Shown: positions 1 to 45,618 of the stretch, piece after piece
How the letters are laid out: every line of letters starts with the position of its first letter
Numbering within the stretch: position 1 is the first letter of the stretch
DNA from: Fidelibacterota bacterium MT.SAG.2
Lineage (GTDB): Bacteria > Fidelibacterota > SORT01
NCBI GenBank assembly: GCA_004402915.1
Contig: SORU01000011.1
Coordinates: 1 to 45,618 of the forward strand
Direction of reading: 5' to 3'
DNA length: 45,618 bases
Made by a program: the position numbers and the translations under genes
The notes under the pieces: model-generated
Seen by the model: the letters and a program-made list of their open reading frames with translations, nothing else
Told to the model about the DNA's origin: nothing
Database searches by the model: none

Positions 1-1
1 A

Positions 2-1240
2 TCATTTTACACTCAGTTGAATAACGGTTCTATAATTCGTAAGACTTTTCGATTCAGCGCCGAAAAATACGACTTCACCCTCAGGCTTGATGTTGCCGGA
101 TTGGCCGGCTCCACAATCGACAACAGGTACTCTGTTTTTTGGGAAACTCCGCTCTTATCGACAGAAAGGTACCTAAACGACGATATGCAGTATGCAAGGG
201 CGTTAACGCTGTTAGGGGATGAAATTGAAGAAATAGACGCCTCTGCGGGCGAAATAGAGCGTGAATATTTTGACGGTTCCGTTTCCTGGGCAGCAACAAG
301 AACAAAATACTTCACAGCTGTGATAATACCCGAAAGAGGCTCCTCCAACAAGGTCATGTTAAAATCCTCCGGCAGGACGACAAATGATGATGAATTATAT
401 AAATCCTTTGGAATGGCGCTTGATATACCCGTTGTAAATCCTTCCGGCGGCACATCCACCACTCTTATCGTCTATCTCGGTCCCATAAGTGCTGATATAT
501 TAAAGTCTTATCAGGTTGACTTACAGAAGATGATGAACTTCGGATGGGGCTTTATCCGACCGATTGGTCGAGCTGTTTTGTGGTCATTCGTTAAAATTCA
601 CTCAGTAATACCCAATTACGGCTTCGTAATTATAATTTTCTCGATACTAATTAAAATCTTAGTATATCCGCTTACACACAAAAGCTACGTATCAATGAAA
701 AAAATGCAGGATTTACAGCCTATTATAGCGGAAATGAAGGAGAAATATAAAGACGATCAACCGACGATGCAAAAGAAGCAGATGCAATTATTCAAGGAGA
801 AGGGCGTCAATCCGCTTGGCGGCTGCCTGCCAATGCTCATTCAAATGCCTCTATTGTTTGCTCTATTCACGGTATTTCGCTCCACCATTGAGCTTCGAGG
901 AGCAGAATTCATCTGGTGGATTACCGACCTCTCATCTCAAGATACACTTTTTACACTTCCATTCAGCCTTCCTATTTATGGACCGAATGTTAATTTCCTG
1001 CCGATCTTTATGGGTCTTACCATGTATCTTCAGCAAAAGTATTCAGGGCAATCTTCTACCACTGAACAACAAAAATTGATGGGCTACTTTATGCCTGTGT
1101 TTATGGTATTGTTTTTCAACACTTTTCCGTCCGGTCTGAATTTATATTATTCTCTTTTTAATATTTTTAGCGTAATTCAAACAAAATACCTCTCTAACGG
1201 TATATTTAATAAGACGAAAAACAGCGCCAAAACAGGATAG
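2..1240 (+). CDS. yidC: YidC membrane protein insertase (5' partial)
   Basis: YidC/Oxa1 insertase inserts and folds inner-membrane proteins, alone or with SecYEG. The frame is open from base 2, so the true start lies before the window; an in-frame TTG at 17 is not a credible start because the periplasmic domain is already under way. About 180 residues of the large Gram-negative periplasmic domain are visible, followed by the conserved Oxa1 core: a first core helix, then a cytoplasmic helical hairpin rich in Lys/Glu/Gln, the NPLGGCLPMLIQMP motif near 830-860, and further membrane helices ending near 1200. A short basic tail follows. It sits 24 bp upstream of mnmE, the usual rnpA-yidC-mnmE-mnmG neighbourhood. 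Identification is secure; only the 5' end is missing. Confidence 0.96.
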   Translation, partial: SFYTQLNNGSIIRKTFRFSAEKYDFTLRLDVAGLAGSTIDNRYSVFWETPLLSTERYLNDDMQYARALTLLGDEIEEIDASAGEIEREYFDGSVSWAATRTKYFTAVIIPERGSSNKVMLKSSGRTTNDDELYKSFGMALDIPVVNPSGGTSTTLIVYLGPISADILKSYQVDLQKMMNFGWGFIRPIGRAVLWSFVKIHSVIPNYGFVIIIFSILIKILVYPLTHKSYVSMKKMQDLQPIIAEMKEKYKDDQPTMQKKQMQLFKEKGVNPLGGCLPMLIQMPLLFALFTVFRSTIELRGAEFIWWITDLSSQDTLFTLPFSLPIYGPNVNFLPIFMGLTMYLQQKYSGQSSTTEQQKLMGYFMPVFMVLFFNTFPSGLNLYYSLFNIFSVIQTKYLSNGIFNKTKNSAKTG

Positions 1241-1264
1241 TATAATTTTTTCCGTTCAGATACA

Positions 1265-2644
1265 ATGGCTATCGACCCAAGAGAAGATGACACAATAGTT
1301 GCACTTTCCACCCCTCCAGGCTTAGGTGGAATAGCTGTTGTCAGGCTTTCCGGCACAGAATCTGTCTCTATAACGAATAAACTGCTTCCGTCAAACAAAA
1401 GGATATCCGCAAAATCACACGGAAAGGCTCTTGTGACCACTATTTCCGACCCATCTACCGGCGACACCATAGACGAGGTTGTGGTTACCTTCTTCAGGGC
1501 GCAGCACTCATATACAACGGAAGATCTGGTTGAAATTAGCTGTCATGGAGGCGAATACGTACAGAGTCAAATTCTATATTTGAGCACCAATGCCGGGGCA
1601 AGAATCGCCGAACCGGGTGAATTTACAAAAAGAGCATTTCTTGGAGGGAGGATAGATCTATCACAAGCGGAGGCTGTAGCGGATCTGATTTCCGCCAAAG
1701 TTAAGTCCGCTCACAGGTTTTCTATTCTACAAATGCAGGGAGCTTTAAAGGAGAGAACATCCTCCCTTAGAAGCAAAATTGTGGAGTTATCGGCTCTTAT
1801 CGAGGCTGAGTTGGATTTTTCCGACGATGAAATTACTCCGACTCCGAAGAATGTAATCGCAGAGAAGATAGATCAAGTGTTGATTGGCATTCAGCAGGTT
1901 TCAGGAAATTATGGTTACGGCAAAATCATTAGAACTGGGGCTATCGTGCCCATTATTGGCAAACCCAATGCCGGCAAGTCGAGCCTTCTAAATGCACTGT
2001 TGGCAGAGGAAAGGGCTATCGTGACAGAAACACCAGGTACGACCACAGATATAATCGAATGCCCCGTCGATATTGAAGGATTTCTTGTCCGGCTTATTGA
2101 TACCGCGGGTATTAGGAGTACAAGCGAATCGGTAGAAAAACTTGGCGTTGATAAAACTTTTGAACAGATCCGATCTGCAGACCTAATACTTTGGCTTATA
2201 GACAAAAGTTCGCCAATAGAGGAAGATGATCTGAACATTTATGCTGAATTGAAAAACAGAAATTATATCGTATTAGAGAGCAAGTCAGACCTCTCACGAC
2301 ACAAATCTTTTAATCCGGAGAGGCACGATATTAAGCCCGATTTAGCCATATCAAGCCAAACGGGAGATGGACTTCATGAACTTTCTTCTGATATAGCAAC
2401 AAAACTGAGAAGCTTGGATGCTGGTGAGGATGCTCTCATTACCAATGCGAGGCAGGCGGCAGCTTTTTCTAAAAGCGAAAAAGCTCTAAAAAGAGCGCTT
2501 TCGAGTACTTTGGACGGCGCGGGAAATGAATTTATTTCCGTTGATATAAGAGATGCCATGATATATTTGGGTGAAATAACGGGTGAAATAACCACAGATG
2601 ATGTATTAAATGAGATCTTTAGTCGATTTTGCATCGGGAAATAG
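1265..2644 (+). CDS. mnmE: tRNA modification GTPase MnmE (TrmE)
   Basis: MnmE works with MnmG to install the (carboxymethyl)aminomethyl group on U34 of certain tRNAs. The 459-residue product has the usual length and layout: N-terminal formyl-THF-binding domain, helical domain, and an inserted G domain. Visible G motifs are P-loop GKPNAGKSS (232-240), switch TPGTT (256-260) and DTAG (279-282). The C-terminal tetrapeptide is CIGK, with the catalytic-type Cys expected for this family. The guanine-specificity motif reads SKSD (339-342) instead of NKxD, which is unusual. The ATG start directly precedes the typical DTIVALSTPPG N-terminus. A parS site follows the stop codon by 2 bp and mnmG is next. 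Confidence 0.97.
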   Translation: MAIDPREDDTIVALSTPPGLGGIAVVRLSGTESVSITNKLLPSNKRISAKSHGKALVTTISDPSTGDTIDEVVVTFFRAQHSYTTEDLVEISCHGGEYVQSQILYLSTNAGARIAEPGEFTKRAFLGGRIDLSQAEAVADLISAKVKSAHRFSILQMQGALKERTSSLRSKIVELSALIEAELDFSDDEITPTPKNVIAEKIDQVLIGIQQVSGNYGYGKIIRTGAIVPIIGKPNAGKSSLLNALLAEERAIVTETPGTTTDIIECPVDIEGFLVRLIDTAGIRSTSESVEKLGVDKTFEQIRSADLILWLIDKSSPIEEDDLNIYAELKNRNYIVLESKSDLSRHKSFNPERHDIKPDLAISSQTGDGLHELSSDIATKLRSLDAGEDALITNARQAAAFSKSEKALKRALSSTLDGAGNEFISVDIRDAMIYLGEITGEITTDDVLNEIFSRFCIGK

Positions 2645-2646
2645 CA

Positions 2647-2662
2647 TGTTTCACGTGAAACA
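2647..2662. promoter_or_regulatory. parS centromere site (ParB-binding)
   Basis: The 16-bp perfect palindrome TGTTTCACGTGAAACA lies 2 bp after the mnmE stop codon. It is identical to the canonical chromosomal parS sequence described in Bacillus subtilis and conserved across bacteria. ParB binds it, loads onto flanking DNA as a CTP-dependent clamp and directs origin segregation with ParA and SMC. parA/parB are not in the window. Such sites cluster near oriC, which matches the dnaN-recF-gyrB-gyrA block about 10 kb away. It is the only copy I noticed here. Confidence 0.92.
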
Positions 2663-2713
2663 AGTCCGCTCTAATTTGCAAATCATTTACATTTATACTA
2701 ATATTGAATTGAT

Positions 2714-4600
2714 ATGACCGATAGTTACGATATTATAGTCGTTGGAGCCGGTCACGCAGGAATTGAAGCGGCTCTCTCCTCGGCCCGGATGGGAAATAGT
2801 GTTGCTATTATTACAATGGACACTAATGCTATCGGTAGAATGTCATGTAATCCTGCTATCGGAGGACTAGCCAAGGGTCACCTCGTGCGAGAAATTGACG
2901 CACTTGGAGGGGAGATGGGCAAAGCGGCCGATGCAACAGGAATCCAATTTAAAATGCTTAACCGCTCAAAGGGGCGCGCTGTCTGGTCTCCAAGATGCCA
3001 AAGCGATAAATACGCATATGCCGATTACATGGACGCTGTTGTCAATTCAGAAGAAAACATAACACTTATCGGAGACTCCGTAATCGGTGTATCTGTTCTA
3101 TCTAAGAAGGTAGAAGGCGTTTATACAACGAATCGCGGTACTATCGCAGCAAAAGCCGTCATTCTCACCTGTGGAACATTCTTGAACGGACTAATGCATA
3201 CAGGTCTAAAATCAACATCAGGGGGGAGGGTTGGAGAAGAAAAATCGGGGGGGCTAACAGAAAACCTAACTGAATTAGGATTCAAAACAGGAAGGTTAAA
3301 AACCGGAACACCGCCAAGATTAAAAAAAGAGACCATAAACTTTGATCTGACCGAACCACAGTATGGTGACGAAGAGCCAAGAGCATTCTCGTTTAGTACA
3401 AAGAATTTTAATCCGCCCAATATTCCTGCATACATAACTCACACAAACGAAAAAACCCACCGAATTATCGAGTCGGGACTTGATAAATCACCTATGTTTA
3501 CAGGATTAATAAAAGGTATCGGTCCGCGCTATTGCCCATCGATAGAGGATAAGATAATCCGGTTTTCCGACAAGCCGTCTCACCAACTTTTTCTTGAGAT
3601 CGAGGGAATAGGAAGGGGAGATATATATGTTAACGGCTTCTCGACAAGTCTTCCCGAGGATGTGCAGACCGAAGCAATCAGAACGGTACCCGGCTTGGAA
3701 GAAGTTGAACTCGTTCGTCCCGGCTATGCAGTTGAATACGACTATTTCCCTCCGCATCAGCTTTATCACACAATGGAAACTAAATTAGTAAAAAGTCTAT
3801 ATTTCGCGGGTCAGATAAACGGCACGAGCGGCTATGAAGAGGCGGCGGCTCAAGGGCTTGTTGCCGGGATCAACGCAGCCCTAAAACTTTTAGGAAAAGA
3901 TAAATTCCATACGGACAGAGCAGAGAGTTACATAGGGGTTCTCGTCGACGATCTTGTATCGAAAGGAACCCAAGAACCTTATAGAATGTTCACGTCGCGA
4001 GCTGAATATAGAATTCTCCTGCGTCATGATAATGCTGACATTCGTTTGTCTGAAAAGGGTTACAATTTTGGATTGGCCTCCAAGAAAGTATATGATCGAG
4101 CCAAATATAAAAAATCACTTTTAGAAGAATCTGTGTCCGCTTTGAGAGCAACCCACCTGTCCGTAAAAAAGATAAACGAGCGACTTGGGCACATTATCAG
4201 TCGACCAGCCGATAAACCTTCTTCGCTATTGCAGTTATTGAGGCGACCGGAAGTAAAGCTGCTCGACATTCTACCCATATTTGAAATAACGTCTTCAGCC
4301 CTTGCGAAGAAGATCCAATCAGATCCCGAGTCGGCGGAGCAGATCGAATTGGAAGTGAAATACGAAGGTTATATGAAGAGGCAAAACGAACAAGTGGCTC
4401 GCTTTCGAAAAATGGAACATAAGAATATACCCCCAACCTTTGACTATAGCGCTATTCGTTCCCTCTCCTCTGAGGGCAGGGAAAAGCTCTCGACCATGAA
4501 GCCGGAATCGCTTGGCCACGCTTCCCGTATCTCAGGGATAACACCATCGGATCTGTCTCTTGTTGCTATAGCCCTTAGGGCATATGACACCAGGGTCTAA
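2714..4600 (+). CDS. mnmG: tRNA uridine-5-carboxymethylaminomethyl synthesis enzyme MnmG (GidA)
   Basis: MnmG is the FAD- and NADH-dependent partner of MnmE in wobble-uridine (U34) modification. The 628-residue protein has normal family length. The N-terminal FAD-binding Rossmann motif GAGHAGIEAA is near residues 11-20. The two family cysteines are visible in the contexts MSCNPAIGG and GPRYCPSIEDK. The GTSGYEEAAAQGLVAGINAA signature and the C-terminal helical MnmE/tRNA-binding domain are also present. The ATG start lacks a clear Shine-Dalgarno. Its 3' end overlaps the start of mfd by 17 bp, so translation is probably coupled. In many genomes rsmG, parA and parB follow mnmG; here mfd does. Confidence 0.97.
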   Translation: MTDSYDIIVVGAGHAGIEAALSSARMGNSVAIITMDTNAIGRMSCNPAIGGLAKGHLVREIDALGGEMGKAADATGIQFKMLNRSKGRAVWSPRCQSDKYAYADYMDAVVNSEENITLIGDSVIGVSVLSKKVEGVYTTNRGTIAAKAVILTCGTFLNGLMHTGLKSTSGGRVGEEKSGGLTENLTELGFKTGRLKTGTPPRLKKETINFDLTEPQYGDEEPRAFSFSTKNFNPPNIPAYITHTNEKTHRIIESGLDKSPMFTGLIKGIGPRYCPSIEDKIIRFSDKPSHQLFLEIEGIGRGDIYVNGFSTSLPEDVQTEAIRTVPGLEEVELVRPGYAVEYDYFPPHQLYHTMETKLVKSLYFAGQINGTSGYEEAAAQGLVAGINAALKLLGKDKFHTDRAESYIGVLVDDLVSKGTQEPYRMFTSRAEYRILLRHDNADIRLSEKGYNFGLASKKVYDRAKYKKSLLEESVSALRATHLSVKKINERLGHIISRPADKPSSLLQLLRRPEVKLLDILPIFEITSSALAKKIQSDPESAEQIELEVKYEGYMKRQNEQVARFRKMEHKNIPPTFDYSAIRSLSSEGREKLSTMKPESLGHASRISGITPSDLSLVAIALRAYDTRV

Positions 4601-7600
4601 ACGAATATCACCGACAGCTTCCATCAGGGACGTTGAAATGATCGAAGAGCTTATCTCGTCCGGAGACGTTCATAAAAAATTCATACAAAAACTATCCACC
4701 CATGCTCGAATTGATATTTCCGGCGTTTCGGGCTCACTCACATCTTTCTTAATTAAAAGCGCTTTTCACCAGACAGGCGAATGCACATTAGTCGCTGCGC
4801 CAACATTGAAAGATGCCGAAGCGATTAGAGACGATCTTGAGCTTCTCGTTGGAAAAGAGTTTGTTTATTTCTTGCCCGAATCGGGTAAATCAGTCGGACA
4901 GGAAGCTCTTACACTGCTTTCATTTCGATCTCAAGCGCTTAACTCGATACAGAAAGGAACGCCTGTTATTCTGGTGACAACATTCGGCGGGCTCACAGAA
5001 TTTGTTACACCGCCCGAAAAAATTATCGAATCGTCAATTGATATATTAGTTGGCAAAGAGATTAATTTGCATGATCTTAAATTGAAGCTTACTGACATCG
5101 GCTACGAATCGGAGAAGATGGTATCAAGACCATTCGATTTTAGCATACGCGGTGGAATTGTGGATATTTTTCCCATCTCATTTGAACATCCCGTGCGTAT
5201 CGAGTTTTTTGGAGACAAAATTGAGTCTATGAGAGAATTCGATGTTGTCACACAAATATCACGTAAACACATAAAAAACATACGGATACTGCCTGATTTA
5301 CGGTTAGCTATTTTCGCAAACGATGGAGCTTCCGGAGGAATTTTATCTGTTCTACCCGAGCAATCATTGGTCTGGATCGAACAGGAAGAGAAGCTCGAAT
5401 TGCTGAATGAAAAAAAGAGTAGTCTTGATCTTGGGCTTCTCAGAAAAGAGATCGCTCGGTTCCGCGGCATAAATGTAAAATCTTTTTCGTCTAAAGACGC
5501 TTTGGATTTCTGCAGTCTGCCGCAATCCGGATACGGCAGATCGGTCAACGCCCTTTCAGCCGACTTACGCAAGTGGTCTAACTTAAACGATTCCATTATT
5601 ATATCTTGCGAAAATGAAATTCATATGGAACGTATGAACAATTTAATTGGAGAGAAAGATGTTCTTCTTCTGCCAATTCCCATGTCCGGAGGATTTCATC
5701 TGCCTTCTGCAAATTTTCACTTATTAACAGACCATCAGATCTTTGACAGACATCGAAAGCGGCGTTCGTTTTTAAGTTTTTCATCTTTTAGCGCGCCCAT
5801 CCGGCATGTAGCCGGTATTAAGATTGGTGACTATCTCGTTCACATTGAGCACGGGATTGGGAAATATCGCGGCATGGAAAAAATAAATATACAAGGTGCC
5901 ATGAGAGAGTGTCTGAAGATTGTTTATGCGGGAGACGATAAGATCTATCTTCCTGTTGAAAATTTTCATCGAATACAAAAATATAAAACCGCGGAGGGAA
6001 TAACACCAAAGTTAAATAAGATAGGAACCGGTGAATGGGAGAGGCTTAAAAAGAATACTAAGTCATCCATATCAAAGATCGCCCGTGACTTAGTAGAGCT
6101 TTATGCTAAAAGATTAAACTCGAAGGGTTTCTCATTCAGCGGCGATGAAGATATGCAGTGGGCATTAGAATCCAGTTTTCCTTACAGTGAAACCGAGGAC
6201 CAATTGCAGGCAATTGAAGAGGTCAAATCCGATATGGAAAAAAACTATCCGATGGACAGGCTTCTCTGCGGAGATGTGGGATTTGGAAAAACGGAAGTTG
6301 CTCTCCGTGCCGCCTTTAAGTGTGCGATTAACGGCAAACAGACCGCTATTTTAGTGCCGACAACAATATTAGCTGAGCAGCATTTTATGACATTCAAAGA
6401 AAGGCTCATTCCGTTTCCGGTTAATGTCGAATCGATAAGCAGGTTCAGGAGCAAGAAAGAGCAATCCAAAATCCTCTCAAGACTTGCGGCCGGCAGTGTT
6501 GATATATTGATCGGAACTCATCGCCTATTAAGCAAGGATGTTATTTTTAAAGACCTTGGGCTTCTCATCATAGACGAGGAGCATCGCTTCGGAGTGAGAC
6601 AGAAAGAACGATTAAAAGAGATGAGGCTTTCGGTCGATACTCTTTCCATGTCGGCGACGCCGATTCCAAGAACCTTAAATTTCTCGCTTTTAGGCGCCCG
6701 TGATCTTTCGAACATCAACACGGCTCCAAAGAACCGTTTACCAATTTATACAGAAATAACCTCCCTTGAAGAGGGCTTGGTACGTGATGCCATTCTCAAA
6801 GAGGTAGAAAGGGGCGGTCAAGTCTTTTTTGTTCACAATGAGGTCAAAACTATAGATAAAATATATAACATTCTTAGGAAATGGGTTCCTCAAGTAAGAA
6901 TATGTGTTGCTCACGGTCAGATGAGACCCAAAGAGCTTGAGGCTATAATGTCTAAGTTCATGGCGGGAGAATACGAAGTTTTATTAAGTACCATGATAAT
7001 CGAAAGCGGGCTTGATATCCCAAATGTGAACACGATCCTTGTTAACAGGGCAGACAAGTTTGGATTATCTCAGCTTTACCAACTCCGCGGCAGGGTGGGA
7101 CGTTCTGACCGTCGCGCATTTGCTTATCTCTTGATACCTCCGGCTCACAAATTAACCGAGACTGCTATTAAAAGACTGAAAACGCTCGAAAATTTTACGC
7201 AGCTAGGTGTCGGTTTTAATATTGCCATGCAAGATCTCGAAATCAGGGGCGCCGGAAATTTATTAGGAACCAAGCAGAGCGGGTTTATGGAGGCTGTTGG
7301 ATATGATATGTACAACAGACTCATAAACGAAGCAGTGGAGGAAATGAAAAAAAGCTACGGGATAGAAACTACTTCCACGTTCAAGGTGATGACAGAAATT
7401 GATTGCGACATTGATGCCTATTTCCCCGAAACTTACATAGAGGATGGAGAGACAAGAATAGATCTATACAGGCGAATGTCTTCTTCAATTACAGTTTCGG
7501 TAGTTAGTTCAATTTCCTCCGAGCTGTTAGACCGGTTTGGCCCAATGCCGAACGAGGCAAGAAATTTATTAGAATTAACTAATATAAAAATCTTAGCCTC

Positions 7601-7853
7601 TGCCCTGCAAATAAAATCTATTTCTATTAAGCGCTCAACACTAACGGGTCTGATAGGAAATTCTGATAATATTTCATCCAACGACGAGTTTTTCAAAATT
7701 CTATCCCGTACAAATGGAATAGAACAATATAATATATCAATAAAAGCAGGGGAAAAGACCTATCTTCAAGCTGAATTAGATACTAATAATACACTCGAAT
7801 CAGCCAGTTCGTTGTTGAAACTTTTATCATCATCAATTAACTTGAATAGATAG
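4584..7853 (+). CDS. mfd: Transcription-repair coupling factor Mfd
   Basis: Mfd is the ATP-driven translocase that removes RNA polymerase stalled at lesions and recruits UvrA. The 1089-residue product is slightly shorter than the common 1150. Domains in order: UvrB-homology N-terminal region (about 40-230, with SRPFDFSIRGGIVDIFP), a CarD-like RNA-polymerase-interacting domain (about 410-480, GDYLVHIEHGIGKYRG), and the RecG-like motor with Walker A GDVGFGKT (563-570), the DEEH box near 667-670, and the QLRGRVGRSDR helicase motif VI. A C-terminal regulatory domain follows. The ATG at 4584 lies inside mnmG. The spacing to the following lipoprotein gene is 35 bp. Confidence 0.97.
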   Translation: MTPGSKRISPTASIRDVEMIEELISSGDVHKKFIQKLSTHARIDISGVSGSLTSFLIKSAFHQTGECTLVAAPTLKDAEAIRDDLELLVGKEFVYFLPESGKSVGQEALTLLSFRSQALNSIQKGTPVILVTTFGGLTEFVTPPEKIIESSIDILVGKEINLHDLKLKLTDIGYESEKMVSRPFDFSIRGGIVDIFPISFEHPVRIEFFGDKIESMREFDVVTQISRKHIKNIRILPDLRLAIFANDGASGGILSVLPEQSLVWIEQEEKLELLNEKKSSLDLGLLRKEIARFRGINVKSFSSKDALDFCSLPQSGYGRSVNALSADLRKWSNLNDSIIISCENEIHMERMNNLIGEKDVLLLPIPMSGGFHLPSANFHLLTDHQIFDRHRKRRSFLSFSSFSAPIRHVAGIKIGDYLVHIEHGIGKYRGMEKINIQGAMRECLKIVYAGDDKIYLPVENFHRIQKYKTAEGITPKLNKIGTGEWERLKKNTKSSISKIARDLVELYAKRLNSKGFSFSGDEDMQWALESSFPYSETEDQLQAIEEVKSDMEKNYPMDRLLCGDVGFGKTEVALRAAFKCAINGKQTAILVPTTILAEQHFMTFKERLIPFPVNVESISRFRSKKEQSKILSRLAAGSVDILIGTHRLLSKDVIFKDLGLLIIDEEHRFGVRQKERLKEMRLSVDTLSMSATPIPRTLNFSLLGARDLSNINTAPKNRLPIYTEITSLEEGLVRDAILKEVERGGQVFFVHNEVKTIDKIYNILRKWVPQVRICVAHGQMRPKELEAIMSKFMAGEYEVLLSTMIIESGLDIPNVNTILVNRADKFGLSQLYQLRGRVGRSDRRAFAYLLIPPAHKLTETAIKRLKTLENFTQLGVGFNIAMQDLEIRGAGNLLGTKQSGFMEAVGYDMYNRLINEAVEEMKKSYGIETTSTFKVMTEIDCDIDAYFPETYIEDGETRIDLYRRMSSSITVSVVSSISSELLDRFGPMPNEARNLLELTNIKILASALQIKSISIKRSTLTGLIGNSDNISSNDEFFKILSRTNGIEQYNISIKAGEKTYLQAELDTNNTLESASSLLKLLSSSINLNR

Positions 7854-7888
7854 ACAATAATAAATAATAAATTGAAGGAACAAAATTA

Positions 7889-9631
7889 ATGTATCAACTT
7901 CGTTCGATAACTATACTGATGCTCCTGGTATCTATCATCGCCGGCTGTTCAAAGAAACATCCATCAGACATGGGGCCCATTGTCGCCAAAATTGGCAATG
8001 AATACATATACTTATATGATATTATTAGCCCTAAGGACAGCGCAACTTTCTTCCAAGGGGGGCTTGAGTTTCGCAAGAAACGCTTAACAAGTTATGTCAT
8101 GCGTGACATGTATATCAGAGAGGGCTATAAAAAGGGTTTTCATAAAAATGACACTATCATAGAAAAGATGGATGCATATACTAAAAGCGGAATGGTTAAT
8201 TTAGTTTATAGCGGAGAGATATTGGACAGGTTTGCAGGCGAAAAAGCACGGAGAGAGCTTTATGAGAATCTAAAAAAACAGGTTTCCGGTCGCCATATAT
8301 TGATTACATATCAAGGATCGTTAGCGCCGCCATCAGAGATCACACGGTCAAAAACCGACGCCCTTCTCTTAATAACGGAGATTGGAGCAAAGATAAAAAA
8401 CAATGAAGATTTTATTTCGTTTGCCGACAGCCTATCGGAGGATCCGACCTCCGTTAATGGTGGCGATCTTGGATTTTTCGAATGGGGTCAAATGGAAGAT
8501 TCGTTCCAAGAGGTTGCATTTTCCCTTCCGATAAACACATTGTCAAGCGCGGTTGAAAGTTCTTACGGGTATCATCTTATTTGGGTAGACAGCGTTAAGT
8601 CCGTTGAATTGGGTTCATTTAACAGAATGGAGGGCCAACTAAGAAACAAGCTTTATACCCTAAAAAATGTTGATATGGTAAATGCCGCAGAAGCTCTTGT
8701 CGATTCATTGAATACTATCGCCAGTACATTGATAAATTCCGACAGAATCGACATATTGGTAAAAAATATATTTACATTCATACAAACAAAAAGTTCCGGC
8801 TCATTGCGTAATAGTCCGGTAGGATTTTTGCAAGAACAAATGCAATTCGGCCCACTTGCAACATATTCCGACAAAGAGATCACAACACAGATATTAATTG
8901 ATCTGTTAAAAAATCCTACTGGCGGCCGGACGCTTAACACCCTTGCTGACACCTCATTGATTAAGAAAATTGTCGTTGGAGAAGTTAATAAAGCAATCAT
9001 TACAAAACTCGGGTTCGATTCCGGTTACGACAAAAGACCGGAATTCAGAAATGATTTCAAGAAAAAAGAGAGGGCTTTTGTTTGGCAAGAGATGCGTGAA
9101 TTTGTAATAACAGATAAGCTGAACAGTTCAGATGGTAATATTCAAAAATATTATGATGAGCATAAAGACAACTATCTTACAAAAAGAAAATCTGATATAG
9201 TCGAGATTCTTGTAACTGAAAAAAATCTTGCGGACTCCCTTTATGCTCTTGCGCAAAACGGCGCCGACATGACAGAGCTGGCGGTTAAGTTCAGCAATAG
9301 AAAAAATGTTGAAAAAAGCTTGGGTATAATAAAGGAGGTCACCCGGTTTCAAATGGGAAAAATCGGCAAGAAAATTTCTTCAATGAATGTTGACGAAATT
9401 TCTAAGCCGCTCAAGGTTGGTAAGAACTGGTCTTTCTTCAAAGTTATTTCTGTCAAAGAACCTCAATATCGACCCTTGGAGGATGTACGAAGCAAGATTC
9501 TTGTTGATTTCCGTAATTACGAGAAACGCCGACACGCTAAAATATTCTCGAGTTACCTTACTGACACATATAAGCCTCAATACTACTACGAGAATTTAGA
9601 TAATACAGTCGCCGAAGGAACCGTTGAATAA
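7889..9631 (+). CDS. Parvulin-type peptidyl-prolyl isomerase lipoprotein (SurA/PpiC-like)
   Basis: A periplasmic folding chaperone anchored as a lipoprotein: the signal peptide ends in the lipobox IIAGC with the lipidated Cys at residue 20. A SurA-like N-terminal segment follows. The first parvulin domain spans about residues 133-240, with GRHILI at its start and GGDLGFFEWGQM, then YGYHLIWV at its end. A second, weaker parvulin-like unit lies near 430-540. At 580 residues it is longer than a typical PpiC. A GAAGGAA Shine-Dalgarno precedes the ATG. It is the first of three consecutive parvulin-like genes with overlapping ends, so one operon with the next two. Likely clients are outer-membrane proteins; that is family inference. 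Confidence 0.85.
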   Translation: MYQLRSITILMLLVSIIAGCSKKHPSDMGPIVAKIGNEYIYLYDIISPKDSATFFQGGLEFRKKRLTSYVMRDMYIREGYKKGFHKNDTIIEKMDAYTKSGMVNLVYSGEILDRFAGEKARRELYENLKKQVSGRHILITYQGSLAPPSEITRSKTDALLLITEIGAKIKNNEDFISFADSLSEDPTSVNGGDLGFFEWGQMEDSFQEVAFSLPINTLSSAVESSYGYHLIWVDSVKSVELGSFNRMEGQLRNKLYTLKNVDMVNAAEALVDSLNTIASTLINSDRIDILVKNIFTFIQTKSSGSLRNSPVGFLQEQMQFGPLATYSDKEITTQILIDLLKNPTGGRTLNTLADTSLIKKIVVGEVNKAIITKLGFDSGYDKRPEFRNDFKKKERAFVWQEMREFVITDKLNSSDGNIQKYYDEHKDNYLTKRKSDIVEILVTEKNLADSLYALAQNGADMTELAVKFSNRKNVEKSLGIIKEVTRFQMGKIGKKISSMNVDEISKPLKVGKNWSFFKVISVKEPQYRPLEDVRSKILVDFRNYEKRRHAKIFSSYLTDTYKPQYYYENLDNTVAEGTVE

Positions 9632-10445
9632 GAAATTAATATTTAGTCTATTTGTTATTCTCTTTGGTTCTCTGATAACCATAATGATTGTGTCAGCAGA
9701 CAGAGAAAATGAAACCACCGTTGGAAATATTCTGATTGCAAGTGTTAAAAATTCTAAATTAACGGATCACGGTCTTTCGTATATGATTTCCAATCCTGAA
9801 GTTGATAAATACAGGCTAAAAATCTTAGCAGAAGATTGGGTCAATAGAGAGATCCTTGCTCAAGTTGCCGAGCAAAAGGATATTGTTGACTCTGAAATGC
9901 TAAACAATAATTTACAAAATTACAAAAGAGAGTTGCTTGCAAACAGCTATTTAGAACACAGATACCGTCAAATTCCACTTGTTACAGATGCCGAAATATT
10001 GTCTTTTTATAACGACAATATTGAAAGTTTTATTAGAGATAAGCGGCAAATAAGGGCGTATCATTATTTATTTGCTAATAAAGAATCTGCCATGGATCTG
10101 AAGAACGCACTGCTGACGAGCAATGAAGAAAAAATGGCAAATCTATTAAACAGATTCCACGGCACGCTTAGAACATTTAGTAGAGATGATGTCATAGAAG
10201 AAATTTCATCAGCTGCATTTGGATCTCGATCTAATTTAGTCGGACCGATCGAGACTGAATATGGCTACCATCTTCTTCAAATAATAGATAGATTTGAGGA
10301 AGAATCTTTGATACCTGCTCATGAGGTGAGAGATGAAATAATTCAAAAAATTAAAGTTAAGAAACAAAATATTTTATATTATCAAATCATAGACAGCCTA
10401 AGGCTTTCAACAGGGTATTACATTAATGAATCGTATTTTGAATAA
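9624..10445 (+). CDS. Degenerate parvulin/SurA-like periplasmic protein
   Basis: A 273-residue protein with an N-terminal signal peptide or membrane anchor (about residues 4-25) and a SurA-type helical N-domain. The C-terminal part resembles a parvulin domain: the ending GPIETEYGYHLLQIIDRFEEE matches the last strand of PpiC domains. The middle of that domain is much less conserved, so isomerase activity is doubtful. It starts at a TTG that overlaps the preceding gene by 8 bp; AAGGAA lies just upstream, and the residues right after the TTG form the signal sequence, so this start is favoured. The end overlaps the next gene by 20 bp. Probably a chaperone-type subunit. Confidence 0.72.
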   Translation: MNKKLIFSLFVILFGSLITIMIVSADRENETTVGNILIASVKNSKLTDHGLSYMISNPEVDKYRLKILAEDWVNREILAQVAEQKDIVDSEMLNNNLQNYKRELLANSYLEHRYRQIPLVTDAEILSFYNDNIESFIRDKRQIRAYHYLFANKESAMDLKNALLTSNEEKMANLLNRFHGTLRTFSRDDVIEEISSAAFGSRSNLVGPIETEYGYHLLQIIDRFEEESLIPAHEVRDEIIQKIKVKKQNILYYQIIDSLRLSTGYYINESYFE

Positions 10446-11721
10446 ATATATTTTAAATATCATACTATTATTCTCGCTGGTAATTAGCTCAAGTTCATTA
10501 AAGTCACAAATAGTTGACGGAATAGCAGCAATTGTTGGCGATGAAATTATTCTCAAAAGCGAAGTAGATCAATTTGCTCAAACTCAAGCGCTGCGCATGA
10601 GAATCGATCCTTCAAGAAATCCGAATAGATATCAAAGTATATGGAGGAAAACTCTTGAGACAATGATCGATCAGAAAATTCTTCTTGACCGCGCAGAACT
10701 CGACAGCATAGAGGTTAGCGAAAAAGAGGTTGAACAAGCTCTAAACGAACAGATCGATGGTATAATTGAAAGGGTGGGTTCGAGAGAAAAAGCCGAAGAA
10801 ATATTAGGTTATCCGATTAGTAAATTAAGAAGAAATTATCGAGAGGAAATTCGAAAACAGAGATTAGTGGAAAAAATTCAACAGCAGAAATTTAATGATA
10901 TAACCGTTGGAAGAAGAGAGGTTGAAGAATTTTTCAGTCAATATACCGACAGCCTTCCCGAGATAAATCCAGGTGTTAAGATCAGTCATATTCTCATCGA
11001 GATAAAAGCCGGTTCCAATGCTGACAGCTTAGCTCTAAATAAGATAGACAGTATTCTAACAACGATAAAATCGGGAGAAGATTTTTCCGAATTAGCCTCT
11101 CTATATTCTGATGATACTAACTCTGCATTAAACGGCGGAGAACTTGGATTTATGAAACGGGGAACTCTTGTTCCTGAATTTGAAGAAGCGGCATATTCCC
11201 TTTCTCCAGGTGATATAAGTGAAATTGTAAGAACAGAATTCGGCTATCATATTATAAAACTTATTGAAAGGCGCGGTGAGAGGATAAACGTCAAGCATAT
11301 TTTGATCATGCCTAAAACAGGTAAATATGATGAGGACAAAGTTGTTATATTACTTAAAGATTTACGCGCTCGAATTATATCCGGAGAATCGTTCGAAGAT
11401 GTAGCCGGTGAATACAGTGATGATCCTGAAGTTGCAATAAATAATGGAAATTTAGGCTGGTATGATCTGACGTCATTAAGCATTCCTCAGTTTGCAGAAG
11501 TATTGGACACATTAAAAGTTGGAAATATAAGTAAGCCCATTAAAACCGATTATGGATATCATATTATTAAATCAATTGATATTAGAGAAGGTGGAAAACT
11601 TACACTCGAAGATAACTGGTATGAATTGGAGTCAATTGTAATAAGAAATAAAAGATTACAAGTTTATAATGAATGGCTCGATTCCATAAGAGATGAAGTT
11701 TATATAGATATAAAAATGTGA
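10426..11721 (+). CDS. surA: SurA-like periplasmic chaperone with two parvulin domains
   Basis: SurA escorts unfolded outer-membrane proteins to the BAM complex. The 431-residue product has a signal peptide (about residues 1-28), then the SurA N-domain beginning VDGIAAIVGDEIILKSEVD, a diagnostic pattern. Two complete parvulin domains follow: about 180-283 (KISHILI ... GGELGFMKRGTL ... FGYHIIKL) and about 287-390 (NVKHILIM ... NGNLGWYDLTSL ... YGYHIIKS). The architecture and length match E. coli SurA (428 aa). It is the last gene of the parvulin trio and is followed by the AT-rich gap before dnaN. The ATG start lies inside the upstream gene. Confidence 0.9.
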   Translation: MNRILNKYILNIILLFSLVISSSSLKSQIVDGIAAIVGDEIILKSEVDQFAQTQALRMRIDPSRNPNRYQSIWRKTLETMIDQKILLDRAELDSIEVSEKEVEQALNEQIDGIIERVGSREKAEEILGYPISKLRRNYREEIRKQRLVEKIQQQKFNDITVGRREVEEFFSQYTDSLPEINPGVKISHILIEIKAGSNADSLALNKIDSILTTIKSGEDFSELASLYSDDTNSALNGGELGFMKRGTLVPEFEEAAYSLSPGDISEIVRTEFGYHIIKLIERRGERINVKHILIMPKTGKYDEDKVVILLKDLRARIISGESFEDVAGEYSDDPEVAINNGNLGWYDLTSLSIPQFAEVLDTLKVGNISKPIKTDYGYHIIKSIDIREGGKLTLEDNWYELESIVIRNKRLQVYNEWLDSIRDEVYIDIKM

Positions 11722-12070
11722 AAAACTTCTTGATAATGTGTGTGTAATCATGTTGATATTTTGTTATATCCATAGTGACAGAATCAATTGTGATACACAT
11801 GTGTAAAAGTATAAAATTATTTCTTGATAAGGTTGGTATTTATTAACATTATTATAGATATATTAACATAGTCTAAACATAGATTATTATTATACTTATA
11901 TAGTACTATTATACAATGTTAACACTATTAATATAATTATATTAATATCTCTGTTTTATTACTAATCTTTAATTAATTAGTTGTCAATTTCTGAGAAATT
12001 CGTAAATTATAAGTCTATAAATAATAGTTGTATTCAATTAAATTAAGATGACCTTAAAAGGAATTAATTA
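11722..12070. other. AT-rich intergenic region upstream of dnaN; candidate replication origin
   Basis: No ORF of note lies in this 349-bp gap. It is the most AT-rich stretch I saw in the window: 11881-11940 has only 8 G/C in 60 bases. It contains several near matches to the DnaA box TTATNCACA: TGATACACA (11791-11799), its inverted partner TGTGTAAAA (11800-11808) and TTATTAACA (11840-11848), each with one mismatch. The motif TATTAACAT is repeated near 11841 and 11861. Position next to dnaN-recF-gyrB-gyrA and about 9 kb from parS supports an origin. Against it: the genes on the left side also read rightward and dnaA is absent. It must in any case contain the dnaN promoter. Confidence 0.45.
11791..11808. 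promoter_or_regulatory. Back-to-back DnaA-box-like inverted pair
   Basis: Two 9-mers, each one mismatch from the consensus TTATNCACA, abut as an inverted pair around the perfect 12-bp palindrome TACACATGTGTA (11794-11805). This would suit a DnaA dimer or another dimeric regulator. DnaA binding is inference; no exact consensus box was found in the gap. Confidence 0.35.
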
Positions 12071-13192
12071 ATGAAGTTTTCAATCGAGAGAGAGATAATT
12101 CATAAGGAGCTTCAGAGGGCAAATAGGGTAGTGCCTGTCAGATCTACTCTTCCAATTTTAACTTGTGTGTTATTAAGCGTTGAAAACTCAAAACTTAGAG
12201 TCTTGGCAACGGATATTGAAGTTACTATTAGTAGTGAAGTAGACGTAACTGATTCTGAGAATGGAACTGTTGCAATTCAATCAAAATTATTGAATGACCT
12301 GATTGGTGTTTTACCACAAGGAGAATTAACGATTAGTTCGGATGACAAGAATTTTGTAACAATTAAATCTTCAAGTGGTAGTTATAGTATTGCAGGTAAG
12401 TCGTCTGAAGATTTTCCAGCTGTGCCTACTTTGGAAAATGGTGAATCAATAAATATTGATAACGAAACGATGCACAGAATTATTGATAAGACCTCATTTG
12501 CTGTTAGCGCTGATATGCTTAGACCTGCGTTAACAGGAGTACTATTTGAATTTAATGATGAGAACTTAACGACAGTAGCTACTGACGGTCATAGGCTTGC
12601 AAAACTTACTATAAACAAGAATACAGGAATTAAAGAAGATAAAAGGATAATAATTCCTAAAAAGTTTTTGAGTCTTATCTTAAATGCGCTGTCAGGGAAT
12701 GAAGAAAACAGCTTCACTGCCACAGAAAATCATGTTATGATAACAATAGGAAGCACAAAATTCTACACGAGGATTATTGATGAAAAGTATCCTGATTATA
12801 ACAGCGTAATACCGTCTGAAAATGATAAAGAACTTAATGTTAAGGTAGAAGATTTTTTAGCGTCAGCAGTCAGGGTTTCAATTTTCGCTAACAAAACTAC
12901 ACAGCAAATAAAACTGACAGTTTCTAATAATAATATTAAGATTTCTTCTGCTGATCCTGAATCAGGCGGGTCCGGAGCAGAGGACATAGATTGTAAATAT
13001 GGTGGAGAAGACATAGAAATAGGGTTCAATTCTGAATATTTAAAAGATATTTTAAGACAGATAGATACGGAAGAGTTAATAATGAGCTTAAAGGCGCCAA
13101 TTAGCGCAGGATTGGTTTATCCAGCCGAACAGGCTGAAAATGAAGATTATACTATTCTCTTAATGCCGATTCGACTAACAGAAGAAGCGTAA
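12071..13192 (+). CDS. dnaN: DNA polymerase III beta subunit (sliding clamp)
   Basis: DnaN is the ring-shaped processivity clamp of the replicative polymerase. The 373-residue product has the standard length and three-fold repeat. Recognisable are the N-terminal LPILTCVLLSVENSKLRVLATDIEVTI-type segment (split here as a description, about residues 27-52), the central segment with VATDGHRLAK near residues 177-186, and the C-terminal ending LLMPIRL that forms the partner-binding groove. AAAAGGAA lies about 8 bases before the ATG. It opens the dnaN-recF-dciA-gyrB-gyrA run; recF follows after about 13 bp. Confidence 0.97.
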   Translation: MKFSIEREIIHKELQRANRVVPVRSTLPILTCVLLSVENSKLRVLATDIEVTISSEVDVTDSENGTVAIQSKLLNDLIGVLPQGELTISSDDKNFVTIKSSSGSYSIAGKSSEDFPAVPTLENGESINIDNETMHRIIDKTSFAVSADMLRPALTGVLFEFNDENLTTVATDGHRLAKLTINKNTGIKEDKRIIIPKKFLSLILNALSGNEENSFTATENHVMITIGSTKFYTRIIDEKYPDYNSVIPSENDKELNVKVEDFLASAVRVSIFANKTTQQIKLTVSNNNIKISSADPESGGSGAEDIDCKYGGEDIEIGFNSEYLKDILRQIDTEELIMSLKAPISAGLVYPAEQAENEDYTILLMPIRLTEEA

Positions 13193-13205
13193 CATAACCA
13201 CGGTG

Positions 13206-14281
13206 ATGCATCTTGAAAATTTGCGATTGATAAATTTCCGAAGTTATGAAAAATTTGAAACAGATTTCTCCGATAAAATAAATATTATCACCGGTAATAA
13301 CGGTGTAGGTAAATCTTCAGTTTTAGAAGCTGTTCACTACCTTTCATTATCAAAAAGTTTTAGATCAAATAGAGACGAAGAAGCAATACATTTCAATTCC
13401 GATCACTTTGTCTCTAAGGGAACGTTTGTCTCGGATGACGGGGTAAGGGAAAATATTTCGATCTCATTTTCCAAGAACGGTGGAAAGGCGATAAAAAGTC
13501 ATGGAAAATTATTGGAAAATTCGAGAGATCTGATCGGAAGACATCCTGTTGTTTTGCTTTCACCGGAGGATATTATAACTACAATAGGTTCCCCATCAGG
13601 ACAAAGAAAATTTATGAACATGACAATGTCTCAGGTAAATAAAAATCATCTTAGCCGGTTAATGTCGTATCGTGGTGTCCTTAAGCAACGGAACGCCGCC
13701 ATCAACATGGCAGCTTCCGGAAGACAATCTTACGAGAACACTCTCGATGCCTTAGAAGAGCAATTAGGCGAGCTATGCAGTTCTATATGGGAGGATCGGG
13801 TAAATTTTATTAACGAGATCTTCCCGGAATTTCAAAAGATATTCAATGACCTTAATGAAGGTAAAAAAGAAGGCACTATTGAATACCGTCCTTCGGTAAG
13901 CGGTACAAAAAACGAAATTATGGAAGTATTTAAACTAAGAAGAGCTAATGATTTTAATATGGGCTTTACTACAAAAGGGCTTCACCGCGATAAGCTTATC
14001 TTCAAGATCAATGATAGAGCGCTAAAAAAATATGGCTCTAAGGGTGAGAACAAATCATTTATGATAGCGCTGAGATTAACACAGGGCAAGTTTATAGAGA
14101 AAAAAACCGGTATTAAGCCGATATATCTGCTCGATGATGTGTTCATGGAGTTGGACAGAAAGAGAGCGATTGAAACGGTAAAATATATCAATGGAATCGG
14201 ACAGGTAATCATAACTACTACAAACTATGAAGAGTGGTCGGACAAGGTGGGATTTAAAGTTAACTTGATAGGTCTGTCTTA

Positions 14282-14282
<1 letters not shown>
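13206..14282 (+). CDS. recF: DNA replication and repair protein RecF
   Basis: RecF is an SMC-like ATPase that works with RecO and RecR to load RecA at gaps. The 358-residue product has the Walker A GNNGVGKS (about 30-37), the conserved LSPEDI segment followed by GSPSGQRKFMN, and the Walker B YLLDDVF near residues 307-313 followed by ELD. Length is normal. A GTG directly precedes the ATG (13203), so the start may be one codon earlier; neither has a good Shine-Dalgarno. The stop codon TAA shares a base with the ATG of dciA, indicating translational coupling. Confidence 0.96.
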
Positions 14283-16488
<2,206 letters not shown>

Positions 16489-16504
16489 GGGATAAATTTT
16501 AAGA

Positions 16505-18988
16505 ATGGCAGTAAATAGAGATAAGATATTACCAGTTGAGATAGTTGATGAAATGCGAAACTCGTATCTCGACTATTCTATGTCAGTAATCGTTTCAAGG
16601 GCACTTCCGGATGCGAGGGACGGGTTGAAGCCTGTTCATAGAAGAATACTTTACGGCATGGATGAATTGGGATTAAGAGCGAATAAATCCTTTAAAAAAT
16701 GCGCAAGAATTGTCGGGGAAGTCTTGGGTAAGTTTCATCCGCATGGTGACACCGCGATCTATGACTCTCTCGTAAGGATGGCGCAAGATTTTTCACTTAG
16801 ATATCCTTTGGTGAAAGGGCAGGGGAATTTCGGGTCTGTTGATGGAGACGGCGCGGCGGCGATGAGGTATACAGAAGCCAAGATGCACAAGATAGCCGAA
16901 GAGATGCTGCAAGACATTGATAAAGATACGGTAAAGTTTATTCCGAATTTCGACGATACGCTTGAAGAGCCGACTGTGCTCCCGACGCGATTGCCCCAGC
17001 TCCATATGAATGGAACAAGCGGGATAGCCGTAGGAATGGCAACAAATATCCCACCGCATAATTTGAGAGAAATTTCTAATGCAATAATAGCTATTATAGA
17101 TAATCCGGATATAGAGATAGAAGAATTACTGAAATTTGTAAGCGGGCCGGACTTCCCGACAGGCGGGATAATCTACGGCAAAAAAGGAATTAGGGATGCA
17201 TTTTTAACAGGCAGGGGAAGCATAAAAGTTCGTTCAAGGGTTAGCGTTGAAGTGTCGAAAAACGGCAGGGAATCAATTATTATCTCTGAAATACCATTTC
17301 AGGTGAATAAATCAAATTTGATTATAAAAACAGCAGACTTAGTGCGGGATAAGGTGATTGAAGGCATACGTGACATCAGAGACGAATCTGACAGAGACGG
17401 TATCAGGGTTGTAATGGATCTTAAAAGGGACGTTATTCCAGATGTTGTCATAAATCAGCTTTTCAAACACACCCAACTTCAGGATACCTTTTCGGTAAAC
17501 TTTATTGCCCTGGTGAACGGCGAACCAAAATTATTGAATCTTAAAGAATCGCTTCTTCCCTTCATAGGGTTTAGGCATGAGGTCGTATTAAGAAGAACAA
17601 AATTTGAGAAAAATAAAGCAGAAAACAGGGCGCACATACTTGAAGGATTGAAGATAGCTCTTGATAATATTGACGAAATTATAAAAATAATAAAGAAATC
17701 CGAGTCTCCCGAACTTGCCAGAACTAAATTGATGAAATCTTTCGATCTCTCAGAGCGTCAAGCGAAAGCGATTCTTGAAATGAGACTGTCCGCCCTAACC
17801 GGGTTAGAGCAGAAAAAAATTGTGGACGAGCTTAGTGCTCTGCTCAAGCTGATAGAAAAGCTCACTTCCATTCTTTCTAATAAAGAATTGCGTATGGAGA
17901 TAGTAAAAGAGGAGCTCATTGAAATAACTGAAAAATACGGTGACGATAGAAGGACGGATATCGTTGAAGATGAGGGTGAATTCTCTATCGAAGACATGAT
18001 CGCCCAGGAAGATATGGTGATCACCATTTCTCACAACGGATTCATTAAGAGATTCCCGGTCAGCGGCTTCAAAAGACAGGGGCGCGGAGGAAGAGGCCTT
18101 AAGGGGGCGTCAACAAAAGAAGACGATTATGTTGAACATCTATTCGTTGCTTCAACGCATCACCATCTTCTTATTTTTACGGATAGAGGAAAATGTCATT
18201 GGCTGAAAGTGCATGAAGTCCCTCAGGCTGGCAGGGCATCAAGGGGGCGTGCTATAATTAACATTCTTCAGTTAGAAAAAGATGAAAATCCACAGGCTTT
18301 TCTCGCTGTCAGTGAATTTGATGACGACCACTACATTTTGATGGCTACAGAACGCGGACTCGTGAAGAAAACGGTTTTATCCGCCTATAAGAGACCGATG
18401 AAGGGCGGTATATACGCGATAGATATCAGAGAGGGCGACAAGCTGATCGAAGCTCGATTGACCGACGGTTCAAACGATGTGATCCTTGGCTCCTTATACG
18501 GTAAGGCGATACGGTTCAATGAATCTGACGCTCGACCCATGGGTCGGAAAACGAGAGGCGTTCGCGGAATGAGGCTCCAGGATGACGTGGATAGGGTTAT
18601 TGGGATGATAGTGATAAAACGATCCGGGACAGTTCTCGCCGTCAGTGAAAATGGATTTGGCAAAAGAACGGGGATTGATGCCTATCCGCTGAGAAAAAGA
18701 GGTGGAAAGGGAGTTCTCACTATTCGTACAACGGAAAAAGTAGGAAAAATGCTTTCTATTAAAGAGGTGGTGGATACGGACGACCTGATGATTATTACAC
18801 AAAGAGGAATTATGATTCGTCAATCGGTATCCAAGATTAGATCTATCGGCAGGGCGACACAGGGTGTAAAACTTATAAGGCTTGACGAAAATGATTCTAT
18901 TGCATCTGTCACCCGGGTTATGGAAAAGGTTGGGAATAATGAAGATGAGAACAGCGAAGAAGCGCCTGATGCAGAACTCGAAGAATGA
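16505..18988 (+). CDS. gyrA: DNA gyrase subunit A
   Basis: GyrA is the DNA-cleaving and wrapping subunit. In the 827-residue product the catalytic Tyr is Y122 within [10 protein letters not shown], the same number as in E. coli. The quinolone-region residues read T83 and D87 in [10 protein letters not shown]; Thr at 83 is a natural variant in other species. The C-terminal beta-pinwheel is complete and carries the GyrA-box QGRGGRG (R to G at its second position relative to QRRGGKG), which marks gyrase rather than topoisomerase IV. A short acidic tail ends the protein. Last gene of the dnaN-gyrA run. Confidence 0.98.
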
Positions 18989-19071
18989 TCTGAAATTCTT
19001 CTTCACAAATTAACGAGTTATATTGGCCTAAAAGAATAACGCCCGACTCATATGAGCGTCGGCTGAAATTT

Positions 19072-19266
19072 ATGCTCGAAACCAACGGAGCTTACAAGTG
19101 GCTATCGGCACTTTCCGGAATGCTGACCATGCAAGATGAACAGCGGGCTAATCTGAACCAAGCCCTAGGGGTTACAAAGGCGCTAATAATTGCAACGGCA
19201 AAACAGTTTCCCGCCAAAACAGGTGGATTTGGACTGAATTGGATCTGTTCAGCGGAGAAGATTTAA
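19072..19266 (+). CDS. Short unidentified ORF downstream of gyrA
   Basis: A 64-residue ORF I do not recognise. It has no Shine-Dalgarno before the ATG. The same frame is open upstream to 18994 and reads protein-like there (NELYWPKRITPDSYERRL). It would connect to an ATG at 18985, which overlaps the gyrA stop, were it not for a TGA at 18991. It may therefore be a 5'-broken gene or may use a non-standard start. It lies beside a clearly broken gene, so decay is plausible. Confidence 0.35.
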   Translation: MLETNGAYKWLSALSGMLTMQDEQRANLNQALGVTKALIIATAKQFPAKTGGFGLNWICSAEKI

Positions 19267-19291
19267 TATGAGAGAAAGTGAATGATAGAAA

Positions 19292-20259
19292 TTATTTTAA
19301 GAAGTAATATGCAGCGCCTGCCGCTACTAATGATACGCCGGAGATAGTTAATAAAAGCTTAATTCGCTTAGACCGCCTTTTGTCAGCTTCATCTTTTCTA
19401 TCAGCTTCGGACTTTTTGCTTTTTATATCACTCAGAATTTCTGAAAGATTTCAGGACGACTTTACAATCTCTTTTACCTAATCTCTATCCGAAAAATGTA
19501 GTGTGCCTCTTGAATAATGAGACTTTGCGTTACTAATGATATTCATAAATTCATTAAAATATTCCACAGCCATCTCATACTCTTGAGAGTGTTCGGATAT
19601 TTTTTTAAATGAAGGAAGATGACTCAAAAATAGTTCCGTTAATGCAACGGAGATCGCCAGAAGGTTTGCGTGTTCATTTTCAACCGTATTGATCAAATCT
19701 GAAATTGAAGCGCTGTGATCCATGTTTTTAAGACGAGTGTCAATGTCATCGAGAGCGCCGGTGATTTTATTATGTCTTTCAGAATATTGATTTATTAGTG
19801 CCGCCCTCTCTTCAAAAAGGGCAGTTGTTTTATCAAATTTCTGCTCCAATTCGGGAATAGCGGTTTCAATTTCTTGTAAAAATTCATGATTGCTTTCTTT
19901 TTGAATCGAAATCAATGTATCATCAAGTTTTGACAAAAGCTCTAATTCTAGTTTAGAAATTTTATCCGATTCGAGTTTAGAAAGAAATCGGGTAGAAAAA
20001 AATTGTGTGTCAAAGTTATTTAGGTAGAATTTTTCATTTCTGCAAATATCTTTAAATAATCAACTCGTCTAACCTTGCCGAATCGGGTCTCAATCTTTTC
20101 GGCATATATTGAAATTGGTGATAATTTTTTTTGAGCTTCGTTAGTAAATACCGTGGTGCTATTCTTTCTGATTTTAATTTCAAAATAGCCATGATAGCCG
20201 TCCAGGGATTTTTTGAGTATTTCCCCCGAATTATTTTCTTGTTTGTCACCCATCAACAT
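19292..20259 (-). pseudogene. Broken coiled-coil, C-terminally membrane-anchored protein gene
   Basis: Reading on the - strand, an ATG at 20259 (no strong Shine-Dalgarno) begins a 79-residue frame that stops at 20020. A second frame, open from 20059 without an ATG, continues through a long Lys/Glu/Leu-rich coiled-coil region (best start TTG 19936) to a TAG at 19478-19480. Nine codons on there is a TGA (19451-19453). The same frame then continues with charged residues, a hydrophobic segment (ISGVSLVAAGAAYYF) and a TAA at 19292-19294. The pieces fit one ancestral protein of about 320 residues: soluble head, coiled coil, C-terminal transmembrane anchor, broken by one frameshift and two in-frame stops. 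I do not recognise the family. Separate small genes are the alternative. Confidence 0.6.
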
Positions 20260-20373
20260 ATGTAACAGTCCTTAATTCTTTTAAATAATCAGTGTTGATA
20301 ATAATATAGCGATCTCCGTGAGGTCAACTTATAAGTATTCTTAAAACGATAGTTTTTTGTATTGGGCTAAAAT

Positions 20374-21240
20374 TTAATTTATTCCCAATCTTTGGAGTAC
20401 CGAAAGGGTTGGTTTTGAATTGTTTAAAGTGAAAAAATGGATTCCTGGAACACCGCTATCAAGCAATTCACGGCATTGCTTAACGGCTTGTTCAACACCC
20501 AATTTTGTAGATCTCTTCCGATCATCACCAGCTTCAAACATTTGTTCTTTAAGTAAATCGGGAATATATGTGCCGTTAATTTTAGCAAATTTCATGACAT
20601 GATTGGAATTAATAAACGGAATTATACCAGGTATAATCGGTTTGTCAATTCCGATATTTCGCGCCATTTCAAGAAACTTGAAATAGAATTCGTTATCGAA
20701 AAAGAACTGTGTAATCGCGAAATCCGCCCCCGCGTCCAGCTTAATTTTTAGATATTGTATATCTTCTTCAAGTGAGGTTGAGTCAGGATGTCCCTCTGGA
20801 TGAGCGGCAACACCGATACAGAAATGGTTCAATTCTCCCACAAGACCAACGACGTCGGCGGCAAACCTTAAACCCTCAGGATGAGGCACAAAGCCATCAC
20901 TGTCTGGCATATCGCCTCTTAGAGCCAGAATATTATTTATTCCATTCTCTTTCAGCTCCAGGACATAGTTTATCAGATATTCTTTTGAATGATTTACGCA
21001 CGTGAGGTGCGGCATGGACGTTATTCCGAATTCATCCTGAATTTTGCATACGAGTTCAAGCGTAGGGCGAGCCGTTCCACCTCCCGCGCCATATGTTACA
21101 GAGTAAAATGCAGGGGATGCTTGTTTAAGTTTCTCAAAAACTTTGTTGAGAGATTGAAATCCGCGCTCGGTCTTCGGGGCAAAAAACTCACATGATATTA
21201 CAGGCTTATCGCTATTTAGATATAAATCAGAAATCTTCAA
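20374..21240 (-). CDS. metF: Methylenetetrahydrofolate reductase
   Basis: MetF reduces 5,10-methylene-THF to 5-methyl-THF with FAD, feeding methionine synthesis. The 288-residue TIM-barrel protein has the N-terminal SCEFFAPKTE motif containing the catalytic-type Glu, the YGAGGGT segment, the LALRGDMP segment, the VAAHPEGH segment, and DAGADFAITQFFFD, all typical of the family. The start is a TTG at 21240, immediately giving the expected N-terminus; no ATG fits. It lies 17 bp downstream of the peptidase gene on the same strand, so co-transcription is likely although the functions are unrelated. Confidence 0.96.
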   Translation of the reverse strand: MKISDLYLNSDKPVISCEFFAPKTERGFQSLNKVFEKLKQASPAFYSVTYGAGGGTARPTLELVCKIQDEFGITSMPHLTCVNHSKEYLINYVLELKENGINNILALRGDMPDSDGFVPHPEGLRFAADVVGLVGELNHFCIGVAAHPEGHPDSTSLEEDIQYLKIKLDAGADFAITQFFFDNEFYFKFLEMARNIGIDKPIIPGIIPFINSNHVMKFAKINGTYIPDLLKEQMFEAGDDRKRSTKLGVEQAVKQCRELLDSGVPGIHFFTLNNSKPTLSVLQRLGIN

Positions 21241-21257
21241 ATAATCGATCGATCTGA

Positions 21258-23084
21258 TTATATATCTTCAAGCGTGTGAACTCTCCCCGTATTTTGCTCT
21301 TGCAGCCAAGCCATTAATGGTTGAAAATATTCAAGCATGGCATTTGCCGAAAGATCGCTGCCGGTTTTTTCCCGGAGAAGTTCACGCCAGTCACCGCTTG
21401 CGCCTTTTTCGAGTATAGACCAAAGAAAACTGCCCACCTCTTTGCTGCCAAAATAGTTGGTTGCATGGGGATCTTGATTCAATATATTTTTCGCAATGTG
21501 ATTGTGCAGCTGAAAGAGAAGCATATTCGAAATAGCGTAATCATAGTATTGAGCGGCATCATTATTTATATGGGTTTTAGACGCTGCATCGTTATACTCT
21601 TCTCCCCTCTTGCCTGGCGGTACGATTCCTTGATACTTCTGTTTGAAATCCCACCATTTGGCATTGTAGTTATCCGGTGTGATTTCCCCGTTATACAGCC
21701 CCATTTCAAACATGGTCATTACACCACAAGACCAGGGGATAAATACTACATAATTAAGAGCCTCATACATCAGCGCTTCAATTTCGTTTATTTCACCACC
21801 TTCGGGAAGGAGCCCAATTGCTTCTACAAAAGGTTTCTGCATCGATGCTAAGCCGATAAGGCTGCCGATCGCTTCATGGTATCCTCTGTTCGCTCCGCCC
21901 CTCAGAAGCGGCGGAACGTTTTCATTGGTGTATGCCATGTAGTAATAAATATGTCCAAGTTCATGGTGAGTTGTTTCATACCATGATGGATTCGGCTCAA
22001 CACTCATAAGCGACCTGATATCGTTTTGGAGGTCTAAGTGCCAGGCAGATGCATGATTGTTTTTCTTGTATGTCGCATCCTCCGGAAGGGGATAAAGAGA
22101 CGATTTCTCATAAAAACTTGCCGGCAAAGTATCATATCCGAGACTTACGAAAAACTCTTCAGCCTGTCTAACTACCCACTCCGCGTCTTTATCAGCAAGC
22201 GCCGAAGTCAGGTCTAAGCCTTCGACCGTTACGAGCGCGGTCCAATCCTGTCCCCATCTGTTAGGAAGCCACTGAGCGGGAATCATCTCCGGTACCGGCT
22301 GACCGTATTTTTCGGCTAATTCGTATCTCCAATAAGTGTGAAGCTCCCGATACAAGGGTCTTAGTTCTCTGTTGAATTTATTCATTAGATCGGTCATCTC
22401 TTCAACTGTCATATCATAGTCGCTGACCTGATATTGAAAATAGTCATCATATCCGAGCGCTTGAACTGTAGAGTTCCGTAGATAAACGAGATTGGTTAAG
22501 CCATCCCGTAACTCGACACCTACCTCTTTTGAAGATGACCAGGCAGCGAGCCTCTCATCCATGTCGGTTGAAGATCTTAGAGTCTCGTCTATTTGGTTTG
22601 TTGTTACAGTTTTACCGTCGATCTTAAAGTCAAAACCATACAAGGTTTCAACTTGTGCCGTTTGAGCAGCGATCCGTTGCTTCACAAGCCCCGGTACTGT
22701 CTGCGGTGAATCAGCGGCGCCGTATAAAATAACTTCAAGTTGTTTTACCTGAAGTGGTTCAAGGTCTGTTTTTCTTTCAAGAAATTTCCTTGAGCGTTCT
22801 ATATTTTCTATGCTTCCCGTGAAACTTGCCATTTTCTCGTTTGCCACATTTGTTCTATGAGAGTTAACGGTATCTCCCTCAATTATCAAAGTATTAGACT
22901 GCCATTGAGCTTCGGCGGCCTCATAATAAAGAACCAATAGTGTTTCTGTATACGAGTCAATGTATTCTTGAGCTTCTTCGACAATAGCCGGAGAAGACAT
23001 ATTATCTTTTGTGTCAGCCCTATATTTGTCCGAACAAGAGATAAGGGCAATTGAAACAGCAAAAAGTATAAATATTTTTTTCAT
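21258..23084 (-). CDS. M2-family peptidyl-dipeptidase lipoprotein (angiotensin-converting-enzyme-like)
   Basis: A zinc peptidyl-dipeptidase of family M2, which removes C-terminal dipeptides from oligopeptides. The 608-residue product begins with a lipoprotein signal (ALISC, Cys 17), so it is secreted and membrane-anchored. Zinc ligands are in HELGH (H374, E375, H378) and the downstream GYHEAIG (E404), with the LRGGANRGYHEAIG context that is characteristic of ACE proteins. Length matches a single ACE domain. AGAGGA lies upstream of the ATG. Probably works in periplasmic peptide scavenging; the substrate is unknown. Confidence 0.9.
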   Translation of the reverse strand: MKKIFILFAVSIALISCSDKYRADTKDNMSSPAIVEEAQEYIDSYTETLLVLYYEAAEAQWQSNTLIIEGDTVNSHRTNVANEKMASFTGSIENIERSRKFLERKTDLEPLQVKQLEVILYGAADSPQTVPGLVKQRIAAQTAQVETLYGFDFKIDGKTVTTNQIDETLRSSTDMDERLAAWSSSKEVGVELRDGLTNLVYLRNSTVQALGYDDYFQYQVSDYDMTVEEMTDLMNKFNRELRPLYRELHTYWRYELAEKYGQPVPEMIPAQWLPNRWGQDWTALVTVEGLDLTSALADKDAEWVVRQAEEFFVSLGYDTLPASFYEKSSLYPLPEDATYKKNNHASAWHLDLQNDIRSLMSVEPNPSWYETTHHELGHIYYYMAYTNENVPPLLRGGANRGYHEAIGSLIGLASMQKPFVEAIGLLPEGGEINEIEALMYEALNYVVFIPWSCGVMTMFEMGLYNGEITPDNYNAKWWDFKQKYQGIVPPGKRGEEYNDAASKTHINNDAAQYYDYAISNMLLFQLHNHIAKNILNQDPHATNYFGSKEVGSFLWSILEKGASGDWRELLREKTGSDLSANAMLEYFQPLMAWLQEQNTGRVHTLEDI

Positions 23085-23234
23085 AACATTTTCCTCTGGA
23101 GTAATGAAACGGTTTCAAGTATTAATTTCCTTAATTTATTTACAAAGTTCCTATTATTCAACCTAAAAGTAAGCCGATGACAAATCGAGAGGCCTTACCA
23201 TTTTTAAAGAGATTTTGTAGTACGCAAATTTAGA

Positions 23235-24392
23235 TTACTCACGATTCTGTTTGGAGGAAAACATAGCGACTGGTAATCCTACAAGAAAACCAATCGTCAG
23301 GCTCCCCGCAGCTAGGGCTATAGTTGTAATTAAAAATATGATTAATATATTACGAGTTCTTTTTTGGTCTTTCACGGTTGAGCATAGTTCAATTCCCGCT
23401 ACAATAAGCATAACCCCAAGAATGCTTTCGGGAAACGCGGAAATCAGTTGGACGATGGATGCGCCAAATAGCATAGCAATTAAAATTTTAAAAGTACCTA
23501 GCATAAGGATACTGCCGTTTGTTCGGGCTCCGAATCTACTTTGAGCAGCCAAGCCGCCTGAACCGTGACACATCGGCATTGCACCGAATAAACAAGTTAG
23601 ATTCATCAGTCCGACACTAAGAGAAATCTTTCTAGTTTGGGCTCCATGCTTAGGAAACAAATTGAAAGAAAGAGCTGACACGGCGATGACTGAATTGAGT
23701 AAGGTCAACGGAAGCTGCGGAATGGCGCCGTTGAACAAACCGCCGCGGAAACTATCGAAATCTATACCAACGAATTTCGGAAGATAGAACTGAAAACGTA
23801 AAGAATGTAAAAGAGTCTGATCGGCAACAAATGCAATCGCACCGCCCGTAAGAAACAATATCAGGGCTGTAGGAACTCTGTTGCTGTTATAAAATAATAG
23901 GGCAAAACCGATTCCGGCGAGTCCGATTATAATGCCGTCGAGAGCAATGAACTCCTTCGCATAGATCATTTGGGCGCCCTTTACGAACAATTTCAAACCG
24001 ATAGTGAATTGGATTCCCCTCACCACTACTTTTGGCATTATTCTCTCAAGATACTTGGTGAAATTGGTTGACCAGATCAGTAACATGAAAACAGCCATTA
24101 TCAAACCGGAAGCATAAACTTCACCACTGTTCATTCCTTCCGAGATGGCAACCGCGGCGATCGCTTTCATCGGCTGAACGGGCATTGGAATGGCAAATAT
24201 CAATCCAGTTGCTATGTTTGAAGCCCCAGCCCAAAAAAGCATCGCAGGAAACGACAAGCCCGCTACCGCGGATAAACCGAGAATTAGTGGTAAAAAAGTG
24301 CCTAAATCTCCAAGAGAACCGGAAAGTTCTTGTCTGTCAAATCGGGCAAACGAAAAATTCTCGCGTATTTTATGGAAACCAAATAATTTCAA
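23235..24392 (-). CDS. MOT1-type putative sulfate/molybdate transporter
   Basis: A 385-residue polytopic membrane protein with about ten hydrophobic helices. Family marks are ELSGSLGDLGTFLP near the N-terminus, MPVQPMKAIAAVAIS in the second quarter, and PMCHGSGGLAAQSRFGARTNGS in the second half, which are characteristic of the MOT1 branch of the SulP-related superfamily. Plant MOT1 proteins carry molybdate; bacterial members are often called sulfate transporters, so substrate is open. The start appears to be TTG at 24392. No STAS domain is present. A 220-bp gap separates it from the divergent FadL-type gene. An APS kinase about 20 kb away would be consistent with sulfate use, but no direct link is visible. 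Confidence 0.82.
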   Translation of the reverse strand: MKLFGFHKIRENFSFARFDRQELSGSLGDLGTFLPLILGLSAVAGLSFPAMLFWAGASNIATGLIFAIPMPVQPMKAIAAVAISEGMNSGEVYASGLIMAVFMLLIWSTNFTKYLERIMPKVVVRGIQFTIGLKLFVKGAQMIYAKEFIALDGIIIGLAGIGFALLFYNSNRVPTALILFLTGGAIAFVADQTLLHSLRFQFYLPKFVGIDFDSFRGGLFNGAIPQLPLTLLNSVIAVSALSFNLFPKHGAQTRKISLSVGLMNLTCLFGAMPMCHGSGGLAAQSRFGARTNGSILMLGTFKILIAMLFGASIVQLISAFPESILGVMLIVAGIELCSTVKDQKRTRNILIIFLITTIALAAGSLTIGFLVGLPVAMFSSKQNRE

Positions 24393-24612
24393 TAGTCTGT
24401 TATTCCAATGTTAATTTTAAGCAACAATTGGAATTTACTTGGAGAATCGGCTTAATTCAAGGAATCAAAAAAGAAACAAAAATAGTTGACTTAATATTGC
24501 TGTATTACATAAATTTCTAACTAATTCGTTAGATAATAGATTATAAAACCCATGACAAAGTGGGATAGACCTTTTAATCGTTTATACACTTGGTATTATA
24601 AAGGAGATAAAA

Positions 24613-26139
24613 ATGATGAGTCGAGTAATTAGAATCAGCATAATGAGCCTTATTCTATTTGCGCCGTTTACAGAGTTGAGTGCGAGCGGCATAGGCTTGA
24701 AATTAGTCGGTTCAAGGGCATTTTCGCTCGGGGGCGCTTTTAGGGGGGTGGCAAATGATTTTAGCGCTGCATATTGGAACCCCGCCGGCATGACACGGCT
24801 AAATGGATTTCAAATAGGCTTTGGAGCTGTTGGGGTAATACCGGTTGCGACACTTACGCCCAAAAATCTTACACCTGACATATTTAACCCGGTTCCGGCT
24901 GACGGCGGATTGTATGGTCTTAACAATGGCTATACTACCAGTGCCACATCATTAACGGAAAAAACTCATGTTATACCATCTATTGCATTCGGCTACCGCG
25001 CCGAGGGTTCAAAGATTGCCTATGGTTTTTCCCTTTCGGTTCCATTCGGATTGGGAACAGATTGGAATTTATTTAATTTGGGACAGATCAACAATTATGG
25101 TAATTGGGTATCGTCTCAATATCCTGAATTTGATACTGTAAGCGATATTGCTATCATAGCTTTTCAGCCGACCGTGGCAATTGAATTATCAGAGAAATTG
25201 TCATTAGGGCTTGGATTTATCTATACAAAAGCAGACATAAGTTTCCGCCAACCCTCCTTCAGCAATAATTCAACATTGGAAACACCATTCGGCACATATC
25301 AATATCCGTATTGGGTAACAGATACGTTCTTGGATGGGTCGGGAACAGGAATCGGTTTCAACTTTGGCGTTATGTTCGAGGCATCAGAAAAGCTGTCTAT
25401 TGGTGTTGATGTGCAATGGTTCGGCGATGTTGATATCGATGGTGATGTAACAGCAACAACATATTTCCCCTACAACCAAGATAAGCTAAATTTTATCGGC
25501 GGGCTGCTTACAAACACAGCCCTTGATTCCGCAACGAGAGGTGATTATGAACGTGCTTTTTTTGCGTATTCCGGACAATCAGTCACAAATTCATCAGATG
25601 TTGTCACCACAACACTTCCGCTGCCATTGGAAATCGGTTTTGGAATAGGATATCAGCTAAGCGAAAAATTATTGATAACGTGGGATATTATGATGACTCA
25701 ATGGTCGGTATGGGATAAAATTCCGATAAACATTAATAAAGATTTTAACGGTGACGGAAATAATGATGTGATCTATCTTGTAGAGCAATGGGATGATGTA
25801 AAAAAATATATGATCGGGTTGGAATATCTGATTATGGACAGCGACGAGAGGCAGGCATTTCTGCGTTTCGGTTTTGCGTCCGACGGTTCTCCGATACCGG
25901 ATGAAACACTCGGTCCCTTTATTCCGGATATAGGCACCAAAAACTCCGTTTTTGCAGGACTTGGTCTTAATATGGGCAGCATCACGATTGACCTTGCAGC
26001 TCAGACATTGTTTGTTGATGATAAAACAATTGTTAATATCGCGCTTGTTGACGGAGACCCGACAGAAAGCACTAACATTCCGGGAGTATGGAGTTTAGAG
26101 GAATCGGCGTTTGTACTCGGTCTTGCATACTCGTTTTAA
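24613..26139 (+). CDS. FadL/OmpP1/TodX-family outer-membrane transport protein
   Basis: A 508-residue outer-membrane beta-barrel of the FadL family, which imports long-chain fatty acids or other hydrophobic compounds. A signal peptide ends near residue 24 (ELSAS). The family hallmark follows: a GSRAFSLGGAFRG segment and NPAG (56-59) in the N-terminal plug, then alternating amphipathic strands, ending in an aromatic C-terminal residue (YSF). A strong Shine-Dalgarno, AAGGAGAT, precedes the ATG. The next gene encodes a secreted esterase 21 bp downstream, so an ester-hydrolysis plus lipid-uptake pair is plausible. Confidence 0.92.
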   Translation: MMSRVIRISIMSLILFAPFTELSASGIGLKLVGSRAFSLGGAFRGVANDFSAAYWNPAGMTRLNGFQIGFGAVGVIPVATLTPKNLTPDIFNPVPADGGLYGLNNGYTTSATSLTEKTHVIPSIAFGYRAEGSKIAYGFSLSVPFGLGTDWNLFNLGQINNYGNWVSSQYPEFDTVSDIAIIAFQPTVAIELSEKLSLGLGFIYTKADISFRQPSFSNNSTLETPFGTYQYPYWVTDTFLDGSGTGIGFNFGVMFEASEKLSIGVDVQWFGDVDIDGDVTATTYFPYNQDKLNFIGGLLTNTALDSATRGDYERAFFAYSGQSVTNSSDVVTTTLPLPLEIGFGIGYQLSEKLLITWDIMMTQWSVWDKIPININKDFNGDGNNDVIYLVEQWDDVKKYMIGLEYLIMDSDERQAFLRFGFASDGSPIPDETLGPFIPDIGTKNSVFAGLGLNMGSITIDLAAQTLFVDDKTIVNIALVDGDPTESTNIPGVWSLEESAFVLGLAYSF

Positions 26140-26160
26140 ATAAATTTATAGGAGCAAAAA

Positions 26161-27471
26161 ATGAAAATTCTAAAATATAGTTTGTTGTTTATAATAGCGA
26201 TAGCTCTGTCGGGTTGTGGCGAATCAGAAACAGTGACTAATTTCGTAACGGATCTGCCACCGGCAGGGACAGTAACAGAATTGACCTACGATGCTTCGCC
26301 TGCATTGGGTCCGGGAGCAGTAAGGACGGCGAATGTATACCTCCCACCCGGCTACGATGCGACAAGAGCAGGGGGTTACCCTGTTGTATACCAACTTCAC
26401 GGTGTTGGCGGCGATGAAAATTCATGGCCTACTGGTTTTGATCTGGCGCAAATTCTTGACAGGATGATCGACGAAGGAGTTCTCGAGCCTACAATCGTCG
26501 TGATGCCGAGTGCGGCTAACGCGCTTGGAGGAGGTTTCTATACCAATTCATTCGATCACGATCCTGTCAGAAATCCTGGGCCAAACCCCGCATTAGGATT
26601 CGGAGCCTATGAGGCGTTGATTATATCTGTATTGATGCCAACAGCCGAGGCGACATATAATATAGATGGAGCAAAACGCGGTATAATGGGACATTCGATG
26701 GGAGGATACGGCGCCATGAAATTGGCTCTATTATATCCAACGATGTTCGTCTCTGTAGCGTCTCATTCGGGACCGCTTGCCCTGTCTCAACTTTTTGAAG
26801 CGACAGACAGTAGACTATTGGAACGGATTGCAGCGGAAAAAATGGCGATAGATTCGACTTCAGTTGTGCTTGATTTGGCGGCAGCGGCGGCTGATAGGGC
26901 GGCAAATCCGCTCACGCTGACACTGTTTGGAATGGCGAGCTCATTCTCACCTCATTACGGCGCATTTTCTACATTTGATAATTTCTGGCTTGGCGCCGGT
27001 GTAGATACCAACCCTACAGATAATTTTCAATATCCTGTAGCGTTTCTTGATTCTGCCGTTATAGCGGACTCTACAGATGATATCTGGCTTGGTGTTGACA
27101 TGCCATTGGTGTTCGACGCAAGCGGCGTTGCCACTGTCAAGCTGGATATATTTGGTTTATGGCTACTTCAGGATGTCTATACGATTTTAAAAACGGGCAG
27201 TTCGCCATTTAATTTAGGATTTGGCGCTCAACAAATTACTGATTTTAGCGCTCTGAATATATACTTCGATACAGGCTTGAATGACGACTTCGACCCGGCT
27301 GATGATGTTGTTGGCTTCGGTATAATTGCTCAACACGAGAAATTTGCTGAACTATTAGGTGAATTGGGAATTACGCATACATCAGCCACTTATACCGGCG
27401 CTCATTCCGATGGAGTATATACACGGATAGATGAGGCGTTCGGAGCGTTTAACACCGCTATCGGTAATTAA
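26161..27471 (+). CDS. Secreted lipoprotein esterase (esterase D/feruloyl-esterase-like alpha/beta hydrolase)
   Basis: A 436-residue lipoprotein (lipobox LSGC, Cys 19) with an alpha/beta-hydrolase fold of the putative esterase family (PF00756 type). The N-terminal part shows VYLPPGYD and YPVVYQLHGVGG; the nucleophile elbow is GHSMGG (Ser 179). Downstream acidic residues in DTGLNDDFDP and a His in TGAHSDGVY are good candidates for the rest of the triad. A roughly 100-residue insertion between Ser and Asp is Ala/Asp-rich and hydrophobic. GGAG precedes the ATG. Likely co-transcribed with the FadL-type gene and ended by the hairpin downstream. Natural substrate unknown. Confidence 0.85.
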   Translation: MKILKYSLLFIIAIALSGCGESETVTNFVTDLPPAGTVTELTYDASPALGPGAVRTANVYLPPGYDATRAGGYPVVYQLHGVGGDENSWPTGFDLAQILDRMIDEGVLEPTIVVMPSAANALGGGFYTNSFDHDPVRNPGPNPALGFGAYEALIISVLMPTAEATYNIDGAKRGIMGHSMGGYGAMKLALLYPTMFVSVASHSGPLALSQLFEATDSRLLERIAAEKMAIDSTSVVLDLAAAAADRAANPLTLTLFGMASSFSPHYGAFSTFDNFWLGAGVDTNPTDNFQYPVAFLDSAVIADSTDDIWLGVDMPLVFDASGVATVKLDIFGLWLLQDVYTILKTGSSPFNLGFGAQQITDFSALNIYFDTGLNDDFDPADDVVGFGIIAQHEKFAELLGELGITHTSATYTGAHSDGVYTRIDEAFGAFNTAIGN

Positions 27472-27494
27472 AATATAGCAGTAGCAGAAACCCA

Positions 27495-27530
27495 AAGCCC
27501 CCCCCGCCCAAGTACAAGCGGGAGGGCTTC
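27495..27530. terminator. Hairpin terminator between convergent transcription units
   Basis: A GC-rich inverted repeat (AAGCCC... left arm, GCGGGAGGGCTT right arm; about 12 pairs with one bulge and a 10-base loop) lies 24 bp after the esterase stop and 38 bp past the fliG-like stop on the other strand. A CCTTT tract follows on the + strand. It probably works in both directions. Confidence 0.75.
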
Positions 27531-27568
27531 CTTTGAGGATCCCATCCTTAGAGAAATTGTTTATATCT

Positions 27569-28501
27569 TTATTCGATCATATCCGATTCTAAGATATCCG
27601 CCATATTGATCTTACCTTCCTTCTGAAGCTCTTTAACTTTATCGACGATAGCCTGTTGGGCATTCTGCACCAACCTGCGCGGTTGAGGTCCCTCGACAAG
27701 CCTCAATTCGTCTTCGAGAATTATCTGAGCGCGTTCCGGTAGGTTATTATAAAGTTTATCTTTGAATTCCTGCGGTTGTCCCTTAAGAGCTAATGCTATA
27801 TCAGACGCCTCTATACTGCGAAGCAGTTCGCGCATAAGATTATCCGGTATCAACGAAAGGTCTTCAAATGTGAAGTGGCTTTTTTTCACATCCATTGCCA
27901 GCTGCGGATCTTCTTTTGAAAGCATATCCAAGACCTGCTTTTCGCTTTTCACATCAAGGTGATCGAGTAGCTCCGCTAATGATTCGCTTCCGCCTGTTGA
28001 GATTTTGTGGAATTTCGGCAGCCCGAGAGCTTTTTCCGCAAGATCGCTCGCAATACTTTCGATTCCTTCTAGCGGGATATCGACTAAATGACCCATTTCT
28101 ATCATTACCTGACCCTGCGTTTCCGGATCTAAGCGCGTAATAATTTTCGCTACCCTGTCGGCGGGGAGTTGAGCAAGCGCTATCGCAGATATTTTTGCAG
28201 TTTCCTCCCTCAACAATAGAAGAATTTGCTCATCCATTAAGTCGTTGAGGAAAGCGAAAGGATTTGCAAGATGCTCCTTACTCTTGACCATCTTTTCGGA
28301 CATAAAATTGAAATAAAATTCTTCAAGGACCTTCTTTCTGCTTTCAAAGCTAACATTGCCAATCTCATCCATCTTAGAACGAATTTTCATAATATCGGTT
28401 TCGTTCAGTGACTTGAAAAGTGGGCGCGCTAAATTGGGCCCCAATACCTTAAAAAGTATTGCTGCTTTTTCAAGACCGGAAAGTTTCGTTTCTTCAGCCA
28501 T
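27569..28501 (-). CDS. fliG: FliG-like motor switch protein
   Basis: FliG is the rotor protein that interacts with MotA to generate torque. All three FliG regions are present in 310 residues: FliG-N (LSGLEKAAILFKVLG, 8-21), the middle domain (about 95-175) and FliG-C (about 185-300). Charged torque residues align with E. coli FliG at a constant offset of 24: K240 (K264), R257 (R281), D264 (D288), E265 (D289), with R275 for R297. The usual EHPQ motif of the middle domain is not recognisable. A strong GGAGGA precedes the ATG, which overlaps the FliF-like stop by 1 bp. Last gene of the motor operon; no flagellar structural genes are in the window. Confidence 0.93.
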   Translation of the reverse strand: MAEETKLSGLEKAAILFKVLGPNLARPLFKSLNETDIMKIRSKMDEIGNVSFESRKKVLEEFYFNFMSEKMVKSKEHLANPFAFLNDLMDEQILLLLREETAKISAIALAQLPADRVAKIITRLDPETQGQVMIEMGHLVDIPLEGIESIASDLAEKALGLPKFHKISTGGSESLAELLDHLDVKSEKQVLDMLSKEDPQLAMDVKKSHFTFEDLSLIPDNLMRELLRSIEASDIALALKGQPQEFKDKLYNNLPERAQIILEDELRLVEGPQPRRLVQNAQQAIVDKVKELQKEGKINMADILESDMIE

Positions 28502-29682
28502 TATAATTCCTCCGCGCTCTCTTCTTCAGAGCTGATCCAATTGTTCAATATTTTAGTAGCAGTATCAGGCTTCCCGACGCTAAGCGTAATTATGGCTTGC
28601 CTTGTGTTTTTAAGATCTGCTCTATGTACATCACGTTCGAGTGCCGCTGCTCGCTGTTGAGCCTGCGAGGATTGAAGCGCAGCCAGTTTTTCTTCTTTAG
28701 CCGCAATGATTTCTGCCGGTGTTCCGAGCATTTGAACCTCGTCACTGCCGTTAGTAGGCTCTGCCGGGAGAGTGGGTTGATTTTTACTACTTCTTCCCCA
28801 GAAATAAGCTAATACAAGCAATACGATAAGTCCAAGAACCGCTCCTCCTATATATAGGGGTAGCAATCCTTCCGATTCACGTTGTTTATCTTCCAATTCC
28901 AGCATCCTGGCGGCGAGATCGCTCTCTGTTGTAATCGATATCGTGTCAGACATAGAAGCTTCAACGGCTAATTGCGCAATTGCCTCACTTTGAACAAATG
29001 AGGTTGTAACGATATCCAAAATGTCGCCGCGCTGATAATCTAATCCCGTTGCCACTTGCACGACAGGTCTTACAGAATCCAATACTTTTTGACTAACGCC
29101 GTCTTCGAGCATGACGGTAACCTCAAGTCTCAATATCTCCGGTATTGCCGGGGAAGTTCGTTCGATAGAAAAACTACGCAAAGTCGAAGGTCTTTCATCT
29201 GATATAGATTCATCTAATTCAATTGTTGAAGGTTCTTCCTTTTCTGCATCGGTCTTAATTGGTGTGGATCTTTCTTCCTGCTCCTGTGTATCGCCCAATA
29301 TTTCAATGTCCGGAAAACCGGGAAGAACAGGATCAAATTTACTGATTGGAGGAAGCAGGTCTTTCTCCGGAATTCCGGTTGGAGCTGAATCGGCTGTTCC
29401 CATCTGAGAAATATCAGTGTCTTTTGCGTTTTTCGCGGGCTCCCAAATTTGTTCAGAGCGGTGAGCGGGTGTAAAGCTGATGTCCGCCTTTACGCTTACA
29501 AAAAATCGCTCATCTCCTAAGGCTTGTTTTAAGGCGTTTTCAGCCTGCGTGCGCAGGTGATTTTCAAGCATGATCCTTTGAGCGAGCTGAGATTGCGCAT
29601 TTTGCGGCTGCACAATCGATAGCGGTGCAAGAGTAATTGTCAATAACGCCGTTAACAAACTATGTTTAAAAAGTATTTTCAT
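28501..29682 (-). CDS. Shortened FliF-like protein (RBM3/beta-collar, one TM, FliG-binding tail)
   Basis: A 393-residue protein resembling the C-terminal half of the MS-ring protein FliF. It has a signal peptide or N-terminal anchor (about 1-29), then a strand-rich segment ERFFVSVKADISF (58-70), a long acidic, Pro-rich linker (about 71-180, the position of the beta-collar), a second strand segment with ATGLDYQRGDILDIVTTSF (211-229) that matches FliF ATGLDxxRGD, one transmembrane helix (273-294), and a cytoplasmic tail ending KPDTATKILNNWISSEEE (371-388), which matches the FliG-binding end of FliF. RBM1 and RBM2 of a normal 520-560-residue FliF are absent. Lies 5 bp after motB and overlaps fliG. 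Confidence 0.8.
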   Translation of the reverse strand: MKILFKHSLLTALLTITLAPLSIVQPQNAQSQLAQRIMLENHLRTQAENALKQALGDERFFVSVKADISFTPAHRSEQIWEPAKNAKDTDISQMGTADSAPTGIPEKDLLPPISKFDPVLPGFPDIEILGDTQEQEERSTPIKTDAEKEEPSTIELDESISDERPSTLRSFSIERTSPAIPEILRLEVTVMLEDGVSQKVLDSVRPVVQVATGLDYQRGDILDIVTTSFVQSEAIAQLAVEASMSDTISITTESDLAARMLELEDKQRESEGLLPLYIGGAVLGLIVLLVLAYFWGRSSKNQPTLPAEPTNGSDEVQMLGTPAEIIAAKEEKLAALQSSQAQQRAAALERDVHRADLKNTRQAIITLSVGKPDTATKILNNWISSEEESAEEL

Positions 29683-29687
29683 TGGAT

Positions 29688-30410
29688 TTACCCTATTGTT
29701 AGAAAGATTATTTCAATTCTTCTGTTTGCGGCTCGACCCTCTGCTGTATCGTTTGAATATCCGGGTTTGGGCCAGGTGTCGGCATAGCCGATAGCTGAAA
29801 GCTTTCCTTGTCCTTCAGGCGGAACAACTCCCCCAATATTGATAAGATATCTGACAGTAGCGCTTGCTCTTGCAGTCGAAAGTTCCCAGTTGGATTTAAA
29901 TAGGCCGCCTTCACGAAGCGGAACATTGTCGGTGTGCCCCTCAATCGCTATTGGAAACGGTATATCATTTTGAAGCGCAGCATTTATTTCGGGAGCCAAC
30001 TTATTAAGCAGATTTTTTGCCAGATCGGATAATTCAGCCGACCCGGTTTTAAAGGCAACATCACCCTTAAAGCTGATATTTACCCCCCTTTTGCTGGAAC
30101 TCACCGTGACATTTTCCTGCATATTCTGTTCAAGAACGATATCAGTAACTTTTTCCATAATAGCTGCAAGATCAAGTTGGTCTCTTTCAACAGGAGAAGC
30201 TCCCATAACCTCAGAGACGGCATCTGCGAATGCCCTGATCTTCACCGGATCTAAAGTCGACATCGAGAAGAGCAGGATAAAAAATGTCATCATTAGAGTA
30301 ACCATATCACCATATGTAAGAAGCCACTGTTCTGTTTCGTCGGCGGGCGGTATTTTTTTGGGCCGCTTCTTCCTGATAAGTTCAGGATTGATATTTGAAG
30401 TATCTGCCAT
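29688..30410 (-). CDS. motB: MotB-like stator protein with OmpA peptidoglycan-binding domain
   Basis: MotB anchors the stator to peptidoglycan and carries the proton-accepting Asp. In this 240-residue product a basic N-terminus (RKKRPKK) precedes the single transmembrane helix with the motif TYGDMVTLMMTFFILLF; the Asp is residue 35. A linker follows, then the OmpA-like domain: EGHTDNVPL, NWELSTARA, and AANRRIEI. The ATG at 30410 is chosen; an in-frame TTG at 30416 would add two residues, and neither has a visible Shine-Dalgarno. Located 25 bp downstream of motA. Adjacent FliG and FliF-like genes favour a MotB-type role over ExbD/TolR, which lack this OmpA domain. Confidence 0.93.
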   Translation of the reverse strand: MADTSNINPELIRKKRPKKIPPADETEQWLLTYGDMVTLMMTFFILLFSMSTLDPVKIRAFADAVSEVMGASPVERDQLDLAAIMEKVTDIVLEQNMQENVTVSSSKRGVNISFKGDVAFKTGSAELSDLAKNLLNKLAPEINAALQNDIPFPIAIEGHTDNVPLREGGLFKSNWELSTARASATVRYLINIGGVVPPEGQGKLSAIGYADTWPKPGYSNDTAEGRAANRRIEIIFLTIG

Positions 30411-30435
30411 GGTCAATTTTAGCCGTTATTACGGG

Positions 30436-31227
30436 TTACTCTCCTCCACCTTCAGCATCACGTTCCCATTCACTCGGAGGAATGAATGAATTGAGCTTCT
30501 CACGCACAACAAGGGGATGCTTTTTATTGTACAGCATTGCCACGCCTTCAATTACCATATTCTGAAGAACTGTCTGTTGTTCAATTCTTGATTTGAATTT
30601 TTCAGCCATTGGATTAAAGAATAAATTTGCCAATAGAACGCCATAAAAGGTAGTTACAAGAGCAACTGCCATGTTCGGACCGATAGTTTTGGATGGATCG
30701 CTATCTCCGCCCATACTGACAAGCATACCGATCAGACCTATAAGAGTTCCCATCATACCGAATCCGGGAGCGAATTTCGCCATAGTTCTTAATATGTTTT
30801 CTTCCCACTTTTCACGAATCTCTCTATTATCAATACGTGATTCCATTATATCACGAATTTCAGGTTCTGTATAACCATTAATGATCATCTGAATACCATC
30901 TTTCAAAAAGGGGTTGCTGACAGAGTCTTTACTCTTTTCAAGTTCAGATACACCCATACGGGCAGTGCGGGAAATCTCCACAATTTCGTTAACATAAGGT
31001 CCTAATGTATCAGTTCCGCCCTTTTTAAAAATAATAAGAGTAACGTTCATTATTCTCAATATTTCCTTCAGCGGAAATGCTAAAAGCGTAGCCGCAATAG
31101 TGCCTCCGAGTACGATTTCGATACTCGGTAAATTGTAAAATGATATCATAGGCGCTGCACCTGTTGCAAGTGCGTGTACGATAACCCCTACGCCGGCAAG
31201 TATTCCTATTAAAGATGCAATATCCAT
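30436..31227 (-). CDS. motA: MotA-like stator protein
   Basis: MotA forms the pentameric proton channel around MotB and pushes on FliG. The 263-residue product has four hydrophobic helices (about 3-22, 34-54, 153-173, 184-205) and the large cytoplasmic loop between the second and third. In that loop, SRTARMGVSELEKS (86-99) supplies the Arg/Glu pattern that contacts FliG in E. coli (R90, E98 region). P154 in KFAPGFGMMG corresponds to the conserved Pro 173 at the channel. The C-terminal cytoplasmic helix is present. AGAGGATAAC precedes the ATG. It is 12 bp after the upstream beta-barrel/TPR gene. Confidence 0.95.
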   Translation of the reverse strand: MDIASLIGILAGVGVIVHALATGAAPMISFYNLPSIEIVLGGTIAATLLAFPLKEILRIMNVTLIIFKKGGTDTLGPYVNEIVEISRTARMGVSELEKSKDSVSNPFLKDGIQMIINGYTEPEIRDIMESRIDNREIREKWEENILRTMAKFAPGFGMMGTLIGLIGMLVSMGGDSDPSKTIGPNMAVALVTTFYGVLLANLFFNPMAEKFKSRIEQQTVLQNMVIEGVAMLYNKKHPLVVREKLNSFIPPSEWERDAEGGGE

Positions 31228-31239
31228 TTTGTTATCCTC

Positions 31240-32619
31240 TCACCTCCTGAATGAAGTTACTCGTAAGCGATTTTCGCCCATAGCTCGTAATATATTTCTG
31301 ATGTCATCATACTCCGGGTCCAGCTGAAGCGCCACATTCCAGTTCATTACGGCTCTTTCTGTATCCCCTAATTTATAAAAAATTGAGCCGCGTCTCGCAT
31401 AGGCTAATGCAAGATTCGGATTAAATTCTATCGCCGTCTCAACTTCCTCCAGTGCAGACCGGTATTGACTTGAGTAAAAATACCTTAGTGAACGTGAAAG
31501 ATGTTTTAGCGCGGAATTTATGTTTTGCTCAAGAGCAAACCTCTCAGTTTTTACTATCTGTACCGAATCTTGCAGAACATTAACTCTCTGCCTGAGCATT
31601 GACGCCAGATCGTTTAAGGTCTCAATCTGTTTGCCGGCAAAATTAATCGAGTCACGCAAAGACTGTACCTCTTCCGGAGACATGTAGCCTGATGGAACCA
31701 ACAGCCCCGGCTCTCCTTTGATCCCGGGTGGCAAGTCTACTCTGCCAGCTGCCGGTAAGCCTATGGGTCTCTCAAGGATCTCTTCGGGTATCTTTCTCGG
31801 AAAGTTTATTGATAGCCCCATTGCGATTCCCGGAAATTCCGCCTCGGTTGTTTTTCCAAAATTAATAATTTTCTCAATCTGCATAATTCCGAGATTTACG
31901 GTATAGTCGCGAGTTAACGGAAGTTTCGTGCCAATGTTCATACCCTTCCCGTCATATTCGCCAAGAATTCTGAGTCCGCCGATCTGGGGAAGAAAAGCTG
32001 TCTTGAGATCAAAGCCGGCAAAAATGCCTATTGCCGAGGATGAAGCAGTGGCAACGTCTGCTGCAAACTTATCAGTTCCAATTCCGATGTGCCACCGGAG
32101 GCGATAGAGCTCAAATTCCTGTTCTCGGCTAACAATTCCATAGAACGAAAAATCACCCAGCTTCGACGTTAATATTTGCTCAGACGATGGGTCTGTAGGA
32201 TTGAGTTTTGATTCTGTAAATATTATGTTGGTTACACCGGCTGCGACAGACATGTTTTCGTATGTAAAAATGTTCCTCTGTAGGGATATTCCGAATTCCG
32301 GAGGAGCTTCCACAACTGCTGCTGCGCCGGCTGTTGTATCTGCCTCAGGCGTAAATTTTTTCAGAGCGGTAATTCCAAATCGGTACTTTGAAGATGGTTC
32401 AAAATCAAAATATATTCCTTGCGATGATTGAAAAGGAGAAAAATTGTTCAATTCTACACCAAAACCGAATTTTAAAAAATCTGGACCTATGAGATGGCTC
32501 GATGTTGGAATGTTTATCATCTCCCCAAATGTTGAAAAGCCAACCCTGGTTTGACCCAAGGCGGTAGATGGCGCTACTACGATCATCGCGATAACAACTA
32601 TAAATAGTAATCTTTTCAT
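31240..32619 (-). CDS. Outer-membrane beta-barrel protein with C-terminal TPR repeats
   Basis: I do not recognise a named family. The 459-residue product has a signal peptide (about 1-22, ending ALG), then roughly 260 residues of alternating short amphipathic strands (typical of a beta barrel, e.g. YRFGITALKKF), a proline-rich linker near residues 290-310, a predicted coiled coil (about 325-365), and two TPR-like repeats at the C-terminus (SALEEVETAIEFNPNLALAY, then GDTERAVMNWNVALQLDPEY). It sits between the YbgF-like lipoprotein genes and motA in an operon with short gaps. An outer-membrane docking partner for the motor is a reasonable inference, not shown by sequence. Confidence 0.75.
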   Translation of the reverse strand: MKRLLFIVVIAMIVVAPSTALGQTRVGFSTFGEMINIPTSSHLIGPDFLKFGFGVELNNFSPFQSSQGIYFDFEPSSKYRFGITALKKFTPEADTTAGAAAVVEAPPEFGISLQRNIFTYENMSVAAGVTNIIFTESKLNPTDPSSEQILTSKLGDFSFYGIVSREQEFELYRLRWHIGIGTDKFAADVATASSSAIGIFAGFDLKTAFLPQIGGLRILGEYDGKGMNIGTKLPLTRDYTVNLGIMQIEKIINFGKTTEAEFPGIAMGLSINFPRKIPEEILERPIGLPAAGRVDLPPGIKGEPGLLVPSGYMSPEEVQSLRDSINFAGKQIETLNDLASMLRQRVNVLQDSVQIVKTERFALEQNINSALKHLSRSLRYFYSSQYRSALEEVETAIEFNPNLALAYARRGSIFYKLGDTERAVMNWNVALQLDPEYDDIRNILRAMGENRLRVTSFRR

Positions 32620-32646
32620 AACAATTCCATTAAGCTAACGAGATCG

Positions 32647-33660
32647 TTAACCTTTTTCCATGGTTGAAATCAGTTCTCTTGCCCGCTTTGTATATGCGCT
32701 TCGCGGGTATTGAGCGATCAATGTTTTAAATTGCTCTATGGCGTCTTTTTTCAAGCCTAAATGTTTTAAGGCTTTGCCCTTCATAAGGATCGCAGAGTCC
32801 TTCTTGTTTGAATTATCAAAAGCCAAAACTTTTTCAAACGCCGAGGCTGCTTTGCTGTAAAACTTCAAATGGTAATAACACTCACCTATCCAATATTGAG
32901 CATTGTCGGAGAGGCTGTTACTCTTATCTTCGGCCAGCAGGGAATTGAATTTCCTTATTGCCGAATCGAACTTTTTAAGGCGGTAATTCGTAAGGGCGGA
33001 ATCATATCTTTCTTTATACGAAAGCTTTGCCGGCGAAGGTTTTGTAATAATCTTTCTCTTCTGCGATGGCTTATTAGGCTTTTTCACTCGGGTATTACCG
33101 GTGTTGACTTTTCTTTCCAAATCTTGAAGCCTGCTGACGAGCATTAAATTTTCACTTCTCAGCGCAGCAAGATCGCCCTTCATGCTGTTTTCAATTTTTG
33201 ATATTTTGGATTCTATATCCGCTATCGTCTTTGATTTAGTGTTATTCTCTTTGATTACCGGTTCGTCTATACCCCATTTTATCATGAGATCCTGACGAAT
33301 ACTCTCGAGCATCGGATCGGCGACATACAACGTACTCGGATTGATCCTTCGATTATCCTTTTGTTCGATCCCTACACCAAGGTCGTGCATCGATTCGGCA
33401 TACAATGAGCTATTGGAAGAGGTTTTGCGGTTAAAATTCGATATTTCCTCAAGGGGTATCAGCGGGTGCGGAATGAATTCATCATCTTCTAAAAACGAAT
33501 CCTCGTTGCCGCCCTTCCCGGTCTCTTCGTAAATTTCAGTGTTTTCCGGCGCAATAAAATTATAAGGAGTTGCAATAAGTTCTTTTTTTAGCGACTGGGC
33601 GCCACCGCATCCGAGGAAAATGAGCAATCCAAAAAGAACAGAAATAAATTTGTATGTCAT
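32647..33660 (-). CDS. CpoB/YbgF-like TPR lipoprotein (larger paralogue)
   Basis: A 337-residue lipoprotein (lipobox FLGC, Cys 18, next residue Gly, so outer-membrane sorting is expected by the +2 rule). The N-terminal half is low-similarity. A coiled-coil segment follows (about 145-190), then a basic linker, then three TPR-type repeats at the C-terminus starting YDSALTNYRLKKFDSAIRKF and including NAQYWIGECYYHLKFYSKAA. This pattern matches CpoB/YbgF of Tol-Pal systems. It is followed by the beta-barrel gene 27 bp on, and preceded 1 bp away by a shorter paralogue. Role as a periplasmic connector is inference. Confidence 0.8.
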   Translation of the reverse strand: MTYKFISVLFGLLIFLGCGGAQSLKKELIATPYNFIAPENTEIYEETGKGGNEDSFLEDDEFIPHPLIPLEEISNFNRKTSSNSSLYAESMHDLGVGIEQKDNRRINPSTLYVADPMLESIRQDLMIKWGIDEPVIKENNTKSKTIADIESKISKIENSMKGDLAALRSENLMLVSRLQDLERKVNTGNTRVKKPNKPSQKRKIITKPSPAKLSYKERYDSALTNYRLKKFDSAIRKFNSLLAEDKSNSLSDNAQYWIGECYYHLKFYSKAASAFEKVLAFDNSNKKDSAILMKGKALKHLGLKKDAIEQFKTLIAQYPRSAYTKRARELISTMEKG

Positions 33661-33661
33661 A

Positions 33662-34354
33662 TTATTGTATCCCGTTTCTTAAATCAATTACACGGCTGAT
33701 AAGTTCGCTTTCCGGATAACTGTCAATGAATGACTGAAAAGCCGCATATGCCTGGGGCTCTTTTTTCAATTTTAACAGACAAAGTCCGATTTTGAACTGA
33801 GCATAATCATTTTTATTGCTTTGAGGGTAAGTCAAAACGATTTCGAATGCACTAAGCGCTCTTTTGTAATTTCCTAAGCCGAAATATGCCTCTCCGATCC
33901 AGTATTGAGAATTATCTGAAAGATTATGCGAGTCATCAACGTTGATCAGCTGCTCAAATCTTCTGATAGATTCTTCATAATTGCTGTCAAAATAATATGT
34001 CAAGGCCGTTTTGTATAGACCCTCTATATTTTCGGAGTTTAACTCGGCAGAAGCTGTTTCGGTCGAGTTGGTCGTGATATATCTGTTGGAATAATTTTCT
34101 AATGTGCTTAATCGAGAGCTTCTCTCTTCAATTCTCTTTTGAAGGGTTTGATTTAATTGTCCTGCAAGTTTTAGATTTTCCTTCAACCCTATTATCTCCG
34201 ATTGGAGTATGATCACAGAAGAGCGGAGATCCATAATCTCTACATTTTGAGAGACCAAATCGTTTTGCGATGTTTGCGGTTTGGCGCTTGGGTTTGAACT
34301 ACCACAACCGAGTAATGATGCTGAAAACAGGAATATTGTAATTATCTTACTCAT
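33662..34354 (-). CDS. CpoB/YbgF-like TPR lipoprotein (smaller paralogue)
   Basis: A 230-residue lipoprotein (lipobox LLGC, Cys 17). After a coiled-coil region (about 35-90), three TPR-type repeats begin at YKTALTYYFDSNYEESIRRF and include NSQYWIGEAYFGLGNYKRAL, almost the same pattern as in the neighbouring larger protein, so the two arose by tandem duplication. Trimer-forming N-terminal coiled coil plus TPR tail is the CpoB/YbgF layout. Its ATG lies 8 bp inside the preceding gene and its stop is 1 bp from the next start region, consistent with coupled translation. Confidence 0.8.
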   Translation of the reverse strand: MSKIITIFLFSASLLGCGSSNPSAKPQTSQNDLVSQNVEIMDLRSSVIILQSEIIGLKENLKLAGQLNQTLQKRIEERSSRLSTLENYSNRYITTNSTETASAELNSENIEGLYKTALTYYFDSNYEESIRRFEQLINVDDSHNLSDNSQYWIGEAYFGLGNYKRALSAFEIVLTYPQSNKNDYAQFKIGLCLLKLKKEPQAYAAFQSFIDSYPESELISRVIDLRNGIQ

Positions 34355-35339
34355 ATTCCTCCCAATCTATAGCATAAGAATAGCCAATAAATGTTCCTAT
34401 AGTTCGAGGAATATAAATCTCAAATGTTCCCGTAGCGCCCGGAGGAAGGGTGGTGTCAGTAGTTACGCCGCTTGCATAGGTATATTGAGCTCCATTTACA
34501 AATGTAGTAAAAGTTTCGGTGTTTCCCGACCAATCTTTTCTGATGATGAAATTTATTTTCACAAAGTCAGCGCGTTTGTTGCCTGTGTTTTTAAGAATAC
34601 CGTTGAAAATTGTATTACCGCTTCTGTCTTTTTTCTCTTTGATCGGGCTTTCTATAACAACGTTAGCCAGTCCCCTCTCAGTAGATGAGGGTGAATAACC
34701 ACCCGTGGTCGACCTTGCCGCGTTTGGGCTGCTCGATAGCGGAATCGGTTTTGAAATTAGTGGATCGGTCGCCGAAAATTCAGGCCTATTTTCTAATATT
34801 CTGCTTATTGAATTCCTTTGGAGAACCAAACTTCCGATAAGAGTTTCGATCTTAACAAGCCGTTCGTCCTGGTAAACAACATTTCCGTTGAAGATCGTCC
34901 CGTTAGTCAGAACAATTTTCTTATTGAAGATACTTTGCGGGTCACGCCACATCTCGGAGCGATTATTAAGATTAGTAATTTCTGAATTTAAATGAGCTAT
35001 TTCTGCCCGGAGTCTTTTAACTTCAAATCGTATTTCAGATATATCTTGTGCCGTTGATCTGGCGCCGACGCGTTGTGTTACTAAACCACCGCTCGAAGAA
35101 GGTTGAATTGCTCCTGTTTGTTGACCAGCAGCTCCCCCTTGAGTCTGCCCCGCAACTACTTGAACATCGCCGCTTCCCTGCTCGGTTTGAAATAGAGGAG
35201 TTACTTCCTGCCCGTCTCCATTATCATCGCCACTTATTCCGAATGGCTTTAATATAGCGCCGCACGCTGTCAAAGTGAGAACAAGATAGATCGTAAAGAG
35301 AGTTGATGCGATTTTTTGTGTGTACTTGGTTTTGTTCAT
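34347..35339 (-). CDS. Lipoprotein with coiled coil and C-terminal FxLYD-like domain
   Basis: First gene of the motor operon. With the ATG at 35339, which has GAGG nine bases upstream, the product is 330 residues with a lipobox LTAC (Cys 26); an ATG at 35363 would add eight residues ahead of the signal peptide and lacks a Shine-Dalgarno. A Gly/Gln/Ser-rich stretch follows, then a coiled coil (about 95-125), a small beta-rich segment (about 133-180), and a C-terminal Ig-like region (about 215-330) with ILKNTGNKRADFVKINFII, matching the FxLYD pattern. Such domains occur in envelope lipoproteins. Function unknown. Confidence 0.7.
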   Translation of the reverse strand: MNKTKYTQKIASTLFTIYLVLTLTACGAILKPFGISGDDNGDGQEVTPLFQTEQGSGDVQVVAGQTQGGAAGQQTGAIQPSSSGGLVTQRVGARSTAQDISEIRFEVKRLRAEIAHLNSEITNLNNRSEMWRDPQSIFNKKIVLTNGTIFNGNVVYQDERLVKIETLIGSLVLQRNSISRILENRPEFSATDPLISKPIPLSSSPNAARSTTGGYSPSSTERGLANVVIESPIKEKKDRSGNTIFNGILKNTGNKRADFVKINFIIRKDWSGNTETFTTFVNGAQYTYASGVTTDTTLPPGATGTFEIYIPRTIGTFIGYSYAIDWEEYE

Positions 35340-35620
35340 ATTTATCCTCAAAGTCGTAAACATATTCCGGTTAGAAATTTTTACTGTTTGGAATATATTT
35401 AGTTGGACAAGGGGAAGTCAAGAGAAAATCAACAAATAAATAAAGAGACAGAAGAAAAAATGCAAAAATAAGTTGCACCTATACAATATAATGTGTTTAA
35501 TAAAATAATATATCCATATCATGCAATGGTGCATTTAATTAATTGTTGGGGAATTGACCGATTTTTAAAGAAATTGACTTTTAAACATACTTCCGATCAG
35601 CTTAATGAAAGATAAAGATG

Positions 35621-35637
35621 AGTAAAAATATTTTACT
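35621..35637. promoter_or_regulatory. Perfect 7-bp inverted repeat, possible operator
   Basis: AGTAAAA-ATA-TTTTACT is a perfect palindrome with a 3-base centre; a further AGTAAAA copy occurs at 35661. It sits in the divergent promoter region upstream of the motor operon. Binding by a dimeric regulator is inference; in such AT-rich DNA chance is possible. Confidence 0.3.
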
Positions 35638-35710
35638 TATATCATAATATCTGACAATAAAGTAAAACATTTATCACTTAAACGGAGTCTAATTCAATGA
35701 CAATGTGAAA

Positions 35711-35796
35711 CTCTTTGTAACTGTTAACGTAAGTAAGTTGTTACAGAAAAAATGCCCCTGCATATCTTAAAACCCAGTCAGTAGGGGCATTTTTAT
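35711..35796 (+). ncRNA. Candidate short structured transcript ending in a terminator
   Basis: On the + strand a 6-bp hairpin (TGTAAC at 35716 with GTTACA at 35740) is followed directly by a strong intrinsic terminator. No gene on this strand ends here, so the terminator must stop a transcript begun in the intergenic region: either a small RNA or an attenuated leader of the lipoprotein operon that begins at 35838. No known RNA family is recognised. Confidence 0.28.
35748..35794 (+). terminator. Intrinsic terminator with 12-bp stem
   Basis: AAAAATGCCCCT (35748-35759) pairs perfectly with AGGGGCATTTTT (35783-35794) around a 23-base loop, with T-rich sequence at the 3' side. It lies 43 bp before the ATG of the following lipoprotein gene, which suggests either the end of a short RNA or an attenuator. 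Confidence 0.72.
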
Positions 35797-35837
35797 TTAA
35801 TTGTTAATTGCTCCCAAGATAAGTAAATTTAACAATC

Positions 35838-36506
35838 ATGACAAATCATTTATTTCTGCCACTGATGTTATTGATATTATTTATTATTAGTTGCAGCGGA
35901 GATATCATTAAGGAAAAACAGGTACTTACGCCTGTTTTTCCTTTGAAATTCGGCGAATCTCATTTGTTTACTAAATATGGACTCTCTGTTGAATTTAAAA
36001 AAATGGATACAGACTCTTTTGCCTTAATATTTCTATTGCGGAATGACTCGACAGAAACTGATTCTCTGCCGGCGAATATAAATGAGATAATTTTAGGCAT
36101 CTCGCTTCGATCAGAGGGAGTGGATTCAGGATTTAAGCTAATTTTTACGGATAATTATACCCAGCTGGCAATCAGATCCGTAAAATCCCGATTTGAGCCT
36201 GTTTTTCATCAGACAATCGGAATAATATTTAATCAATCCTTCAATTCCGCTTTAAATACGGTTGATGGAATAAATCCGGAGGATCTACAGCGGCATAGTT
36301 CAGATAAATTCGTTACATCAAGGATGGCATTTAAAATTGTTGGAAATTTTGAAGCGGAGCAGATCGAATCACTTATTGAGAGATATTTTCATGATAGAAC
36401 CGTTGGAACCGGTTTAAAAATCGGTTTTAACTATTCTTTGGACAATATATTTTTTAAAAATATAGGAATTGATTCCATAGATTCCGACAGCTTAAGTTCA
36501 GGATAA
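35838..36506 (+). CDS. Hypothetical lipoprotein
   Basis: A 222-residue product with a clear lipoprotein signal (FIISC, Cys 19) and no domain I recognise. The mature part has beta-rich stretches (KYGLSVEFKKMDTDSFALIFLLRN) and many Ser/Asp residues. It is not from an obviously different source; base use resembles neighbours. It ends 3 bp before the beta-lactamase-like gene, so the two form an operon, and both products are predicted to be lipoproteins of the envelope. Function unknown. Confidence 0.7.
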   Translation: MTNHLFLPLMLLILFIISCSGDIIKEKQVLTPVFPLKFGESHLFTKYGLSVEFKKMDTDSFALIFLLRNDSTETDSLPANINEIILGISLRSEGVDSGFKLIFTDNYTQLAIRSVKSRFEPVFHQTIGIIFNQSFNSALNTVDGINPEDLQRHSSDKFVTSRMAFKIVGNFEAEQIESLIERYFHDRTVGTGLKIGFNYSLDNIFFKNIGIDSIDSDSLSSG

Positions 36507-36509
36507 AAT

Positions 36510-37430
36510 ATGATAAATATGTGTGTATTGCCGGCAAGAAGAAGATTTTATACGATATTTACTTTAATTTTTCTGTTAGGATGCAGTTCTGAGCAAGAGG
36601 AGATAAACACGATGAAACATGCGATTCAAAACAGGCTTGTATCAGCTCCTTCGGGCGCAGAAGTCTCCGTAGCTTATGAAAATCTGCAAACAGATATCAA
36701 GATGTTCATTAATGCAAAAAAACAGATGCACGCTGCGAGTACCTATAAGACAGCGCTGATGGTTGAAGTATACAAGCAGGCAGCAGAGGGAAAGATCTCT
36801 TTAACAGATTCGATAGATGTAATTAATTCATTCAAGAGTATAGTCGATAATTCTGAATATGCGATGGATATCGGCGAAGATTCCGATGATTCTGTTTACG
36901 AGCTTATAGGTAAAAGGGCATCCTACTACGATTTAACATACCAGATGATAACGGTCTCGAGCAATTTGGCGACCAATCTGTTGATTAATGAGGTTGGGGC
37001 TAAGAATATAATGAAAACACTTAAAAGTATTGGCATTAAAGAGATGCAGGTACTTCGTGGTGTCGAGGATTTAAAAGCTTATGAGTTAGGATTGAATAAT
37101 ACAACGAATGCGGAGGATATACTTAGATTGATGATAGCGATAGCAAAAGATGAAGTAGTTTCACCGTCAGCATGTGCGGAGATGAGAAAGATACTCTTAG
37201 CGCAGGTTCACAATTCAAAGATTCCGGCTAAACTTCCCAAAGAGGTGAAGGTGGCACATAAGACAGGAAGTATCACGAAAATAGATCACGACGTTGCAAT
37301 TATTTATCCCCCGAAAGGCCCTGTTTACGCACTTGTCGTTCTCACCAGGGGTATTAAAGAACATAAGGATGCTGAAGAACTGATTGCGGATATTTCTAAA
37401 ATAGTTTATGACAGAGTGGCAAAAAAATGA
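36510..37430 (+). CDS. Class A beta-lactamase-like serine hydrolase lipoprotein
   Basis: A 306-residue lipoprotein (lipobox LLGC, Cys 25) with the penicillin-recognising serine hydrolase fold. Motifs: STYK (77-80, nucleophile Ser and general-base Lys), SSN (150-152, in place of SDN) and KTG (251-253). The omega-loop region is short; E186 and E192 are both possible counterparts of the deacylating Glu166, so true beta-lactamase activity is uncertain. Many environmental proteins of this type are probably peptidoglycan-related or have unknown substrates. AGGA precedes the ATG by six bases. Operon with the upstream lipoprotein gene. Confidence 0.82.
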   Translation: MINMCVLPARRRFYTIFTLIFLLGCSSEQEEINTMKHAIQNRLVSAPSGAEVSVAYENLQTDIKMFINAKKQMHAASTYKTALMVEVYKQAAEGKISLTDSIDVINSFKSIVDNSEYAMDIGEDSDDSVYELIGKRASYYDLTYQMITVSSNLATNLLINEVGAKNIMKTLKSIGIKEMQVLRGVEDLKAYELGLNNTTNAEDILRLMIAIAKDEVVSPSACAEMRKILLAQVHNSKIPAKLPKEVKVAHKTGSITKIDHDVAIIYPPKGPVYALVVLTRGIKEHKDAEELIADISKIVYDRVAKK

Positions 37431-37497
37431 AATTATCTATTGAATCGGAAGTGTTTAAGTCATAAAATTATTGTTCATTAAAAACAATGAATAAATT

Positions 37498-38445
37498 ATG
37501 AAAGAAGGTCGCGTGAATACGGAAAACAGTACGACAGAACCACGCAGCAAATTGAGCATATGGGTACAAGCGGTCAGAGCATTTTCATTTACCGCCTCAA
37601 TGGTTCCGGTGATTGTCGGGGCTGTTTTAGCGCTGTATTACGAAAGAACAGTCAAGTGGGAGCTGCTTCCAGTCATTTTGGTCTGTTCAATTCTATTTCA
37701 TGCAGCAACCAACCTTATGAGCGATTATTTCGATCATGCTAAGGGTGTCGACAAAGATTATACATTCGGCTCAAGCCGTGTGATCCAAGAGGGATTACTC
37801 TCACCGCGGAGTTTGTTATTAGGGGGGTGGCTTCTCTTCGGGATTGCTACAATATTGGGTCTATTATTGATTTTGGTGAGGGGAGAAACAATGTTTTGGA
37901 TAGGAGTAACCGGATTAATCGGTGGATACGCTTACACCGGAAAGCCTATCGCATATAAGTATAAAGCGTTAGGAGACATTCTTGTATTTATGCTTATGGG
38001 GCCTTTAATGGTCTTCGGTTCATATTTTGCATTGACGGGTGATGCCTCTCAAACGGTAATTATAATATCATTGCCGATAGGATTTTTAGTAACAGCAATT
38101 TTACACGCTAACAATCATAGAGATATAATACATGATGCTGAAGCCGGCGCAAGAACAATAGCTGGATTATTAGGGCACACCGGATCCAAATTTTTTTACT
38201 ATTTTCTTATATTGGGAGCATATAGCGCCATTATTTATATGGTTACCGATGGAATACTTTCGCGGTGGTCGTTCATAGTATTCTTAAGTTTAATACCGGC
38301 GTTCAAACTCATAAGAACAATATCAAGTAATGGACCCGGCGATACCGAATCAATTGCGATGATAGATGTCCAAACCGCTCAATTGCATCTGCTCTTTGGC
38401 GTTTTATTGATACTGTCATTACTCATAATCGTTTTCACTGCTTGA
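37498..38445 (+). CDS. menA: MenA-like 1,4-dihydroxy-2-naphthoate prenyltransferase
   Basis: UbiA-superfamily membrane prenyltransferase that attaches the isoprenoid tail in menaquinone synthesis. The 315-residue product has about eight or nine hydrophobic helices and both Asp-rich motifs: NLMSDYFDHAKGVDKD in the first half and NNHRDIIHDAEAGARTIAGLLG in the second, the latter typical of MenA. The start after a 67-bp gap has no strong Shine-Dalgarno. The stop TGA overlaps the TTG start of the next gene. Other men genes are not in the window, so the acceptor is inferred from similarity. Confidence 0.87.
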   Translation: MKEGRVNTENSTTEPRSKLSIWVQAVRAFSFTASMVPVIVGAVLALYYERTVKWELLPVILVCSILFHAATNLMSDYFDHAKGVDKDYTFGSSRVIQEGLLSPRSLLLGGWLLFGIATILGLLLILVRGETMFWIGVTGLIGGYAYTGKPIAYKYKALGDILVFMLMGPLMVFGSYFALTGDASQTVIIISLPIGFLVTAILHANNHRDIIHDAEAGARTIAGLLGHTGSKFFYYFLILGAYSAIIYMVTDGILSRWSFIVFLSLIPAFKLIRTISSNGPGDTESIAMIDVQTAQLHLLFGVLLILSLLIIVFTA

Positions 38446-39059
38446 GAAAGGTTCATTTATTAACGTTAACGGCGGCTTTGATGTGGTTCGTGCTATTTTC
38501 GCCATGGACGAAATCATTGATCAATTTCTGGATAGGGATGACATCGTTTTCAGCTTCTCTTGCACTGACCTCCCTTGTGCTCGCAAGAGATAAAACCGCT
38601 GAAATATTTGAATTCAAACGATCCTATATTTGGATCGGAATAATATCGGCAGCGATTCTATACTTGATTTTCTTTATCGGCGACATGGCGGTCAGATCAC
38701 TTTTTGATTTTGCAAAAGTAGAAATTAAAAACATTTACTCGACCAAATCTCAGGCATCGACGATTAAGATAGGCTTATTATTGCTGTTTGTCATTGCACC
38801 AGCAGAAGAAATTTTCTGGAGAGGATTCGTGCAGAGAAGGTATTCCGAGCGATGGGGCAAGTGGCGTGGACTTGTGCTTGCTGTTACGCTTTATTCTTTA
38901 GTGCACATTTGGTCGTTTAATCTAATGCTAATAGCTGCAGCGATGGTAGCGGGTATTTTTTGGAGTTTGCTGTATTTAAAGTATAACTCAATAGTTCCCG
39001 GAATCATCTCGCATGCGGTTTGGGATCTGTTCATTTTTGTAATATATCCTATTAAATAA
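38442..39059 (+). CDS. CPBP-family intramembrane metalloprotease (CAAX-like)
   Basis: A 205-residue protein with five or six hydrophobic helices. Motifs of the CPBP/Abi family are clear: EEIFWRG (motif 1, paired Glu), then a His in SLVHIWSFN (motif 2), and a final His in GIISHAVWDLF (motif 4). Members cleave within membranes or modify prenylated substrates; bacterial roles vary. The likely start is TTG at 38442, sharing bases with the menA stop (TTGA overlap), so translation is coupled to menA. A functional link to quinone synthesis is not established. Confidence 0.8.
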   Translation: MRKVHLLTLTAALMWFVLFSPWTKSLINFWIGMTSFSASLALTSLVLARDKTAEIFEFKRSYIWIGIISAAILYLIFFIGDMAVRSLFDFAKVEIKNIYSTKSQASTIKIGLLLLFVIAPAEEIFWRGFVQRRYSERWGKWRGLVLAVTLYSLVHIWSFNLMLIAAAMVAGIFWSLLYLKYNSIVPGIISHAVWDLFIFVIYPIK

Positions 39060-39084
39060 AAAAAGAAAGAGAGGTAGAAAACAG

Positions 39085-40113
39085 ATGAAAGCCATTATAA
39101 TTCCAGAGCATGGAGGAGTGGAAGTTCTTAGATATGACAGTGATTATCCGACTCCTTCGCCGGAAAAAGGCGAAGTATTGATAAAAGTTTCCGCAACAGG
39201 GTTAAATCGGGTAGATACTTTCGTACGAATGGGTTATCCGGGAATAGAAATCACATTACCACACATTCCGGGCGGAGATATTGCAGGAACAGTCGCCGAA
39301 ATAGGCAGCGGTGTAGAAGGTGTGGAAATAGGCTCAAGAGTAATGGTATATTCGCTTCTGACATGTGGAGAATGCATCTTCTGTCTTGAGGGAAAGAGAA
39401 ATCTCTGCCTTAATTGGGAATGTATAGGAATGCAGAAAAAAGGAGGCTATGCAGAATACGCTGTGGCTCCGGCGGAAAACATCATTCCGTTACCCGATTC
39501 CGTTTCATTTGAAGATGCTGCAGCTTGTTCCATTGCCGGGCTAACGGCATATCATGGAATTAAAACGGTCGGCGAATTACAGAACGGTCAATCCTTCTTT
39601 ATCTGGGGAGGATCAGGCGGACTTGGAACGCTTGCAATACAAATAGCCAAGCATCTCGGAGCAACGGTTTATACGACTGGAAGTTCGGACGAGAAGGTAG
39701 AAATTATGAGAAATTTGGGCGCCGATCATGCATTCAACAGATTAACTCAAGATGTTCCCGCAGAAATACGAAAAACAGCTCCCATAGGTCTTGATCTTAT
39801 AATGGATTATGTCGGACCTGAAACATTTACAACCAGCTGGGAGTTGTTGAAAAAGGGCGGAACAATGCTATTATGCGGTATTCTAACTGGTCGGGAAACA
39901 AATTTGAATATTCAATTCACATATTTGAGGCATCTGAGTATTAAGGGGCTGAATCTTGGTACGATGGATGAGCTGAAAGAGCTGCTTGATTTAGTAGCCG
40001 ACGGAACTCTCAAACCATATATCGGTGAGCGGTTTCCCCTTGAAGAAGCCGCTGAGGCTCAGAAAATGATGGAAGAAAATCGCCATATAGGTAAAATTAT
40101 ACTTAAGCCGTAA
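39085..40113 (+). CDS. MDR-family zinc-type alcohol dehydrogenase/quinone oxidoreductase-like protein
   Basis: A 342-residue medium-chain dehydrogenase/reductase. The structural zinc lobe is present: C94, C97, C100 and C108 (CGECIFC...C). The catalytic-zinc ligands are not: the usual Cys is Asn (GLNRVDTF, N41) and the usual GHE is GGD (63-65), as in quinone oxidoreductase-type and crotonyl-CoA-reductase-like members. The cofactor-binding motif is GGSGGLGTLAIQIAK, near residues 172-186. A GAGAGG Shine-Dalgarno precedes the ATG. Its last 11 bases overlap the end of the convergent cNMP-binding gene. Substrate unknown. Confidence 0.87.
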   Translation: MKAIIIPEHGGVEVLRYDSDYPTPSPEKGEVLIKVSATGLNRVDTFVRMGYPGIEITLPHIPGGDIAGTVAEIGSGVEGVEIGSRVMVYSLLTCGECIFCLEGKRNLCLNWECIGMQKKGGYAEYAVAPAENIIPLPDSVSFEDAAACSIAGLTAYHGIKTVGELQNGQSFFIWGGSGGLGTLAIQIAKHLGATVYTTGSSDEKVEIMRNLGADHAFNRLTQDVPAEIRKTAPIGLDLIMDYVGPETFTTSWELLKKGGTMLLCGILTGRETNLNIQFTYLRHLSIKGLNLGTMDELKELLDLVADGTLKPYIGERFPLEEAAEAQKMMEENRHIGKIILKP

Positions 40114-40576
40114 AATGGCCGAAAAAATCGGTCAGCATGTCGTTGGAATGTCTTAGTCGATCGCTTAAAGCTCTGGCAATATTGAGGGATATAGTAGCGA
40201 GAACCTTCGGATCTTTGTCAAATATATCAGCCAACGATTCTCTGCTTATGCTCACCATTTTCAAATCAGAATCGGCCCTGACAGTTGCGGATCTTGGCTT
40301 CATGTCCACAAGCGACATCTCTCCCAACATCATGCCGCGCTGCTCGGACTGAGCAATTTTAATAGTAGATCCTTCGCCGGCGCTCTTCTCAATTTGAACC
40401 TTTCCTTCAATGACAACATAAAGTTCTCCCCCCTCTTCGCCCTCCGTCATAATTACATCGCCTTCAGAAAACGAAACCTCTTCAGCTACATCGAGAACGC
40501 CGGAGAGCTGTTCAGTCGAAAGTCCTGAAAAAATGGAAGCGCTGAACAGTAGCTTTTTATTTTCTTCGCTTATCAT
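40103..40576 (-). CDS. Cyclic nucleotide-binding (cNMP) domain protein
   Basis: A 157-residue single-domain protein. The cNMP fold is clear: EGDVIMTEGEEGGELYVVIEGKVQI, split here as consecutive strands (about residues 37-61), then GEMSLVDMKPRSATVRADSD, the phosphate-binding cassette with Glu and Arg. There is no helix-turn-helix or other output domain, so it may act as a small sensor or partner protein rather than a CRP-type regulator. GAGGAG precedes the ATG. It faces the MDR gene, with an 11-bp 3' overlap. Confidence 0.85.
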   Translation of the reverse strand: MISEENKKLLFSASIFSGLSTEQLSGVLDVAEEVSFSEGDVIMTEGEEGGELYVVIEGKVQIEKSAGEGSTIKIAQSEQRGMMLGEMSLVDMKPRSATVRADSDLKMVSISRESLADIFDKDPKVLATISLNIARALSDRLRHSNDMLTDFFGHFTA

Positions 40577-40695
40577 TTATGGAACTCCTCAAATAATCTT
40601 ATCGCAAAATATATACGAATGTTAAGCAATTTCGTTTAAAATCCAAAGTATTAACGAACGAAGGTTGAGTATATAATACTATAAATGTCTTTTAT

Positions 40696-41178
40696 CTACT
40701 CACTGATTTCTGACAAGAGATTATCTATGTCTAAAGACTTAGTGAACATATCCAGCTCGCCGTTCTGTTTTCGAGGCCAAAGCTCTTCGGGTTTATCATA
40801 ATAAAGCTCGACGCCGTTTCCGTCAGGATCCGCAAGATAGATAGCTTCCGAAACGCCATGATCCGCGGCTCCCTGCAGGGGATAGTCGGCATTCAACAAT
40901 GTTTTTAATGCTTTGGCAAGCTCCTTTCTGTTCGGATAGAGTATTGCCGTATGATATAATCCTGTGTGTCCGGGCGGTGGCGGCGTTCCTCCTTTGCTCT
41001 CCCAGATGTTTAAACCGATATGATGGTGGTAACCGCCCGCAGAAATAAAAGCAGCCTGATCTCCTATCTTCTGAATCAGTTCAAACCCGAGAAGATCACG
41101 GTAAAAAGAAAGCGCTCTCTCGAGATCCGCGACTTTAAGATGGACGTGCCCGATCCGTGTATCGGGATGAATGCTCAA
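40696..41178 (-). CDS. VOC-family glyoxalase/extradiol-dioxygenase-like protein
   Basis: A 160-residue vicinal-oxygen-chelate protein. The N-terminal module begins GHVHLKVADLERALSFYRD, with a metal-ligand-type His; the second module ends ADPDGNGVELYYD with the ligand-type Glu. The overall pattern resembles CatE-like catechol-2,3-dioxygenase or fosfomycin/glyoxalase relatives. A second metal His is likely in HHHIGLN or in GLYHTAIL. The stop of the upstream pterin dehydratase gene lies 1 bp before its start, so the two form an operon. Reaction unknown. Confidence 0.8.
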   Translation of the reverse strand: MSIHPDTRIGHVHLKVADLERALSFYRDLLGFELIQKIGDQAAFISAGGYHHHIGLNIWESKGGTPPPPGHTGLYHTAILYPNRKELAKALKTLLNADYPLQGAADHGVSEAIYLADPDGNGVELYYDKPEELWPRKQNGELDMFTKSLDIDNLLSEISE

Positions 41179-41179
41179 T

Positions 41180-41524
41180 TTAATTTTCTGAGAATAATTG
41201 ATCTGTCTTGGCAGCCATAATAAAATCGTTTTTATGAAGACCTTTGATTTTATGCGTCCACCAAGAAATTTTTACTTTCCCCCACTCGGTCAATATCGCC
41301 GGATGATGTCCTTCCTCTTCGGAAATTATACCGACTTGTATAGAAAAAGCCATTGCATCGACAAAATTACCGAATCTATAAGAATTTTCGAGCCTGTTGA
41401 TTCCATCAACTTCAAGCAGTTCCCAATCAGGGATTGTGGGTTTAAGCTCTGATATTTCTTCATCTGTTACAATTGGTGAGTCTTTATTGCATGCGACGCA
41501 TTTCATCTCTGTCAACTTTGTCAT
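41180..41524 (-). CDS. Pterin-4a-carbinolamine dehydratase
   Basis: The enzyme dehydrates 4a-hydroxy-tetrahydrobiopterin or related pterins, also known as PhhB/PCD (DCoH). The 114-residue product has the family motifs GHHPAI (His-His-Pro) and THKIKGLHKNDF (Thr-His ... Asp). The ATG at 41524 is favoured because AAGGA lies upstream with correct spacing; an in-frame TTG at 41539 would add five residues. The N-terminus has two Cys in CVACNKD, an extra feature. No aromatic amino-acid hydroxylase is visible nearby, so its pterin partner may be elsewhere, such as molybdopterin-related metabolism. Confidence 0.88.
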   Translation of the reverse strand: MTKLTEMKCVACNKDSPIVTDEEISELKPTIPDWELLEVDGINRLENSYRFGNFVDAMAFSIQVGIISEEEGHHPAILTEWGKVKISWWTHKIKGLHKNDFIMAAKTDQLFSEN

Positions 41525-41701
41525 TTTATATCCTTTCAAGGTAGAATATTAATAAACATCTGTAGTTAGATAATATTTTACGAAAAGCAAATGCTAATAC
41601 AAAAGAAAAATTTACTGAATGGAAAATCTTATTTATCGATTTCTGATTACATTACCTCTAATTCGGCACGACTGATTTTTTCCTATTTACCTCTTTCGCC
41701 A

Positions 41702-41766
41702 AAACCTAAACATTTCTATCCCGTCATCGGTGGTTTAGATTTAAACGGGCTGAGGAATTTAGGTTT
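41702..41766. repeat. Nested inverted repeat in an intergenic region
   Basis: AAACCTAAA (41702-41710) pairs perfectly with TTTAGGTTT (41758-41766), and inside it CCCGT (41720-41724) pairs with ACGGG (41745-41749). The arms are separated by 9- and 8-base internal loops, which is a stem-like layout about 65 bases long. It lies between the 3' end of the glycosylase gene and the 5' end of the pterin dehydratase operon. It is not a match to integron attC cores. Function unknown. Confidence 0.4.
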
Positions 41767-41800
41767 CCTGATTCCGAGTTTGACTAAATCAGCGTCTTCT

Positions 41801-42376
41801 CTAAACTGACATCTTCTCCAATTCTTTATAACGAAAACAACTCTTAATATGGTCGTTGACGATCCCTACACTCTGCATGTGAGCGTAACAGGTTATGGGA
41901 CCGACGAATTGAAATCCTAACTTTTTCAACTCCTTTGACATAGCTTCCGATTCAGGGGTCACCGCGGGCATATTTTCTATGGTTTTATAAACGATTTTTC
42001 GTTTAGGTTTAAACTGTTGCAAAAAATTGTTATAGCTGCCGTGGGTTTCAGCCAGCTCAAGAAATTTACCTGCATTGTTGATAGCTGCACGAATTTTTAG
42101 ATTATTGCGAATAATTCCCTCGTCTTTGAGCAATCTTTTTACATCTTTCTCGTCGAAGGCGGTAACTTTTTTCGGATCGAAACCGGCGAACGCCTTCCGG
42201 AAACCCTCCCTCCGGTGAAGTATCGTTCGCCAGCTCAAACCAGCCTGAAAGACCTCCATGAGATGATGCTCGAATTGAGTTCTGTCGTCGCTGACAGGAA
42301 CGCCCCACTCGGTGTCGTGATACTTTATCATCAGAGGGTCGTTCGCGTTCCAAGGACAACGGGCTTTTTCTTTCAC
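41801..42376 (-). CDS. tag: DNA-3-methyladenine glycosylase I
   Basis: Tag excises 3-methyladenine from alkylated DNA. The 191-residue product matches the family throughout: the N-terminal RCPWN with zinc-ligand Cys 7 and the YHDTEWG segment with His 20, the FQAGLSWRTILHRRE helix-hairpin region, and the C-terminal zinc ligands in NDHIKSCF (His then Cys four residues on). The start is GTG at 42376; no ATG or Shine-Dalgarno is available and a stop lies a few codons upstream. The GTG sits in the loop of a perfect 11-bp hairpin, listed separately. Confidence 0.94.
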   Translation of the reverse strand: MKEKARCPWNANDPLMIKYHDTEWGVPVSDDRTQFEHHLMEVFQAGLSWRTILHRREGFRKAFAGFDPKKVTAFDEKDVKRLLKDEGIIRNNLKIRAAINNAGKFLELAETHGSYNNFLQQFKPKRKIVYKTIENMPAVTPESEAMSKELKKLGFQFVGPITCYAHMQSVGIVNDHIKSCFRYKELEKMSV

Positions 42377-42387
42377 GAAAAAGCCCG
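42360..42387 (-). promoter_or_regulatory. Hairpin with the tag start codon in its loop
   Basis: CGGGCTTTTTC and GAAAAAGCCCG form a perfect 11-bp stem around a 6-base loop; on the - strand the loop is GTGAAA, and its GTG is the start codon of the glycosylase gene. There is no T-run after the stem in that direction. It could control translation of tag or mark the end of the upstream membrane-protein transcript. Confidence 0.5.
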
Positions 42388-42416
42388 ATAAAAATTAGTT
42401 TTATAAAAATGAAAAG

Positions 42417-43142
42417 CTATAATTTTTCTTCTTTGTCACCCGACTCCTTTTCATCGGAGCTTGAATCATCTTCGTCGCCCTCTGCTGATTCTCCTCCTTC
42501 GTCGGAACCGCTATCATCTTCCGGACTTGATGCTTCCTCTGCCGGTGATTCGGGCTCCGGCGCGGGAGTAGGTTCAGGTTCAGGGACAGGTTCCGGTTCG
42601 GAATCTTCCTCTGCCGGAGCTTCGGGTTCCGGTGTCGGCTCTGGAGTAGGTTCGGGTTCGGAAACAGGCGCTGCGGCGGCGGCCGAGGCTACAGGCTCGG
42701 CTGCAGAACCGTCATCTGTAGCTGCATCGGTAGAGGCTTCACCGGTGTAGATAGCGCCCATCACTCCGCCATACGCAAAGTGCGCTACAACCGTTCCCAC
42801 GATCACCATCATTCCACCCGAAAAGATCCCCATCCCCATCATAGGCATAGCCATAAAATTCATCACAGCCCAAGGGATAAGACTGTAGATCATCCCCCGC
42901 TTCCAACCGTCGGTGGGAAGCCTGTCAATAAGAAATGCGGCATAGATCCAGGTAAGAATAATACCGTTAACGAAGTGCATTATCCATCCCGCCATTTCGG
43001 GCATTCCCATCTGCATACTAAGCATTTTACCGATATTCATCTCGGGCATTCCCATCATCGGCGCCATGAACATAAATGCCGTCATAGCAGCCGTTCCGGC
43101 AACCGCCGCAATAATCAGTTTTTTGAAGTCAACTTTACCCAT
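42417..43142 (-). CDS. Membrane protein with Pro/Glu-rich acidic C-terminal tail (DUF6789-like)
   Basis: A 241-residue protein. The first 135 residues form four Met-rich hydrophobic helices (about 9-30, 48-74, 86-108, 112-132). The remaining 105 residues are low complexity: Ala-rich, then repeated PEPTPEPE-type runs, ending in acidic Ser/Asp/Glu sequence. The helical part resembles small membrane proteins of the DUF6789 kind; this family call is tentative. A strong AGGAGGAATTCC Shine-Dalgarno precedes the ATG. The tail could extend as a flexible polyanion on one face of the membrane. Function unknown. Confidence 0.68.
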   Translation of the reverse strand: MGKVDFKKLIIAAVAGTAAMTAFMFMAPMMGMPEMNIGKMLSMQMGMPEMAGWIMHFVNGIILTWIYAAFLIDRLPTDGWKRGMIYSLIPWAVMNFMAMPMMGMGIFSGGMMVIVGTVVAHFAYGGVMGAIYTGEASTDAATDDGSAAEPVASAAAAAPVSEPEPTPEPTPEPEAPAEEDSEPEPVPEPEPTPAPEPESPAEEASSPEDDSGSDEGGESAEGDEDDSSSDEKESGDKEEKL

Positions 43143-43395
43143 TGGAATTCCTCCTGTAGGTTTTTCTCGGTTTAGAATCGTGTTTTTCGGCTCTCGCCAT
43201 TTTTTTGTTATTAATTACTTAAGGTAGATACGATAAGTTACGGAAAATTCACTTAACGGCAAGGGGATTATGAGAGGTGTTCCATGAAGGATATTTGAAC
43301 TTCCTTCTTGCATTTTCAGATATAAATCGTATCTTTTCTCCCTTCTTTTGGAGAGGAATGTTAGATTTGAAGGTTATGGAAATAGAGAATAAATA
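43143..43395. other. Divergent intergenic gap
   Basis: This 253-bp AT-rich gap separates the leftward membrane-protein gene from the rightward phosphodiesterase gene. It should contain two promoters, but I see no convincing elements, RNA structure or ORF. Confidence 0.5.
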
Positions 43396-44775
43396 ATGGC
43401 GGGAAGGATACTTATTATAGGATTAGACTGCGCTCCGCCGGAGCTTATGTTCGACCAGTTTGTCGACGATATGCCGAACTTCAAGAAGCTCATGAGTGAG
43501 GGTGTATACGGTGAGCTCGAGAGTGTGATCCCCCCCATCACCGTGCCTGCGTGGATGTGCATGATGACGAGTAAAACTCCAGGTCAGCTCGGCTATTACG
43601 GTTTCCGCAACCGGAAAGACCATTCGTACGATGCTCTCTATTTCGCAACGTCAACTGCGGTAAAAGAACCGCTGCTTTGGGAGATATTGAACAGACAGGG
43701 ATGGAAAACGATAACTGTCGGTGTACCGCAGACATATCCGCCCCGCCAGGTGAACGGAATTCAGGTCAGTTCATTTCTTACACCGAGTATTGAGAGTCAA
43801 TACACATACCCTCCCCATATAAAAGAAGAGATCGCCGAGCTCGTCGGCGAGTATATGGTTGACGTGCCGAATTTCAGAACGGACGATAAGGCGTATCTGC
43901 TGAAACAGATTTACGAGATGACGGAGAAGCGATTCAAGGTCATACGCAGTTTCATGGATAAAAAGGAGTGGCGATTCTTTATGTTCGTGGAGATGGGAAC
44001 CGACCGCATACATCACGGAATTTGGAAATATTTCGATAAAACACACCGCGCGTTCATCGAAGATGAAGAGTTGAATCCCGCGATGCTTGAATACTACAAA
44101 TATATAGACAGAGAGATCGGCACACTTCTTAAACGGGTAGATGAGGACGATACCGTTATGGTCGTTTCAGACCACGGCGTTAAAAAGATGGACGGCGGTA
44201 TCTGTTTCAATGAATGGTTGATAAAAGAGGGTTATTTGACGGTGAAGGAATATCCCTCAGAGCCGACCCGAATGACTTTCGATATGATAGATTGGTCTAA
44301 GACCAAGGCATGGGGCGACGGCGGTTATTATGGACGGCTGTTTATCAATGTTGAGGGACGTGAGCCGGAGGGAATCGTAAAGCAGTCGGAATATGAAGCC
44401 CTGCGAAACGAATTACAGGAAAAGATAGCGGCTATCACCGATCCGGACGGAGTCAACATCAACTCGGTAGCGCACAAACCGGAAGAGTTGTATCCGGTTG
44501 TAAATGGGGTCGCGCCCGATCTGATCGTCCTCTTCGGCGATCTATACTGGCGTTCGGTGGGAACCATAGGAAGCGGCAATATACATACGTTTGAGAACGA
44601 TACCGGTCCTGACGACGCCAATCATGCGATGAACGGAATGTTTTTGATAAAGCATCCCGGTGTCGAGGGCGGAAGAAAAATCGAAGGAGCGAAATTGTTG
44701 GACATATCGCCTACACTGTTGAAATTACATGGAATAGAAATTCCCTCCGATATGGTGGGAAAACCAATTATATAA
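43396..44775 (+). CDS. Alkaline-phosphatase-superfamily phosphodiesterase/nucleotide pyrophosphatase-like enzyme
   Basis: A 459-residue cytoplasmic-type protein (no signal peptide) of the type I phosphodiesterase/nucleotide pyrophosphatase group. Two-metal site motifs are visible: GLDCAPPE (Asp 11), ITVPAWMCM with nucleophile Thr 49, MGTDRIHHGIW with Asp and His ligands, VVSDHG with Asp-His, and a late His in a GMFLIKHPG or NHAMNG context. The layout is typical of the phosphoglycerate-mutase-like branch. Next gene, 16 bp on, is APS kinase, so a nucleotide- or sulfate-ester-related substrate is plausible. The exact reaction cannot be read from the sequence. Confidence 0.85.
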   Translation: MAGRILIIGLDCAPPELMFDQFVDDMPNFKKLMSEGVYGELESVIPPITVPAWMCMMTSKTPGQLGYYGFRNRKDHSYDALYFATSTAVKEPLLWEILNRQGWKTITVGVPQTYPPRQVNGIQVSSFLTPSIESQYTYPPHIKEEIAELVGEYMVDVPNFRTDDKAYLLKQIYEMTEKRFKVIRSFMDKKEWRFFMFVEMGTDRIHHGIWKYFDKTHRAFIEDEELNPAMLEYYKYIDREIGTLLKRVDEDDTVMVVSDHGVKKMDGGICFNEWLIKEGYLTVKEYPSEPTRMTFDMIDWSKTKAWGDGGYYGRLFINVEGREPEGIVKQSEYEALRNELQEKIAAITDPDGVNINSVAHKPEELYPVVNGVAPDLIVLFGDLYWRSVGTIGSGNIHTFENDTGPDDANHAMNGMFLIKHPGVEGGRKIEGAKLLDISPTLLKLHGIEIPSDMVGKPII

Positions 44776-44791
44776 ATAAGGAATAGAGTTA

Positions 44792-45415
44792 ATGGCATCA
44801 ACAGGTTTTTATAAGCAGGGAACGACACTCTGGATGACAGGGCTATCGGGAGCGGGGAAGACTACAATCGCTAATCTTTTGGCGGAAAAGCTGATCCGCC
44901 GCGGAGAAAAGGTGGAGATATTGGACGGCGATGTTATCCGCACCAATCTGAGCAAGGGATTAGGCTTCAGTAAAGAGGACAGAGAGACAAATCTTATGCG
45001 TATCGGTTTCGTTTGCAGGCTGCTCTCACGAAACGGCGCAATCGCAATAGCGGCGGCGATAAGCCCATATGACTATATCAGAAAGAATCTCCGAAAAGAG
45101 GATGAAAATTTTATTGAGGTATATGTTAACGCTCCGATTGAAAAATGTATAGAAAGAGACGTAAAGGGGCTTTACAAAAAAGCGTTGGCAGGAGAGATAA
45201 AGCAGTTTACGGGAATTGACGACCCTTATGAGGCTCCGGAAGACGCAGAAATTGAAGTGCATACGGATAAAGAAACCGTTGAAGAGTCGGTAGAATTCAT
45301 CCTTCGCCGGATGGAAGAATTAGGAAGAATAGAACCAGACAGATCGGATGAAGGATATTCGTCTGAGGAAGAAGCATTTATACAGAAACGTTTAGAGGCG
45401 CTCGGCTACATTTAA
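44792..45415 (+). CDS. cysC: Adenylylsulfate (APS) kinase
   Basis: CysC phosphorylates APS to PAPS, the sulfate donor for sulfotransferases and a step in assimilation. The 207-residue product has Walker A GLSGAGKTT (residues 18-26), the DGDVIRTNLSKGLGFS substrate segment, DRETNLMRIG and the active-site-type ISPYDYIRKN, with Ser in the expected place. The C-terminus is about 25 residues longer than E. coli CysC and acidic. AAGGA precedes the ATG. It lies between a phosphatase-superfamily gene and a PHP-domain gene; no ATP sulfurylase gene is in view. Confidence 0.94.
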   Translation: MASTGFYKQGTTLWMTGLSGAGKTTIANLLAEKLIRRGEKVEILDGDVIRTNLSKGLGFSKEDRETNLMRIGFVCRLLSRNGAIAIAAAISPYDYIRKNLRKEDENFIEVYVNAPIEKCIERDVKGLYKKALAGEIKQFTGIDDPYEAPEDAEIEVHTDKETVEESVEFILRRMEELGRIEPDRSDEGYSSEEEAFIQKRLEALGYI

Positions 45416-45416
45416 A

Positions 45417-45618
45417 TTGATAGACTTGCACACACATACATCGGCTTCGGACGGGACATTGAGCCCCGAAGAGCTTATAACCCTTGCAAACAAGCAGGGA
45501 ATAGAAGCAATCGCGGTTACCGATCATGATACTATTGAGGGACTGCCGGAGGCGTTGGAGACCGGTAAACGATTAGGCATTGAAGTAATTCCCGGTATGG
45601 AATTGAGCGTAGAATATG
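45417..45618 (+). CDS. PHP-domain phosphoesterase (3' partial)
   Basis: The window ends inside this gene. The start is TTG at 45417, one base after the cysC stop, giving IDLHTHTSASDGTLSPEEL, the PHP metal-binding motif 1, with no room for more upstream. The second motif, AVTDHDTIEG, follows near residue 38, then VIPGMELSVEY. This is the YciV/RNase AM-like PHP subgroup, whose studied members dephosphorylate 3',5'-nucleotides such as pAp or act as 5'-3' exonucleases. With APS kinase just upstream, removal of PAP would make sense. That role is inference. Confidence 0.85.
   Translation, partial: MIDLHTHTSASDGTLSPEELITLANKQGIEAIAVTDHDTIEGLPEALETGKRLGIEVIPGMELSVEY

Follow-up and report, generated by a model that had tools for sequence, protein, structure and literature searches.

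What does a rotary motor of the flagellar type do when its genes lie in one operon with outer-membrane and TPR proteins? The question is raised by eight adjacent genes in Fidelibacterota bacterium MT.SAG.2, a member of Candidatus Neomarinimicrobiota (SAR406, Fidelibacterota). The window, by which we mean the whole stretch of DNA analyzed, comprises 45,618 nt of contig SORU01000011.1 (assembly GCA_004402915.1). The genes follow one another with overlaps or gaps of 27 bp or less, as an earlier, sequence-only reading of this DNA had described:

34347..35363, minus strand: LYD, the first operon gene, a secreted protein with a coiled coil and a weak FxLYD match
33662..34354, minus strand: TPR1, a CpoB/YbgF-like lipoprotein with a coiled coil and TPRs
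32647..33660, minus strand: TPR2, a CpoB/YbgF-like lipoprotein with a coiled coil and TPRs
31240..32619, minus strand: OMP-TPR (OMP), an outer-membrane beta-barrel with a linker, a helix and C-terminal TPRs
30436..31227, minus strand: MotA-type stator subunit (MotA_ExbB)
29688..30416, minus strand: MotB-type stator subunit with a TTG start, a plug and an OmpA-like peptidoglycan-binding domain
28501..29682, minus strand: reduced FliF, with YscJ_FliF_C only
27569..28501, minus strand: FliG-type rotor protein with N, M and C domains

The end of LYD, previously placed at 35339, is corrected here to its first ATG at 35363. Outside the eight genes, no flanking cluster recurred beyond 42 loci, and we assign no such cluster to the unit. 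At a probability that we put at roughly 70%, these genes specify an ion-driven rotary motor of the cell envelope that works without a flagellum. The sequence establishes the set of parts with their residues, the existence and conservation of the operon, and that it does not depend on flagella; assembly, rotation and coupling to the OMP are inferred, without experiment.

The MotA protein was matched by Pfam MotA_ExbB (1.2e-28) and by MotA/PomA in the PDB (1e-46). Among 113 orthologues, R90, P154, T193 and P206 are conserved in 100% and E97 in 99%. MotB contains the MotB_plug (7.7e-19) and OmpA (1.8e-14) domains, and its ion-binding Asp37 is present in 100% of 105 orthologues. At the equivalents of the MotAB/FliG torque sites (MotB Asp, MotA Arg90/Glu98, FliG Lys264/Arg281), the same or a like-charged residue is found in 99–100%. 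A 5:2 stoichiometry and rotation of the stator are inferred from homology to solved MotAB. A MotAB motor is also used by Zorya-type anti-phage systems, and the operon MotB does match ZorB models (7e-21), as any MotB would. However, neither ZorA nor ZorC, ZorD or ZorE was matched among the operon proteins scanned, and MotA and four other operon proteins gave no PADLOC match. FliG and FliF are not Zorya parts, and phylum-wide vertical inheritance is unlike that of a defense island. With no ZorA or effector match among the proteins scanned, we reject a defense role as practically inconceivable.

On the rotor side, the domain search found YscJ_FliF_C (4.8e-11) in the FliF-like protein, with the N-terminal YscJ_FliF family absent. 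The description of this protein as shortened holds: only the RBM3/collar, one transmembrane segment and the FliG-binding tail remain. Its layout, drawn in part from hydropathy, consists of an N-terminal signal or anchor, RBM3 with the beta-collar, a transmembrane segment at about residues 270–298, a coiled coil and the FliG-binding tail at 356–384; the export-gate housing domains are missing. The structural model is of moderate confidence (pLDDT 68), and all 18 Foldseek matches obtained with it at E < 1e-3 were FliF, mostly the RBM3/collar. Within the tail, G370 is conserved at 83%, P372 at 92% and W382 at 97%. FliG retains its three domains (FliG_N, 3.9e-20; FliG_M, 1.4e-9; FliG_C, 4.5e-30). 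Its K240, equivalent to K264 in E. coli, is conserved at 100%, and position 257 (R281) is K in 77% and R in 22%; against an intact motor, the acidic pair of the torque helix is only partly kept in the phylum. Conversely, the FliM-binding EHPQ motif, found in flagellar FliGs at E 100%, H 93%, P 100% and Q 100%, is reduced in 83 operon FliGs to E (100%) followed by mixed residues.

The OMP served as a marker for the operon, which was found across the phylum. The marker is present in 164 of the 245 phylum genomes searched, and in other phyla in just one of about 147 genomes; the operon is missing from some lineages, streamlined ones among them. Among the 88 loci with all six core genes (80 distinct), the order LYD-OMP-MotA-MotB-FliF-FliG on one strand is the same in 88/88, with LYD always first of the core genes and the OMP always upstream of motA. 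Because all these loci agree, the gene order is not due to chance. What is probably the genome of the cultured Fidelibacter multiformis also carries the operon.

Two observations would have refuted the proposal of a flagellum-independent rotor–stator linked to outer-membrane proteins: absence of the operon from relatives, or a complete flagellar gene set with the operon FliF and FliG as the only copies. The first is excluded by the recurrence described above. The second also fails in the FlhA and FliM searches. Neither protein was found in the MT.SAG.2 genome, which is 67% complete, and FlhA was not found in a same-genus genome that is 96% complete (G001); FliM occurs in 15 of 61 genomes, only those with flagellar genes. 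By inspection, none of the open reading frames of the 45.6 kb window was recognized as a rod, hook, filament or export gene of a flagellum, as had been noted. Since both refuting observations fail, gene content and residue conservation support the proposal well.

Could the operon nevertheless be a flagellar relic, or an extra stator and rotor set for a flagellum? All four motor proteins are homologous to flagellar ones, and 33 marker-bearing phylum genomes also have FlhA. However, the other 131 keep the marker without FlhA, and flagellated relatives carry the operon-type FliG together with a separate flagellar FliG. In the trees, the operon FliG is a single clade (99/98) outside the flagellar FliGs and is therefore no flagellar remnant; the operon MotA is likewise one clade (100/98) apart from flagellar MotA, and both are inherited by family. 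The active residues, conserved at 99–100%, show no decay, the gene order is constant, and the FliM-binding motif is lost. Neither operon loss tracking flagellar loss nor pseudogenes in non-flagellated genomes were seen. The separate FliG and MotA clades, the conserved active residues and the coexistence with true flagella lead us to reject a relic as very improbable.

The remaining four genes encode the candidate envelope partners, three of which have TPR matches in the domain search. Alignments and an AlphaFold2 model (pLDDT 79) give the OMP a barrel of about 12–13 strands (residues 47–274), a disordered linker, a 68-residue helix (315–382) about 100 Angstrom long, and C-terminal TPRs (386–458) with a near-invariant LALAYARRGSIYYKLGD..RATINWNLAL in the alignments. 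Foldseek matches comprise FapF, OmpG and NanC barrels and TPR arrays. LYD, with orthologues at 34 in-phylum loci, has a small Leptospira-type N-terminal-like domain. It resembles FxLYD, as had been suggested, but only weakly, at 14 bits against a cut-off of 23. The MT.SAG.2 copy has a lipobox-like LTAC; because a crude lipobox pattern occurs in only 20 of 109 orthologues, lipidation of LYD is not established. TPR1 and TPR2 score 65 and 68.6 bits against TIGR02795, under the curated YbgF cut-off of 90.1. Their proposed identity as CpoB/YbgF lipoproteins has only generic TPR similarity behind it. Relatives have 0, 1, 2 or 3 TPR genes between LYD and the OMP, and 12/88 loci have none.

We propose the following arrangement, which rests on homology and domain layout. 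The stator would consist of an inferred five copies of MotA and two of MotB, with MotB anchoring it to peptidoglycan. Ion flow would turn MotA, which would push the C-terminal domain of FliG. FliG would be carried by the cytoplasmic tail of the reduced FliF ring and, with FliG seated there, the periplasmic collar of FliF is proposed to rotate. Rotation would probably be one-way and outside chemotaxis control, because the FliM/FliN switch is absent. Such a motor would do without the RBM1/RBM2 housing, the export gate, the rod and the filament. The FliF ring may engage the TPR arm of the OMP, and LYD together with the TPR lipoproteins may link the two in the periplasm; torque would thereby reach the outer membrane, on which the rotor–stator would act rather than on a filament. 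Experimental evidence for an OMP–FliF contact is lacking.

This envelope motor shares with the flagellar motor the homologous MotAB, FliG and FliF, the torque sites, the FliF RBM3/collar fold and the FliG-binding tail. It differs in lacking the export gate, FliM, the switch motif and the N-terminal YscJ_FliF domain, in joining an outer-membrane barrel/TPR protein and LYD, and in having its own FliG and MotA clades.

The output of the envelope motor is unproven. It is possible, without reaching even odds, that it moves the surface or cargo, or drives secretion, in connection with a type IX translocon. SprA is encoded outside the operon in 60 of 61 relatives, the MT.SAG.2 genome included, and GldL and GldM gave no match above the cut-off in the 61 genomes, in a search set without a positive control. 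Surface transport or secretion is a leading option because SprA is near-universal and GldLM undetected, with that reservation about the control. In its specific form, which we regard as tentative, this idea has the motor replacing GldLM and rotating a ring in the outer membrane by which surface proteins are moved or exported. The type IX motor, GldLM with the GldKN ring (PMC11205867), likewise relies on a 5:2-type stator that is powered by ions and is proposed to rotate a ring attached to the outer membrane; however, the GldLM proteins are not those of the operon and work without a FliF/FliG rotor. At one locus in another phylum (L152), a FliF–FliG fusion and MotA–MotB adjoin a PorV-like barrel and a weak Por_Secre_tail protein. 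Conversely, the operon contains no T9SS genes, and F. multiformis, the species in culture, has been described as a non-motile organism (PMC11652737). SprA also persists in the operon-free genomes G009, G022 and G026; a lineage can thus retain the translocon without needing the motor.

Maintenance of the outer membrane and peptidoglycan, a Tol-Pal-like job, is another leading option for the output, at somewhat lower odds, and others such as uptake or mechanosensing together stand about level with it. In its specific form, slightly less probable again, the idea is of a Tol-Pal-like machine whose motor tugs at or reshapes the outer membrane, at cell division for instance, the TPR lipoproteins taking the part of CpoB. 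Like Tol-Pal-CpoB, the operon has an ion-driven inner-membrane motor near peptidoglycan, and many copies include CpoB/YbgF-like TPR lipoproteins; the OMP and the peptidoglycan-binding MotB together span the envelope. The Tol-Pal job may be vacant, because no credible TolB was found in the 61 genomes (weak matches of up to 27.6 bits in 14, none in the MT.SAG.2 genome). However, the operon has MotA/MotB rather than TolQ/TolR, Tol-Pal needs no FliF/FliG rotor, the TPR genes are optional and below the YbgF cut-off, and some lineages do without the operon. The suggested CpoB/Tol-Pal link is therefore the weaker part of the earlier reading, resting only on generic TPR similarity. Membership in Tol-Pal itself was rejected, with TolB not found and YbgF below its cut-off.

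We know of no FliF or FliG rotor in the Agl-Glt gliding motor. The Myxococcus system does share the use of a MotAB-family stator without a flagellum (PMC9120999). According to one survey, 11% of non-motile species possess a rotor protein while having no filament proteins; an alternative function was suggested there (PMC12199754). That survey names no system, whereas here the stator, rotor and outer-membrane partners are defined, and the operon offers a concrete, conserved and testable case for the non-flagellar rotor question it raised. No description of such a system was found in the open-access literature, with most subscription papers and preprints not covered, and the Neomarinimicrobiota gene set suggests an envelope rotary machine of a kind not described before. 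It may explain how outer-membrane transport is energized in a phylum with SprA but no detected GldLM. It remains a rather speculative extension that FliF-FliG-MotAB constitutes a rotary module of wide occurrence in its own right, apart from flagella, phylum-wide here and present elsewhere as FliF–FliG fusions beside MotAB, and that it powers outer-membrane transport where GldLM is missing. A FliF/FliG rotor not tied to a flagellum bears on the evolutionary assembly of the flagellum, and here it shares a transcription unit with its stator and its partners at the outer membrane, in a phylum that is widespread and has a cultured member.

The eight minus-strand genes of the operon (27569-35363) overlap or are separated by gaps of 27 bp or less, as the sequence-only reading had them. 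Pfam finds all three FliG domains in the operon FliG, MotB_plug and OmpA in MotB, MotA_ExbB in MotA, and TPRs in three of the proteins. In the reduced FliF, the C-terminal family YscJ_FliF_C is present and the N-terminal YscJ_FliF family is absent. The scores against the NCBIfam flagellar equivalogs fliG (160 bits, cut-off 227) and fliF (24 bits, cut-off 130) fall below the cut-offs, an initial indication that the two proteins differ from ordinary flagellar orthologues.

Elsewhere in the window lie housekeeping genes (yidC-mnmE-mnmG-mfd, SurA-like foldases and dnaN-recF-gyrB-gyrA) and unrelated genes, named by inspection wherever the family search was not run; none of the flanking genes belongs to the operon unit. 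The gyrase cluster places the operon about 10 kb from a likely replication-origin region, and dnaA was not recognised among the window's ORFs. Features of this surrounding sequence include:

12071-18988, dnaN-recF-gyrB-gyrA cluster, named by inspection
21258-23084, lipoprotein-like protein of the Peptidase_M2 (angiotensin-converting-enzyme) family, 350 bits
36510-37430, member of the class A-type beta-lactamase family (Beta-lactamase2), carrying a lipoprotein-like signal

The operon is real and conserved. A genome-collection scan with an alignment of its outer-membrane protein (OMP) matched 140 relatives; the record titles of the best 80 read Candidatus Neomarinimicrobiota/Marinimicrobia, FCB group bacterium or simply bacterium, which places the window in SAR406, now Fidelibacterota. 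The OMP sat within the operon wherever regions were fetched and served as its proxy (E under 1e-25). In a set of 392 genomes, about 245 from the phylum and 147 from other phyla, this marker was present in 164 genomes of the phylum and one outsider. FliG-based and OMP-based region fetches gave 88 loci (80 distinct) with all six of LYD, OMP, MotA, MotB, FliF and FliG, in identical order on a single strand in 88 of 88. The recurrence of gene order in relatives, which the sequence-only reading proposed as a check, holds for a six-gene core. Genes of more than 150 codons between LYD and OMP, mostly TPR proteins, number zero, one, two or three in 12, 41, 34 and 1 loci, so the TPR lipoproteins are accessories. 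The marker is absent, apparently through loss, from streamlined genomes of about 0.9 Mb (family f6, genus g8) and from one genus (g17) of family f5, which also contains genome G018. The outsider (G325, 1.3 Mb; locus L151) carries LYD-OMP-MotA up to the contig end, which could reflect horizontal transfer, misplacement or a sister lineage.

FlhA and FliM are both absent from the source genome, whose assembly (1.69 Mb, 118 contigs) is 67% complete. This incompleteness is offset by relatives such as G001, of the same genus and 96% complete, which has no FlhA, FliM or second FliG. FlhA was present in 42 genomes of the phylum, 33 with the OMP marker and 9 without; the other 131 of the 164 marker genomes lack it, bearing out the proposed independence from a flagellum.

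The operon could instead be a flagellar leftover, a reading that phylogeny leads us to reject. A maximum likelihood tree of 83 FliGs places all 37 from the operon in a single clade (99/98, every bootstrap tree), apart from the flagellar FliGs found in the phylum itself and in twenty genomes outside it. Operon MotA likewise forms one clade (100/98), with just two flagellar MotAs of the phylum in the tree. A complete flagellar gene set elsewhere in the source genome, with no second FliF or FliG, would have refuted the earlier proposal; that genome has neither FlhA nor FliM, and several relatives (e.g. G004, G007, G010, G012, G025) carry both FliG types. Families cluster together within the operon FliG clade, and inheritance therefore appears vertical. 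The tree is unrooted and does not give the order of origin of operon and flagellar forms.

The torque residues are kept. The ion-binding residue of MotB, Asp37, does not vary across 105 orthologues; in MotA (n = 113), Arg90, P154, T193 and P206 are invariant and Glu97 is conserved in 99%. FliG Lys240 is invariant and position 257 is basic in 99%; matched by motif, these correspond to E. coli Lys264 and Arg281. Acidic residues of the same torque helix are partly shifted. The FliF tail retains a flagellar-like pattern, with its terminal tryptophan in 97%. The FliM-binding EHPQ motif (E 100%, H 93%, P 100%, Q 100% in a set of 15 flagellar FliGs from the phylum) is not retained in 83 operon FliGs, in agreement with the absence of FliM.

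In the FliF structure model (pLDDT 68), residues 60-81 and 169-193 make up a long beta hairpin; the model also has an alpha/beta domain and a single transmembrane helix. All 18 structures that match it in the PDB at E below 1e-3 are FliF, mostly RBM3/collar rings. It lacks the FliF regions enclosing the export gate, as would be predicted for a rotor that exports nothing. FliF of relatives is longer (median about 518 residues), with an added coiled coil.

We found no described system that explains the operon. The conserved operon, the retained torque residues and the separate FliG clade uphold the earlier motor reading and strongly support a flagellar rotor-stator without a flagellum, although its output is not resolved. 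What is new is such a rotor-stator with a proposed tie to the outer membrane; the torque unit itself is of a known kind, and giving this more weight would make the operon a variant rather than a new machine.

In the OMP model (pLDDT 79), a disordered linker connects a small barrel to a 68-residue helix about 100 Angstrom long, and TPRs follow. The nearest structures to the barrel are those of FapF, OmpG and NanC, which indicate fold class only. In alignments, conservation along the OMP is highest at the TPR end, which should therefore face a conserved partner; we propose, by inference, that it may contact the FliF collar or LYD.

A search of 61 relatives gave no credible TolB, which leaves CpoB-like proteins without a classical Tol-Pal partner. 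In Bacteroidota, GldL and GldM are the motor of the type IX system. Neither was found above cut-off in 61 genomes of the phylum (no positive control), and the translocon protein SprA is present in 60 of 61, including the source genome:

G000:C1 28668-34442, SprA, found also in 59 other genomes of the phylum

These results make it attractive to see the motor as the power source of surface transport. However, genomes without the operon (e.g. G009, G022) retain SprA, and the link is not obligatory. G018 has the full operon (locus L045) and neither FlhA nor FliM. We infer that it is probably the genome of the cultured Fidelibacter multiformis IA91, which is described as non-motile and as relying on other bacteria for the muropeptides that its wall and shape require (PMC11652737). 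If this is right, swimming is excluded as the motor's output there.

Proteins that fuse a FliF-like periplasmic part, a transmembrane segment and FliG M/C domains are encoded in several genomes from other phyla, some of which have FliG without FlhA, and in two from this phylum, at these loci:

L052 10780-12309, FliF-FliG fusion, same phylum
L057 4010-5410, FliF-FliG fusion, same phylum
L152 7840-9501, FliF-FliG fusion, other phyla
L154 3-2225, FliF-FliG fusion, other phyla
L155 6829-8316, FliF-FliG fusion, other phyla
L156 7823-9778, FliF-FliG fusion, other phyla
L159 6807-8324, FliF-FliG fusion, other phyla

MotA and MotB often lie directly downstream. Membership of the fusions in the operon FliG clade is uncertain owing to long branches. 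Their occurrence suggests a wider distribution of non-flagellar FliF-FliG-MotAB motors. Upstream of the fusion, L152 encodes a PorV/UPF0164-like barrel and a protein with a weak Por_Secre_tail match, and L155 a barrel-plus-TPR protein.
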